64,000 nucleotides of DNA from Gammaproteobacteria bacterium (GTDB lineage: Bacteria > Pseudomonadota > Gammaproteobacteria > GRL18): positions 1 to 64,000 of the forward strand of contig JADGEM010000016.1 in NCBI GenBank assembly GCA_016744375.1, given 5' to 3'. How positions within the stretch are numbered: position 1 is the first letter of the stretch; each line of letters opens with the position of its first letter. This document shows positions 1-64,000 of this stretch, one piece after another. A program made the translations under genes and the position numbers. The notes under the pieces are model-generated. The model was given only the letters and a program-made list of their open reading frames with translations. It was not told the origin of the DNA and searched no databases.

Positions 1-45
1 TTTCTGCTTTCATCGAGAGTCCTCATAATAAATTAGTGAGGATCA

Positions 46-933
46 TTATGAAGCTGAGAAAATTGTTTGGGAATAACGGTAGTTGATTAAGCGCTTACGA
101 TTAATTGTTTTTAGTAGCTTACTTGTTTTTTGTTCAGTCTCCTCATCTAATGCTTCATGACTGCTAGCTTGTATTTCATTTCTATCACTAATAAGTGATT
201 CAATGGTTTGATTAATCTCACGAATCTCATTATATAAAGATTCTCTATTAATTGAAGAAGCATCATTGCCAAACATTTTATATATAGCTTTTAATTCACC
301 ATTAATCGCTTCAAAATTCTTATTGGCCAGTATTAGGTCTTGTCTCAAGTTATGAGACTCAAGATCATCTAGTCCTAATAGGTATTCTCCTATTGCACGG
401 CGAATTGTTACATTATCATACCCTTCATCTGATTTTAATAACTTATTGGTAGCGGTTAATTGATCAACATATAACAATCTAAGAATTTGATGCATAGTAA
501 GGTTTGCATCATCATTATTTTTATGTTGTGGGAGTCCAAGGATTTCGAATAATTGTTGTGAGTAGCTGTGACGTTCATGTGTTCTTCGACTAGAATATTT
601 TGTCCAATTAATACTATCTTTTGCTGAAGTATCAAAATCTCCTTCAAAAATATACATGGGTGCTTGACCTGTTTCCGTAATATCTCTCTTTAAACACAGC
701 GGAATATTATTGATAAAAACCTCTGCAACAACTGAATCACACATTAGTTGTTCCTCAGTCCATGACGTAAGTTCGTAGCCAAGTGCATAAACAAAAAAGT
801 CCATAATCGTAGACTTCCCAGTAGAATTCCACCCCCTTATTATATTAACCCCTTTGTGGAAATATTGGTCATAAACATGATGTGACCTACGTAAAATAAC
901 GAGTCTGTTTAATCTCAATGTGGATTTACTCAT
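46..933 (-). CDS. N-terminal part of SMC/ABC-type ATPase, probable ATPase component of an ABC-3C-like system; truncated or split
   Basis: ORF with Walker A-like GWNSTGKST near the N-terminus followed by coiled-coil-like sequence. Ends at 295 aa with no Walker B or ABC signature. Start overlaps the upstream gene by 4 bp. Confidence 0.6.
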   Translation of the reverse strand: MSKSTLRLNRLVILRRSHHVYDQYFHKGVNIIRGWNSTGKSTIMDFFVYALGYELTSWTEEQLMCDSVVAEVFINNIPLCLKRDITETGQAPMYIFEGDFDTSAKDSINWTKYSSRRTHERHSYSQQLFEILGLPQHKNNDDANLTMHQILRLLYVDQLTATNKLLKSDEGYDNVTIRRAIGEYLLGLDDLESHNLRQDLILANKNFEAINGELKAIYKMFGNDASSINRESLYNEIREINQTIESLISDRNEIQASSHEALDEETEQKTSKLLKTINRKRLINYRYSQTIFSAS

Positions 934-1445
934 ACAAGCTCCATATCATATCTAAATTCCATTAACCCACTTCTTGCTTTAAGACCTTTTTTCCCTAAAA
1001 AATTTATTGTAGGAAACTCATTAATGAGCATTCGAAACCATTCCTCTTTTACAACATCGCTATTTATAATTTCTTCATATATAATTTCAGGTAATAACTC
1101 CTTAGTGCGTTTTAAGATTTTATTGTTATAAGAATCAATTTCAATTATATTCTTCGCCATTAAATTTTGTATTGCTGTTGTTTGAATAGTTTCAAGCTCA
1201 TACATAGTACGCTTTACATTACTAATGATCTCGTACGGTTCAGATATTTTTTTTATGACTTTTCTAAAACTTGCGAGTTCTGCAGGAAATGGTTTAATCT
1301 CCTTAATGAGATGAGGAAATAAAATATAAAAATCAATAAGTCTAAATAACTCTAAATCAATATTACTATGTTGTGAGTTCTCAAGAACTAAAAGAACCCG
1401 ATAGACACAGTGATTTACATCATGAATTGGATGATAGATTAACAT
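930..1445 (-). CDS. ABC-3C 'middle component'-like protein
   Basis: 171 aa, N-terminal YHPIHDVNHCVYRVLLVLE reminiscent of ABC-3C middle components; position between the 184 aa gene and the ATPase, overlapping both. Confidence 0.5.
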   Translation of the reverse strand: MLIYHPIHDVNHCVYRVLLVLENSQHSNIDLELFRLIDFYILFPHLIKEIKPFPAELASFRKVIKKISEPYEIISNVKRTMYELETIQTTAIQNLMAKNIIEIDSYNNKILKRTKELLPEIIYEEIINSDVVKEEWFRMLINEFPTINFLGKKGLKARSGLMEFRYDMELV

Positions 1446-1993
1446 GTTTTATCCCATACAAGATGACACTTACCCGTTAGAAAAAATAACATTCCCAATA
1501 TAAAATCTTTAGTTATAGTCTTGTCAAAGTCAATAATTGCTTTATGAGCTGGTTCAATAATATGTGTGAATACTAAAGCATCTATTTCTGATGCTGGTGA
1601 ATTTTCAAGAATTTTTGGTCGAATAAACTGATTGAAACTGATACGTATATGTGAAAGAATTTGAACATATACTCTTTGCTCTGTTAAAGACATTTGTGAT
1701 TTAGCAACTCTTCTTGAAAATTTGTTTTTAAAAAACATAGCATCGCCCAGTAAATCCATTCGATCACCATTTTCTAATTTCTTCGTCAACCCAATAATTT
1801 CTCTGTATGGGTGATCAGTAATATAATCGCTCAAATCTTCAATAATATCTATTAATTCTGGATTTACTTCAGCAGAAGCAATTATTAGCTGAATTGCTTT
1901 TTCCAGAGACGAATTATCGGGTTCATAAATATCACCTAGATAATTATCCCCATTATGATCAGCTTTATCTGTGTAATTAACTTTTTTAGACAT
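1439..1993 (-). CDS. 184 aa protein, candidate ABC-3C C-terminal-domain/adaptor component
   Basis: Intact ORF in the overlapping cassette; N-terminal YTDKADHNGDNYLGD motif. Confidence 0.45.
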   Translation of the reverse strand: MSKKVNYTDKADHNGDNYLGDIYEPDNSSLEKAIQLIIASAEVNPELIDIIEDLSDYITDHPYREIIGLTKKLENGDRMDLLGDAMFFKNKFSRRVAKSQMSLTEQRVYVQILSHIRISFNQFIRPKILENSPASEIDALVFTHIIEPAHKAIIDFDKTITKDFILGMLFFLTGKCHLVWDKTC

Positions 1994-1995
1994 TT

Positions 1996-2265
1996 CTAAA
2001 ACCTATTATCTCCCTGATGTTTAGCATTATCCTTATAAACTACTGTTGATGACCTATCTTTAGGTTTATTCTTATTAAGAATAGCGAAAATAAATGCGAT
2101 ACCAATTATACAAATAATAAGAATGCTAATATAAAACATTCGATCACTCCCAAAAAGAGTGATAATTTCTTGTTGGTATAATAGCTTGATAACAATACTG
2201 AAAAGTAGACCTACAACACCTACAGATCCTGTTACTTTAATTGCTGTTTTCCACATATTATCCAT
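1996..2265 (-). CDS. Small two-TM membrane protein, first gene of the ABC-3C-like cassette
   Basis: 89 aa with two hydrophobic segments (VGVVGLLFSIVIKLLY and MFYISILIICIIGIAFIFAIL) and C-terminal YKDNAKHQGDNRF; stop is 2 bp from the next gene. Confidence 0.55.
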   Translation of the reverse strand: MDNMWKTAIKVTGSVGVVGLLFSIVIKLLYQQEIITLFGSDRMFYISILIICIIGIAFIFAILNKNKPKDRSSTVVYKDNAKHQGDNRF

Positions 2266-2736
2266 TACGTAACTGTTCCTATATTTATAAATTAGTGGCT
2301 TAACCTATACTTACTGATATGGCTGTTTGGCCGTAGTGTGAATAGAGTCCATTTAAAACCAATAAAAATATTAGAGACCATTAGTACTCCTTTTGGAATG
2401 GTAAACAGTCATTGGGTTAGTATAGTTCAAAAAACCAACATCCATGTTAGAAATATCATTGTTCCACAGCTCAAACGATCTCAACTCAATTATGTTAAAT
2501 CAGGGCACCTAAAATGCTCTGAACCACCTGAAAAGACAGCTTTCGATCCACTATTTTCATCAAAAAAAACTGACTTTAGCCTAACAGATTTTTTAAATCG
2601 ATAAAAATAACGGCTTTTGGGCAAACATTTTATTTTCAGCCTGAAAGTAATAGTTTCATGGACAGTTATCCCGTCTAATTGTTATTCAAATATCGTCCAA
2701 ATGTAGATCAAATAATGGTTACTCGGTTGAACTGAG

Positions 2737-3033
2737 CTAGTCAATGATGTGCTTTGATGGCTCCATGGCCTGATGTAACACATCTATAATGTCAATATGG
2801 GTAGTTTGTAGTCGATAGTAAATTGTATGAGAACCCACAAAATCACTGTGGTACCCAACTTTCAAATCTTCTCTTATTATTCCGAGCAAAGGTTTTTCAG
2901 CAAGTGTCTGCATCCGTTTGCGAATACTTTGAAGGTATGTTTTTGTTCTCTTGGTACCGAACTTTTTAATTGAGTATGCCCGAATATTTCTCAAACTCTT
3001 CTGAGCTTCAGGTGATAGAATATATTTTGCCAT
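2737..3033 (-). CDS. parE: ParE/RelE-superfamily toxin
   Basis: 98 aa, MAKYILSPEAQKSLRNIRAYSIKKFG... typical ParE pattern; TAATG overlap with upstream ParD-like gene. Confidence 0.85.
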   Translation of the reverse strand: MAKYILSPEAQKSLRNIRAYSIKKFGTKRTKTYLQSIRKRMQTLAEKPLLGIIREDLKVGYHSDFVGSHTIYYRLQTTHIDIIDVLHQAMEPSKHIID

Positions 3034-3269
3034 TATCCAATCAATTCTTGCATAAATGCATCACCATCAACCCCTTCGCCTTGATCGAGTTGTGCTTCAC
3101 CAACAGAAAGTTTCTTTCTTAGCAGGTCTAGCTTAGCTTCATGCTCTTCAAGAAGACGAAGACCAGCTCTCACAGCTTCGCTGGTTGACTCAAATCGCCC
3201 TTGCTGGATTTTATTTTCAACAAATCCGCCTAAATGATCGCCTAATGTCACACTGGTATTTCTTTGCAT
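3033..3269 (-). CDS. parD: ParD-type antitoxin
   Basis: 78 aa, MQRNTSVTLGDHLGGFVENKIQQGRFESTSEAVRAGLRLLEEHE, typical ParD RHH. Confidence 0.88.
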   Translation of the reverse strand: MQRNTSVTLGDHLGGFVENKIQQGRFESTSEAVRAGLRLLEEHEAKLDLLRKKLSVGEAQLDQGEGVDGDAFMQELIG

Positions 3270-3438
3270 CGTTCACCTCTCTTTTCTGTATTACATATTA
3301 ATACAAAGGATTCTAAGGTGTCAATTGCTTAAGTTGGTATTTCTGATCGTTATTTCCTATTTGTTTCAAGACTTAAGTAAATCAACTTATTTCCTCATAA
3401 TCATACTGCTCTGAAAGAGAGAGCGCGAATGATCCGAC

Positions 3439-3504
3439 TTTTGATGTGAATAAGATATTGTCTTTGACTATTTAAACTGTAGCATTGCTAAATTCACATC
3501 AAAA
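3439..3504. repeat. Inverted repeat, 13-bp perfect arms TTTTGATGTGAAT / ATTCACATCAAAA, 40-bp spacer
   Basis: Arms at 3439-3451 and 3492-3504 are exact reverse complements. Confidence 0.8.
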
Positions 3505-3575
3505 AATGGGATGCCTTTTCTTTTAAATTCATATAGATAAGCGCCACGAATGGGCGTTTTTGTCCGCTTTTGTAG

Positions 3576-7523
<3,948 letters not shown>

Positions 7524-7527
7524 AAGG

Positions 7528-10500
7528 TTAGCTTTCCACCATTTCAACAGCTTCGTGTATATCCACATCAACAATACGAGAGACACCAGGTTCTTTCATT
7601 GTAACACCACAAAGATGATCTGACATTTCCATTGTCGTTTTGTTATGTGTAATGTAAATAAATTGTACGTTCTTTGACATTTCCTTAACCATAGCGCAAA
7701 AGCGCCCGACATTGGCTTCATCAAGAGGCGCATCCACTTCATCCAGCATACAAAAAGGTGCTGGATTTAATTCAAAGATAGCAAAAACCAATGATACTGC
7801 AGTCATCGCTTTTTCACCACCCGATAGAAGGTGAATTGTACTATTTCGTTTGCCGGGAGGTCGGGCCATGATGGTTACACCGGTGTTTAGTAAATCGTCA
7901 CCGGTCAAATCAAGGTAGGCATGCCCTCCGCCAAACAATTTTGGAAAAAGTCGCTGTACGCCTGTATTTATCTTATCAAATGTTTCTTTAAAGCGAGTCC
8001 TGGTTTCTCGATCAATTTTTGCAATAGCGCCTTCCAGAGTCTCTAAAGCGCTGAGTAAATCATCATTTTGAGAATCCAGATATTTTTTCCGTTCAGACTG
8101 TTCTTTATACTCATCAATTGCGGCCAGATTTATTGAACCTAATCGTTGAATTCGCTGAGCCAAACTATTCACTTCAGACATCCAGGTGGATTCATTGGCT
8201 TCTTGTGGCATTCCCATAAAAAGTGCTTCCAGTGAAAAGCCTGATTCATCGATCTGTTCTTTCAGGGTTTGGCGGCGAACAATTAATTCCTGAGAAGCAA
8301 TGCGAATTTTTTCGAGTTCAGAGCGATATGATTCCAATGTATTTTCAATCTGTGCTCTATTTTTATCAAATTCACGTAGAGAATGATCACCTTCCTCCAC
8401 CTTTTGACGTGCTTGAGTCAGTTGTTCCTCAACTAGAATTCGAGACTCCAGGTGTGTCTCCAGTTCATCATCCAGTTGTTGAATTGAATCACCGTCATCA
8501 TCTGTCATCATATTAAGTAATTGTTGACGACGATGTGAGAGTTGTTCCAGTTGGCCTCTAAGGCGGGTCATTCCCTGTTCAGTCGAATTGAGTTCTGTTT
8601 TTATACCACGCAAGCGAATTTCAAGTGCATGACTCTGCTCTCTGTTTTCTCGGGCTTTAATCCGAATTTCTTCCAGTTGACCACGGTGTGAATCACGTTC
8701 CTGAGTCAATTGCTCTCGCTGGAGTGAAAAGTCTTCAACCATTTCTAACGCTGCATGTAAACGTTCGGTTGACTCTTCAATGGCAATTTTTGAATCACTG
8801 ATCTGCTGATTAACTTCTTCAATTTCATTGTGTACATGAGTTTGACGGTGACTTATTTGCTCAAGTCGTGATTGTTTAGCACTTGTTTGAGAACGAAGTT
8901 CTGATAGCTTGCGGTTGTGTTGATTGAATTCTGTCTGTAGGTTCTCCCGACTATGCTCTATCTCGCGTAGTTGGTCACGGCCCTTCTCAATAAGCTCACT
9001 CTGCTCATCAACCAGTTGCTGTGTTTGCAGGAGCTGAACATTAAGTTCTTTAATCTCCTGTTCTCGAGCCAGCACACCACTATTTTGATCGGTTTCTTTT
9101 ATCACTCGCAACCAGTTGGGGCCAAGCCATATTCCATCTCTAGTAACAATTGACTGATGCAATTTGAGCTGATTACGTAAAGAAACAGCAGTTGTTAATT
9201 CATCAGCAGCAAAAACACCATTTAAACCTGGTTGAATTGATAGAGATACACCATCAATGAAAGATTCCAGCAATGGCAGCTGTATATTTGAATTTTGCTC
9301 AACAGGATGAAGATTAGCCTCACTTAGATTTTCAACCAGTGTCAGATTTGATTTATCAAGACTCATTAATGAATCAAACAAAGGCTCAATGGTGTCAACA
9401 CAAGTGGCTTCAAGGTAGTCACCAAGTACACACTCTACGGCGGTATTCCAGTTATCATTAACGCTAATTTGTTCAGCAATTCGAGGTTTATCAGCAATAT
9501 TCTGATTGCTCATCCACTGTTGAAGTGAACGGTCATTTTTACCAAGAGCTGCTTGTTGCAAGGCTTCGAGCGAAGCTTTACGTCCCTTGAAGGACTGTAA
9601 GTTACTGCGATGACGATCCAGTTCATTATTTAAATGATGGTTTTCATCACGAATATTTTGAATCGATTCACGTTCAAGCTCTAATTGCTTCTGTAAATTT
9701 GTGGTAATTTCTTCAGATTCTAAAACTTCCAGTTCCAGTGTCTGCAGAGAATCTTCCAGGTGTGTTGTTGAAGATTGGCTGAGTTCATTCTCAAGTTTTT
9801 CAATGCGCAGCTCCTGATTACTGATGTTCTGTTCAACCTGACTTATTTTTGTTCTTTCAATTTGTGCTGTTTGTGACGGTTCCTGTGAAAGTTGGTTAAA
9901 TTCATCCCAACGCATTTGCCAGTCCTGCATTGAGTGTTCATACTCAGATAACATTTGTGCTGATTGTTCCTCAAGTTCACTGGCTTGTTCAAACTCAGGT
10001 TCAATTTCTTCTAATTGTGTGTTTAATCGTTGAAATTTCTCATCATCTTCCTGCAAATGAGTATTCATATTTTGGTAAGAACGTTCAGCCTGTTCGAGAT
10101 CTTCTTTTAACTGCTGGTTTTTTTCTTTGGCATGACTGATGGCCTGTTCTACTCTGGCAATATTGGCACCGATGCGATAAAAATTACCCTGAACCGCATT
10201 AAATGCTTCATTTGCTTCAATATTGATTTCACGTGATTCCTCAATTCCAGCTTCAACGGCCCTTAATTCAGAAATTTGCTGTTCAACAGTAGTTTCTTTC
10301 TCCTGAATCAGTGCTCCCTGCTGTTTTGCCTTGATATCAATAGTATCCCAGCGCAATGCCTGTAGCTGAGCCTTTTTTAAACGTTCTTCTTTTTTCAATT
10401 CCGTATAACGCTCGGCTGTACGCGCCTGGCGTTGTAAATGCGCAATCTGTTTATCCAGCTCCAAGCGGATATCATCCAGTCGCTCAAGGTTCTCGCGGGT

Positions 10501-11058
10501 ATGCCTGATTCTTGTTTCAGTTTCCTTCCTACGTTCCTTGTATTTAGAAATGCCTGCTGCTTCTTCAATATAAACTCGTAATTCTTCAGGCTTAGATTCA
10601 ATCAGGCGTGAAATCATGCCCTGTTCAATAATAGAATAACTTCTTGGTCCCAAACCTGTTCCTAAAAATAGATCTGTGACATCACGACGCCTGCAACGAA
10701 CATTATTTAGAAAATATTGTGATTGAGCATCACGATTAACGGTTCTTTTTACTGAAATTTCATTATATTGGGCATATTCTCCACCAATTGTCCCGTCGGA
10801 ATTGTTAAAGAGCAGTTCGACTGTACATTGACCGACCGGTTTTCGACCTGATGAACCGTTAAAAATAACATCGGTCATGGATTCACCACGAAGATTTTTG
10901 GCTGAACTTTCTCCCATAACCCAACGAACAGCATCAATGGTATTAGATTTACCACAGCCATTTGGACCAAGAATACTTACCAGATCACTCGGGAAGGATA
11001 AAACAGTCGGATCGACAAAAGATTTAAAACCTGAGAGTTTGATTTTGCTTAAGCGCAT
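7528..11058 (-). CDS. smc: Chromosome partition protein SMC
   Basis: 1176 aa; MRLSKIKLSGFKSFVDPT..GPNGCGKSN, LSGGEKAMTAVSLVFAIF, Walker B FCMLDEVDAPLD. Confidence 0.98.
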   Translation of the reverse strand: MRLSKIKLSGFKSFVDPTVLSFPSDLVSILGPNGCGKSNTIDAVRWVMGESSAKNLRGESMTDVIFNGSSGRKPVGQCTVELLFNNSDGTIGGEYAQYNEISVKRTVNRDAQSQYFLNNVRCRRRDVTDLFLGTGLGPRSYSIIEQGMISRLIESKPEELRVYIEEAAGISKYKERRKETETRIRHTRENLERLDDIRLELDKQIAHLQRQARTAERYTELKKEERLKKAQLQALRWDTIDIKAKQQGALIQEKETTVEQQISELRAVEAGIEESREINIEANEAFNAVQGNFYRIGANIARVEQAISHAKEKNQQLKEDLEQAERSYQNMNTHLQEDDEKFQRLNTQLEEIEPEFEQASELEEQSAQMLSEYEHSMQDWQMRWDEFNQLSQEPSQTAQIERTKISQVEQNISNQELRIEKLENELSQSSTTHLEDSLQTLELEVLESEEITTNLQKQLELERESIQNIRDENHHLNNELDRHRSNLQSFKGRKASLEALQQAALGKNDRSLQQWMSNQNIADKPRIAEQISVNDNWNTAVECVLGDYLEATCVDTIEPLFDSLMSLDKSNLTLVENLSEANLHPVEQNSNIQLPLLESFIDGVSLSIQPGLNGVFAADELTTAVSLRNQLKLHQSIVTRDGIWLGPNWLRVIKETDQNSGVLAREQEIKELNVQLLQTQQLVDEQSELIEKGRDQLREIEHSRENLQTEFNQHNRKLSELRSQTSAKQSRLEQISHRQTHVHNEIEEVNQQISDSKIAIEESTERLHAALEMVEDFSLQREQLTQERDSHRGQLEEIRIKARENREQSHALEIRLRGIKTELNSTEQGMTRLRGQLEQLSHRRQQLLNMMTDDDGDSIQQLDDELETHLESRILVEEQLTQARQKVEEGDHSLREFDKNRAQIENTLESYRSELEKIRIASQELIVRRQTLKEQIDESGFSLEALFMGMPQEANESTWMSEVNSLAQRIQRLGSINLAAIDEYKEQSERKKYLDSQNDDLLSALETLEGAIAKIDRETRTRFKETFDKINTGVQRLFPKLFGGGHAYLDLTGDDLLNTGVTIMARPPGKRNSTIHLLSGGEKAMTAVSLVFAIFELNPAPFCMLDEVDAPLDEANVGRFCAMVKEMSKNVQFIYITHNKTTMEMSDHLCGVTMKEPGVSRIVDVDIHEAVEMVES

Positions 11059-11210
11059 TCCGTTACTTTAATATAATGTAGTGAATAATGATTTCGATCA
11101 GATCATTTTACCCAATGTGATCTTCCTTTACCAGTTTGTGTGAATTTTCCTTCTAATAGTGTAAAATTTGCCTCTTTTATTCTGGATTTACCACTATTTA
11201 GGAACAGACA

Positions 11211-11615
11211 ATGTCTACACAAGCCAGGTCCACACAACCCAGTAAAGAACTTGAAACTTTTGACAATCCAACACCAGAGCGTGATTATACCATTCGCATC
11301 AAGGTTCCGGAATTTACTTGTCTATGTCCTAAAACAGGCCAACCTGACTTTGCCACTATTAATATCGAATATATTGCAGAGCAGCAATGTGTTGAGTTGA
11401 AGTCATTGAAGATGTACATGTGGTCATTTAGAAATGAAGGTGCTTTTCATGAAAAGGTGACCAATGATATCTTGTCTGATCTGGTCAAAGTGAGCAAGCC
11501 TCGCTTTATGCGCATTTGTGCAGAATTTTATGTCCGAGGCGGAATTTATACCACAGTAATTGCAGAACATCGTGCAGATAACTGGACGCCTCCAGTTCCA
11601 GTCCATTTGCCTTAA
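11211..11615 (+). CDS. queF: NADPH-dependent 7-cyano-7-deazaguanine (preQ0) reductase QueF, short type
   Basis: 134 aa; [29 protein letters not shown]. Confidence 0.95.
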
Positions 11616-11627
11616 TACAAGATAGCT

Positions 11628-13013
11628 ATGTTCTGTTCAGGGTATAGTTTAGGTATAGACATTGGCACATCGGGTGTTCGTGCAGTAATTATGGACAACA
11701 AGCAGTGCATTATTGCCCAGGCCAATCAATCGCTTCCCCCAAGTCAGCCTTTTTATTCTCCCGCTGAAGCCAATGAGTCCAATGAAAAAGAACAGCCAAA
11801 GATAATTGGCTATTCACAAACTCCATTGGACTGGTGGACAACGTTGGAAAGTGTGCTCTTTCACCTATCAGAAAGACTTAAGGAAAAGAATAACTTAAGT
11901 TTTGATATAATTACCCACCTGGCTATTGACGGCACGTCAGGTACCGTTCTGTTGTGTGATGCTAATGGTAAACCATTGACTGAAGCTCTTATGTATAATG
12001 ATCAGCGTGCTGTTCATGAAGCAGTTCAGATTCAACGACATGCAGCAGAGAACACGGCAGCAATCGGTGCCACATCAGGTTTGGCCAAAGTTCTCTGGCT
12101 CTATAAGCACAATAATGAAATGCTGCCCCAGGTTCATTATGCCCTGAATCAATCTGACTGGCTCAGTGGTATGTTTATGGGACAGTTTGGTCTGAGCGAC
12201 CACAACAATGCATTAAAAATGGGCTATGATGCCCAGACTCATTGCTGGCCCGAGTGGCTTGTTTCTTTTCTACAGAAATCAAAGTTCCCTATTTCATTGC
12301 TTCCCGAGGTTCTGGTTCCCGGACAGGTTATGGCAAAGGTATCTGTATCAATTGCACAGCATTTCGGTTTTAATCAACAACTTAATATCTGTGCAGGTAC
12401 AACTGATAGTACCGCAGCAGTCATTGCTGCTGGTGCCGAAAAAGCAGGTGATGCAATTACATCTCTGGGATCCACTCTGGTCATGAAAGTTGTTACCGAA
12501 GAAGCCATATATGACAATAAGACTGGTGTTTATAGTCAACCTTTTGGTGATTTATGGTTAGTTGGCGGAGGTTCGAACTCAGGTGGTGAAATATTTAAGA
12601 AATACTTTAGTCAACAAAAGCTGAATCAACTTACTGAGCTATTGGATAACAAGGTAAACAATAAAACTCTGACAATGCTTAACTTAAACTATTATCCACT
12701 CTCAGTGCCTGGAGAACGTTTTCCTATTCAAAACCCATATCTGGAACCTAAGATGTTACCAAGACCGGAAAGCGATAGTGATTTTTTTCAGGCTTTATTG
12801 GAAGGAATGGCTGATATTGAAACAATGGCTTATAAAAAACTGGTTGAATTAGGTGCTCCTTATCCCAAACTTGTAAAGAGTATCGGTGGCGGTGCATTTA
12901 ACCAAAGCTGGAGTTATATTAGAGAGCAGAAGTTAGGAATCCCTGTAAAAAAAGCAGAACTTGAACAGGCGGCTTGCGGTACCGCCAAACTAGCTCAATC
13001 CAGCTGGCACTAA
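11628..13013 (+). CDS. FGGY-family carbohydrate kinase
   Basis: 461 aa; GIDIGTSGVRAVIMD, AGTTDSTAA, GGGAFNQSW. Confidence 0.85.
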   Translation: MFCSGYSLGIDIGTSGVRAVIMDNKQCIIAQANQSLPPSQPFYSPAEANESNEKEQPKIIGYSQTPLDWWTTLESVLFHLSERLKEKNNLSFDIITHLAIDGTSGTVLLCDANGKPLTEALMYNDQRAVHEAVQIQRHAAENTAAIGATSGLAKVLWLYKHNNEMLPQVHYALNQSDWLSGMFMGQFGLSDHNNALKMGYDAQTHCWPEWLVSFLQKSKFPISLLPEVLVPGQVMAKVSVSIAQHFGFNQQLNICAGTTDSTAAVIAAGAEKAGDAITSLGSTLVMKVVTEEAIYDNKTGVYSQPFGDLWLVGGGSNSGGEIFKKYFSQQKLNQLTELLDNKVNNKTLTMLNLNYYPLSVPGERFPIQNPYLEPKMLPRPESDSDFFQALLEGMADIETMAYKKLVELGAPYPKLVKSIGGGAFNQSWSYIREQKLGIPVKKAELEQAACGTAKLAQSSWH

Positions 13014-13051
13014 TAAATTTAACATTATTACTAAATAAAGAAGGTCTTTTT

Positions 13052-13810
13052 ATGGCTCAATGCAATAACCCTGTCACCGGGATTTCATATTTATTTAAAG
13101 CACTCCCGCTATTAACCAAACCTGGGATTAAGAGTTATATCATCATCCCTCTTATTATTAATATTTTCTTTTTTTCAATCGGTATTTATTTTGGTTTTGC
13201 TTATTTTGCAGAATATATGGATAAATTTCTTGATACTTCTGGCTTATGGTCATGGGTTGCTGATATTGTGGACCTAATAAAACCACTGCTCTATTTAATT
13301 TTTGGCCTGGCTCTGCTGGTTTTGATTTTTTATACTTTTTCGATTGTTGCAAATATCGTCGCTGCCCCATTTAATAGTCTTTTAGCAGAAGTCACCGAAA
13401 AGTATCTAACGGGACAAGCCATAGAAGATTCTGGTGATTTTAAACAAATAATGAAAGATCTTATACCAACAATAATGATGGAAATAAGAAAGCTGATTTA
13501 CATGGTACTCTGGTCGATTCCTTTTTTAATTATGTTGTTTTTTATTCCTATTCTTGGCCCTATCATCTGGTTTTTATTTACAGCGTGGATGATGTCATTG
13601 CAATATATGGATTACCCAATGGGAAATCATAAGCTCAAATTCTCACAACAACGGGCATTACAGGGAAAAAATCGATTGTTTTCTATGGGATTTGGCGGCG
13701 TTACCATGGGGGCATCAATGATTCCCTTTATCAATTTTATTATAATGCCGACAGCCGTTATTGCCGCAACCATTATCTGGGTTGAACAATACGCTGAATG
13801 TGAACGTTAA
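13052..13810 (+). CDS. cysZ: CysZ-like (EI24 family) membrane protein
   Basis: Multi-TM; start MAQCNNPVTGISYLFKALPLLTKPGIKSYIIIPL; QYMDYPMGNHKLKFSQQR typical of CysZ. Track start is 12974. Confidence 0.8.
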   Translation: MAQCNNPVTGISYLFKALPLLTKPGIKSYIIIPLIINIFFFSIGIYFGFAYFAEYMDKFLDTSGLWSWVADIVDLIKPLLYLIFGLALLVLIFYTFSIVANIVAAPFNSLLAEVTEKYLTGQAIEDSGDFKQIMKDLIPTIMMEIRKLIYMVLWSIPFLIMLFFIPILGPIIWFLFTAWMMSLQYMDYPMGNHKLKFSQQRALQGKNRLFSMGFGGVTMGASMIPFINFIIMPTAVIAATIIWVEQYAECER

Positions 13811-13936
13811 ATAATAGAATTAAGCATTAAGATGCCTGTTTGTTTCTTAATGCTAAATTATTTACAACGCTAATTTCTTTTTCTATCTTCCTATTATTTT
13901 AAAAATTTTCTTTTATACTGTATCTATATAAAAAAA

Positions 13937-15229
13937 ATGATAATAAATATGCCTTTAGATAGCAAAAAAGCTCGACTTCTTCTCTTGTTCTCCTTTTCTT
14001 TCATCATAGTTCTGACTCTGTTATCAAACATTCTTGGCTTTAAACATTTGAAAACTGTTCAGAATGATATTAATCAAATCATTGAAACTCAAAACACTCA
14101 AACAGCGTTTATGAATAAAATGCGCTCACTTGCGCGTGAAAGAGTTATCAAACTTCAGTCATTAACAAATGAATATGATCCCTTTGAGCAAGATAATATT
14201 ATTTCTCAATTTCATGAATTAGGTGGTCTGTTTTTAGAAAATAGAGAACTTCTAATGATCACCAATCTTACTGAAGACGAATTAACTCTACTAAAACTAC
14301 AAAGAGGAGTTGCTCGAAATGTTGTTGCCAGCCAGTATAGGGTCATAAAACTCATTAAAGAGGGTAAGAATGAGCAATCATCCCGCTTCCTTATGAGTTA
14401 TACAATTCCAGCACAAAATGAAAATATATCCTTGATGGATCAATTTATACTGTACCAGAACCATCAAAACCTTTTTTTAAAATCAGAAGCTCAAAAGAAA
14501 ATTAAATCAGCCTCAGAAACTGTTTTATTGCTATCATCTTTTACTATAATATTAACGATAATTGTTGCTGCTATTGTCATTAGAAATATTACATCAATGC
14601 TCAAAATCCAATCCCAATCCATAGCAAAACATAAAATAATAGAGAAAAAACTAGCAGAGGCTCAGGAAATACTTGAGGTAAAAGTTGAGCAGCGCACTAA
14701 AGACTTACAGAAAGCTAATAAAGAATTACAGTATAGAGCTGATCATGATCCATTAACTGGCTTAGCTAACAGACGCTTATTTAATGAGTTATTGTCTCAT
14801 GAAATCAATAAAGCTGAGCGCAACCACTATAGCCTGGCCATTTTATATGTGAACCTTGATGACTTTAAAGCAATTAATAATACTTTGGGGCATGCAATGG
14901 GGGATAAACTTTTAGTCAATGTTTCTAAGCGATTAAAATCATCTTTGCGTAAAGAAGATCTGATTGCCCGTCTTGGTGGTGATGAGTTTTCAATTTGTTA
15001 TACCAATATCAAACACCCAGAAGACATTGTACTTCTCTGTCAGATATTGATTAATAAGGTAAGTCAGCCAATGTTTCTTGATAAGCATCAGTGTAAGATT
15101 AGCATAAGCATAGGTGTCAGCCTATACCCAGAGCATGGAAAAAATTATGACACCTTATTACGTGTTGCAGATAACAGCATGTTTCAGGTTAAAAAACAGG
15201 GTAAAAATAACTTCGCTATTGGTGATTAA
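13937..15229 (+). CDS. Membrane-anchored GGDEF diguanylate cyclase
   Basis: TM segments plus C-terminal GGDEF (RLGGDEFSI) with upstream RKED I-site spaced 5 residues. Confidence 0.9.
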   Translation: MIINMPLDSKKARLLLLFSFSFIIVLTLLSNILGFKHLKTVQNDINQIIETQNTQTAFMNKMRSLARERVIKLQSLTNEYDPFEQDNIISQFHELGGLFLENRELLMITNLTEDELTLLKLQRGVARNVVASQYRVIKLIKEGKNEQSSRFLMSYTIPAQNENISLMDQFILYQNHQNLFLKSEAQKKIKSASETVLLLSSFTIILTIIVAAIVIRNITSMLKIQSQSIAKHKIIEKKLAEAQEILEVKVEQRTKDLQKANKELQYRADHDPLTGLANRRLFNELLSHEINKAERNHYSLAILYVNLDDFKAINNTLGHAMGDKLLVNVSKRLKSSLRKEDLIARLGGDEFSICYTNIKHPEDIVLLCQILINKVSQPMFLDKHQCKISISIGVSLYPEHGKNYDTLLRVADNSMFQVKKQGKNNFAIGD

Positions 15230-15258
15230 GTTTCAATATGTATTTGTCCAGCTTTAAC

Positions 15259-16044
15259 CTAAATAATCGTTTGAGAGTCTATCTGGGGTAAGTTGAATTT
15301 TTCATCATAGGAAATATGGGTGAGATATAAACCTCCAGAAGGTGCCGTTTTACCAGCTTTTGTTCTGTCACGTGAATCCAGGACCTGTTGTGCCCATATA
15401 GGCTCTTTCTCTCCTGTGCCTATTAACATGAGAACTCCAGCAATATTTCTGACCATATGATGCAAAAATGAATTTGCTTCTATATCAATATAGAAATACT
15501 CACCATGTTGTGAAACATTTAAGAAATGGACTGTTTTAACAGAACTTTTTGCCTGACACTTAACGGTTCGATAAGCATTAAAATCATGTTCACCTGTTAA
15601 GTAAACAGCTGCTTCCTGCATACGGGGTAAGCTCAAGGGGTTACGATACCAGGAGACTTGTCGGCGTAAAAAGCTGGGCCTGATTGCCCTTGAAAAAATA
15701 ATATAACGATAACGCCTACGCTGTGCAGAAAAACGAGCATGAAACTCTTCCGTTACTATATGCGCCCAAAGGATGCTGATATTTTTATCAGTCAAATATC
15801 GATTGACACCTAAGACCCAGGAACGCATCGAACGGTTTGCTCTGGTATTAAAATGGATGACTTGCTCTGTTGCATGAACACCAGTATCTGTTCTTCCAGC
15901 CACCTGGCATTTTTCGATTTTTTCATTAGCTATTTTGCTCAAGGCGGCTTCTAAAGTACCTTGAACGGTTGCATAATCACCCTCCTGAATCTGCCATCCT
16001 GAAAATGCAGAACCATCATATTCAATCCCTAAAGCAATACGCAT
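15259..16044 (-). CDS. truA: tRNA pseudouridine(38-40) synthase TruA
   Basis: 261 aa; GRTDTGVHA motif. Confidence 0.97.
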   Translation of the reverse strand: MRIALGIEYDGSAFSGWQIQEGDYATVQGTLEAALSKIANEKIEKCQVAGRTDTGVHATEQVIHFNTRANRSMRSWVLGVNRYLTDKNISILWAHIVTEEFHARFSAQRRRYRYIIFSRAIRPSFLRRQVSWYRNPLSLPRMQEAAVYLTGEHDFNAYRTVKCQAKSSVKTVHFLNVSQHGEYFYIDIEANSFLHHMVRNIAGVLMLIGTGEKEPIWAQQVLDSRDRTKAGKTAPSGGLYLTHISYDEKFNLPQIDSQTII

Positions 16045-16061
16045 AAATTAACTACCAATTG

Positions 16062-16751
16062 TTATAAATAACTTAGACTAAGATAAAAAAACAAACATAA
16101 AAGCAAAGGAAACAGGTATTGGAAAAGCTCTGGAGCGGGCTGGGATTCAATCGTATAAGCTTGTCCCGATGTTGTGTCTGCTTCTTCAAGAATTTCGCGC
16201 AAAATTATACCAGAATATTGTATGAGTTGAAAAAAAACGAATTTCTTTTTTTTATTATCATGAGACTGCTGAGGTATTTTATATTTTCTTAGGCGTTCAG
16301 ACAATATCTCAATATACTCAAGTGTTAAAACAGCTCTGAGAGAGATTCGCTCGGTTTTAACATTAAAAAGTTTGAGTGGGGATGAAATAAAGAGCAAAGC
16401 AGATAATATATCTTCTTTAGTCGTCGTTTGAATGAATAAATTTACAGAAAATAGAATAAATATAAGTACTGATATACGAAATAAGCCCGGAGTAAGCTGT
16501 TGTAAATATTGTAGCAAAATAGGGATTTCAGTGTCTTGAATGAAGGGAGTATAGTAATAGTAAATGAATAAAATTGAAACAAAAAACCATTTAAGCCTGT
16601 AAAGCATTTTTACAGCGGGGGACCATAGTTTATTATTCTTAAGATAAAACGGGAGTAATAATGCAGCAGTTAAAAGCAATGTAGCCCAACCACCCTGTGT
16701 GAGAAAGATTGATACAACAACAAGGTTAACAATCTTTATTACAGGGTGCAT
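16062..16751 (-). CDS. EcfT/CbiQ-like transmembrane protein
   Basis: Multi-TM with cytosolic segment (LLFISSPLKLFNVKTERISLRAVLTLEYIEILSERLRK) resembling EcfT proteins. Confidence 0.5.
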   Translation of the reverse strand: MHPVIKIVNLVVVSIFLTQGGWATLLLTAALLLPFYLKNNKLWSPAVKMLYRLKWFFVSILFIYYYYTPFIQDTEIPILLQYLQQLTPGLFRISVLIFILFSVNLFIQTTTKEDILSALLFISSPLKLFNVKTERISLRAVLTLEYIEILSERLRKYKIPQQSHDNKKKKFVFFQLIQYSGIILREILEEADTTSGQAYTIESQPAPELFQYLFPLLLCLFFYLSLSYL

Positions 16752-16768
16752 GTCTTCATCTAGAACAA

Positions 16769-19714
16769 TTAGGATTCAGTTTGATCCAATAATGACTGAG
16801 CTTGAGATTTTTGCTCTTCATCTCCTTCGTCAATAACTTCATTAAGAATGCTTGATGCTGATTCCATATCTCCCATATCGATATAGGCTTTTGCTAAATC
16901 CAGTTTTGTGCCAACGGCATCAAGTTCAGGGAAGTCATCCTCCAGCTCATCAAAATCAAGATCATCATCAAGTAAATCTAACTCGTCAGATTCATCTTCA
17001 GTAGCAAGGGAATTATCAACATCAGAATCCTTATCTTCATCTTCATCAAGACTAAGTTCACCAAGATCACCAAGTTCAAGACTGTCATCTAATTCAAGAC
17101 TGTCATTTTCCAGTTCAAGACTGTCATTTTCCAGTTCAAGACTGTCATTTTCCAGTTCAAGACTGTCATCTTCTAGCTCAAGGCTGTCATTTTCTAGTTC
17201 AAGGCTGTCATCTTCTAGTTCAAGGCTGTCATCTTCTAGCTCAAGGCTGTCATTTTCCAGTTCAAGGCTGTCATCTTCTAGTTCAAAGCCTCCATCTTCC
17301 AGCTCAAGGCTATCATCTAAATTTAGGATTGATTCATCCAGATCTGAAGCTTTATCACTTTCTTGAGAATCGTCACTGGTTTCAAAATCATCCAGGCTGA
17401 GCTCAAAGTCATCATCTGAAACATGCGAACTGCCAGTATCATCTTCTAGAATTGAGTCATCAAGAGAAAATTCAGAAGTATCCTCTTCAAGTGCTAAATC
17501 AGAACCAACATCCGAATCAGTGATATCACCTAAAATTGAATCTTCATTTAAATTAATTTCTTCACTATCCAAAGAGAGTTCATCATCCAGTGACTGGATT
17601 TCATCAGTCATCGAGTCTTCAGAAACAGGTCCATCTTCATCAAACATATCGGGCATATCAATATTAATACCAAGCTTCTCAGCCCAGGATTTGGCCTTGA
17701 CCCATTCCGTTGTCAGCTCAAAGTCATCATTGTCCTTTTTCAGCAGTCCCTTAACAACATCAGCTTGCACTGCAAATGAATCTTTTAAATTATCGCCATG
17801 ATAAACCTCAAGAAGTTTTAACTGGAAATCGAGACGTTCAGGTTCGGATTTTATGGCACTTTGCAATAATTCCTCAGCTTGTTGATATCGGCCATAGACC
17901 ATAAAGACATCTGCTTCTGAAATTGGATCAGCTTCTGTATCATCAGGCTGTAAAGATTCCATATCATCTGCAGAAAAATCACTTAAGAATGAAGTTTCTG
18001 TGTCTGAAGCAAGGACTTCAGTCGAACTAGCAGAAGAATTAACTAATTGAGAATCTTCAATATTAAACTCACTATCATCACCTTCTAGTTTAGAATCAAG
18101 GATGCTTTCTTCAAACTCATTCTCCTTTTTACCACGTCCACGCAGACCTAACCAGGCTAGCAATCCAAGGAGTAGCACTCCACTACCTGCAGTATAAGGC
18201 AACATTTTCTCATTCAGGAGAACATCAAGAACAGTTCCAGTTGGAGGAATTAAGCTTTTTGGTTTGGGTGCTGACGCCGGCTTAGGTTTAGCAGCCTCTT
18301 TTACCATTGGTTCTGGTGAAATAGGCTCAGCTTCAGTAACCTCTGCAACTTCTGTTATTGTTTCAGATTGAGTGATTTCAGGTATGCTGATGACTTCATC
18401 AACATTGACTGGCGCTTCTGATTCTAAAGACATTTGCTCGTCTTTACTCAATTCAACAGATGGGTCGATATGCTCTGCAAGCAGCATCTCAGTTTCTTTG
18501 TAAACGTCAGTTTCAAGTACTTCTGTTTCTGTTGTAACAATTTCATCTGCTGGTGCTGGAGAGTCAACAGGCATTATTTCTGTTGATGCGTCTTCTGGTG
18601 ATTCCATGGTCTGCATTTCTTTTTGTTTTTGCAATGCAGCCAGACTTTCATCTTTTAATTCAACCAGAGATGTCTTCGTTTTCAGAAGCTCTTCAAGCTC
18701 CTTAATACGGGCTCTTAGTTCCTGATTCTCAACTTGTTTTGACTCAAGTTCCTCCCCAGCCAGAGAGAGTTTTTCTTTTAGATTCTCTGATTTAGAAGAT
18801 AAGTCACCCTTCATATCAGCACTGTCTTTATCCCCGGAAGCAACCAGAGTAAGCTGACCGTCAGAGGGAGCTTCTGCAGAACTGCGATCACTTCGATCAA
18901 CTAGATTTGCAACAGGTTTTTGCTGTCGGGTTTCTTTCCAGCTTTGATATTGGTCTCTGACTTGACGAGTAGCATTAGAACGGCTTAATTTATTTAAACT
19001 TTGTTTGTCTTTAATTCTCAATACATAACCTGATTTCAGATTATTAATATTGTTATTGACAAAAGCTTCAGGATTATCACGCAATAATGCAATCATCATT
19101 TGGTCAATGGTTACATTCTCGGGCGCTATGCTCTTAGCAATATGCCATAGCGTATCGTTGCGTTTGGTTGGTCCATAACTAATCTCTCCTGATGGTGTAA
19201 GAACATAGTTTGAACTCTGAGATGATGAAACAGGTTGACGTGTAGATTGCTTTATCGGCGTCCGTTTTACTTGCGATGAACGTGCTGTGCTCGCAGTTTT
19301 AACAGGACGTACATGCTTTTTTATGAATTCAGGTGGATCCATCAGCATGGTGTATTCTCTGAGCAGGCGGCCTGAACTCCAGGAAACTTCAACCAGGAAA
19401 TTAGCAAATGGTTCTCTAAAGGGTTCTTTTGTTGTTACTGATACATAATGTTTTCCATTACGCTCAATCAGCTTAAAACGGAATTTAGACAGATAATAAC
19501 TGCGTTCTATATCAGCACGGGCATAAATTTTCTTTGATGCCATTTCAATATGCAATGAATCAAGATCTTTTTTCGTCACCGAGTGAAGTGCAATTTCTGC
19601 ATTCAGAGGTTGATTTAAAGATGAGTTTACCTGTATATCCCCCATTCCCAAAGCCCAACTGGCTATAGGTGACATTAAGAATGATACGGTACATGCAAGG
19701 ATTGATTTCCGCAC
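16769..19714 (-). CDS. fimV: FimV/HubP-family polar protein
   Basis: 981 aa; signal peptide, FimV N-terminal domain, LysM-like segment, TM, acidic tail, TPR-like C-terminus (LDLAKAYIDMGDMESASSILNEVI). Confidence 0.95.
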   Translation of the reverse strand: MRKSILACTVSFLMSPIASWALGMGDIQVNSSLNQPLNAEIALHSVTKKDLDSLHIEMASKKIYARADIERSYYLSKFRFKLIERNGKHYVSVTTKEPFREPFANFLVEVSWSSGRLLREYTMLMDPPEFIKKHVRPVKTASTARSSQVKRTPIKQSTRQPVSSSQSSNYVLTPSGEISYGPTKRNDTLWHIAKSIAPENVTIDQMMIALLRDNPEAFVNNNINNLKSGYVLRIKDKQSLNKLSRSNATRQVRDQYQSWKETRQQKPVANLVDRSDRSSAEAPSDGQLTLVASGDKDSADMKGDLSSKSENLKEKLSLAGEELESKQVENQELRARIKELEELLKTKTSLVELKDESLAALQKQKEMQTMESPEDASTEIMPVDSPAPADEIVTTETEVLETDVYKETEMLLAEHIDPSVELSKDEQMSLESEAPVNVDEVISIPEITQSETITEVAEVTEAEPISPEPMVKEAAKPKPASAPKPKSLIPPTGTVLDVLLNEKMLPYTAGSGVLLLGLLAWLGLRGRGKKENEFEESILDSKLEGDDSEFNIEDSQLVNSSASSTEVLASDTETSFLSDFSADDMESLQPDDTEADPISEADVFMVYGRYQQAEELLQSAIKSEPERLDFQLKLLEVYHGDNLKDSFAVQADVVKGLLKKDNDDFELTTEWVKAKSWAEKLGINIDMPDMFDEDGPVSEDSMTDEIQSLDDELSLDSEEINLNEDSILGDITDSDVGSDLALEEDTSEFSLDDSILEDDTGSSHVSDDDFELSLDDFETSDDSQESDKASDLDESILNLDDSLELEDGGFELEDDSLELENDSLELEDDSLELEDDSLELENDSLELEDDSLELENDSLELENDSLELENDSLELDDSLELGDLGELSLDEDEDKDSDVDNSLATEDESDELDLLDDDLDFDELEDDFPELDAVGTKLDLAKAYIDMGDMESASSILNEVIDEGDEEQKSQAQSLLDQTES
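17078..17321 (-). repeat. 21-bp coding tandem repeat (SLELE[DN]D), about 11 copies with short irregular units at the ends
   Basis: Tandem units such as gactgtcattttccagttcaa repeated identically or nearly so; translated SLEL occurs 11 times. Confidence 0.92.
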
Positions 19715-20065
19715 GTGCTGGCTCCCTTTTTTAATATTAAGATCTGGTTGATCTTTTGTTAATTGCTTAAAAAATGCACAAATAAGCAGGACTTTGTTCT
19801 TTCCTACCCATTGAAATAATAACTTAAATAAAAGATTTCAGATTCTTTTAAAAATAAAAACAATCTGCAAATTTATTAAGATGTTTATATTATAGTAAGT
19901 ATTCACTTAGTTTGTTAAAAAAACATGACTTTAGAAAAACTTAACTTATTCTCTATTATTATTAGTATGTTAAATTAAAAAATTCAAGAAAAACATTAAC
20001 TAGTTTGCAAAATAATTAAAAATTGTTAAACAAATCACGATTTCTTGAATTTCCAGGGGAGTTTT

Positions 20066-21085
20066 TTATAAATAATCGTTAATGAGTATTTCCGCAATCT
20101 GGACGCTATTTAATGCTGCACCTTTGCGAACATTATCAGCAACAACCCATAGATCTAAGCCTCGTGGATGTGAAATATCTTCTCTGATTCGACTCACAAA
20201 AACTGGATCACTACCTGCACCTTCAGTCACTGCAGTTGCATAACCACCATCATTGCGATCATCCATGACTTCAATACCATCAAAGGCATTGAGTAATTCA
20301 GTTGCTTTCTCAGCACTGATTTTTTCTTTGGTCTCAATATGAAGGGCTTCAGAATGACCATAGAATACCGGTACTCTTACGGCAGTAGGATTGACCAGGA
20401 TTGAATCATCTTCAAATATCTTATTGGTTTCCCATACCATCTTCATTTCCTCTTTGGTGTATCCATTATCTTTGAAGACATCAATATGAGGCAAAACATT
20501 AAATGCAATTTGTTTTGGATAAACTTCCACTTTTACTTCTTTTGCGTTAAGAATGTTAGCAGTTTGGCCTGCTAATTCTTCAATGGCATTTTTACCAGTA
20601 CCAGAAACAGCCTGGTAGGTACAAACATTTATGCGTTCCAGGCCTACGGCATCATGAATTGGCTTTAAAGCCACCAGCATCTGAATGGTAGAACAATTAG
20701 GATTGGCGATAATACCACGGGTTTTATACCCTGCAATGGCATGAGGGTTGACTTCAGGTACAACCAGAGGGATATCATCGTCATAACGGAAATGTGCTGT
20801 ATTATCAATAACGACACAACCTGCTTCTGCCGCCTTAGGGGCGTAAATTTCTGAAATGCTGCCGCCTGCAGAAAAAAGGCCAATCTGTACCTGAGAAAAA
20901 TCAAACTCACTCAGATCCTGTACCGTATAATTTTTTCCTTTAAATTGTATTTTACTGCCGGCAGAGCGCGCACTGGCCAGAGGGTAGAGATTTCTCACAG
21001 GGAAATCACGTTCTTCGAGAATTGCCATCATAGTTTCACCAACAGCACCAGTAGCACCAACTACTGCAACATCATATTCTTTGCT
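20066..21085 (-). CDS. asd: Aspartate-semialdehyde dehydrogenase
   Basis: VVGATGAVGETMM, NPNCSTIQM active site. Start at MSKEYDVAVV; track start 21118. Confidence 0.97.
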   Translation of the reverse strand, partial: SKEYDVAVVGATGAVGETMMAILEERDFPVRNLYPLASARSAGSKIQFKGKNYTVQDLSEFDFSQVQIGLFSAGGSISEIYAPKAAEAGCVVIDNTAHFRYDDDIPLVVPEVNPHAIAGYKTRGIIANPNCSTIQMLVALKPIHDAVGLERINVCTYQAVSGTGKNAIEELAGQTANILNAKEVKVEVYPKQIAFNVLPHIDVFKDNGYTKEEMKMVWETNKIFEDDSILVNPTAVRVPVFYGHSEALHIETKEKISAEKATELLNAFDGIEVMDDRNDGGYATAVTEGAGSDPVFVSRIREDISHPRGLDLWVVADNVRKGAALNSVQIAEILINDYL

Positions 21086-21141
21086 CATTTGTATTGTCCT
21101 GACTTTTAAATTTTCCAAGTTTTTAAAATAATTGTGGGGCT

Positions 21142-22221
21142 TTATGCCATCAGCGCAGTAACCACTGCATCTCCCATGGTATTTGTACCCACTTTCATAT
21201 CATTTTCAGTATAAATATCAACCGTTCTAAGCCCTTTATTCAAAACGGCTTCTACAGCACTCTCCACTTTAAGCGCTAATGCTTCATTATTGAGAGAGTA
21301 GCGTAGCATCATTGCAACCGATAATATGGTGGCCATAGGATTTGCAATATCCTGCCCCGCAATATCAGGCGCAGAGCCATGAATCGGCTCATACATTCCT
21401 TTCTGATTTTTATCCATAGATGCTGAAGGCAGCATGCCAATTGATCCGGTCAACATGGCAGCACAATCTGAAAGGATGTCACCGAACATATTCGTAGTGA
21501 CCATGACATCAAATTGTTTAGGTGCTCTAACTAACTGCATAGCTGCATTATCAACATACATGTGAGTTAATTCAACATCTGGATAATTTTTGCTCACACG
21601 AATGAGTACTTCACGCCATAACTCAGTACACTCAAGAACATTTGCCTTGTCAACAGAGCAGAGTCTTCTATCACGTTTCATTGCAGTTTCAAAGGCAACA
21701 TGAGCGATACGCTCAACTTCAGATTCTTTATAGATAAGTGTATTAAACCCTTGTTTTTCATTATTTTCAAGTATTCTTATCCCTCTAGGTTGACCAAAAT
21801 AAATACCTCCGGTCAATTCACGCACAATCATAATATCTAAACCTGAAACCACATCTTCTTTTAAAGTAGAAGCATGGGCGAGCTGAGGATATAAAATTGC
21901 GGGCCTCAGATTAGCAAAAAGTTCTAATTCTGAACGCAAACCCAGCAATCCTTTTTCTGGACGGACAGCAATATCGAGAGATTCCCATTTGTAGCCACCA
22001 ACAGCCCCGAGCAGAATAGCATCTGACTCTTTTGCCAGTTTTAATGTTGCTTCCGGTAATGGTGATCCGGAATCATCAAAAGCCGCCCCCCCCACTAGAC
22101 CCTCTTCCATTTCAATATCAAGATCAAACTCATTTTTTAAACAATTCAGGACTTTTACTGCCTGAGTGACAATTTCAACGCCAATCCCATCACCGGGTAA
22201 CACCGCAATTTTTTTACTCAT
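21142..22221 (-). CDS. leuB: 3-isopropylmalate dehydrogenase
   Basis: [29 protein letters not shown]. Confidence 0.98.
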
Positions 22222-22261
22222 AATCTCTTCTCAATTTGTAAATTAAACAATAACTCAATAC

Positions 22262-22906
22262 TTAATAAAGCCATGGGGTTATTTCTTTTTGCTTCTCTTC
22301 ATAAACACTTATATCCTGCGCATGTTCAAGAGTCAGGGCTATTTCATCCAAACCTTCTAATAAACAATGACGACGAAATTCATCTAGTTCAAAGCTGATA
22401 TCAATGTTTATTTCTGAACCTGAACCTGTAATTTTTTTATGTTCTAGATCCACTGTCAGTTGGAAACCGTCATTATCTTCAACGGTACTAAACAGCCCAT
22501 TAACTTCTTTTTCAGAGAGAATGATGGGCAATAAACCGTTCTTGAAACAGTTATTATAAAAGATGTCAGCAAAACTTGGTGCAATTATGACTCGAATTCC
22601 GTAATCTTCCAATGCCCAGGGGGCATGTTCACGTGACGAACCACAACCAAAATTATCTCGGGCAAGCAGAATTTTGGCACCTGAGTAACGAGGCTTATTT
22701 AATATAAAATCAGAATTAACCGGGCGCTTAGAATTATCCATCCCTGGTTCTCCATGATCCTGATATCGCCATTCATCAAACAAGTTAGGTCCAAAGCCAC
22801 TGCGTTTAATCGATTTTAAAAACTGCTTTGGAATAATAGCATCTGTATCCACATTTGCACGATCCAGAGGTACTGCAATCGCTGTCATTATTGTAAACTT
22901 TTCCAT
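22262..22906 (-). CDS. leuD: 3-isopropylmalate dehydratase small subunit
   Basis: [16 protein letters not shown]. Confidence 0.98.
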
Positions 22907-22918
22907 AACAGGTTCCTT

Positions 22919-24334
22919 TTATACTGTTTTATTCAATGACTGTACATCAACAAAATGACCGGCAATAGCAGCAGCAGCAGCCATTGCAGGGCTGACCAGA
23001 TGTGTCCTGCCACCCTGCCCCTGACGTCCCTCAAAGTTACGATTTGATGTCGAAGCGCATCTCTCCTGAGGCTCAAGACGATCGGCATTCATTGCTAGAC
23101 ACATTGAGCAACCGGGTTCACGCCACTCAAAACCTGCATCGAGTAAAATTCTATCCAGACCTTCATTCTCAGCCTGCTGTTTAATCAACCCAGAACCAGG
23201 AACAACCATGGCTTGCTTAATAGAGTCAGATACTTTCTTGCCTTTTGCAACCTCGGCTGCAGCGCGAATGTCTTCAATCCGTGAATTCGTACAAGAGCCG
23301 ATAAAAACAACGTCAACTGAAACTTCAGAAATGGGCTTACCTGCAGTTAAGCCCATGTATTTAAGAGCTGCCACCATTCCTTCCTGCTTGACCGGATCAG
23401 ACTCCTGTAAAGGATCTGGGATGGTTTCATCAATCGCCATGGTCATTTCAGGCGAGGTGCCCCAGGTCACCTGGGGTTTTATCTCACCTGCACTAAGAGT
23501 AATAACTTTATCAAACTTGGCATCACCATCGGTATAAAAAGTCTTCCAGTATTCGACCGCTTTTTCCCATTGCTCTCCTGTTGGAGAGTAGGGTCTGCCT
23601 TTAACATAATCAATTGTTGTCTTGTCCACTGCAATCATACCTGCGCGGGCACCTGCTTCAATTGCCATATTGGATAACGTCATCCTTCCTTCCATTGAAA
23701 ATGAGCGGATGGCATCACCGGCAAACTCTATTGCATAACCTGTTCCACCTGCAGTACCAATTTTACCAATAATGGCCAGGATGACATCTTTTGCAGTGAC
23801 ATCAGGATTTAACAGGCCATTCACTTCAACGAGCATATTCTTTGATTTTTTTTGAATCAAACATTGAGTGGCTAAAACATGTTCTACTTCAGACGTTCCG
23901 ATACCAAAAGCAAGTGTACCAAAGGCACCATGAGTTGAAGTATGTGAATCACCACAAACAAGTGTCATTCCAGGTAAAGTTGCACCCTGCTCTGGACTCA
24001 CAACATGAACAATACCCTGTCGGATATCATCCATTTTAAACTCAGTAATACCAAAGCGCTCACAATTATTATCTAAAGTGTCAACTTGAAGTTTAGAAAT
24101 CGGATCGGATATTCCTTTATCTCGATCGGTAGTTGGTACATTATGATCCGGTGTTGCCAGGTTGGCTGAAAGTTTCCAGGGCTGACGATTGGCTATTCTT
24201 AAGCCTTCAAAAGCCTGCGGGGAGGTGACTTCATGTATTAACTGACGATCAATATACAATAATGATGTTCCATCATCATTTTCACGGACAGTGTGACTGT
24301 CCCATAATTTATCATATAAAGTTTTGGCACTCAT
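22919..24334 (-). CDS. leuC: 3-isopropylmalate dehydratase large subunit
   Basis: [16 protein letters not shown] start preceded by [23 protein letters not shown]. Track start 24478. Confidence 0.97.
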
Positions 24335-24597
24335 ACTCTTCTCCTGAGAAGCGGCATTTTTGATGCTCATTGTGATTAATTCCGAGTAAGCAACCAGGAA
24401 CAAATTTGTTGTTTTAGTTGTGTTTATGGTATCGTTGAATTTAAAATAACTCAAATTCATTTTTTTCATGTTTTTCATAACTAAAAGTTATATGTTTGCT
24501 TTGCTACCAAAACAATGATTACCCAAGTTGCATTTTAAATACACAATTTCCAAATAGTAGCATTGGTATTAAAGCCAATAAAACAGGCATTGTCCCC

Positions 24598-25512
24598 ATG
24601 GATATTCCATCAATTGAAACATTTTTAAGTGTTGCAAAAAAACAATCATTTTCTCAAACTGCGGAGTCTTTGTATCTCACTCAACCAGCAATAAGCAAAA
24701 GAATTGCTTCTTTAGAAAGTGAATTAAATTGTAAATTATTTGATCGGATCAAAAAGAAAATTATTCTTACTGATGCTGGGCGCTTATTTCTTCCTCGTGC
24801 ACAAAATATTATTAATGAACTAAAAGCAGGAAAAAACTCGCTTGCTGAAATGGGTGGGGTCATATCCGGTGAGTTGTCTATGGCAACCAGCCACCATATT
24901 GGTCTGCACCATCTTCCCCCAATCTTAAAGCAATATGTTAACGAATACCCTAAGGTTAATTTAAAACTGGATTTTATGAATTCTGAATCAGCTTGTATGG
25001 CAGTTGAAAATGCTGAAATTGAAGTGGCTGTCATTACCCTGCCCAATGATCCGGTTCCCTTTCTTAATCAAGTGGCGATATGGTCTGACCCAATGACAAT
25101 TGCTGTTAACAATAATCACCCTTTGCTTAAATCCATAGCAAAAAATCCAAGCTATAAAATATCAAATGAAATAGAATTTAATAAAGAATACCTTAAAGAA
25201 CTGTCACAATACCCTGTTATATTACCTGAAAAAGGCACCTATACCAGAGAATTACTGGATGAGTATTTTCATAAGTTTGACTTAAATCTTCATGTTAAAT
25301 TGTCGAATAATTATTTAGAGACAATTAAAATGATGGTCAGTGTTGGTCTAGGTTGGAGTGTTTTGCCAAAAACACTTTTTGATGACACATTAACTGCAGT
25401 AAAAACAAAGCGCTTTACCGCAAGTCGTTTTCTCGGAATTGTCACCCATAAAAACCGCTCCCTTTCACCCGCAGCTCAAAAAATGGTCAATTTGATCACA
25501 AAATCACAATAA
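24598..25512 (+). CDS. LysR-family transcriptional regulator, divergent from leuCDB
   Basis: SIETFLSVAKKQSFSQTAESLYLTQPAISKRIASLE HTH; start set at MDIPSIETF. Confidence 0.93.
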   Translation: MDIPSIETFLSVAKKQSFSQTAESLYLTQPAISKRIASLESELNCKLFDRIKKKIILTDAGRLFLPRAQNIINELKAGKNSLAEMGGVISGELSMATSHHIGLHHLPPILKQYVNEYPKVNLKLDFMNSESACMAVENAEIEVAVITLPNDPVPFLNQVAIWSDPMTIAVNNNHPLLKSIAKNPSYKISNEIEFNKEYLKELSQYPVILPEKGTYTRELLDEYFHKFDLNLHVKLSNNYLETIKMMVSVGLGWSVLPKTLFDDTLTAVKTKRFTASRFLGIVTHKNRSLSPAAQKMVNLITKSQ

Positions 25513-25599
25513 AGCTCATATTTCTGTTACATCAATGCTATTGCTATTAGTAGAGTGATCCAGGCGCTCAAACTCCTGGATTTCATGAAAACTGCATTT

Positions 25600-26289
25600 T
25601 TACTTTTTCTTCCATTTTCCTGAATTAGATTGATACATCCATCCAGCAGAAATTTTATTTATCCATGTTTTACTGAATGTCTTCTGAATGTCTGACTTCC
25701 ATTCAGGATGCCCATTAGCTGATGCAATCTCTGAGTACAGGGCTAAACGATCGTTATTTTCTGATTTAATTAATTTCTTGACTGTAGATTTTTGTTTAAT
25801 AGACAAGCCAGAATGACTGACACTGGCAATCAAACCGTTATTAGTAAAACCAACCGCACCTGAATTATAATAAGGGCGAAGTTTTGCTTGCCTTTTTTCC
25901 ATGCTCTTTCGAATTGAACGGATTTTTGGCGAATCAATGGAAATATTTGCCTGCCCCGCTTCAGCAACTGGAATAACAAAATTGACAATAGCCAATAGTG
26001 CACTTGTGGGTAATGCTTGTTGATGTTCAAGATAATCAGGCTCTAACCATCCTTGAGTCTTATTAATATCCCCATCAGAATTTTTCTTGTGTTCAATGTC
26101 TGACTCACCAGAATGTAAGACATCATCAACAATTTGTTCTGCTACCTTTTCTGCTGCAGCAGCAGGAAAATAAATATTGATGGTGACACAGGATATAACG
26201 GTTAAACTGAGCAACGCGATAGAGAAAAATCGAGAATAAACATCTTTATTCAGGAAAGAGGGATTTAATAATAAATCATTCGTTTTCAT
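25600..26289 (-). CDS. YdbL-like (DUF1318) protein with N-terminal lipoprotein/YnbE-like segment
   Basis: Cys-VTINIYFPAAAAEKVAEQIVDDV near N-terminus and DUF1318-like C-terminus ending NSGKWKKK; downstream of YdbH-like gene. Confidence 0.7.
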   Translation of the reverse strand: MKTNDLLLNPSFLNKDVYSRFFSIALLSLTVISCVTINIYFPAAAAEKVAEQIVDDVLHSGESDIEHKKNSDGDINKTQGWLEPDYLEHQQALPTSALLAIVNFVIPVAEAGQANISIDSPKIRSIRKSMEKRQAKLRPYYNSGAVGFTNNGLIASVSHSGLSIKQKSTVKKLIKSENNDRLALYSEIASANGHPEWKSDIQKTFSKTWINKISAGWMYQSNSGKWKKK

Positions 26290-26426
26290 ATTTTCAACCT
26301 TTTTAAACGTAATTTTGAGTCAGGTTACCATGAACCCGTTACAGAACAAGTACTTGATATGAAGTGTGGCATATTGCAACTGAATAACAGCTGAATAAGT
26401 GATTGATAAGCCTTCAGCTGGCATAA

Positions 26427-28673
26427 TTATTCTATTACTGCTTCATTTGCCAGCTGAATGGCTTTAAGTCGAGAAGTTAATACTCCCCAGTTAACCTTGC
26501 GCTGAAACCCCATCACATCAATTCTTGGAATACCGCCGCCTTTTACAATATAGTAACTATTACCCTTGGCTTCAACACCTGACATATGACAAATATTATT
26601 CTTAAGTCTACAACTTAAACCAATCTTATCATAGCGAAAGGTTTCAAAAAAACTCAAAAAACTTCGAGATAATAGACCTGAAGCACCACCAAGACTGGAT
26701 AAATTATCAATGGCCCTCTGACTGATACGATGGCTGCTATTATCGTTCTCCGGTGTACGAATATAGGCATCAAAAGCAACGGGTTCCCAGGCATCTAATT
26801 CTAAAGCATTCAGCTTCCCTTCTACCCTACCGTTAATTTCACCAAAATTATAAGTATTGGTTAACGATTTAAGATTGAGATTAATCAGATCGATGTTAGC
26901 AAATAATTGCGCATAATCCTGGAGAGGTTCTTCAACTTTTAAATCTTTAATAATAATTGTGCCATCGAAAACTTGCAGCATCATTGCTCCTCCAATTCGA
27001 AGGTATTTTTCATTATAGGTTGTTGAAGGAATAACCGCAGAGAGTGTACCGTCAAGCAATGGCCATTCAAAGTGTTGTGATAACAGAGCTAAAGAAACGG
27101 GTTTAATCATGCCATCGATGGTCAGTGTTAAACTATTAATACCTGAATTATCAGGTGTTTCAGATTTGAATTTATTAGATTTTGGATCTTGTGATTCATA
27201 TAGTTGAGTCGAAAAAAGATGTGAGACTTCCAGACTATTAATATGAAGTGCTCCATCAAATATGGGAATATCAGTTTCTTTAAGCAGTTTCAGATAATCA
27301 TTATGCAGTATAAACTGAAATTTAGAATGCCCTAATGGTAATTCATTCAATGTGAGTTCCTGCCATGATAATTGACTGGGTTCTATAGTCTCTTTTATTT
27401 GATTGTCATTATTCCAAAATACACTGCCATTAAGATCAATTAATGAAATTTGGTTATTTAAAGCCAGAGAAAAATCTTTAAAATGTGCATCAATCTTATA
27501 AGTGTTTTTTTTCTGTTCTAAATTAGAACTAAAATAAGCATTGAGTTCACCTTCCAGGATTAGAGCTTCATAATCAGTACCTGAGAGAATATTAGCCAGA
27601 TATGTTTTGTTGAACAAAGACAGATTACTGACGTTTATTTTCGAGTCAATATGATGAATTTTTAATTTATTATTAATGGCAATTTGACCTTGAGTTTCAA
27701 ATAAAAAAATCCCCTTCGAATTCAATGTTAGTTGCGAAATATCTATTATATTCTTTTGTTTTAAATTAAAATTAGTTCTAAGCCTTTCATTGCCATTAAA
27801 GGCAACATAGGTATCATCTTGTAAAACCTCACCACCGAGCGAATCTATCACCAATGCTATCTTTTGTACGTTATGTGAAATTGAATTGAGACTAAGATCA
27901 AAATTAAATTTTAGTTCCTCTGCCAGATTTTCACCATATTGATAATGAACATGTTCAACTTTTCCCTTAAGTTGCAAAGTATTCATTTTACCTTTATCTG
28001 TATCAGATAATGCAAGTATCCCTCCAGACCGACCGGTTAAACTTAAAATGCCCCCAGCACTTTCAAGCATAGCAATAAAATCATTCATTTTTTCCTGATA
28101 AAAATATGATTTTATATAACCAGATAAAAATTTATATTCCAGATTTTTTAGATTAAAATTTGACTGCCATTTATTCTTAACACGGTTAAAGTTTAATGAT
28201 AAAGAACCATGACCCAAATTTATATTTTGCACTGACAGGCTTAGAATGTCATTTTCAGAGTTATAAACAAATGATAAGTCTGCTGCAGTACCTTTCTGTT
28301 CAAAAAGACCATTAAAAAATAATTTCCCTCTATGGCACTCAAAATTATTAAGATCAAACACAAATTTCTGACAGGTGAAATTAAGAGATCTTATTGCTTT
28401 ATATGGCTTGGGTAGTTTAAGTTTAGAAAGATCTATCTTGAACTTAACCGGCTTAAAGGTTAAATCCATTATCACAGACAACTGGTTTAATTTTAATTGT
28501 TCTAAGAGCTCATTTTTAGGTTTTGGAAAAGAATTTTTATTCTGAGGTTGTGATAATAACGACTCAAACGTCATCTGTCCCATGGAAAATTCAATACTAT
28601 CAATGGCAGCAGCATGCTTGGAAATGAGAAGGCAGGAGATGATAATAAGACAATAACACTTAAGCGAATTCAT
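26427..28673 (-). CDS. ydbH: YdbH-like AsmA/TamB-superfamily protein
   Basis: 748 aa exported, beta-rich; C-terminal GGGIPRIDVMGFQRKVNWGVLTSRLKAI. Confidence 0.7.
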   Translation of the reverse strand: MNSLKCYCLIIISCLLISKHAAAIDSIEFSMGQMTFESLLSQPQNKNSFPKPKNELLEQLKLNQLSVIMDLTFKPVKFKIDLSKLKLPKPYKAIRSLNFTCQKFVFDLNNFECHRGKLFFNGLFEQKGTAADLSFVYNSENDILSLSVQNINLGHGSLSLNFNRVKNKWQSNFNLKNLEYKFLSGYIKSYFYQEKMNDFIAMLESAGGILSLTGRSGGILALSDTDKGKMNTLQLKGKVEHVHYQYGENLAEELKFNFDLSLNSISHNVQKIALVIDSLGGEVLQDDTYVAFNGNERLRTNFNLKQKNIIDISQLTLNSKGIFLFETQGQIAINNKLKIHHIDSKINVSNLSLFNKTYLANILSGTDYEALILEGELNAYFSSNLEQKKNTYKIDAHFKDFSLALNNQISLIDLNGSVFWNNDNQIKETIEPSQLSWQELTLNELPLGHSKFQFILHNDYLKLLKETDIPIFDGALHINSLEVSHLFSTQLYESQDPKSNKFKSETPDNSGINSLTLTIDGMIKPVSLALLSQHFEWPLLDGTLSAVIPSTTYNEKYLRIGGAMMLQVFDGTIIIKDLKVEEPLQDYAQLFANIDLINLNLKSLTNTYNFGEINGRVEGKLNALELDAWEPVAFDAYIRTPENDNSSHRISQRAIDNLSSLGGASGLLSRSFLSFFETFRYDKIGLSCRLKNNICHMSGVEAKGNSYYIVKGGGIPRIDVMGFQRKVNWGVLTSRLKAIQLANEAVIE

Positions 28674-28721
28674 TCGCTTAACCCCTGAAACAACAAGTAA
28701 AGACTAAAAGAAAAGACATCG

Positions 28722-29612
28722 TTAAGCCGGAAAGACACCAGTGGAAAGGTAACGATCACCCCGGTCGCATATAATTGCAACTATAGTCGCATTCTCAACT
28801 GTTTTTGATAATTCGAGTGCAGCGGCAACCGCACCTCCAGATGACACACCGGCAAAAATACCTTCTTTAGCCGCCAGTTGTCTGACAGTTTCTTCTGCAT
28901 CTATTTGACTCACAGAGATTAATTGATCAACTTCATCAGGATGGTAGATTGTAGGAAGGTATTCTTCCGGCCAACAACGTATCCCCGGGATCTTGGCACC
29001 ATCTTCTGGCTGGACACCAACGATGCATACTTCAGGTTTTTTTTCTTTTAGAAAACGGGCTGTTCCCATGATCGTTCCAGTTGTCCCCATGGCACTCACA
29101 AAGTGGGTAATCTCTCCATCAGTATCACGCCAGATTTCTGGCCCTGTTCCAAAATAATGCGCAACCGGATTATCTGAGTTGGAAAATTGGTCGAGTACAA
29201 TCCCTTCGTCTTTATCTTCCATTTGTCGGGACAGATCAATTGCTGCTTCCATGCTGCCTTCTGCAGGTGTGAGTATAATTTCAGCCCCAAAGGCCTTCAT
29301 ACAACCCCGTCGCTCTTCACTCATATTATCGGGCATAATCAAGATCATCTTATAACCCTTAATAGCAGCAGCCATTGCCAATGCAATCCCGGTATTTCCA
29401 CTGGTTGCCTCTATAAGAGTGTCGCCTGGCTTGATATCCCCGCGCTGTTCTGCACGTGAGATCATACTCAGGGCAGGTCTGTCTTTCACTGAACCGGCTG
29501 GATTATTGCCCTCCAATTTGACTAAAATCTGGTTGCTGGTTTGACCAGGTAAACGTTGAAGCCTGACAAGGGGGGTATTGCCGACAAACTGTTCAATCGT
29601 AGGATATTTCAT
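28722..29612 (-). CDS. cysM: Cysteine synthase B
   Basis: 296 aa; EGNNPAGSVKDRPA, EATSGNTGIALA. Confidence 0.95.
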   Translation of the reverse strand: MKYPTIEQFVGNTPLVRLQRLPGQTSNQILVKLEGNNPAGSVKDRPALSMISRAEQRGDIKPGDTLIEATSGNTGIALAMAAAIKGYKMILIMPDNMSEERRGCMKAFGAEIILTPAEGSMEAAIDLSRQMEDKDEGIVLDQFSNSDNPVAHYFGTGPEIWRDTDGEITHFVSAMGTTGTIMGTARFLKEKKPEVCIVGVQPEDGAKIPGIRCWPEEYLPTIYHPDEVDQLISVSQIDAEETVRQLAAKEGIFAGVSSGGAVAAALELSKTVENATIVAIICDRGDRYLSTGVFPA

Positions 29613-29849
29613 TGTTTTCCATAATATTTATTGTGTGAATGCCTGTTTTTTATCAAAAATCAGGAATTATTTTTATATTATAGCAAATAAAGGAAATTTT
29701 AATCTCACCATGTACTAAATTAAAAAATGTTGCTGAATCATGGGGTAACATAAATAAAGGATCTTTGACCTTTATGGTGATAAAAGGTGATTTATGATAT
29801 ATTTACAACGTCTTGAAGTTTTAAATTGTTCGGTCTTTTAGGAGTGTAA

Positions 29850-30188
29850 ATGTCTGAAATCCTGCCCATACTTGATCATCAAAAAGCCATTAAACTTGTT
29901 TCAGGAAACAAGAAGCTGGCTGATGATTTACTAGCAATGTTAATTAAAGAATTACCGGATTATAAGCTGACAATAGAGATTGAGTTTAAAAATAAAAACA
30001 AACAGGCATTGCGTGATATTATCCATAAAATTCATGGAGGGCTTCGTTATCTGGGTGCCCCCGCTCTTATGGGCATAATTAGTCAAACTGATGTTGAATT
30101 ATTTAACTTATCGGATAAGCAATTAGAAGCCAATATTGAAAAAATCTATTATGAGGTTGATCGACTGCTTGAAGAAGAAAGCTATTAA
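29850..30188 (+). CDS. Stand-alone histidine phosphotransfer (Hpt) domain protein
   Basis: 112 aa; IIHKIHGGLRYLGAPAL resembles the BarA Hpt core. Confidence 0.85.
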   Translation: MSEILPILDHQKAIKLVSGNKKLADDLLAMLIKELPDYKLTIEIEFKNKNKQALRDIIHKIHGGLRYLGAPALMGIISQTDVELFNLSDKQLEANIEKIYYEVDRLLEEESY

Positions 30189-30283
30189 AGTTCATCATGT
30201 TATGGCAATCTTCAAGTATCAACATTAAGTGTTATTTTTCATGCTAAAATTTTTAATTACATCTATTAATGCAACCCCGGATC

Positions 30284-30808
30284 TTATCGAGCAACTCCAC
30301 TTATTATCTCAATTTTCCATTTGAAATTAGTCGCATCAGCCAGTTTGTCTTCACTTAGTAAAAGATAACTTTCAACCTTCCTTGTCTGTTGAGAGGCTAA
30401 TCGTATGTCTATTTTATGTTGTTTTTCTAATATAAACTCACACTCAGTAAACCTTGTTTCATTTTGAGTATCAAATGAATCCGGGCATTTAAAAAATTTT
30501 ATATTTAGAATAATAGAGCGAAGAAAATAACGTTGAGAATTATTTTGTATTTCACTGGTTAGTTTATAATAATTACCATAAGATAAACTGTGAGAAAAAC
30601 CTGATGACGTTATTTGCTCTACCGGGATTAAGCTTCTTTTCTTCTCAACCCGTTCATCCTTTTGGAAATAAAAAAAAGTCGATGCCATAATCAGCACAAT
30701 GGAAAAACCAATCATGATTTCCCCAAACACAGGTTTCTTTACGGTTATATAAGCCAGCAAGAATACAACAATGAGTGCAACTACAGCACCAATGATAAAT
30801 CCCATCAA
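30284..30808 (-). CDS. Uncharacterised membrane protein with two N-terminal TM segments
   Basis: 174 aa; two hydrophobic helices then a soluble region containing two Cys. Confidence 0.5.
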   Translation of the reverse strand: MMGFIIGAVVALIVVFLLAYITVKKPVFGEIMIGFSIVLIMASTFFYFQKDERVEKKRSLIPVEQITSSGFSHSLSYGNYYKLTSEIQNNSQRYFLRSIILNIKFFKCPDSFDTQNETRFTECEFILEKQHKIDIRLASQQTRKVESYLLLSEDKLADATNFKWKIEIISGVAR

Positions 30809-30835
30809 ATGACTCCAATTATATTTTATAAAACT

Positions 30836-31903
30836 CTATGAATCTGGCTGATTGACACGACGTTGTTGTACAGCACTGGATAATTTCGTTAAAACGTCAA
30901 AACCATCATCCCAATTGATGCAGGCATCTGTAATGCTTTGACCATAGACAAGATCTTCCTTATTAACACAATTTTGACGGTCTTCAACAAGATGACTTTC
31001 TATCATGGTTCCAACAATTCGATGTTCACCTTCAGATATTTGTTGTGAAATATTTTCTGCAACATCAAGCTGTTTTTTAAAAACTTTCTGGCTATTAGCA
31101 TGGCTGAGGTCAATCATTAAATTCGGTTTTAATGAAGAATCAATCATTTCAATTGAGACTGCATCTACATGGGATGCATCGTAATTTGGTTCGGCTCCAC
31201 CACGTAAAATAATATGGCAATCATCATTGCCTGATGTAGAAAAGATTGCTGATTTACCCTGTTTTGTAACAGACAAAAAAACATGTGGGCGGCTGGCTGA
31301 AGAGATGGCATCAATTGCAACCCGAACACCACCATCTGTCGCATTTTTAAAACCTACAGGGCATGATAACCCCGATGCTAACTCTCTATGAACCTGACTT
31401 TCTGTCGTTCGGGCACCGATGGCCCCCCAGCTGATCAAATCTGCAACATATTGAGGAGAAATGAGATCAAGGAACTCAGTTGCTGTTGGAACGCCCATAT
31501 CATTAACAGCGACTAATAACTCACGTGCAATACCGAGACCTTTATTAATTTCAAAGGAACCATCAAGTTCTGGATCATTAATTAAACCTTTCCATCCAAC
31601 TGTCGTGCGTGGTTTTTCAAAATAAACCCTCATGATAATCAATAAATCATCACTCAATTTTTCGCGGGCAGTTTTTAACAGGCGAGCGTACTCCATGGCA
31701 GACTTGGGATCATGAATCGAGCATGGACCAATAATAATGATCAACCGATCATCATTACCACTTAATATATTATGGATTGCTTGTCGAGTTTCAGAGACGG
31801 TTTTTTGAGCATTTTCTGTGCTAAGAAATTGTTTATGAATTTGTTCAGGCGCCACTACTTCAGTCATACCCTGAATGCGTAAATCATCCGTTATATTTGT
31901 CAT
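30836..31903 (-). CDS. 3-deoxy-7-phosphoheptulonate synthase, class I
   Basis: 355 aa; GPCSIHDPKSAMEYA, RVYFEKPRTTVGWKG, IDLSHANSQK. Confidence 0.96.
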   Translation of the reverse strand: MTNITDDLRIQGMTEVVAPEQIHKQFLSTENAQKTVSETRQAIHNILSGNDDRLIIIIGPCSIHDPKSAMEYARLLKTAREKLSDDLLIIMRVYFEKPRTTVGWKGLINDPELDGSFEINKGLGIARELLVAVNDMGVPTATEFLDLISPQYVADLISWGAIGARTTESQVHRELASGLSCPVGFKNATDGGVRVAIDAISSASRPHVFLSVTKQGKSAIFSTSGNDDCHIILRGGAEPNYDASHVDAVSIEMIDSSLKPNLMIDLSHANSQKVFKKQLDVAENISQQISEGEHRIVGTMIESHLVEDRQNCVNKEDLVYGQSITDACINWDDGFDVLTKLSSAVQQRRVNQPDS

Positions 31904-32025
31904 ACCGTCATTCCAGCAAACTCTCTTTATAAATGTAATTAAGTTTTCAATTATAACACACCATTACACGCTTTCATCATCAGGTATTATTAATTGATTG
32001 TATCCCTGAGCTAGCTGTCATAAAA

Positions 32026-32046
32026 AAACCGACATCAAGTCGGTTT
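32026..32046 (-). terminator. Rho-independent terminator downstream of rhodanese gene
   Basis: 8-bp stem AAACCGAC/GTCGGTTT with 5-nt loop, followed on the minus strand by a T run. Confidence 0.75.
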
Positions 32047-32084
32047 ATATTGAAGTGGAAGAAAAAAACTAAATAGTTTCATGA

Positions 32085-32516
32085 TTATTGATTAGAAACA
32101 ACCTTATCTCCCGCCTTTATCCAGCTTTTTATGCCTCTTTTCAGGTGATAAACCTGAGTATAACCTAATTTCTTATCTAAAAAGTTAGAAACTTGGCCAG
32201 TGCGGTTTCCTGAACGACATATCAGGATAAATTTTTCATTTTTGTTGGCAATTTTATCTAATGCAGACAGCCATTTTTCCATGTCATAGTTGCCACGGGA
32301 ATCAAAAAAAGTAAGAAGATGGCTATTTTTAACTACACCAGTGGATTTCCATTCATCAGGTCTGCGAATATCAATTAAAGGTACATTTTGTGCCATTAAT
32401 TGTTTCATTTGTTCATTGCTTAAATTCCCGACTTCAGCAGACACATTAGTGGATAAGACTATCGATGAAAATAATAATATCAGGATAAAAAAACGATTTA
32501 TTATACTTTTAAACAT
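32085..32516 (-). CDS. Exported single-domain rhodanese-like protein
   Basis: Signal-peptide-like MFKSIINRFFILILLFSSIVLSTNVSA; active-site loop CRSGNRTG. Confidence 0.85.
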   Translation of the reverse strand: MFKSIINRFFILILLFSSIVLSTNVSAEVGNLSNEQMKQLMAQNVPLIDIRRPDEWKSTGVVKNSHLLTFFDSRGNYDMEKWLSALDKIANKNEKFILICRSGNRTGQVSNFLDKKLGYTQVYHLKRGIKSWIKAGDKVVSNQ

Positions 32517-32769
32517 ATTAATACCTTTTAATCTGCACTTAAAGAACATTCATCGTAATTTTACCATACACTAATATTTGTTAGCAAAGAGGATTCTGTT
32601 AATAATAGCTATAGGTGAGTTATGTCACAAAAAAGTTTAAGAACGGCCTATAACGCCATACCTGTCATCAGTCGAAAAATCTTTCAATCGCTCGGAATAA
32701 TGGAAATCGAGAGTGTAGTTTAATATTTATATAATTAAACCCCTAATAGGCTTTAAACAGTAATACACT

Positions 32770-34350
32770 TTAATGCTCCCGAGTCTCAAGAAATTCAATT
32801 TCAGGCCAACGTTCCATTGTCAGGTTTAAATTCACCCGGGTCGGTGCAATGTAAGTTAAATCCCCACTACCATCAATTGCCAGGTTATCACTGAGTTTCT
32901 TCCTAAAGTCATTGAGCTTATTTTCATCCTCACAAGTAACCCAGCGTGCAGTTTGAACATTAACAGGTTCAAAATCACAGTCAACCTTATACTCACCTTT
33001 GAGACGCTCTCTGACCACATCAAACTGTAGAATGCCTACAGCACCAAGAATTAAATCGTTATTATTCATGGGTTTAAATAGTTGTGTTGCACCCTCTTCA
33101 CTCAATTGCTCAAGACCTTTCATCAGTGCTTTCATGCGCATAGGATCTTTAAGTCGAGCACGCCTGAAAAGTTCCGGTGCAAAGTTGGGAATTCCTGTAA
33201 ATTTCAGGTCTTCTCCCTGAGTAAAGGTATCCCCAATACGAATTGTGCCATGGTTATGTAAGCCAATGATATCACCAGAATAAGCCGTTTCAACATGATT
33301 TCGGTCCTGTGCCATGAAAGTAATGGCATTGGCAATCTGAATGTCTTTGTCAATTCTGACATGGCGCATTTTCATGCCCTTGGTATACTGTCCTGAACAA
33401 ATTCGCATAAAGGCCACTCGATCCCGATGTTGAGGATCCATATTTGCCTGAATTTTAAAAACAAATCCTGTCATCTTTTCTTCATCAGATTTAACCGTTC
33501 GGGTGGTAGTTGAACGATCCATTGGTGCAGGGGCATAGTCGACAAAAGCATCCAGCATTTCATCCACACCAAAGTTATTAATCGCTGAACCAAAGAAAAC
33601 GGGAGTCAATTCACCCGCTAAAAAAAGTTCGAGATCAAACTCATTACTTGCTCCCCGAACCAGTTCGACTTCTTCACGCAGTTCTTCAGCCTGCTCACCA
33701 ATAAGCTCATCCAGTTTTGGATTGTCTAGACCTTCAATGATATCCCCTTCCTGGATTTTACCTCCATGAGTCGCACTAAACATATGGACTTTATCATTGT
33801 AGAGATGGTAGACGCCTTTAAATCGTTTTCCCATACCAATGGGCCAGGTAATTGGTGCGCATCCAATTTTTAGCACATCTTCTACTTCATCCATGAGCTC
33901 AATGGGATCACGACCTTCCCTGTCAAGTTTGTTTATGAAGGTCAAAATCGGTGTATCCCTGAGACGGCATACTTCCATTAATTTAACCGTACGCAGCTCA
34001 ACGCCTTTAGCAACATCGATTACCATTAAAGCAGAGTCAACAGCCGTCAGTGTGCGATAGGTATCTTCAGAGAAGTCTTCATGCCCAGGTGTATCCAGAA
34101 GATTAATAGTGCATTCTTTATACGGAAACTGCATAACTGATGAAGTTACGGAGATACCACGCTCTTTTTCCATATCCATCCAGTCTGAGGTTGCATGCCT
34201 GGAGGCCTTGCGTCCTTTAACCGTACCAGCCATCTGGATGGCACCGCCATAAAGTAACAGTTTTTCAGTTAACGTTGTTTTACCAGCATCAGGGTGAGAA
34301 ATAATCGCAAATGTACGCCTGCGCCGTATTTCATCTAAAAATTCACTCAT
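32770..34350 (-). CDS. prfC: Peptide chain release factor 3
   Basis: 526 aa; [35 protein letters not shown]. Confidence 0.97.
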
Positions 34351-34439
34351 TTAATTTCCACATTTTTTTAATACAAAAAAGTCTTTAGCTTATGTCTTAA
34401 GCTTTTAGACTGTATGTTCTGTCTTCAATCTCTAAAAAG

Positions 34440-34925
34440 TTAACACCAGGCCAGTTCACAGGCAAAAATCTGCGCATCTTCTTTGCCATTTTTAGCTGGA
34501 TAATAGTTGTGGCGGATACCCAACTCGTTGAATCCCATACTTTCGTATAGATGGATAGCAGCATGATTGGATGCCCGAACTTCCAGATAAAGGGTTTTAC
34601 TGCCATTTTCTTGAGTATGTTTCATCAACCATTTTAACAAAGAACAACCATAGCCTTTGCCCTGATATTGAGGGTCAATGCAAAGGTTTAACAGGTGCAC
34701 TTCATCAAGCACAGTACTGTAAATAACATAACCACGGACCTCACAATTCACTTCATACACAAAACAATGGTATCCAACTCTTAAACAGTCAGACATAATT
34801 CCTGTAGTCCAGGGAAACTCATAAGCCTCAACCTCTATGGCCATCACTGGCTGAAGATCAAACTGTGTCATTTTGCGAATAAATTGTTCAAAACCCTGTT
34901 CTGAATCAGAAGTTTTGCGGGTCAT
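34440..34925 (-). CDS. rimI: Ribosomal protein S18-alanine N-acetyltransferase
   Basis: GNAT fold QYQGKGYGCSLLKWLM, LEVRASNHAAIHLYESMGFNELGIRHNYYP. Confidence 0.93.
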   Translation of the reverse strand: MTRKTSDSEQGFEQFIRKMTQFDLQPVMAIEVEAYEFPWTTGIMSDCLRVGYHCFVYEVNCEVRGYVIYSTVLDEVHLLNLCIDPQYQGKGYGCSLLKWLMKHTQENGSKTLYLEVRASNHAAIHLYESMGFNELGIRHNYYPAKNGKEDAQIFACELAWC

Positions 34926-35881
34926 TTTAACAAGCTTTTCATCAGGATTAAATCTTTAAGTGCTTCTCTCTTATACTGGGGATTACGCAGCAAATAGGCA
35001 GGAGGATAACTGACAATAACAGAGTATGGTTGATTGTTAATGACTATAGAATGCACATTTCCTCTCAAGTGATTAAAGCTTTGTTTGGTTTTTAGGATTG
35101 ATTGTGCTTGTTTTGCACCCAAAACATATAAAACTTTCGGCTGTATTTTTTGAATTTGACTCTGTAAAAAAGTGGCACAATGATTGATTTCATCATTACT
35201 AACAAGATATTCAGAAAAAGAATGGCACTTGATGATACCTGTAAAAAAGTAGTCATCAACTTTATCAATGGAATGCAGCATTAACTTAAATAGTGTTGAA
35301 GCTTGCCCGCTCAAATAAGAGCCTGCACGATCCTCTTCTGCGGTTGGAGGTTCACTGATAACAAAAATAGAAGCCTTGTCAATACCCTGCCCGGAAATAG
35401 GGTTAATGCGGGTTTGTCGCTTTGAGCATAGTCTGCAATCCTGTATTAACTGCTCTAAGTCTGTGTCTAATACGGTCCGCTCTTGAGAAGATGTCACCTC
35501 AGGTAATGGCTTAATAGTCATTGAGAGATCAGACTTTTTTTTATCTGAATGACTTTCAGAGTCAAGTGGATAATTCATCTGCTCAATATTACCATTAACC
35601 GTTGAAACTTCAGGTTCTGGTATGCTGTCAGGAACCGGTACAGGTGCTGATAGTTCCTCTTTTTCAGCTTGTAACTGGAGGGGCACTTCCGTCTTAAATT
35701 GTTGAGCTGCTATTTGCTCAGGTTCAGAACTCTTATGCCCAATTGGTGGTGGTGAGTAAGACTCCGTGTAGCACGCATCCTGGTTAATAAGTTCTGGTAA
35801 ATCTTTATCCACTGCAGATTTTAGCTGCCAGCTTTGAATGCCAATCGCCTCAAGATATTGTTGTCTGATAAAATGATTCAT
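34922..35881 (-). CDS. Uracil-DNA glycosylase superfamily (family 4-like) protein with long variable N-terminus
   Basis: CRLCSKRQTRINPISGQG, LYVLGAKQAQSIL; directly upstream of rimI. Confidence 0.75.
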   Translation of the reverse strand: MNHFIRQQYLEAIGIQSWQLKSAVDKDLPELINQDACYTESYSPPPIGHKSSEPEQIAAQQFKTEVPLQLQAEKEELSAPVPVPDSIPEPEVSTVNGNIEQMNYPLDSESHSDKKKSDLSMTIKPLPEVTSSQERTVLDTDLEQLIQDCRLCSKRQTRINPISGQGIDKASIFVISEPPTAEEDRAGSYLSGQASTLFKLMLHSIDKVDDYFFTGIIKCHSFSEYLVSNDEINHCATFLQSQIQKIQPKVLYVLGAKQAQSILKTKQSFNHLRGNVHSIVINNQPYSVIVSYPPAYLLRNPQYKREALKDLILMKSLLK

Positions 35882-35932
35882 AGTTTAGCCAGTTTATAAA
35901 ATCAATTGAGTGGATTTTACAGTTACCGCCCC

Positions 35933-37468
35933 CTAAAGCTGTGGGTGAGCCCTTTCATCAACCAGAATAAATTTGTTTAATGCATTCAGGTAAGACTTTA
36001 CTGATGCTATAACGATATCAGTGTCAGCACCTTGTCCATTAACGACTCGATTTGATTTTTCTAAACGCACAGTTACATCGCCCTGCGCATCTGTACCACT
36101 GGTAATATTATTAACGGAATATAGCTTTAGTTCTGTTTCACTTTGAATAATTTTTTCAATGGCTTTAAAAGCTGCATCCACGGGGCCGCCACCTTCAGCA
36201 GTAGCAGTCTTTTCTTCACTATCAACACTTAGAGTCAGACAGGCACTGGGTGTTTCACCCGTTTCAGAACACACTTTCATTGAGATAAGTTTAATATGCT
36301 CATCATTGCTAGAAGAAGTTGTCTCAGACACAAGTGCCTGCAAATCATCATCAAAAATCTCATGCTTCTTGTCTGCCAGGGCTTTAAAACGGGCAAAAGC
36401 CTGGTTTAAACTTTCTTCTGATTTAAATTCGATCCCCAGTTCTTTCAGCCGGCTTTTCAGTGCACTTCGACCAGAGTGTTTGCCAAGAATGATGTGGTTT
36501 TTAGACCAACCAACATCTTCCGCCCGCATGATCTCATAGGTCTCACGATTTTTAAGTACCCCATCCTGGTGGATACCTGATTCGTGAGCAAAAGCATTGG
36601 CTCCTACAATTGCTTTATTTGGCTGAACCGGAAATCCTGTAATTCCTGCCACTAACCTTGATGCGGGAATAATCTGGCTGGTATCTAGTGTTGTATTACA
36701 TGAAAAGATATCCTGGCGGGTTCGTACAGCCATTACGATTTCTTCAAGTGCCGCATTACCAGCACGTTCACCAAGCCCATTGATAGTACATTCTACCTGT
36801 CGAGCACCATTTAAAACAGCAGACAATGAATTGGCAACAGCAAGCCCAAGATCATTATGGCAATGGACTGAAAAAACTGCTTTGTCTGAGTTCGGTATTT
36901 TTTCTAGTAAGTTATGTAATAAGGCACCAAACTGATGAGGAACGTTATACCCTACTGTATCCGGTATATTAATTGTCGTTGCACCGGCATCAATAACAGC
37001 TTCAATAACGCGACATAAAAAATCAAGCTCAGAGCGTCCCGCATCTTCTGGTGAAAATTCAACATTATCAGTATGCTGTCGAGCTCTTTTAACTGCTGCA
37101 ACAGCTTGCTCAACCACCTGATCGGGGGTCATGCGAAGTTTCTTCTCCATATGAATTGGAGACGTTGCAATAAAAGTATGAATTCTGGAGGAGGTAGCCC
37201 CTTTTAATGCTTCGCCCGCACAATCAATATCTTTATTCAGGGCACGAGCCAGACCACAGACAGTACTTTCTTTAATGGTATCAGCAACGGCTTTTACCGC
37301 CTCAAAATCACCAGGGCTGGCCACTGGAAAACCAGCTTCAATGACATCAACCTTCATTCGTTCAAGCACTTTTGCTATACGAATTTTTTCTTCTCTGGTC
37401 ATTGATGCGCCGGGACTTTGCTCGCCGTCACGTAAGGTAGTATCAAATATTATGAGTTTGTCAGACAT
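35933..37468 (-). CDS. leuA: 2-isopropylmalate synthase
   Basis: [16 protein letters not shown]; start at MSDKLIIFD. Confidence 0.98.
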
Positions 37469-37520
37469 AAAGCTTTTTTCCAATAAAGAGTGAATTCATT
37501 AATTGCATACAAAGAGTTAT

Positions 37521-38315
37521 TTATTTGCGTTTTTTGATTTTCCGTATCATATGCCCGAACAGACCGGAAAAGCTGTATAATGCAAAAATTGTAAATAAAA
37601 TGAATGGTGGATGGTAAACAATTGAGACAAAGATAAGTACCATGATCAATATAGTTACAAAAGGTACTTTGTTTTTTAAGTCCAGATCTTTAAAACTACG
37701 ATATTTAATCGTGCTGACCATAAGTAGACCAGCCCCAGCAGTAAAGAACAGAACCAGATAACTTAGACTTGAACCCGCTATATTATTTTCAGTACAGAGC
37801 CAGACAAATCCAACAAGAAAGCCTGCTGATGCAGGACTCGCAAGCCCCTGAAAATAACGTTTATCGGCGTGGCCAATTTGGGTATTAAATCGGGCTAGTC
37901 TCAAGGCAGCTCCAACGACATAAATAAAAGAAGCAATCCAGCCAATTTTTCCCAATGTGGAGAGGGACCAGGTATACATAATTAATGCCGGTGCAATGCC
38001 AAAGGAAATCATATCAGACAGACTGTCATATTCTGCCCCAAAATCGCTTTGTGTGTTAGTCATACGTGCAACACGACCATCTAGCCCATCCAAAATCATA
38101 GCAATAAAAATAGCCAGTGAAGCACCTTCAAATTGACCATTCATCGCAGCGATAACAGCATAGAAACCTGCGAATAAAGCCCCTGTTGTCAATGAATTGG
38201 GTAATAGGTAAATCCCTCTTCTTTTAGTCGTCTGTTCTTTAGTTGGGACTGATTTGTCTGCGACATCAACCGGGTTAGAACCTTTTTTTCTGTTCGAAAC
38301 TTTATTGTTTTCCAT
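37521..38315 (-). CDS. pssA: CDP-diacylglycerol-serine O-phosphatidyltransferase
   Basis: CDP-alcohol phosphotransferase motif DGLDGRVARMTNTQSDFGAEYDSLSD. Confidence 0.95.
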   Translation of the reverse strand: MENNKVSNRKKGSNPVDVADKSVPTKEQTTKRRGIYLLPNSLTTGALFAGFYAVIAAMNGQFEGASLAIFIAMILDGLDGRVARMTNTQSDFGAEYDSLSDMISFGIAPALIMYTWSLSTLGKIGWIASFIYVVGAALRLARFNTQIGHADKRYFQGLASPASAGFLVGFVWLCTENNIAGSSLSYLVLFFTAGAGLLMVSTIKYRSFKDLDLKNKVPFVTILIMVLIFVSIVYHPPFILFTIFALYSFSGLFGHMIRKIKKRK

Positions 38316-38450
38316 GTTTTATACTTTTATATTCGTTAACCTGCGTTCCAGGACTTCTCAGGTATTATAGCGATGGAATAGATGGAAAGCCACGGACAAA
38401 ATAAAAAGTTTGAACTGATAGCTTTGATATACCTGGCGTATTGCAAAAAA

Positions 38451-38473
38451 AAACCTGCTTAAAGCAGGTTTTT
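38451..38473. terminator. Bidirectional rho-independent terminator between ilvC and pssA
   Basis: AAACCTGC-TTAAA-GCAGGTTT stem with A tract before and T tract after. Confidence 0.85.
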
Positions 38474-38538
38474 CTTTGACACATGATTCAAGCTATTACT
38501 TGAATAATAAGAGTCAGCGTAAAAATGACTGGAATAGT

Positions 38539-39597
<1,059 letters not shown>

Positions 39598-39685
39598 TCA
39601 TTAAGCTTGTGTGTTACTTATTTTAAAATATAAAAAAATAATCAGTTTAATCTTATTCATGCCCTTGTTAACAAAGAGCATAAAC

Positions 39686-40183
39686 TTATAAATGCAATGC
39701 TGAGCTGCCCCGAGCAATTCCCATTACGCCAGAGCGAACGGTCTCCAATATACTGTCACAGTCAAATGATGCAATGAATGCATTTAATTTATCACTGGTT
39801 CCTGTTAACTCTACAGTATAAGCATCATCCGTTACATCGATGATATTGCCACGAAAGATACCACTTAAGCGCATGATTTCATCTCTTGCCGAAACGGGTG
39901 CTTTCACTTTAATCAGCATCATTTCGCGTTCAAGATGCTGCACATGTGAAACATTCAAATCATTGAGCTTGACCACATCAATCAGTTTATTGAGTTGCTT
40001 AGTGATCTGTTCGATAATTTCAGCAGAGCCACTGGTCACCAGAGTCATACGAGACAAGGACGGATCTTCTGTCGGTGCCACCGTCAAAGATTCGATGTTA
40101 TAGGCACGAGCTGAAAAAAGTCCGGCCACTCTTGAAAGTGCACCTGACTCGTTTTCCAATAATATTGATATAATATGACGCAT
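39686..40183 (-). CDS. ilvH: Acetolactate synthase small subunit
   Basis: 165 aa ACT-domain protein; MRHIISILLENESGALSRVAGLFSARAYNIESLTV. Confidence 0.97.
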   Translation of the reverse strand: MRHIISILLENESGALSRVAGLFSARAYNIESLTVAPTEDPSLSRMTLVTSGSAEIIEQITKQLNKLIDVVKLNDLNVSHVQHLEREMMLIKVKAPVSARDEIMRLSGIFRGNIIDVTDDAYTVELTGTSDKLNAFIASFDCDSILETVRSGVMGIARGSSALHL

Positions 40184-40263
40184 TTTATAACTCTTTATTT
40201 AACTGTTTCTCTAAAACTATGCCTCTAAAATCAGAGCAGTGAATTTTCCCAAAGAACGTTTCT

Positions 40264-42006
40264 TCAGACAAGTTCACTATCAGGAGCAAGTTCCATTTCA
40301 TGTTGACCTTTACCCGTAGCAATCATTGGGTATACGTTTTCTTCACGATTGGTAATAAAATCGATAAAGACCAGTTTGTCTTTCATAGCAAATGCTTCTT
40401 TTAATGCATCTTCAACATCGCTGGTTTGATCGATCTGCATACCGACATGGCCATAACTTTCTGCAAGTTTTACAAAATCAGGAATAGAATCCATATAAGA
40501 CATCGCATAGCGGCCCTCATAGAAAAATTCCTGCCATTGTCTGACCATACCGAGATAACGATTATTCAAATTAATAATTTTAATTGGTAACTGATACTGC
40601 ATACAAGTTGCCAACTCCTGAATATTCATTTGAATACTACCTTCGCCTGTTACACAGGCAACCGTCTTATCAAGGTGAGCCAGCTGAACACCCATAGCTG
40701 CAGGCAAACCAAATCCCATTGTGCCGAGCCCGCCGGAATTAATCCAGCGCCTTGGTTCATCAAAACCATAATACTGAGCAGTAAACATCTGGTGCTGACC
40801 GACATCAGAAGTGATATAGGCATCACCTTGAGTGACTTCATGCAATTTTTCAACGACAAACTGTGGCTTAATGGATTTAGTCTTTTTGTTATAACGCAAA
40901 CAATTTTTCTTGCGCCACTGTTTTATTTGCTTCCACCAGTCTTTAAGCGCCTGGCCATCACTACTATCTGAACCCTTTGCTTCAGAGCTAGAATCAGATC
41001 CCTTAAGCAGTTCAAGCATTGTAGTTAAGACATCATCCACATCACCTACAATTGGGATATCAACCTGAACAGTTTTTGAAATTGAGGACGGGTCAATATC
41101 AATATGAATAATTTTTGCATCGGGACAAAATTGCTCCAGATGTCCTGTGACACGATCATCAAAGCGTGCACCCACTGCAATTAATACATCCGTATCATGC
41201 ATTGCCATATTTGCTTCATAGGTTCCGTGCATACCTAACATACCCAGAAACTGTTCATCAGAACTTGGGTAGGCTCCCAGTCCCATTAAAGTACTGGTAA
41301 TAGGAAATCCCAGTTGCTGTACCAGCGAGCGTAAAGAAGCAGAAGCGTTACTAAGCACGACACCGCCACCCGTATAAAATACCGGTTTCTTAGCATTTAG
41401 CATAAGCTCTAAAGCTTTTTTTATTTGAAATGGATGTCCTTTCGTTACTGGATTGTAAGAACGCATATCAATAGATGCCATATGAGAATACGGAATTTTG
41501 ATATTTGGATCAGTCACATTTTTTGGGATATCAACTACAACAGGACCTGGTCGACCTGTTGAAGCAACATAAAATGCTTTTTTCAGTGTTTCAGCCAGAT
41601 CTTTAACATCTTTAACCAAAAAGTTATGTTTGACACAGGGTCGTGAAATTCCCACAGAATCAACTTCCTGAAAGGCATCACTCCCAATAACCGCCGTTGG
41701 CACCTGACCAGTTAAGACCACTAGAGGAATTGAATCAAGATAAGCTGTCGCAATACCCGTGACAGCATTCGTCATCCCGGGACCTGATGTCACTAATGCG
41801 ACACCAGTACGACCCGTTGAACGTGCATAGCCATCTGCTGCATGTGTAGCAGCTTGTTCATGACGCACCAGAATATGTTTAACTGAATCGGCTCGCAATA
41901 ATGCATCATAAATGTGCAGGACAGCACCACCCGGATAACCAAACAAATATTCTACATCCTCATCTTTGAGGAACTGTGCAATGATTTCAGCACCTGATAA
42001 TTCCAC
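40264..42006 (-). CDS. ilvI: Acetolactate synthase large subunit
   Basis: 580 aa; [36 protein letters not shown]. Confidence 0.97.
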
Positions 42007-42057
42007 TATTTAACTCCCGTATAACCTTATATTTAATAGTGTTTAAAGCCATTAAAA

Positions 42058-42077
42058 TTTGATAGCACTCTATCAAA
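42058..42077. promoter_or_regulatory. Perfect palindrome/hairpin TTTGATAG-CACT-CTATCAAA in ilvI leader
   Basis: Arms exactly reverse-complementary, about 50 bp upstream of ilvI. Confidence 0.45.
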
Positions 42078-42274
42078 ATGAAAACTTTATTATGATTTGT
42101 TTCTAAAAATTAGTCAGGCATTATATCGTGTCTAATTAATTGTTTCAGCAAAAAATATGACTTGTTGTCTTATTATTGTCAAAAAAGAGAAATTTAATTA
42201 AAAAAGGTAAGAAATGAAAACAAAAAGCAGGTAAATAGAGTGCAGAATTTAGAGCGAAAGTTATTATAATTTCC

Positions 42275-42293
42275 CCCGGACAGGAAGTCCGGG
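42275..42293 (-). terminator. GC-rich stem-loop downstream of peroxiredoxin gene (weak U tract)
   Basis: CCCGGAC-AGGAA-GTCCGGG hairpin just past the gene's stop. Confidence 0.55.
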
Positions 42294-42315
42294 AGAAAAG
42301 CAAAAATAATAAAGC

Positions 42316-42954
42316 TTATAGCTTATCTGCTTCACTGGCCAGATAGTCAGCAACACCTTCAGTTGTCGCTTTCATGCCAGTATCACCTTTACTCCAACCT
42401 GCTGGACAAACTTCTCCATGCTCTTCGGTAAATTGTAATGCATCAATCATTCGCAGCATTTCATCAATATTACGACCAAGAGGCAGATCATTCACAACCT
42501 GGTGACGAACTACGCCAGATTTATCAATTAGGAATGAAGCACGGTAAGCAATACCGGCACCACGGTTATAAGCACCATCTTCACCAGCTCCACCGCCTAC
42601 TTCAACATCGTAGTCATTGCAGATAGACTGTTTCAGATCAGCAACTAAAGGATATTTAACTTCACCGATACCACCATTGTTTATTGCAGTACTTCTCCAG
42701 GCTTTATGTGTGAAGTGTGAATCAGTTGAACAACCAATTACTTCAACACCACGACTTGTGAATTCTTCAATACGGTGATCAAAAGCAATCAACTCTGAAG
42801 GACAAACAAATGTAAAATCAAGAGGGTAAAAGAATAAAACCGCATATTTATCTTTAATATGTTCTGCAAAATTAAAATCTGCTTTGATTTCGCCATCTGC
42901 CATTACAGCATTAGCAGTAAAATCGGGTGCCGCTTTACCAACTAGTACGCTCAT
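42316..42954 (-). CDS. 2-Cys peroxiredoxin (AhpC/TSA family)
   Basis: DFTFVCPSELIAFD and C-terminal EVCPAGW. Confidence 0.96.
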   Translation of the reverse strand: MSVLVGKAAPDFTANAVMADGEIKADFNFAEHIKDKYAVLFFYPLDFTFVCPSELIAFDHRIEEFTSRGVEVIGCSTDSHFTHKAWRSTAINNGGIGEVKYPLVADLKQSICNDYDVEVGGGAGEDGAYNRGAGIAYRASFLIDKSGVVRHQVVNDLPLGRNIDEMLRMIDALQFTEEHGEVCPAGWSKGDTGMKATTEGVADYLASEADKL

Positions 42955-43182
42955 TATATATTTCTCCTGATGTTAAAAATAAGTTTAGTATAAAGTGTAG
43001 GTTGCTTAATAATTAATATGACCATGCAGTTATTAAAACAAGGGTTTTTTATAAAATAATTTGAGTAATTATATAAAAAATCTTCTAAATACCTTAGTAA
43101 TTTAGTGGGATATTCTATAGTGACTGAATTGTTAAAGCAAGTTTATTTAATAATAATTTTAAATAAATCAACTCAAAGCTAC

Positions 43183-45495
43183 TTAAGACTTTAATTTTGA
43201 AAACGCAGCTGCCATAGCATTATTTTCTGGTGCAGCCTGACTTGCCTTTTGTCTTTGACGTTTACTGAAAGGCTTAAAATCTGATGGTTTTTTCTTCAAA
43301 TTTTCAGTGTGCTCAACAATGTCTGCAAGGCGCATGGTCAAAGCAATTCTATTACGTTTTAGATCAACTTCCGTTACTTTAACTTTTACAACATCACCAG
43401 CTTTAACCACATCCCTGGGATCTTTAATAAACTTGTTGGCTAACTGAGAAATATGAACCAGACCATCCTGATGCACCCCAATATCAATAAAGGCACCAAA
43501 ATTCGTGACATTTGTAACAACCCCTTCAAGGATCATCTCAGGTTTGAGATCTTTGGGTTCTTCAACCCCATCTTTAAACACCGCAGTCTTAAATTCTGGT
43601 CTTGGATCACGACCGGGTTTTTCCAGTTCTTTAATCACATCAACAACAGTTGGCTCACCAAATTTTTCATCAGTAAATTCCGCTGGATTAAGTGATTTAA
43701 GGAAATTTAAATCACCAATCATCTGATGTATAACCTTATTTTTAGTCTTAAGGATTTTTTCCACCAGAGGATAGGCTTCAGGATGAACCGCTGAGTTATC
43801 CAATGGATTATTGCCATTTATAACTCGCAAAAACCCAGCCGATTGCTCGAATGCTTTATCACCAAGACGAGCCACTTTAAGTAAATCACGGCGGTTTTTA
43901 AATGCTCCATGCGCCTCCCTATAAACCACAATATTCGTGGCCATGGTTTTACTCAAACCAGAAACCTGAGTTAACAGGGGAATGGATGCGGTATTGAGAT
44001 CCACACCAACGCCATTGACACAGTCCTCAATAATATTCACCAGCTTTTTTGTCAACTGAATCTGACTGACATCATGCTGATACTGCCCCACGCCGATGGC
44101 TTTGGGATCAATTTTGACAAGTTCAGCAAGTGGATCCTGTAAGCGTCGTGCAATTGAGACCGCGCCTCGTATGGACACATCCAGCTTGGGAAATTCTTTT
44201 GAGGCAAGTTCTGAGGCAGAATAGACTGAAGCACCCGCTTCTGAAACAACAATTTTATTCATTCTCAAGTGAGGGTATTGCTTAATCAAATCTGCTGCAA
44301 GTTTATCTGTTTCTCTTGAAGCTGTCCCATTTCCAATACTGATAAGATTCACCTTAAACTTTGTTGCTAATGCACCAAGAATATGTAATGACTGATCCCA
44401 TTGATTTTTTGGAACATGAGGATAAATAGTTGTATGTTCGAGATATTTTCCTGTTTCATCAACCACAACAACCTTAACCCCAGTCCGTAAACCGGGATCC
44501 AGACCAATAGTCACTTTTTGTCCAGCCGGTGCTGCTAATAATAAATCATTGAGGTTTTTGCCAAAAACATCAATTGCTCCTTCATCTGCAATTTCTCTAA
44601 GACGCTTTTTTAAGTCCATATCCAGTGACGTTTTAACTTTTATCCGCCAAGTCCACTTAACAACTTCAGTCAACCATTTATCAGCGGGTCGACTCTGATC
44701 ATCAATACCAAAATGATGAGCAATTTGACGCTCCATAACCGATAATGCACGGGGATCATCTGACTGTTCAGAGTTCAGTTCAGTATTAATGGTTAAAAAC
44801 CCTTCTTTTCTCCCCCGAAATAAAGCTAGAATCCGATGTGACGGCATTTCCATAAGTTTTTCGCTGGCATCAAAATAATCTGAAAATTTATTACCCGCTT
44901 CTTCCTGACCATCGACCACCTTCGAAACCATAAGACCATTTTCCCAAAGGTTTTCACGTAGTTTACCCACCAGTTCAGGATTTTCTGCAAACCTTTCCAT
45001 GAGGATCTGTTTCGCACCATCCAGGGCATCTTTAGATGTTTCTACCTGCTTTTCCACATTAAGAAAAATAGCAGCCTGCTTTTCCGGATTAAGCTCAGGA
45101 TCATTTAATAATGAATCAGCCAAAGGTTCAAGTCCTGCTTCACGAGCTATTTGTGCCTTAGTTCTTCGTTTGACCCTATAGGGCTTATAGAGATCTTCAA
45201 GTCGTGTTTTTGTTTCAGCACTCAAAAGTGTTGCTTTTAATTCAGGGGTCAACTTGCCTTGCTCCTGAATAGTTTTGACAACAACATCTCGGCGTTCATC
45301 CAAATCCCGTAAATAATTCAAACGCTCATCCAGCAATCTTAATTGAATATCATCCAGACCTCCTGTCACTTCCTTACGGTAACGGGCAACAAAAGGCACA
45401 GTATCACCGTCATCTAATAAAGTAATAGTGGCAACAATTTGTGATTGATTGACATTCAGTTCTTCAGCAATTCTTTGAGCAATGGGTTTGAGCAT
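43183..45495 (-). CDS. tex: Tex family S1 RNA-binding transcription accessory protein
   Basis: 770 aa; [18 protein letters not shown]-terminal S1 domain. Confidence 0.97.
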
Positions 45496-45560
45496 ATAAG
45501 AGCCTTTGGTAGAAAAATTTATTTATTTTTAAAAAATGAAATATTAGTTCAGAACAAAAA

Positions 45561-45595
45561 AAAAGGCTACTTCTTTTTTCAAGAAGCAGCCTTTT
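45561..45595. terminator. Bidirectional rho-independent terminator
   Basis: AAAAGGCT-A-CTTCTT ... AAGAAG-C-AGCCTTTT with a flanking A tract. Confidence 0.8.
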
Positions 45596-45627
45596 ATTGC
45601 AATATCAGTCAGGTTAGTTTTAAAAAA

Positions 45628-46569
45628 TCAAATAAGTGTGAGATAGACAGTCAAAGCAGATAAGATGCCAATACCTGAGGCAATTATGGTGGCATAAGTA
45701 ATTCGTTTGGCCATTTTTTTATTTGACTCATTGATTGCATCAGTTACCATCATCATTGATTCATGTGCAACCATACTAGCAGTCTCTTTTGCAGCATCAA
45801 TGGCTTTAGATGTGGATGCAAGGCGCGCAACACTTTTAATTTCTTCCAGAGTTTGAGAATCAATTTTACTGACATTATTCTTTGTATTAATGCCATCAAG
45901 CTTGGAAGCTAAATCATGCATAGATTCTTCAATCTGTGTTGACATTTTGTTTGAATAAGAATTGATGCGAAGATCAAATACTTTCTCAGAAATATGCTCA
46001 GCTTTTGTTTCATCACACAGTTTAAGCTCTCTGCGGAATTTAGAAAGTTGTTGAGCAGTTGTCCCAATGACCTGATAACGTACTGCTGCGGCAACAGCTG
46101 CCTCTGCCGTTTTCCTAACCATTTTTTCAATGTCTTCAGCAGAAATCTGATGAGCATCATTAGAAGCATCCTGACTCACCTGGATTTTACCAATCTCAGG
46201 TAAATCATTAAGCTTACGTACAACAGCATTCAAATTATCCGGCGAAGCAGGTTTAGGCAAAATATCCAGTACCCCATGTGAAATAACATTCTTTGTGTAT
46301 TCATCTCCATCCTGAGAGGTATACATGACAACTGGAATAACTGCTGTTTGAGGGTTTGTTTTGATTTTTTCTACGGTTTCAAGACCATTAAGACCTGGCA
46401 TCATATGATCCATAAAAATAGCATCAGGTTGATTGCTTTTTAAATAAGCAAGTGCATCTTCGCCTGATTCTGCCAAGTCTGCAGTCAGATTGATTTTACC
46501 AAGCATCTTACGTAACATGAACCGCGCTGACTTTGAATCATCTACAACCAGTACGTGTTTTACAGTCAT
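45628..46569 (-). CDS. Receiver-domain response regulator with helical region and C-terminal TM anchor
   Basis: N-terminal VLVVDDSKSARFMLRKML...FMDHMMPGLNG...; C-terminal hydrophobic ITYATIIASGIGILSALTVYLTLI. Confidence 0.85.
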   Translation of the reverse strand: MTVKHVLVVDDSKSARFMLRKMLGKINLTADLAESGEDALAYLKSNQPDAIFMDHMMPGLNGLETVEKIKTNPQTAVIPVVMYTSQDGDEYTKNVISHGVLDILPKPASPDNLNAVVRKLNDLPEIGKIQVSQDASNDAHQISAEDIEKMVRKTAEAAVAAAVRYQVIGTTAQQLSKFRRELKLCDETKAEHISEKVFDLRINSYSNKMSTQIEESMHDLASKLDGINTKNNVSKIDSQTLEEIKSVARLASTSKAIDAAKETASMVAHESMMMVTDAINESNKKMAKRITYATIIASGIGILSALTVYLTLI

Positions 46570-47072
46570 ACCATTACCCTATTCTTAACTCCGAATTGAA
46601 TCGAAAAACAACATCCAAAAAAATGTCAAAAAACAAAATTGATAAATTCAATCTGTTCTAAAAAATATGTAAGAAAATTAATTAATTACAAATTTTTGTT
46701 AATCTTATTATCTTTGTTTAATAACTGAACATTATTTATATAATATTAGTAACAAATATAAAAAATACAAGAATTTAAGAAATTTATCCACCCTCAACCG
46801 ATAAGTGGTCATAAATAAGCGACCCAATGTTGATATGCTATGATAATTAAACCTTGTATCTTATTGTTTAATATAAACTTATCTGACTAAAAATCAAGCT
46901 TTTATATATCATTAAACTGTGACGGATATCATAATCTGTCAAATATTATTATTTACCCAGTAAAAACGTTGAAATTGACCTTCTGATTTTTTTTGAGGCA
47001 TACATGCTCTGGCAAAGAAAAAAGTTATTTATATGACAACTTGAATTTATCCAGTGACTGAAGGCTTTTCTT

Positions 47073-47086
47073 TATCATTAATGATA
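47073..47086. promoter_or_regulatory. 14-bp perfect palindrome TATCATTAATGATA upstream of dinG
   Basis: Self-complementary sequence ending 10 bp before the predicted GTG start. Confidence 0.4.
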
Positions 47087-47096
47087 CACTCTTTTC

Positions 47097-49268
47097 GTGC
47101 TGACCGATAAACTCAAAAAAAACATACAAGATGCTTATTCTCGTATTCTGGAATATAAAAATATTAAACCCAGATACGGCCAGAGACTTATGATTGCAGA
47201 TATTGCCCGTACGCTTGGTAATATCGATCATGAACATCCAGAACAGGCGCACATCTGTACCCTTGAAGCCGGCACTGGTACTGGGAAAACAATTGCTTAT
47301 ATTGTTGCAGCCCTTCCCATTGCTAAAGAACACAAAAAAAAGCTTATTATTTCAACAGCAACAATTGCGCTTCAGGAACAAATTTTACTCAAAGATTTGC
47401 CTGATATTCACCGTCATAGCGGCTTGAATTTTTCCTTTACCCTGGCCAAAGGGCGAAAGCGTTATGTTTGTTTGCACAAGCTGGATAATTATATTTCCCA
47501 CAAAAGTCAGTCTGATCTGCCCCTTGATCTGCCATCCAGTGAGATTTTATTAAATAATAAGGATGATATTTTACTCTATGATGACTTGTACCAAGCCTGG
47601 CAAAAGAAAAACTGGGATGGTGAAATTGACAGCTGGAGTGATTCAATATCACAAAGTAGCTGGTTACCGCTAACCTCAGATCAACATCAGTGCAGCGGTA
47701 AACGCTGCTCTTTTTATAATGAATGCATTTATTTCAAAGCCAGAGAATCTGTTTTTAAGGTTGATTGTATTATTGCAAATCATGATCTGGTTCTAAGCGA
47801 TCTCAATATGGGGGGTGGTTATATTCTCCCTCCTCCAGATGAGTGTATTTACATCTTTGATGAAGGACATCATTTACCACTAAAAGCCATCAATCATTTC
47901 AGTTATTCATTTCATATTGCAAGCACACTTAAATGGCTAGAACAAACCAGCTCGACACTCAATAATTTTGCCTCATTAGCAAAACCACCTGCACAGATTC
48001 AGCAGATTATTATGCACTTTCCTGAACAAGCCAAAGATATCAGTACAGAAATGAATCACCTTGAAACTATTGTGAATCAATTTCAATTTCCTGAAAATCA
48101 CTTTTCCTCTCAAACAGCCAACCTTCCAGCTGGTGATCAGGATAAAATATTACGCTTTGAATTTGGGCGAGTTCCTGAAATACTAAAAAACCAATGCCAG
48201 CAACTCCTCAAACAGTTTGATAAGCTCTCTGGTCAATTACAACAAATAAATAAAGTTCTCAAAGATACAATAGAAGGTGATGTTACCGGTCTGCAAACTG
48301 AAGTCGCTGAACAATGGTTACCAGCTTTAGCACCCATGGAAAGTCGAGCTGATTCTGCAATGAATTTGTTTGATTTCTTCACTAGGAATGATAAAGAAGG
48401 CCAACCACCTAATGCCCGCTGGTTACACAAACATAACAATACTAACACTTCAACTAACCGGGAAACTAACGGTATTGAACTATCCTGCAGTCCTATTCTG
48501 GCAGCTAACACCCTGGAACAAATTCTCTGGTCTCAATGTTATGGTGCCGTCGTTACCAGCGCAACCATTGCCGCACTTGGTAACTTTAACCGATATATTC
48601 TCAATTCAGGAGTTCCAGGTTTCTTTAATATTTTACCCAGCCCGTTTAACTATCAGGAAAATGTTGAGTTTATTGTGCCAAAAATGACAAGTGATGCAAC
48701 ACAATATCAGGCTCACACAGATGAGATTGTTAATCTGCTCAGGCGCATTATCGATCCCCAAAAAGGCACATTGGTCCTTTTTGCTTCAAAAAAACAAATG
48801 ACTGATGTGGAGTATGAATTACTGCGCAGTGATGATATCTGGAAAAAACTATTGCTCACTCAGGGACAAAGGAACAAGCAAGTCATTATTAATGATCATA
48901 AAAAACAAATAGATAAAGGCAAAGGCAGTATTATCCTTGGCCTTAACAGCTTTGCAGAAGGTATTGATTTACCAGGCAGCTATTGTGAACATGTTATCAT
49001 TGCCAAGCTTCCCTTCTCCGTACCCAACAACCCCGTTGATGCCTCTTTAAACGAATGGATTGAATCTCAGGGCCGTAATGCTTTTATGGAAATCTCAGTT
49101 CCTGATGCTTCGATTAAACTGGTTCAGGCCTGTGGTCGCCTCATTCGAAAAGAAACAGATAAGGGGAAAATTACACTTCTGGATAAACGGGTAATGACTA
49201 AATTCTATGGCAAAAAAATACTTAATGCTCTACCCCCCTATAAATTTAATTTAAACGCATCACTTTAA
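47097..49268 (+). CDS. dinG: DinG/YoaA-family ATP-dependent DNA helicase
   Basis: GTG start; EAGTGTGKT, Fe-S type cysteines (CSGKRCSFYNEC), DEGHH, VQACGRLIR. Confidence 0.88.
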   Translation: MLTDKLKKNIQDAYSRILEYKNIKPRYGQRLMIADIARTLGNIDHEHPEQAHICTLEAGTGTGKTIAYIVAALPIAKEHKKKLIISTATIALQEQILLKDLPDIHRHSGLNFSFTLAKGRKRYVCLHKLDNYISHKSQSDLPLDLPSSEILLNNKDDILLYDDLYQAWQKKNWDGEIDSWSDSISQSSWLPLTSDQHQCSGKRCSFYNECIYFKARESVFKVDCIIANHDLVLSDLNMGGGYILPPPDECIYIFDEGHHLPLKAINHFSYSFHIASTLKWLEQTSSTLNNFASLAKPPAQIQQIIMHFPEQAKDISTEMNHLETIVNQFQFPENHFSSQTANLPAGDQDKILRFEFGRVPEILKNQCQQLLKQFDKLSGQLQQINKVLKDTIEGDVTGLQTEVAEQWLPALAPMESRADSAMNLFDFFTRNDKEGQPPNARWLHKHNNTNTSTNRETNGIELSCSPILAANTLEQILWSQCYGAVVTSATIAALGNFNRYILNSGVPGFFNILPSPFNYQENVEFIVPKMTSDATQYQAHTDEIVNLLRRIIDPQKGTLVLFASKKQMTDVEYELLRSDDIWKKLLLTQGQRNKQVIINDHKKQIDKGKGSIILGLNSFAEGIDLPGSYCEHVIIAKLPFSVPNNPVDASLNEWIESQGRNAFMEISVPDASIKLVQACGRLIRKETDKGKITLLDKRVMTKFYGKKILNALPPYKFNLNASL

Positions 49269-49348
49269 GTATTTTATTCTCCCGTATAGTTGATTAAGTT
49301 TATGTACTACCACCATAAACATACAAAACTAAACAATCTTGCTCCGTT

Positions 49349-50668
49349 TTAAATGATTATTTTTCTAACCGATGCAGAAAAACGGTAATAGATAAAAATA
49401 AACATGACAATATTAGATAGGCCAATTAAAAAGAATAGTGTATGGAGTGATACACCATTATCCAGAAGTAGCATTGTTGCAACGGCAGAGATCACCATAA
49501 AAAGAGCATTGGTAATATTATTAGCTGCTATTGTTCGAGAGCGTGATTCAATCTCACTGTGTTCCTGAAGAATGACGTATAATGGTACGATATATAATCC
49601 TCCAGATGCCCCTAGTAACAGCACATCTATTAAAATATGTGCCGTCAAAGGATTCTGAAACATTGCTTTCCAGGATGCAAGTTCAGCCCCCCCCTTTATA
49701 GCGTTAGATTCAATCAGCTGAGCACTGACCCAATATAAATCCATAGCGGTCAAACTGATACCAATAGCTCCAACAATAATCCATTTCAGGCTTTTACTCA
49801 GTGTCTTTGATTTACCTGCAATAATAGAACCCAGACCAATACCAATTGAAAAAAGAGCCAGTAGTAATGTAATAACCTGCTCTTTTGCCTGTAGAATGGT
49901 CTGAGTAAATTCTGGTAGTGGTAAAAGTGATAAAATGGTCGCCCCGATAAACCAAAACCATGAAATGGCAATAATTGTTCCAAAAATTATGCGTGAGTTA
50001 AATGCGGCTCGGATTATATTGAATGTCTCAGAAAAAATATTCCATTTAATGGTTAATTCTTGATTAACAGATTGTGCTAATGGTATTTTTTGACTGCTTA
50101 ACCACCCCAGACAAGCAACGCTCAAAACCAGAACACTGACATAAAGACGGCCAGAATCCTTATCCATGATTAGTATGCCACCCACAAGAGTACCAAGCAG
50201 AATTGCAAGGAAGGTACCCATCTCAATGACAGCATTGCCTTTTAATAGGCCTTCTTCTGATAAATGCTGGGGTAAAATACTGTATTTAACAGGTCCAAAT
50301 AATGAAGATTGGCAGCCCATAAAAAAAAGAACAGCCAATAGATACCATATATTTTCAAAATAAAAACCAATTGCCGCCATAAGCATAATACAAATTTCAC
50401 CGACTTTAATAAAACGAATTAATTTTGATTTTTCAAACTTGTCAGCCAGTTGTCCGGCCAGTGCAGAAAATAAAAAGAAAGGTAAAATGAATAATCCGCC
50501 ACTTAAAGGAATCAGTAATTCAACAGAAATACTGGTATAGGATGCGGCATTAATTGTAACCAGAATTATTAATGCATTTTTATAAAGATTATCATTAAAT
50601 GCACCTAAAAACTGCGTCCAGAATAAGGGGGCAAAATAGCGACTGGAGAGTAGAGAACTAAAATTCAT
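49349..50668 (-). CDS. MFS transporter, LplT-like lysophospholipid transporter
   Basis: 439 aa, FWTQFLGAFNDNLYKNALIILV. Confidence 0.8.
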   Translation of the reverse strand: MNFSSLLSSRYFAPLFWTQFLGAFNDNLYKNALIILVTINAASYTSISVELLIPLSGGLFILPFFLFSALAGQLADKFEKSKLIRFIKVGEICIMLMAAIGFYFENIWYLLAVLFFMGCQSSLFGPVKYSILPQHLSEEGLLKGNAVIEMGTFLAILLGTLVGGILIMDKDSGRLYVSVLVLSVACLGWLSSQKIPLAQSVNQELTIKWNIFSETFNIIRAAFNSRIIFGTIIAISWFWFIGATILSLLPLPEFTQTILQAKEQVITLLLALFSIGIGLGSIIAGKSKTLSKSLKWIIVGAIGISLTAMDLYWVSAQLIESNAIKGGAELASWKAMFQNPLTAHILIDVLLLGASGGLYIVPLYVILQEHSEIESRSRTIAANNITNALFMVISAVATMLLLDNGVSLHTLFFLIGLSNIVMFIFIYYRFSASVRKIII

Positions 50669-50937
50669 GAAAAAAACCTGCAGAAAAAAACGTTATCAAA
50701 AATAACACAACATCATGTGATGCTCAATTATTAATTAGTCTCAATAATCTGGAAATCATATAGAAATCAATTTAAGTTGTTGAAATAAGCTATTGTTTTT
50801 TAATAATTTGATTTAATAAATGTCATTATTCTAAAGACATTTATTTCAATTTTTTATTTGTGAATAATAGCTGGCTCTAACGTACATATATAGTATCTGA
50901 GCACTTTTAATATAAATTAACTTTCTTAATTTCACAA

Positions 50938-51456
50938 TTAATTAAGAAGTCGTAGATACCGTTTAATCTCTCTAAATTTATTATTACCTATTCTGCCAGC
51001 AGTTAAAAAAATAGAATATATTTTAAAATAATTAAGACATTGAATTAATATTGTTGGCTCTTCGCTTTTTTTTCGATTTAAATTCAAGATGACAAGATGT
51101 TCACATAAGATGGAATCACTATCAATATCTGCTTTAAAAATCTGAGTGTTTTTTAACTGAACATGGCACCAGCCCAACTCAGTAATAACAAGCCGTTTTA
51201 TAGACTCAGGGTGATTTAAAAGAAAATATCTGCGATATAAATAGAAGCAATAAAGACTAAGGAGCACAGCAAGACAAATCATCATTGCAGGGCTTAACGG
51301 CAGTAAAAATAGAGAATTTAAAAGCAGTAAATAAAATAAAAGGAAAATCAAACATAAAGAATCTGACTGGCCATTAAAGACGATCTCTAACCCGCTGGCG
51401 GGTAGCATTTCTAATTGTTTGGACAATTTCCCTGAGTCCATTGTCATCTGGTTCAT
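50938..51456 (-). CDS. YgfX-like inner-membrane protein
   Basis: 172 aa; two adjacent TM segments; overlaps sdhE. Confidence 0.6.
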   Translation of the reverse strand: MNQMTMDSGKLSKQLEMLPASGLEIVFNGQSDSLCLIFLLFYLLLLNSLFLLPLSPAMMICLAVLLSLYCFYLYRRYFLLNHPESIKRLVITELGWCHVQLKNTQIFKADIDSDSILCEHLVILNLNRKKSEEPTILIQCLNYFKIYSIFLTAGRIGNNKFREIKRYLRLLN

Positions 51457-51649
51457 CCATTCCCATAAGATAATCGAATAATACAGGATCTATGATGTTT
51501 AATAAATCAATAAATAAGACTTTTTTTCTGTCAGACAGGCTCTCGTAATCAAATTCTAAAAAATCATTTAAGAATAGTTCCAGTTCAAGCATGCCCCTAC
51601 GGCACTGCCATTGTAATCTTTCCCTACTGATAGGTTCCATTTTTTCCAT
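51374..51649 (-). CDS. sdhE: FAD assembly factor SdhE
   Basis: 91 aa; RLQWQCRRGMLELELFLNDFLE. Confidence 0.93.
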   Translation of the reverse strand: MEKMEPISRERLQWQCRRGMLELELFLNDFLEFDYESLSDRKKVLFIDLLNIIDPVLFDYLMGMDEPDDNGLREIVQTIRNATRQRVRDRL

Positions 51650-52347
51650 TACAGCATGTTCTTAAGCATTAATTTTTTTATATTTCCGATTGCCTTTGTT
51701 GGATTAAGATGCTTGGGACAAACATCAACACAATTCATGATGCTATGGCAACGAAACAATTTATAAGGTCCTTCTAAGTCTTGCAGACGTTCAGCCGTTG
51801 CCTGGTCACGACTGTCCGATAAAAAACGCCATGATTGCAACAGAGCTGCTGGCCCCCTAAATTTATCGGGATTCCACCAGAAAGAAGGACAGGCAGTCGA
51901 ACAACATCCACACAGAATACATTCATATAAGCCATCCAGCTTGTCACGTTGCTCAGGTGTTTGTTTAAATTCAACATCAGGAATGGGATCTTTTACAATT
52001 AACCAGGGTTTAACGGCTCGATATTGTGTATAAAACTGTGTCATATCAATAATCAGATCTCGAATGACAGGCATACCAGGTAGTGGACGAATGATAACCG
52101 GTTCTTTGAGGCCTTCGACAGCGGAAACACAGGCCAGGGCATTTGTCCCATTGATGTTCATACCATCAGAGCCGCATACCCCTTCTCCGCATGAGTGACG
52201 AAATGACAGGGTCTCATCCTGTTCATTTTTTATCCTTAGTAAGGCATCTCTAAGCATTGTACCTGGCTCTATATCAAGCAGTTCATATTCCTGCATGTAT
52301 GGCATTGCATCTGTTTCAGGATTAAATCGATAAATGGTAAAAAGCAT
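51649..52347 (-). CDS. sdhB: Succinate dehydrogenase iron-sulfur subunit
   Basis: SCGEGVCGSDGMNING, CILCGCCSTACPSFWWN. Start at MLFTIYRFNP; track start 52392. Confidence 0.97.
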   Translation of the reverse strand: MLFTIYRFNPETDAMPYMQEYELLDIEPGTMLRDALLRIKNEQDETLSFRHSCGEGVCGSDGMNINGTNALACVSAVEGLKEPVIIRPLPGMPVIRDLIIDMTQFYTQYRAVKPWLIVKDPIPDVEFKQTPEQRDKLDGLYECILCGCCSTACPSFWWNPDKFRGPAALLQSWRFLSDSRDQATAERLQDLEGPYKLFRCHSIMNCVDVCPKHLNPTKAIGNIKKLMLKNML

Positions 52348-52357
52348 GATTCGTGTC

Positions 52358-54193
52358 CTAGTAAACTCGTTCTTTTGGTGGAAATGTTTCAACAGTTAAA
52401 GCCTTTGTTCGTACCGGCTTATAAAACAAACTATTATTTTTCATATAATAAAGACTATGCTTCATCCAGGATTCATCATCTCTTTTTTCATAGTCAATGC
52501 GAGAATGTGCGCCACGACTCTCTTTCCTTGCAAGCGCGCTAATGACAGTAGCCAAACCAATTTCAATCAAATTTTCTAATTCCAGAGCTTCAACTCTTGC
52601 GGTATTAAAAACTAATGAGTGATCAGTGATATAAGCATGACTTAATTTCTCTTTTATTTCTTTGACTTGTTGTACACCTTCAGCAAGGACATCTTCTGTT
52701 CGGAAAACACCACACTTTTCTTCCATTACCTGTTTTAACTCTGCTTTGAGTTCAGATACCGTATAAGTCTCATGGTTATTATTGGCTTGATCAGAGCTTT
52801 GTTCAGAAAGCTCTTGGCTGTCAGGGGCATCTCCTTGTTTGCTGTCAACTTTTTCCCAACGTTCTAATCTGGCTAACGCCTCATCAATACTGTCATCGGG
52901 TAATATAAGATGATAATGGTGTGTCTTAAGGTAATCAATAATATGATTACCCGCAGCACGGCCGAACACGACAATATCCAGTAATGAGTTACCACCCAGA
53001 CGATTAGCTCCATGGACTGAGGCGCATGCACACTCACCTGCAGCATATAAGCCGGGAATTACCTCTTCACCACCAGTTCCAGCCGGTACAACGACTTCAC
53101 CATAAAGGTTGGTAGGTATGCCTCCCATCGTATAATGCGCCGTTGGAAACACAGGGATGGGTTCTTCGATAGGATCAATTCCCAGGAAAGTTAAACTGGT
53201 ATCCCGGATACCAGGTAAACGTTTTTTGATAACATCGCTGCCCAGATGGTCCAGCTTTAACAAAACATGATCTTTCTTAGTGCCGCAGCCCCGACCCTCT
53301 CTGATCTCAATTGCAATGGCACGGCTCACCACATCACGGGAAGCTAAATCTTTAGCGTGAGGTGCATAACGTTCCATAAAGCGCTCACCATCACAATTGA
53401 TCAGATAACCACCTTCACCGCGCACACCTTCTGTGATTAACATACCTTTTCCAGCGACACCCGTTGGATGAAATTGAAAAAACTCCATATCCTGCAAAGG
53501 AATTCCGGCTCTGAGTGCCATGGCCATACCATCGCCTGTATTGATACTTGCATTTGTATTTGTACGGAACAATTGTCCGGCACCACCGGTTGCAATAAGT
53601 GTTGTTTTAGCCTCAATAATAATTTTTTCACTGGTTTCAATATCATAGGCAATAGCACCTAGCACATCACCCACCTCATTTTTCAATAGGTCAACAGCAA
53701 AAAACTCATCAAAGAAATGAGTTTTTGCTCGTATATTTTGTTGATAAAGTGAATGCAGCATTGCATGACCTGTACGATCGGCTGCAGCACAGGTTCTGGC
53801 AGCCTGATCGCCACCGAAATTTTGGCTTTGCCCACCAAATGGCCGCTGATAGATATGTCCATTCTCTAAACGTGAAAACGGTACACCAAAATGTTCCAGC
53901 TCAATAACTGTATTAGGAGCAGCTCGACACATATATTCTATAGCGTCCTGATCACCTAAATAGTCACTGCCTTTTACTGTGTCATACATGTGCCAGTGCC
54001 AGTTATCAGGTGTTACATTGCCAAGTGCGGCATTCATACCGCCCTGTGCCGCAACCGTATGAGAACGCGTTGGAAAAACCTTTGAAACAACAGCAACCTT
54101 TGCATCGGCTTGTGATAACTGCAGAGCTGCTCTTAAACCGGCCCCCCCGGCACCTATAACAAGAGTATCAAATTTTCTTTTAATTATGTTCAT
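52358..54193 (-). CDS. sdhA: Succinate dehydrogenase flavoprotein subunit
   Basis: VIGAGGAGLRAALQL, RSHTVAAQGGMNAALGN. Confidence 0.98.
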   Translation of the reverse strand: MNIIKRKFDTLVIGAGGAGLRAALQLSQADAKVAVVSKVFPTRSHTVAAQGGMNAALGNVTPDNWHWHMYDTVKGSDYLGDQDAIEYMCRAAPNTVIELEHFGVPFSRLENGHIYQRPFGGQSQNFGGDQAARTCAAADRTGHAMLHSLYQQNIRAKTHFFDEFFAVDLLKNEVGDVLGAIAYDIETSEKIIIEAKTTLIATGGAGQLFRTNTNASINTGDGMAMALRAGIPLQDMEFFQFHPTGVAGKGMLITEGVRGEGGYLINCDGERFMERYAPHAKDLASRDVVSRAIAIEIREGRGCGTKKDHVLLKLDHLGSDVIKKRLPGIRDTSLTFLGIDPIEEPIPVFPTAHYTMGGIPTNLYGEVVVPAGTGGEEVIPGLYAAGECACASVHGANRLGGNSLLDIVVFGRAAGNHIIDYLKTHHYHLILPDDSIDEALARLERWEKVDSKQGDAPDSQELSEQSSDQANNNHETYTVSELKAELKQVMEEKCGVFRTEDVLAEGVQQVKEIKEKLSHAYITDHSLVFNTARVEALELENLIEIGLATVISALARKESRGAHSRIDYEKRDDESWMKHSLYYMKNNSLFYKPVRTKALTVETFPPKERVY

Positions 54194-54225
54194 GTCAGTT
54201 TGCTTTTAATGATCAGATTTAAATG

Positions 54226-54570
54226 TTAGATAATTAATGCCAGTGAAAAAAGTATCCGCAGCATTCCAAGACTAATAATGATGAGAAAAAAACTAATACA
54301 GGCCAACATCATAAGCCTGAGTGCATCATAAGATACATAATCCAGCACAATATCCCGCATCCCAACCCAGGCATGTACAGCAAGATGAATAATGAATAAA
54401 CCCGTTGCAGTATTCATAAGGGGATGAGAAAACCACTCGAGCCATAAAGCATAGCTCATTCGTTCTGTAGAGAAAATAACCCATAGAAAATATAATATAT
54501 ACAATGCCATAAAAGCACCGGTTAAGCGCTGATACAACCACGCCTGAAGTCCTTTGGCCTGATAAGTCAT
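54226..54570 (-). CDS. sdhD: Succinate dehydrogenase membrane anchor subunit
   Basis: Multi-TM; WLYQRLTGAFMALY, H..VGMRDIVLDYV. Start at MTYQAKGLQAW. Confidence 0.9.
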   Translation of the reverse strand: MTYQAKGLQAWLYQRLTGAFMALYILYFLWVIFSTERMSYALWLEWFSHPLMNTATGLFIIHLAVHAWVGMRDIVLDYVSYDALRLMMLACISFFLIIISLGMLRILFSLALII

Positions 54571-54613
54571 CGCTTTATACTCTTGTCTGACATAAAATTC
54601 ATGTATTCTGCCT

Positions 54614-55015
54614 CTATAACCATAATAAATAAAAAGAAAAAAACACAAACACTAAAAAAGCAGCAACCATGACCACTAAGGCCGATTTTTGTGCTGGGGC
54701 TTTATCAATTCCAATATCAAAATCCAACAAAAAATAGCGTATTCCTGCAAAGAGATGATGAGCCAGCCCCCAGATGATAATAAGACCGAATGTTTTTGCT
54801 ATAGGCCCCTGTAATTCAGCTTTAGCAAGAGCAAAACCGATTTCATTGGTTAGAGATAACTGCAGAAGGTAAAGAAAATAGGGTAAAGAAAGAAAAAGCA
54901 GAATACCAGCAGCTCTATGACCAACTGACATAATAGCTGAAATAGGAAATTTAACTGACAGCAGATTAAGATTCTTTGGCCGTTGGGAAGCACCTGTATG
55001 TTGAGATTGTGGCAT
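54614..55015 (-). CDS. sdhC: Succinate dehydrogenase cytochrome b556 subunit
   Basis: RPKNLNLLSVKFPISAIMSVGHRAAGILLF, HHLFAGIRYFLLD. Confidence 0.95.
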   Translation of the reverse strand: MPQSQHTGASQRPKNLNLLSVKFPISAIMSVGHRAAGILLFLSLPYFLYLLQLSLTNEIGFALAKAELQGPIAKTFGLIIIWGLAHHLFAGIRYFLLDFDIGIDKAPAQKSALVVMVAAFLVFVFFSFYLLWL

Positions 55016-55179
55016 TGTTGGCCCTATTCTTTTGACATGAGTTATAAAAGTAAGTTATGACACAAAAAAGATAACATTATTAATTAAATGACTCGCAATA
55101 AGATAAATCAATCTTGATTCTTACCCCAATCGGCATTATATAGATAAAGCATATATCATAATTAGAGTAGATCAAGCAT

Positions 55180-56229
55180 ATGTCAAATAAATGGTTCAAT
55201 TTTCTCAGTACTTACGGTGCTACCTTTAATTCCGAACAGGAAGTCACTTTCGACCCCAAAGATGAAGCCACTATTAGTTCTTTACAGGGTAACCTTTATT
55301 TAACTGATTTATCATATCTGAGTCTTATAGAAGTCAGCGGAGATGACAAAAAAACATTTTTACAGGGGCAGCTAACCAATGATGTCAATGCCATTAGTTC
55401 TTCTCTCACACACATTAGTGGACTTTGTACACCTAAAGGACGTCTACGAGCATTATTTACCATTATTTCAAGAGACGATACTCTCCTTTTGCAATTACCC
55501 CTGGCGTTACATGAAGAAACACTAAAGCGCCTAAAAATGTTTGTCATGATGAGCAAGGTCAAGCTTGTTGATGTCAATGACAGCCTTATTAAAATAGGAA
55601 TTTCCGGCAACCAGGCAATTAAAGTACTCAAGGAAAATGGCTTTACCATTCCCAATGAAACCAATATGGTTTCTGATAACAATGCTATTCAATTAATTCG
55701 TCTGTCAGGTACAACACCACGGTTTGAATGTATTGGCCCGCTGGATAAGATTCAAGCGCTATGGGAAACCTTACAAGAAGATGCTCAGTTGATCGGTACT
55801 GCCCACTGGAAACTTCTGGATATTCAAAGTGGGATACCCAATGTATTCGCATCATCAAAAGAAACTTTCATTCCACAAATGCTTAATTTAGAAGCGCTTA
55901 ATGGCATAAATTTTAAAAAAGGCTGCTACACTGGACAAGAAGTTGTTGCCAGAATGCAATATCTTGGGAAATTAAAACGTAGGATGTATCGAGCGCATTG
56001 TGATACAGAAACATTATTAGAACCAGGTGCCCTGCTTTACTCAGAATCATCTAAAAGTGGCCAGGGAGCAGGACATATCGTTGACAGTCAAAAATCTCTC
56101 AATGGCGGAATTGAATTACTTGCAGTTATTACAACAGAAGCTATTGATAATTCAGATATTTTTCTGGATGAATCATTTAAAACGCCACTTATCATTAAAG
56201 AATTGCCTTATACAATTGAAACAGAATAA
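55180..56229 (+). CDS. ygfZ: tRNA-modifying/folate-binding protein YgfZ
   Basis: KGCYTGQEVVARMQYLGKLKRRMYR. Confidence 0.95.
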   Translation: MSNKWFNFLSTYGATFNSEQEVTFDPKDEATISSLQGNLYLTDLSYLSLIEVSGDDKKTFLQGQLTNDVNAISSSLTHISGLCTPKGRLRALFTIISRDDTLLLQLPLALHEETLKRLKMFVMMSKVKLVDVNDSLIKIGISGNQAIKVLKENGFTIPNETNMVSDNNAIQLIRLSGTTPRFECIGPLDKIQALWETLQEDAQLIGTAHWKLLDIQSGIPNVFASSKETFIPQMLNLEALNGINFKKGCYTGQEVVARMQYLGKLKRRMYRAHCDTETLLEPGALLYSESSKSGQGAGHIVDSQKSLNGGIELLAVITTEAIDNSDIFLDESFKTPLIIKELPYTIETE

Positions 56230-56329
56230 TATTTGTAATAAGTGTATTTTATGCTATAAATAGAATGCACTTTTCTACAAACACTGTCCGCACGTAATAG
56301 ATAACGATCAATAAATAAAGGGCTTTCTT

Positions 56330-57175
56330 TTGAGCAATAAAATTCTTGAAGATAAGTTTTATATCGCATTATTAGATGATTTAGAAAAACAAAAATTAGT
56401 TTTACCTGTTTTGCCTGAAGTGGCATTAAAAGTGCGTGATGCCGTGGCAGATGAAGATGCCAGCGCCAAGCAAATAGCCGATGTGATCGTCCTTGACCCG
56501 GTTATATCCGCTCGTATGATTCAGGTTGCCAACAGTCCTTTATTAAGAGGTTCAAAAAAAACAGATACAGTTGAGCAGGCAATAACCCGCATGGGTCATT
56601 CATTAGTTAAATCCATGGTAACCACCATGGCTATGGAACAGATTTTTAAAGCAACAAATCCAATCACAAAAAAATACATGGATGAAATCTGGACACAAAG
56701 CACACAAGTTGCCTCCATTGCATCAGCAATGGCTAACCACTTTACCAAACTAAAGCCTGATCAGGCCATGCTTGCTGGCCTGGTTCATAATATTGGCGCC
56801 TTGCCCATTTTGACTCGAGCTGAAGAAATTCCTGCTCTGGTGCAGGATGAAGAGGTCTTCGTCTCTTTGCTAAATCGTCTATCAGGTCCAGTAGGTACAT
56901 CTATTATGAAAAGCTGGCATTTTCCTGAAGATCTGATCAAAGTTGCCAGTGAACACAGTAATTATACTTATGACAGTGAAGCCATTGATTACATTGATGT
57001 TGTCATAGTGGCAAAATTACAAAATCTTGCCGGTACGGAGCATCCTGATGCCCAACTTGAGTGGGACCACATTCCTTCATTTTGTAAATTAGGTTTGGCT
57101 GGTGAATCTGATGTGGTTGAAATTGAAGATGTGGTGATCGAAGAAATTGAAATCACACAACAGTTGTTTAACTAA
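56330..57175 (+). CDS. HDOD domain protein (TTG start)
   Basis: LPVLPEVALKVRDAVADEDASAKQIADVIVLDPVISARMIQVANSPL. Confidence 0.92.
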   Translation: MSNKILEDKFYIALLDDLEKQKLVLPVLPEVALKVRDAVADEDASAKQIADVIVLDPVISARMIQVANSPLLRGSKKTDTVEQAITRMGHSLVKSMVTTMAMEQIFKATNPITKKYMDEIWTQSTQVASIASAMANHFTKLKPDQAMLAGLVHNIGALPILTRAEEIPALVQDEEVFVSLLNRLSGPVGTSIMKSWHFPEDLIKVASEHSNYTYDSEAIDYIDVVIVAKLQNLAGTEHPDAQLEWDHIPSFCKLGLAGESDVVEIEDVVIEEIEITQQLFN

Positions 57176-57192
57176 ATTTGCAAGCTGAAAAG

Positions 57193-57229
57193 TTGGTATG
57201 TTTTTAAGTAAAATACAGTAACATACCAA
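57193..57229. terminator. Stem-loop between convergent HDOD and lysS genes
   Basis: 10-bp perfect arms TTGGTATGTT / AACATACCAA with 17-nt loop. Confidence 0.5.
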
Positions 57230-57243
57230 GCTTCTGTGCGCTC

Positions 57244-58797
57244 TTAATCAACAGCCCTCATATGTGGAAACAAGAGTACATCACGAATAGACGGCGCATC
57301 TGTTAATAACATTACCAGGCGATCAATACCAATCCCCTCGCCTGCTGTTGGCGGCATACCATGTTCTAAGGCTGTAATATAATCCATATCAAAATGCATG
57401 GCCTCATCATCACCAGCCTCTTTTTCTTCAACCTGTTTTTTAAAACGTTCAGCCTGATCTTCCGGATCATTTAATTCAGAAAATCCATTTGCTAATTCAC
57501 GGCCTCCGACAAAAAATTCAAATCGGTCGGTAACAAAAGGGTCATCATTATTACGTCTTGCCAAGGGTGAAACTTCAGTCGGATAGGCTGTTATAAAGGT
57601 CGGATCCATTAAGCGGTGTTCTACTGTCTTTTCAAATATTTCAATTTGTACCTTACCCAGGCCGTAACTGTCTTTTAAAGGAATACCCATAGATTCTGCA
57701 ATCTGACGTGCTTGAACAATATCATCTAATTGAGCTTCCGACAGTTTCGGGTTGAAGTGCAAAATTGATTCTTTAATTGTCATCCGGGTAAATGGTTGTT
57801 CAAAATTTACTTCTGCACCCTGATATTCAAAGACAGCCTTACCTAGAACTTCTTCAGCGAGCCCACGCAACATTTCTTCAGTGAGATCCATTAAGTCATT
57901 ATAATCAGCATAAGCCTGATAAAACTCAATCATAGTAAATTCGGGATTATGCCTTGTTGATAAGCCTTCATTTCTAAAGTTACGATTGATTTCAAATACA
58001 CGCTCAAATCCACCCACAACCAGGCGTTTTAAATATAATTCAGGAGCAATTCGCAAAAACAATTCCATATCAAGGGCATTATGGTAAGTTGTAAATGGGC
58101 GTGCCGTTGCACCGCCAGGAATAGCCTGCATCATGGGGGTTTCTACTTCCATGAATTCTTTGTGCAGCATAAAATTTCGAATATAAGTAATAATTTTTGA
58201 ACGCAATGCAAACGTCTTACGTGTCTCATCATTGGTAATAAGATCAATATATCGTTGGCGATAACAGGTTTCCTGATCAGACAGACCTTTGAATTTTTCT
58301 GGTAATGGGCGCAGCGCCTTTGTCAGCAACTCGATATTCTCTACTCTGACAGACAGTTCATCCGTTTTCGTTTTAAACAATACACCTTCAGCACCAATGA
58401 TATCGCCCAAATCCCACTTTTTAAAGTGATCATTATAAAAACCATCTGCAAGTGAATCTCGTTGGATGAATAACTGAATAGAACCGGACATATCTTTAAT
58501 GGTTGCAAAGCTCGCTTTTCCCATGATGCGCTGCAGCATCATTCGGCCCGCAACAATGACTTTGATATTTTTTTCAGCGAGCTCTTCTTTAGTGAACTGA
58601 TCATATTCAGCATGAAGCTTTTCTGCCAGAGAGTCACGACGAAAGTGATTTGGAAATGCATTTCCCTGCTCTCTTAATTTCGATAATTTATCACGACGTT
58701 GGGCAATTAGCTTATTTTCTTCATCATGACTTTGCTTAACCAAAGAGTCATTTGAATTTTTTGATTCTTGCGCAGATTCTGACATCAATTTACTCAC
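57244..58797 (-). CDS. lysS: Lysyl-tRNA synthetase (class II)
   Basis: [31 protein letters not shown]. Confidence 0.98.
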
Positions 58798-58819
58798 TTT
58801 TTGTTTCTAAAATTTGTTA

Positions 58820-59930
58820 TTACTTTGGGTGCTGCATATTAGATTTTAATGAAGCTTCAATAAAGGGTTTTAAATCGCCATCTAATACCGATTGAGTGTT
58901 ACTCGATTCATGTCCGGTCCGCAGATCTTTGATGCGTGATTGATCTAAAACATAGGATCGAATTTGACTGCCCCAGCCTATATCAGACTTGTTTTCTTCC
59001 AGTTCCTGTTTATCCACATTGCGTTTTTGCATTTCTACTTCATACAATTTTGCTTTAAGCATTTTCATCGCTTCTGCTTTGTTTTTATGTTGAGAGCGAT
59101 CATTCTGACATTGAACGACAACATTACTGGGTAAATGGGTGATTCGCACAGCTGAGTCTGTTTTATTAATATGCTGTCCTCCAGCGCCACTGGCACGATA
59201 TGTATCAATCCGTAAATCAGCAGGATTAATATCAATATCGATATTATCGTCCACTTCAGGGTAAGCAAAAACAGAAGCAAATGATGTATGACGACGATTA
59301 CCTGAGTCAAAGGGAGATTTTCTCACTAAACGGTGAACCCCGGTTTCAGTTTTCAACCAGCCGAATGCATACTCTCCGGTAAACTTAATTGTTGCACCTT
59401 TTATACCAGCAACATCGCCGTCAGAAACTTCCAGAACTTCCGTTTTAAAGCCTTCCTTTTCGCCAAAACGTAAAAACATCCTAAGAATCATGCTGGCCCA
59501 GTCCTGAGCTTCTGTACCGCCAGAGCCAGACTGAATATCAATAAAAGCATTATTTTCATCCATATCACCTGAAAACATGCGACGGAATTCAAGTCCGCCC
59601 ACTTCTTCCTCTAAATCATCCAGCTCAAGAATAATATCTTTAACAGCACCTTCATCGTCTTCCTCAAGTGCCATTTCAAGTAATTCGCCCATATCAGCCA
59701 GGCCTGAAAATAAAGTTTCAAGACCATTAACAATTTTTTCCAGAGAGACTTTTTTCTGACCTAAAGCTTGAGCATTTTCAGGGTCATCCCATACACTTGG
59801 CGATTCAAGTTCTAAGTTGACCTCTTCAAGTTGCTCTTTTTTGAGTTCAAAGTCAAAGATACCCCCTGAGCTTCTCTGAACGACTGCTTAAATCGGAGAT
59901 TCTATTTTTTAAACCGGTAGTTTCTATCAT
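58820..59930 (-). CDS. prfB: Peptide chain release factor 2 with programmed +1 frameshift
   Basis: Main frame 290 aa in track (from 59692) contains GGxGGQ ([11 protein letters not shown]). Upstream ATG at 59930 gives [28 protein letters not shown]; +1 shift at CTT-TGA-C continues [11 protein letters not shown] in the main frame. Confidence 0.95.
59853..59867 (-). promoter_or_regulatory. prfB +1 ribosomal frameshift site
   Basis: Minus-strand AGGGGGTATCTTTGAC: internal SD AGGGGG, CTT slip codon, in-frame TGA followed by C. Confidence 0.95.
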
Positions 59931-60117
59931 GGTAATGCCTGAAGACTCATTAAAAACCAGTTATTTTACACCAGAATGAAATGATTTCTTAGGTCTTTCT
60001 GGGGCAAAAGACAATATTTTAAAAAATAATCTGATTTTTTATTAAATTGTCTGCAATTATTAAGATAACATCTATAATTAATTCAAATATAGTGGTTTTT
60101 TATTGATGAGGAATAAT

Positions 60118-60684
60118 ATGAGTACTTCCACCGGTTCAACTTCTTTTAAGCCAGATTTAGACTGGAGTCAATTAAAAGAAACCATACTTATGCTCAACTT
60201 ATCCGTTGCTCAAATTGACCAGTCAATGAACGAAGGTAATGCTTCTGTTGAAACTCTGGCCAGCTCATTCACTGCACTGGCGACAAACCTCAATAAAATA
60301 CAATCATCAGTTAGTACTATTGAAGAGACGGTCAGTGATGAAACTAAACTCATGATACAGGGGTCAGCAACCACTGCATTGGAAAAAGTTAATGCCGCAA
60401 TTATTGCATTCCAATTTTATGACAAACTGTCACAGAGGCTTGATCACGTTAGTGAGAGTTTATCCTCATTGACAGCACTTATTGCCAATCCTGCCTCTTT
60501 GTACTCACCGCCGGAATGGCAGGCTCTACAAGAGTCTATTCGTAGTAAATATACCATGGAAGAAGAACGTCGAATGTTTGATAAAGTACTTTCAGGCGCA
60601 CCGATAGAGGAAGCCATTGCAGAATTTAATGCAGAAATGAGTGCCAGGCATGAAACGGCTCAGAATGATGTTGAATTGTTCTAG
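60118..60684 (+). CDS. Uncharacterised helical protein
   Basis: Start at MSTSTGSTSFKPD; helical AIIAFQFYDKLSQRLDHVSESLSSL segment. Track start 60103. Confidence 0.6.
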   Translation: MSTSTGSTSFKPDLDWSQLKETILMLNLSVAQIDQSMNEGNASVETLASSFTALATNLNKIQSSVSTIEETVSDETKLMIQGSATTALEKVNAAIIAFQFYDKLSQRLDHVSESLSSLTALIANPASLYSPPEWQALQESIRSKYTMEEERRMFDKVLSGAPIEEAIAEFNAEMSARHETAQNDVELF

Positions 60685-60707
60685 GACAGACTGCTTGACA
60701 TCATGTA

Positions 60708-62488
60708 TCACAGAGAAGCATAGACAATATGAAGTTGTACTGAGAAGTTTCCACGAAAGTAATTCTCTTTAAGCTGATAAATAACATGAATAAGCTGTCC
60801 CTCAACAAAAGGGAAAGGATCATTCCTTTTTTCCAATGCCCGAAACCAGACTGCTCTGAAAGAATTTGATTCAGTGGCCAGTTGAATCATCAGATGATTA
60901 CCTTCAGAACCAATAACCCGGATACTCTGAACTTTAAAATCTCCCTCAAAGATAGGTGCTTCAAACTCTCGACCATAGGGTTCAAGATGTTTTATTTCAG
61001 CAATGGTTTGAAAATTTATCTCCGTTTCAGACAGTTCACCATCCGTATAAATAACAGGGCTTAAATCATCCTTAGTTAATAACTGCAGTTCAATAGCCTT
61101 ATCAATGAGCAGGCTAAATTCATCAATGGCATCAATTTTTAGCTTCAGACCTGCTGCCCCTTTATGGCCACCAAAGCCAGGAATAATATCAGGTGATTCA
61201 TTGGCAACGTACTCAATGGCATCTCTAATATGAACTCCAGGAATGGTCCGCGCTGAACCCGTCAGTTTCGCCGGATCATTGGATGGACTAAAAACAATGG
61301 TTGGACGACCAAACTTATCCATCAAACGTGATGCCACAATACCTTGTACACCCGCATGAAATTTTTCATGGAAAATCACCAAAGACCATTTTTGCGTACG
61401 TAACTGTTTTATAGCCTGCTCAAAAGCAATTTCAAGCATTTCTTTTTCAGTTTCTTTTCTAGTTTGATTATCTTGATCCAATTGTAATAGATATTGAGTT
61501 GATTGCTCTAAAGTAGGTGCAGATAAATAATGCAATGCCATATAGGGATCAGACATACGACTGCGAGCATTAATTCTTGGGCCTATTTGAAACCCCAAAT
61601 CTTCTGCTGTAAAGAACTGAAAATCACGAGCAAGCATTTTTTTTATGGCTTGCCAGCAAGGTCGTTTCACCTGGTTCATCACTCTTAATCCCGCATTCAC
61701 GACGGCTCGATTAATCGGACTAATCAATGAAACCGCATCAGCTACAGTACCCAGAGCAACAAAATCAAGCAAAGCAGACAGTTTGGGGACATTTCCAGCA
61801 ATAGTTTCATGGCTAATTAGTTCAGAACGAAGTTGACTCATTAAAAGCCAGCTGACCATACAGCCCGCTATGGTATTATCAGGATAAGCGCAGTCTTCAC
61901 GTGTAGGGTTAATAACTGCAAAAGCAGACAGGGGGATGCCTTCTTGAGGAATAGCATGGTGATCAGTCACAATTACATCAATTCCCTTTGCTTTAAGTTG
62001 TGCTATCCGATGTTCATCCGAAGATCCGCAATCAGCAGTTATGATTAATTCAGGCATCACATCTGTACTAAGTATACGATCAACCAGTCCCTGGCTGATA
62101 CCATAACCATCATCAATTCGATGACCGATTAGATGTTGAATATTGACTTCAGGCACGTGAAAGAAATCATGGAGTGAATGAAATAAAATGGCGTGGGATG
62201 TAATGCCATCAACATCATAATCGGTCAATAATCCAATCACTTCATTGTCTTTAATTGCCCGTGCTATGCGTTTAACAGCGATATCACTATCAATTAATAA
62301 ATTCGGTGGTGCAATATTTTTTAATGAAGTATGAACTATTTGTGCAAGTTTTGATTCACAACTATTTTTATCATCAATTCTGTTAGCCACAATTCGTGAC
62401 TGTAAAAGAGATAAAGATAGTGTCTGAGAGAGTTGCACCCGCATACTTTCATTAAGATGAGAAGTACGTGGAATTATCTTTGGAATCA

Positions 62489-62489
<1 letters not shown>
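60708..62489 (-). CDS. recJ: Single-stranded-DNA-specific exonuclease RecJ
   Basis: LLTDYDVDGITSHAI, VTDHH, GFGGHKGAAGL. Confidence 0.97.

Positions 62490-64000
<1,511 letters not shown>

Follow-up and report, generated by a model that had tools for sequence, protein, structure and literature searches.

The first genes of the window, by which is meant the whole stretch of 64,000 nucleotides analysed here, form an MC5/CTD9-class ABC-three-component (ABC-3C) operon of the Lamassu superfamily, as judged from its sequence. The operon has one unusual property. No effector domain is fused to the adaptor protein, and the effector role appears to fall to a separate small membrane protein whose C-terminal tail shares a short motif with the N-terminal head of the adaptor. 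The motif differs between operons and agrees within each operon. The locus is probably a variant ABC-3C defence system in which a stand-alone effector is coupled to the sensor complex through a homotypic motif like that of BASS, with disablement of the membrane causing abortive infection.

Components of the operon and their relatives

Four ORFs were found on the minus strand at positions 46–933, 930–1445, 1439–1993 and 1996–2265, encoding 295, 171, 184 and 89 amino acids respectively and separated by a 2-bp gap or by short overlaps, just as an earlier note on this DNA had described. The product of 930–1445 is the middle component MC5, the counterpart of LmuC, and matches PF20291 over its full length (161 bits against a cut-off of 25, E 2.2e-47). 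The adaptor, 1439–1993, ends in a CTD9 domain (PF20285, 97 bits against a cut-off of 27.9, E 1.5e-27), which the profile search placed at residues 68–180, window positions 1454–1792. The ORF at 46–933 gave a best PADLOC LmuB match of E 6.9e-26, this value being for the truncated copy present in the window, and also matched AAA_23. It contains the Walker A motif GWNSTGKST (808–834, minus strand) noticed previously, which is conserved in an alignment of 12 ATPases. The finding of CTD9, MC5 and LmuB in one operon identifies it as an ABC-3C operon of the Lamassu superfamily, of which ABC-3C is treated as a part (PMC10586767). These profile matches agree with the earlier description of an ABC-3C-like cassette, although that description overlooked both the motif shared by tail and head and the interruption of the ATPase gene by an IS66-family element.

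Lamassu and ABC-3C systems have been described with the effector fused to LmuA. The window operon resembles the Lamassu superfamily (LmuA-LmuC-LmuB, DdmABC) in its order of effector/adaptor, middle component and SMC-like ATPase and in having MC5, CTD9 and an LmuB-type ATPase with a Zn-hook. It differs in that an effector domain is missing from the N-terminus of the adaptor, and in that the candidate effector is a separate membrane protein which shares the terminal motif. No fused catalytic effector domain was found in the window adaptor, where about 67 residues precede the CTD9 domain and the first ∼25 of these are predicted to be disordered. Given that a fused effector domain is typical of ABC-3C but does not define it, its absence marks a variant and the assignment stands. 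Every ABC-3C/Lamassu feature looked for in the sequence is therefore present save the fused effector domain, and this difference is the point of interest.

MC5 is rare. It was present in 1 of 57 close relatives, this being the window's own genome, and in 5 of 399 genomes drawn from the whole phylum. It was not found in the other 56 close relatives nor in the phage collection searched, thus the operon looks to have been acquired horizontally. A search of the genome contigs with the window CTD9 protein gave no match. Further loci were collected from IMG/VR (19) and from GTDB genomes (70). The co-occurrence of the genes, which the cassette reading implies, was evident in these loci as a CTD9 ORF was found directly before MC5 in 94 of 96, the remaining two being contig edges, hence in all 94 that could be tested. 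An effector gene precedes the adaptor in 88 of the 93 operons with a complete adaptor and nearly always encodes a membrane protein of about 50–140 amino acids. The closest relatives, from Neptuniibacter (L041), Alloalcanivorax (L043) and Vibrio furnissii (L044), have MC5 proteins of 50–65% identity, the same four genes and full-length ATPases of 629–633 amino acids. NCBI labels the homologues of this class ‘ABC-three component system protein’ and ‘middle component 5’, and the small membrane protein ‘hypothetical’.

Several observations concern the surroundings of these operons. A closely related group (L025–L033 and L036) lies between the replication-nicking and portal/terminase genes of P2-like prophages, as checked for L026, so that these prophages carry the system as cargo. 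A very similar operon, L042, is on a contig labelled Neobacillus in a metagenome-assembled genome, and its relatives are gammaproteobacterial; this is probably a binning error. In the window, a ParD/ParE toxin-antitoxin pair (2737–3269; PF03693 E 2e-22, PF05016 E 3e-14) adjoins the operon upstream in the same orientation, an arrangement like that of a small defence island.

The full-length ATPases of the relatives matched their best LmuB models with E values from 1e-41 to 1e-47 over most of their length. All 12 ATPases in the alignment share the Zn-hook cysteines, CPxC...CxLC, and in none of them is the Walker B aspartate followed directly by glutamate, i.e. the catalytic glutamate is absent from that position. 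LmuB has been described as putatively defective in ATP hydrolysis (PMC10586767). AlphaFold2 models were obtained for MC5 (pLDDT 92.6) and for the window CTD9 protein (pLDDT 82.5), the latter having residues 10–23 below pLDDT 50 and being helical from residue 29. The best fold match of MC5 in the PDB was LmuC (9ny5_C, TM 0.48, E 0.76) and LmuA was among the fold matches of CTD9 (E 3.5); as these E values are near or above 1, the resemblance to LmuC and LmuA is supporting only. Searching the PDB chains by sequence with the ATPase, MC5 and CTD9 proteins gave no usable match.

The 89 amino acid protein encoded at 1996–2265 (minus strand) is regarded as the candidate stand-alone effector on the basis of its ORF, its hydropathy and the presence of such a gene upstream of CTD9 in relatives. 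Hydropathy indicates two transmembrane (TM) segments, near residues 13–29 and 46–62. Two segments are found in the clade of the window and in some other operons; most relatives have one. No confident Pfam, NCBIfam or PADLOC family was assigned to the protein, and matches to the Pfam families YxzE, CSG2 and DUF6524 were rejected, each falling below its own cut-off. The earlier suggestion that a separate small TM protein takes the effector role fits the comparative sequence evidence.

The motif shared by effector tail and adaptor head

The last ∼15–20 residues of the effector and the first ∼15–20 residues of the adaptor contain the same short motif, rich in G, N and D. In the window the tail, STVVYKDNAKHQGDNRF, is encoded at 1999–2049 and the head, SKKVNYTDKADHNGDN, which is predicted to be disordered in the AlphaFold2 model, at 1943–1990, both on the minus strand. 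The local match between them scores 45 (P ∼0.002 against shuffled tails); VVYKDNAKHQGDN of the tail matches VNYTDKADHNGDN of the head. The same type of motif is found in L041–L044, for instance as VTYKNNSTHNGDNRF in the tail and LNYKDNSVHNGDNIF in the head of L043, which belongs to the HxGDN class. Other operons have other motifs, as in the tail and head pairs KNVKAGGDVVGRDKV and KNIRAGGDVVGRDKI of L011, which belongs to the GDVVGRDK class, NNTAAGDIAGGDIKK and SNTAKGDIAGGDIHK of L024, and SNNTVHGDMSAGDMNKNN and SNNIVHGDMAARDINKLN of L035. The median distance of the motif is 3 residues both from the C-terminal end of the effector and from the N-terminal end of the adaptor. Several effectors (L024, L053–L056) have two copies and the adaptor carries one.

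A motif pair with a measurable match was present in 87 of the 93 operons whose CTD9 gene is complete. The 88th operon with an upstream effector, L098, has a stop which splits the adaptor (3183–3764) between motif and CTD9 domain and is apparently a decaying copy. In the other 5 operons both halves of the motif are absent; these have either CTD9 with a fused protease or another membrane gene placed downstream. None of the 93 has one half alone.

The strength of the match was examined using 47 non-redundant operons with less than 70% identity over the CTD9 domain. The score of a tail with its own head had a mean of 55.3 compared to 30.1 (sd 1.4) for permuted pairs, and the maximum from 20 000 re-pairing permutations was 36.5, giving a permutation P ≤ 5e-5 which is optimistic because the operons are related. 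This relatedness is corrected for in part by a partial Mantel test, in which the similarity of tails was correlated with the similarity of heads with r = 0.47 when controlling for CTD9 divergence and r = 0.41 when the body of the TM protein was added (P 0.0005). Comparison of the tail with the CTD9 domain, as a negative control, gave no signal in the 47 operons, and comparison of the TM body with the head gave only a slight excess (20.8 versus 18.6). The motif thus co-varies between effector tail and adaptor head, and from this co-variation in sequence we infer that the two pair directly.

It might be argued that the operon is an ordinary member of ABC-3C in which tail and head are alike through a recent duplication of DNA or through shared composition, given that both stretches are rich in G, N and D and that some of the operons are near-identical prophage copies. 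However, in 43 of the 47 operons the own pair scored above composition-shuffled tails at P < 0.01. Among 507 identical residue pairs, 55.6% used different codons as against 59.6% for random synonymous pairs, and this closeness to random indicates that the likeness is kept at the protein level; duplication of DNA was rejected as its source. Furthermore, a degenerate 27-base pattern for one variant of the motif had only 2 matches in 299 genomes, these being the tail and the head of the MC5/CTD9 operon of genome G341. Duplication or composition is therefore a very improbable explanation.

Exchanged effectors and the proposed coupling

The membrane protein is replaced in some operons. A calcineurin-like phosphoesterase (metallophosphoesterase; PF00149, E 6e-14) with two copies of the tail motif takes its place in L055 (3091–4443), and a protein with a HetE-N domain (PF20701, E 2e-27), so named from fungal Het-E, takes its place in L047 (4101–4424) and also has the tail motif. 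The CTD9 proteins of L057, L058 and L062 have a fused protease-like region and are preceded by a gene for an MBL-fold protein, and these operons contain neither the motif nor the TM gene. Pfam gave no match to the protease-like region, which was identified by eye; the MBL-fold was matched by PF00753 in L057. L014 and L085 are also without the motif or an upstream TM gene and have, after the ATPase, a conserved predicted membrane protein of 227–237 amino acids without a known family (L014, 7291–8004; L085, 7422–8105), which is possibly an alternative effector. The motif is thus kept on swapped effectors and lost where a protease is fused, the pattern expected if it forms the joint between adaptor and effector. 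Recognition of a detached effector by a portable terminal motif would explain how effectors can be exchanged without gene fusion. A trypsin-MBL nuclease pair is the effector module of Lamassu, AVAST and Hachiman (PMC12799240) and the MBL-fold gene followed by protease-like CTD9 in L057, L058 and L062 is the same module. Being without motif or TM protein, these operons represent the covalent alternative to the window variant.

In the proposed mechanism, the ATPase complex would sense invading DNA or a replication intermediate and the CTD9 subunits would then be set free or gathered into clusters in the manner of LmuA, which is liberated and oligomerises upon activation (PMC12409362). The part released here would be CTD9 bearing a short motif in place of a nuclease. 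The clustered N-terminal motifs may recruit the matching tails and so oligomerise the membrane protein by like-with-like pairing. The membrane protein, whose toxicity is assumed, might when clustered permeabilise or otherwise disable the inner membrane and bring about abortive infection.

A different role for the motif can be envisaged in which both proteins use the same peptide to bind a third partner, whether membrane lipid, MC5 or the ATPase, without polymerisation, so that the TM protein merely anchors the complex and any damage is due to another activity. Such static docking would suit a motif which is short, polar and predicted to be disordered in the adaptor, and two proteins with one peptide could share a receptor. 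That a metallophosphoesterase and a HetE-N protein also have the tail, however, suits a plug for effectors better than a membrane anchor, the motifs of the two proteins vary in step beyond the divergence of the core, and the motif vanishes where the effector is fused to CTD9. In addition, several effectors have two copies to the adaptor's one, as in HET-s. Docking is thus considered unlikely.

Less likely again is that the TM protein is an inhibitor, an antitoxin-like regulator which silences the CTD9/MC5/ATPase complex at the membrane by means of the matching motif. As the first gene in the operon it would be co-expressed with the complex, and the matching tag would allow sequestration, but the same position is held elsewhere by enzymatic effectors, namely the metallophosphoesterase of L055 or the MBL nuclease with protease-CTD9 of L057, and other systems use the MBL-protease pair as an effector module (PMC12799240). 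On this reading, moreover, a CTD9 adaptor lacking the TM gene would be left with no effector.

The preferred reading, in which the motifs pair with each other, has precedents. In BASS a motif is found at the C-terminus of a Bell effector with a TM helix and at the N-terminus of the adjacent NLR (PMC7889193, PMC8086366). The ABC-3C operons resemble the Bell-NLR pairs and fungal HET-s/NWD2 in that the genes are adjacent with a C-terminal motif on the effector and an N-terminal motif on the sensor side, in that the motif families differ between loci and match within them, and in that some effectors have two copies where the sensor side has one. The sensor is different, being an LmuB-type Rad50/SMC-like ABC-3C complex here and an NLR (NACHT/NB-ARC STAND ATPase) in BASS. 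Given that the sensor is not an NLR, the operon is by definition not a BASS signalosome and is likened to one by the arrangement of its motifs. Among the open-licence papers searched, none was found to describe a motif of this kind for ABC-3C.

The shared motif offers a candidate case of amyloid-style signalling in immunity beyond its usual receptor family. Whether signalling amyloids operate in bacterial pathways independent of NLRs has been asked in a review of amyloid signalling (PMC7889193), and for this question the operons supply dozens of specific motif pairs that can be tested. It is conceivable, with the chances put at slightly under even, that signalling amyloids extend beyond NLRs and that a widespread Rad50/SMC-like ABC-3C sensor triggers interchangeable stand-alone effectors through a prion-style motif. 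Most of the effectors would in that case be very small membrane proteins, and in some operons a phosphoesterase or HetE-N protein would take the role.

Interruption of the ATPase gene by an IS66-family element

The first base of the window is the first base of its contig, C70. Contigs C50 and C75 share bases 1–98 at their ends, beyond which the sequences diverge; these bases are the end of an IS66-family insertion sequence with the terminus GCGCTTAC. At the junctions the repeat ends in GTAAGCGC...GCGCTTAC, the ends being inverted copies of each other (...TTAAGCGCTTAC). A related repeat in the sibling genome G013, L122, contains an IS66 Orf2 gene (TnpB_IS66, PF05717, E 3e-30). An 8-bp target-site duplication, AATTAATC on the gene strand, is located at 99–106 and is repeated at C15:99–106, so that a perfect duplication flanks both junctions.

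As the contig begins inside this element, the ATPase ORF is truncated. Only ∼278 codons (99–933, minus strand) of the 295 in the ORF are native, constituting the 5′ part of the gene, and the start of contig C15 (C15:99–1164) codes for the remaining ∼360 residues. When the full-length homologue from L041 was used as query, its residues 269–630 matched the start of C15 with 68% identity, and the ATPase frame runs on across the junctions (...LLKTIN / INRLTAEADEL...). The earlier note was correct in reporting an ORF with a Walker A motif, with the correction that its 295 amino acids are not the whole gene; a naturally short ATPase was rejected as the other half was found on C15. A single IS66-family insertion splits the gene at codon ∼279. 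With the missing half on C15 and matching 8-bp duplications, the window copy is probably inactive, and the fact that both halves are otherwise open suggests that the insertion is recent.

The IS66-family element fragments this assembly in at least 3 places (contigs C50, C75 and C15, with window bases 1–98), and the sibling genomes G013 and G014 have more than 20 related IS66-family copies each.
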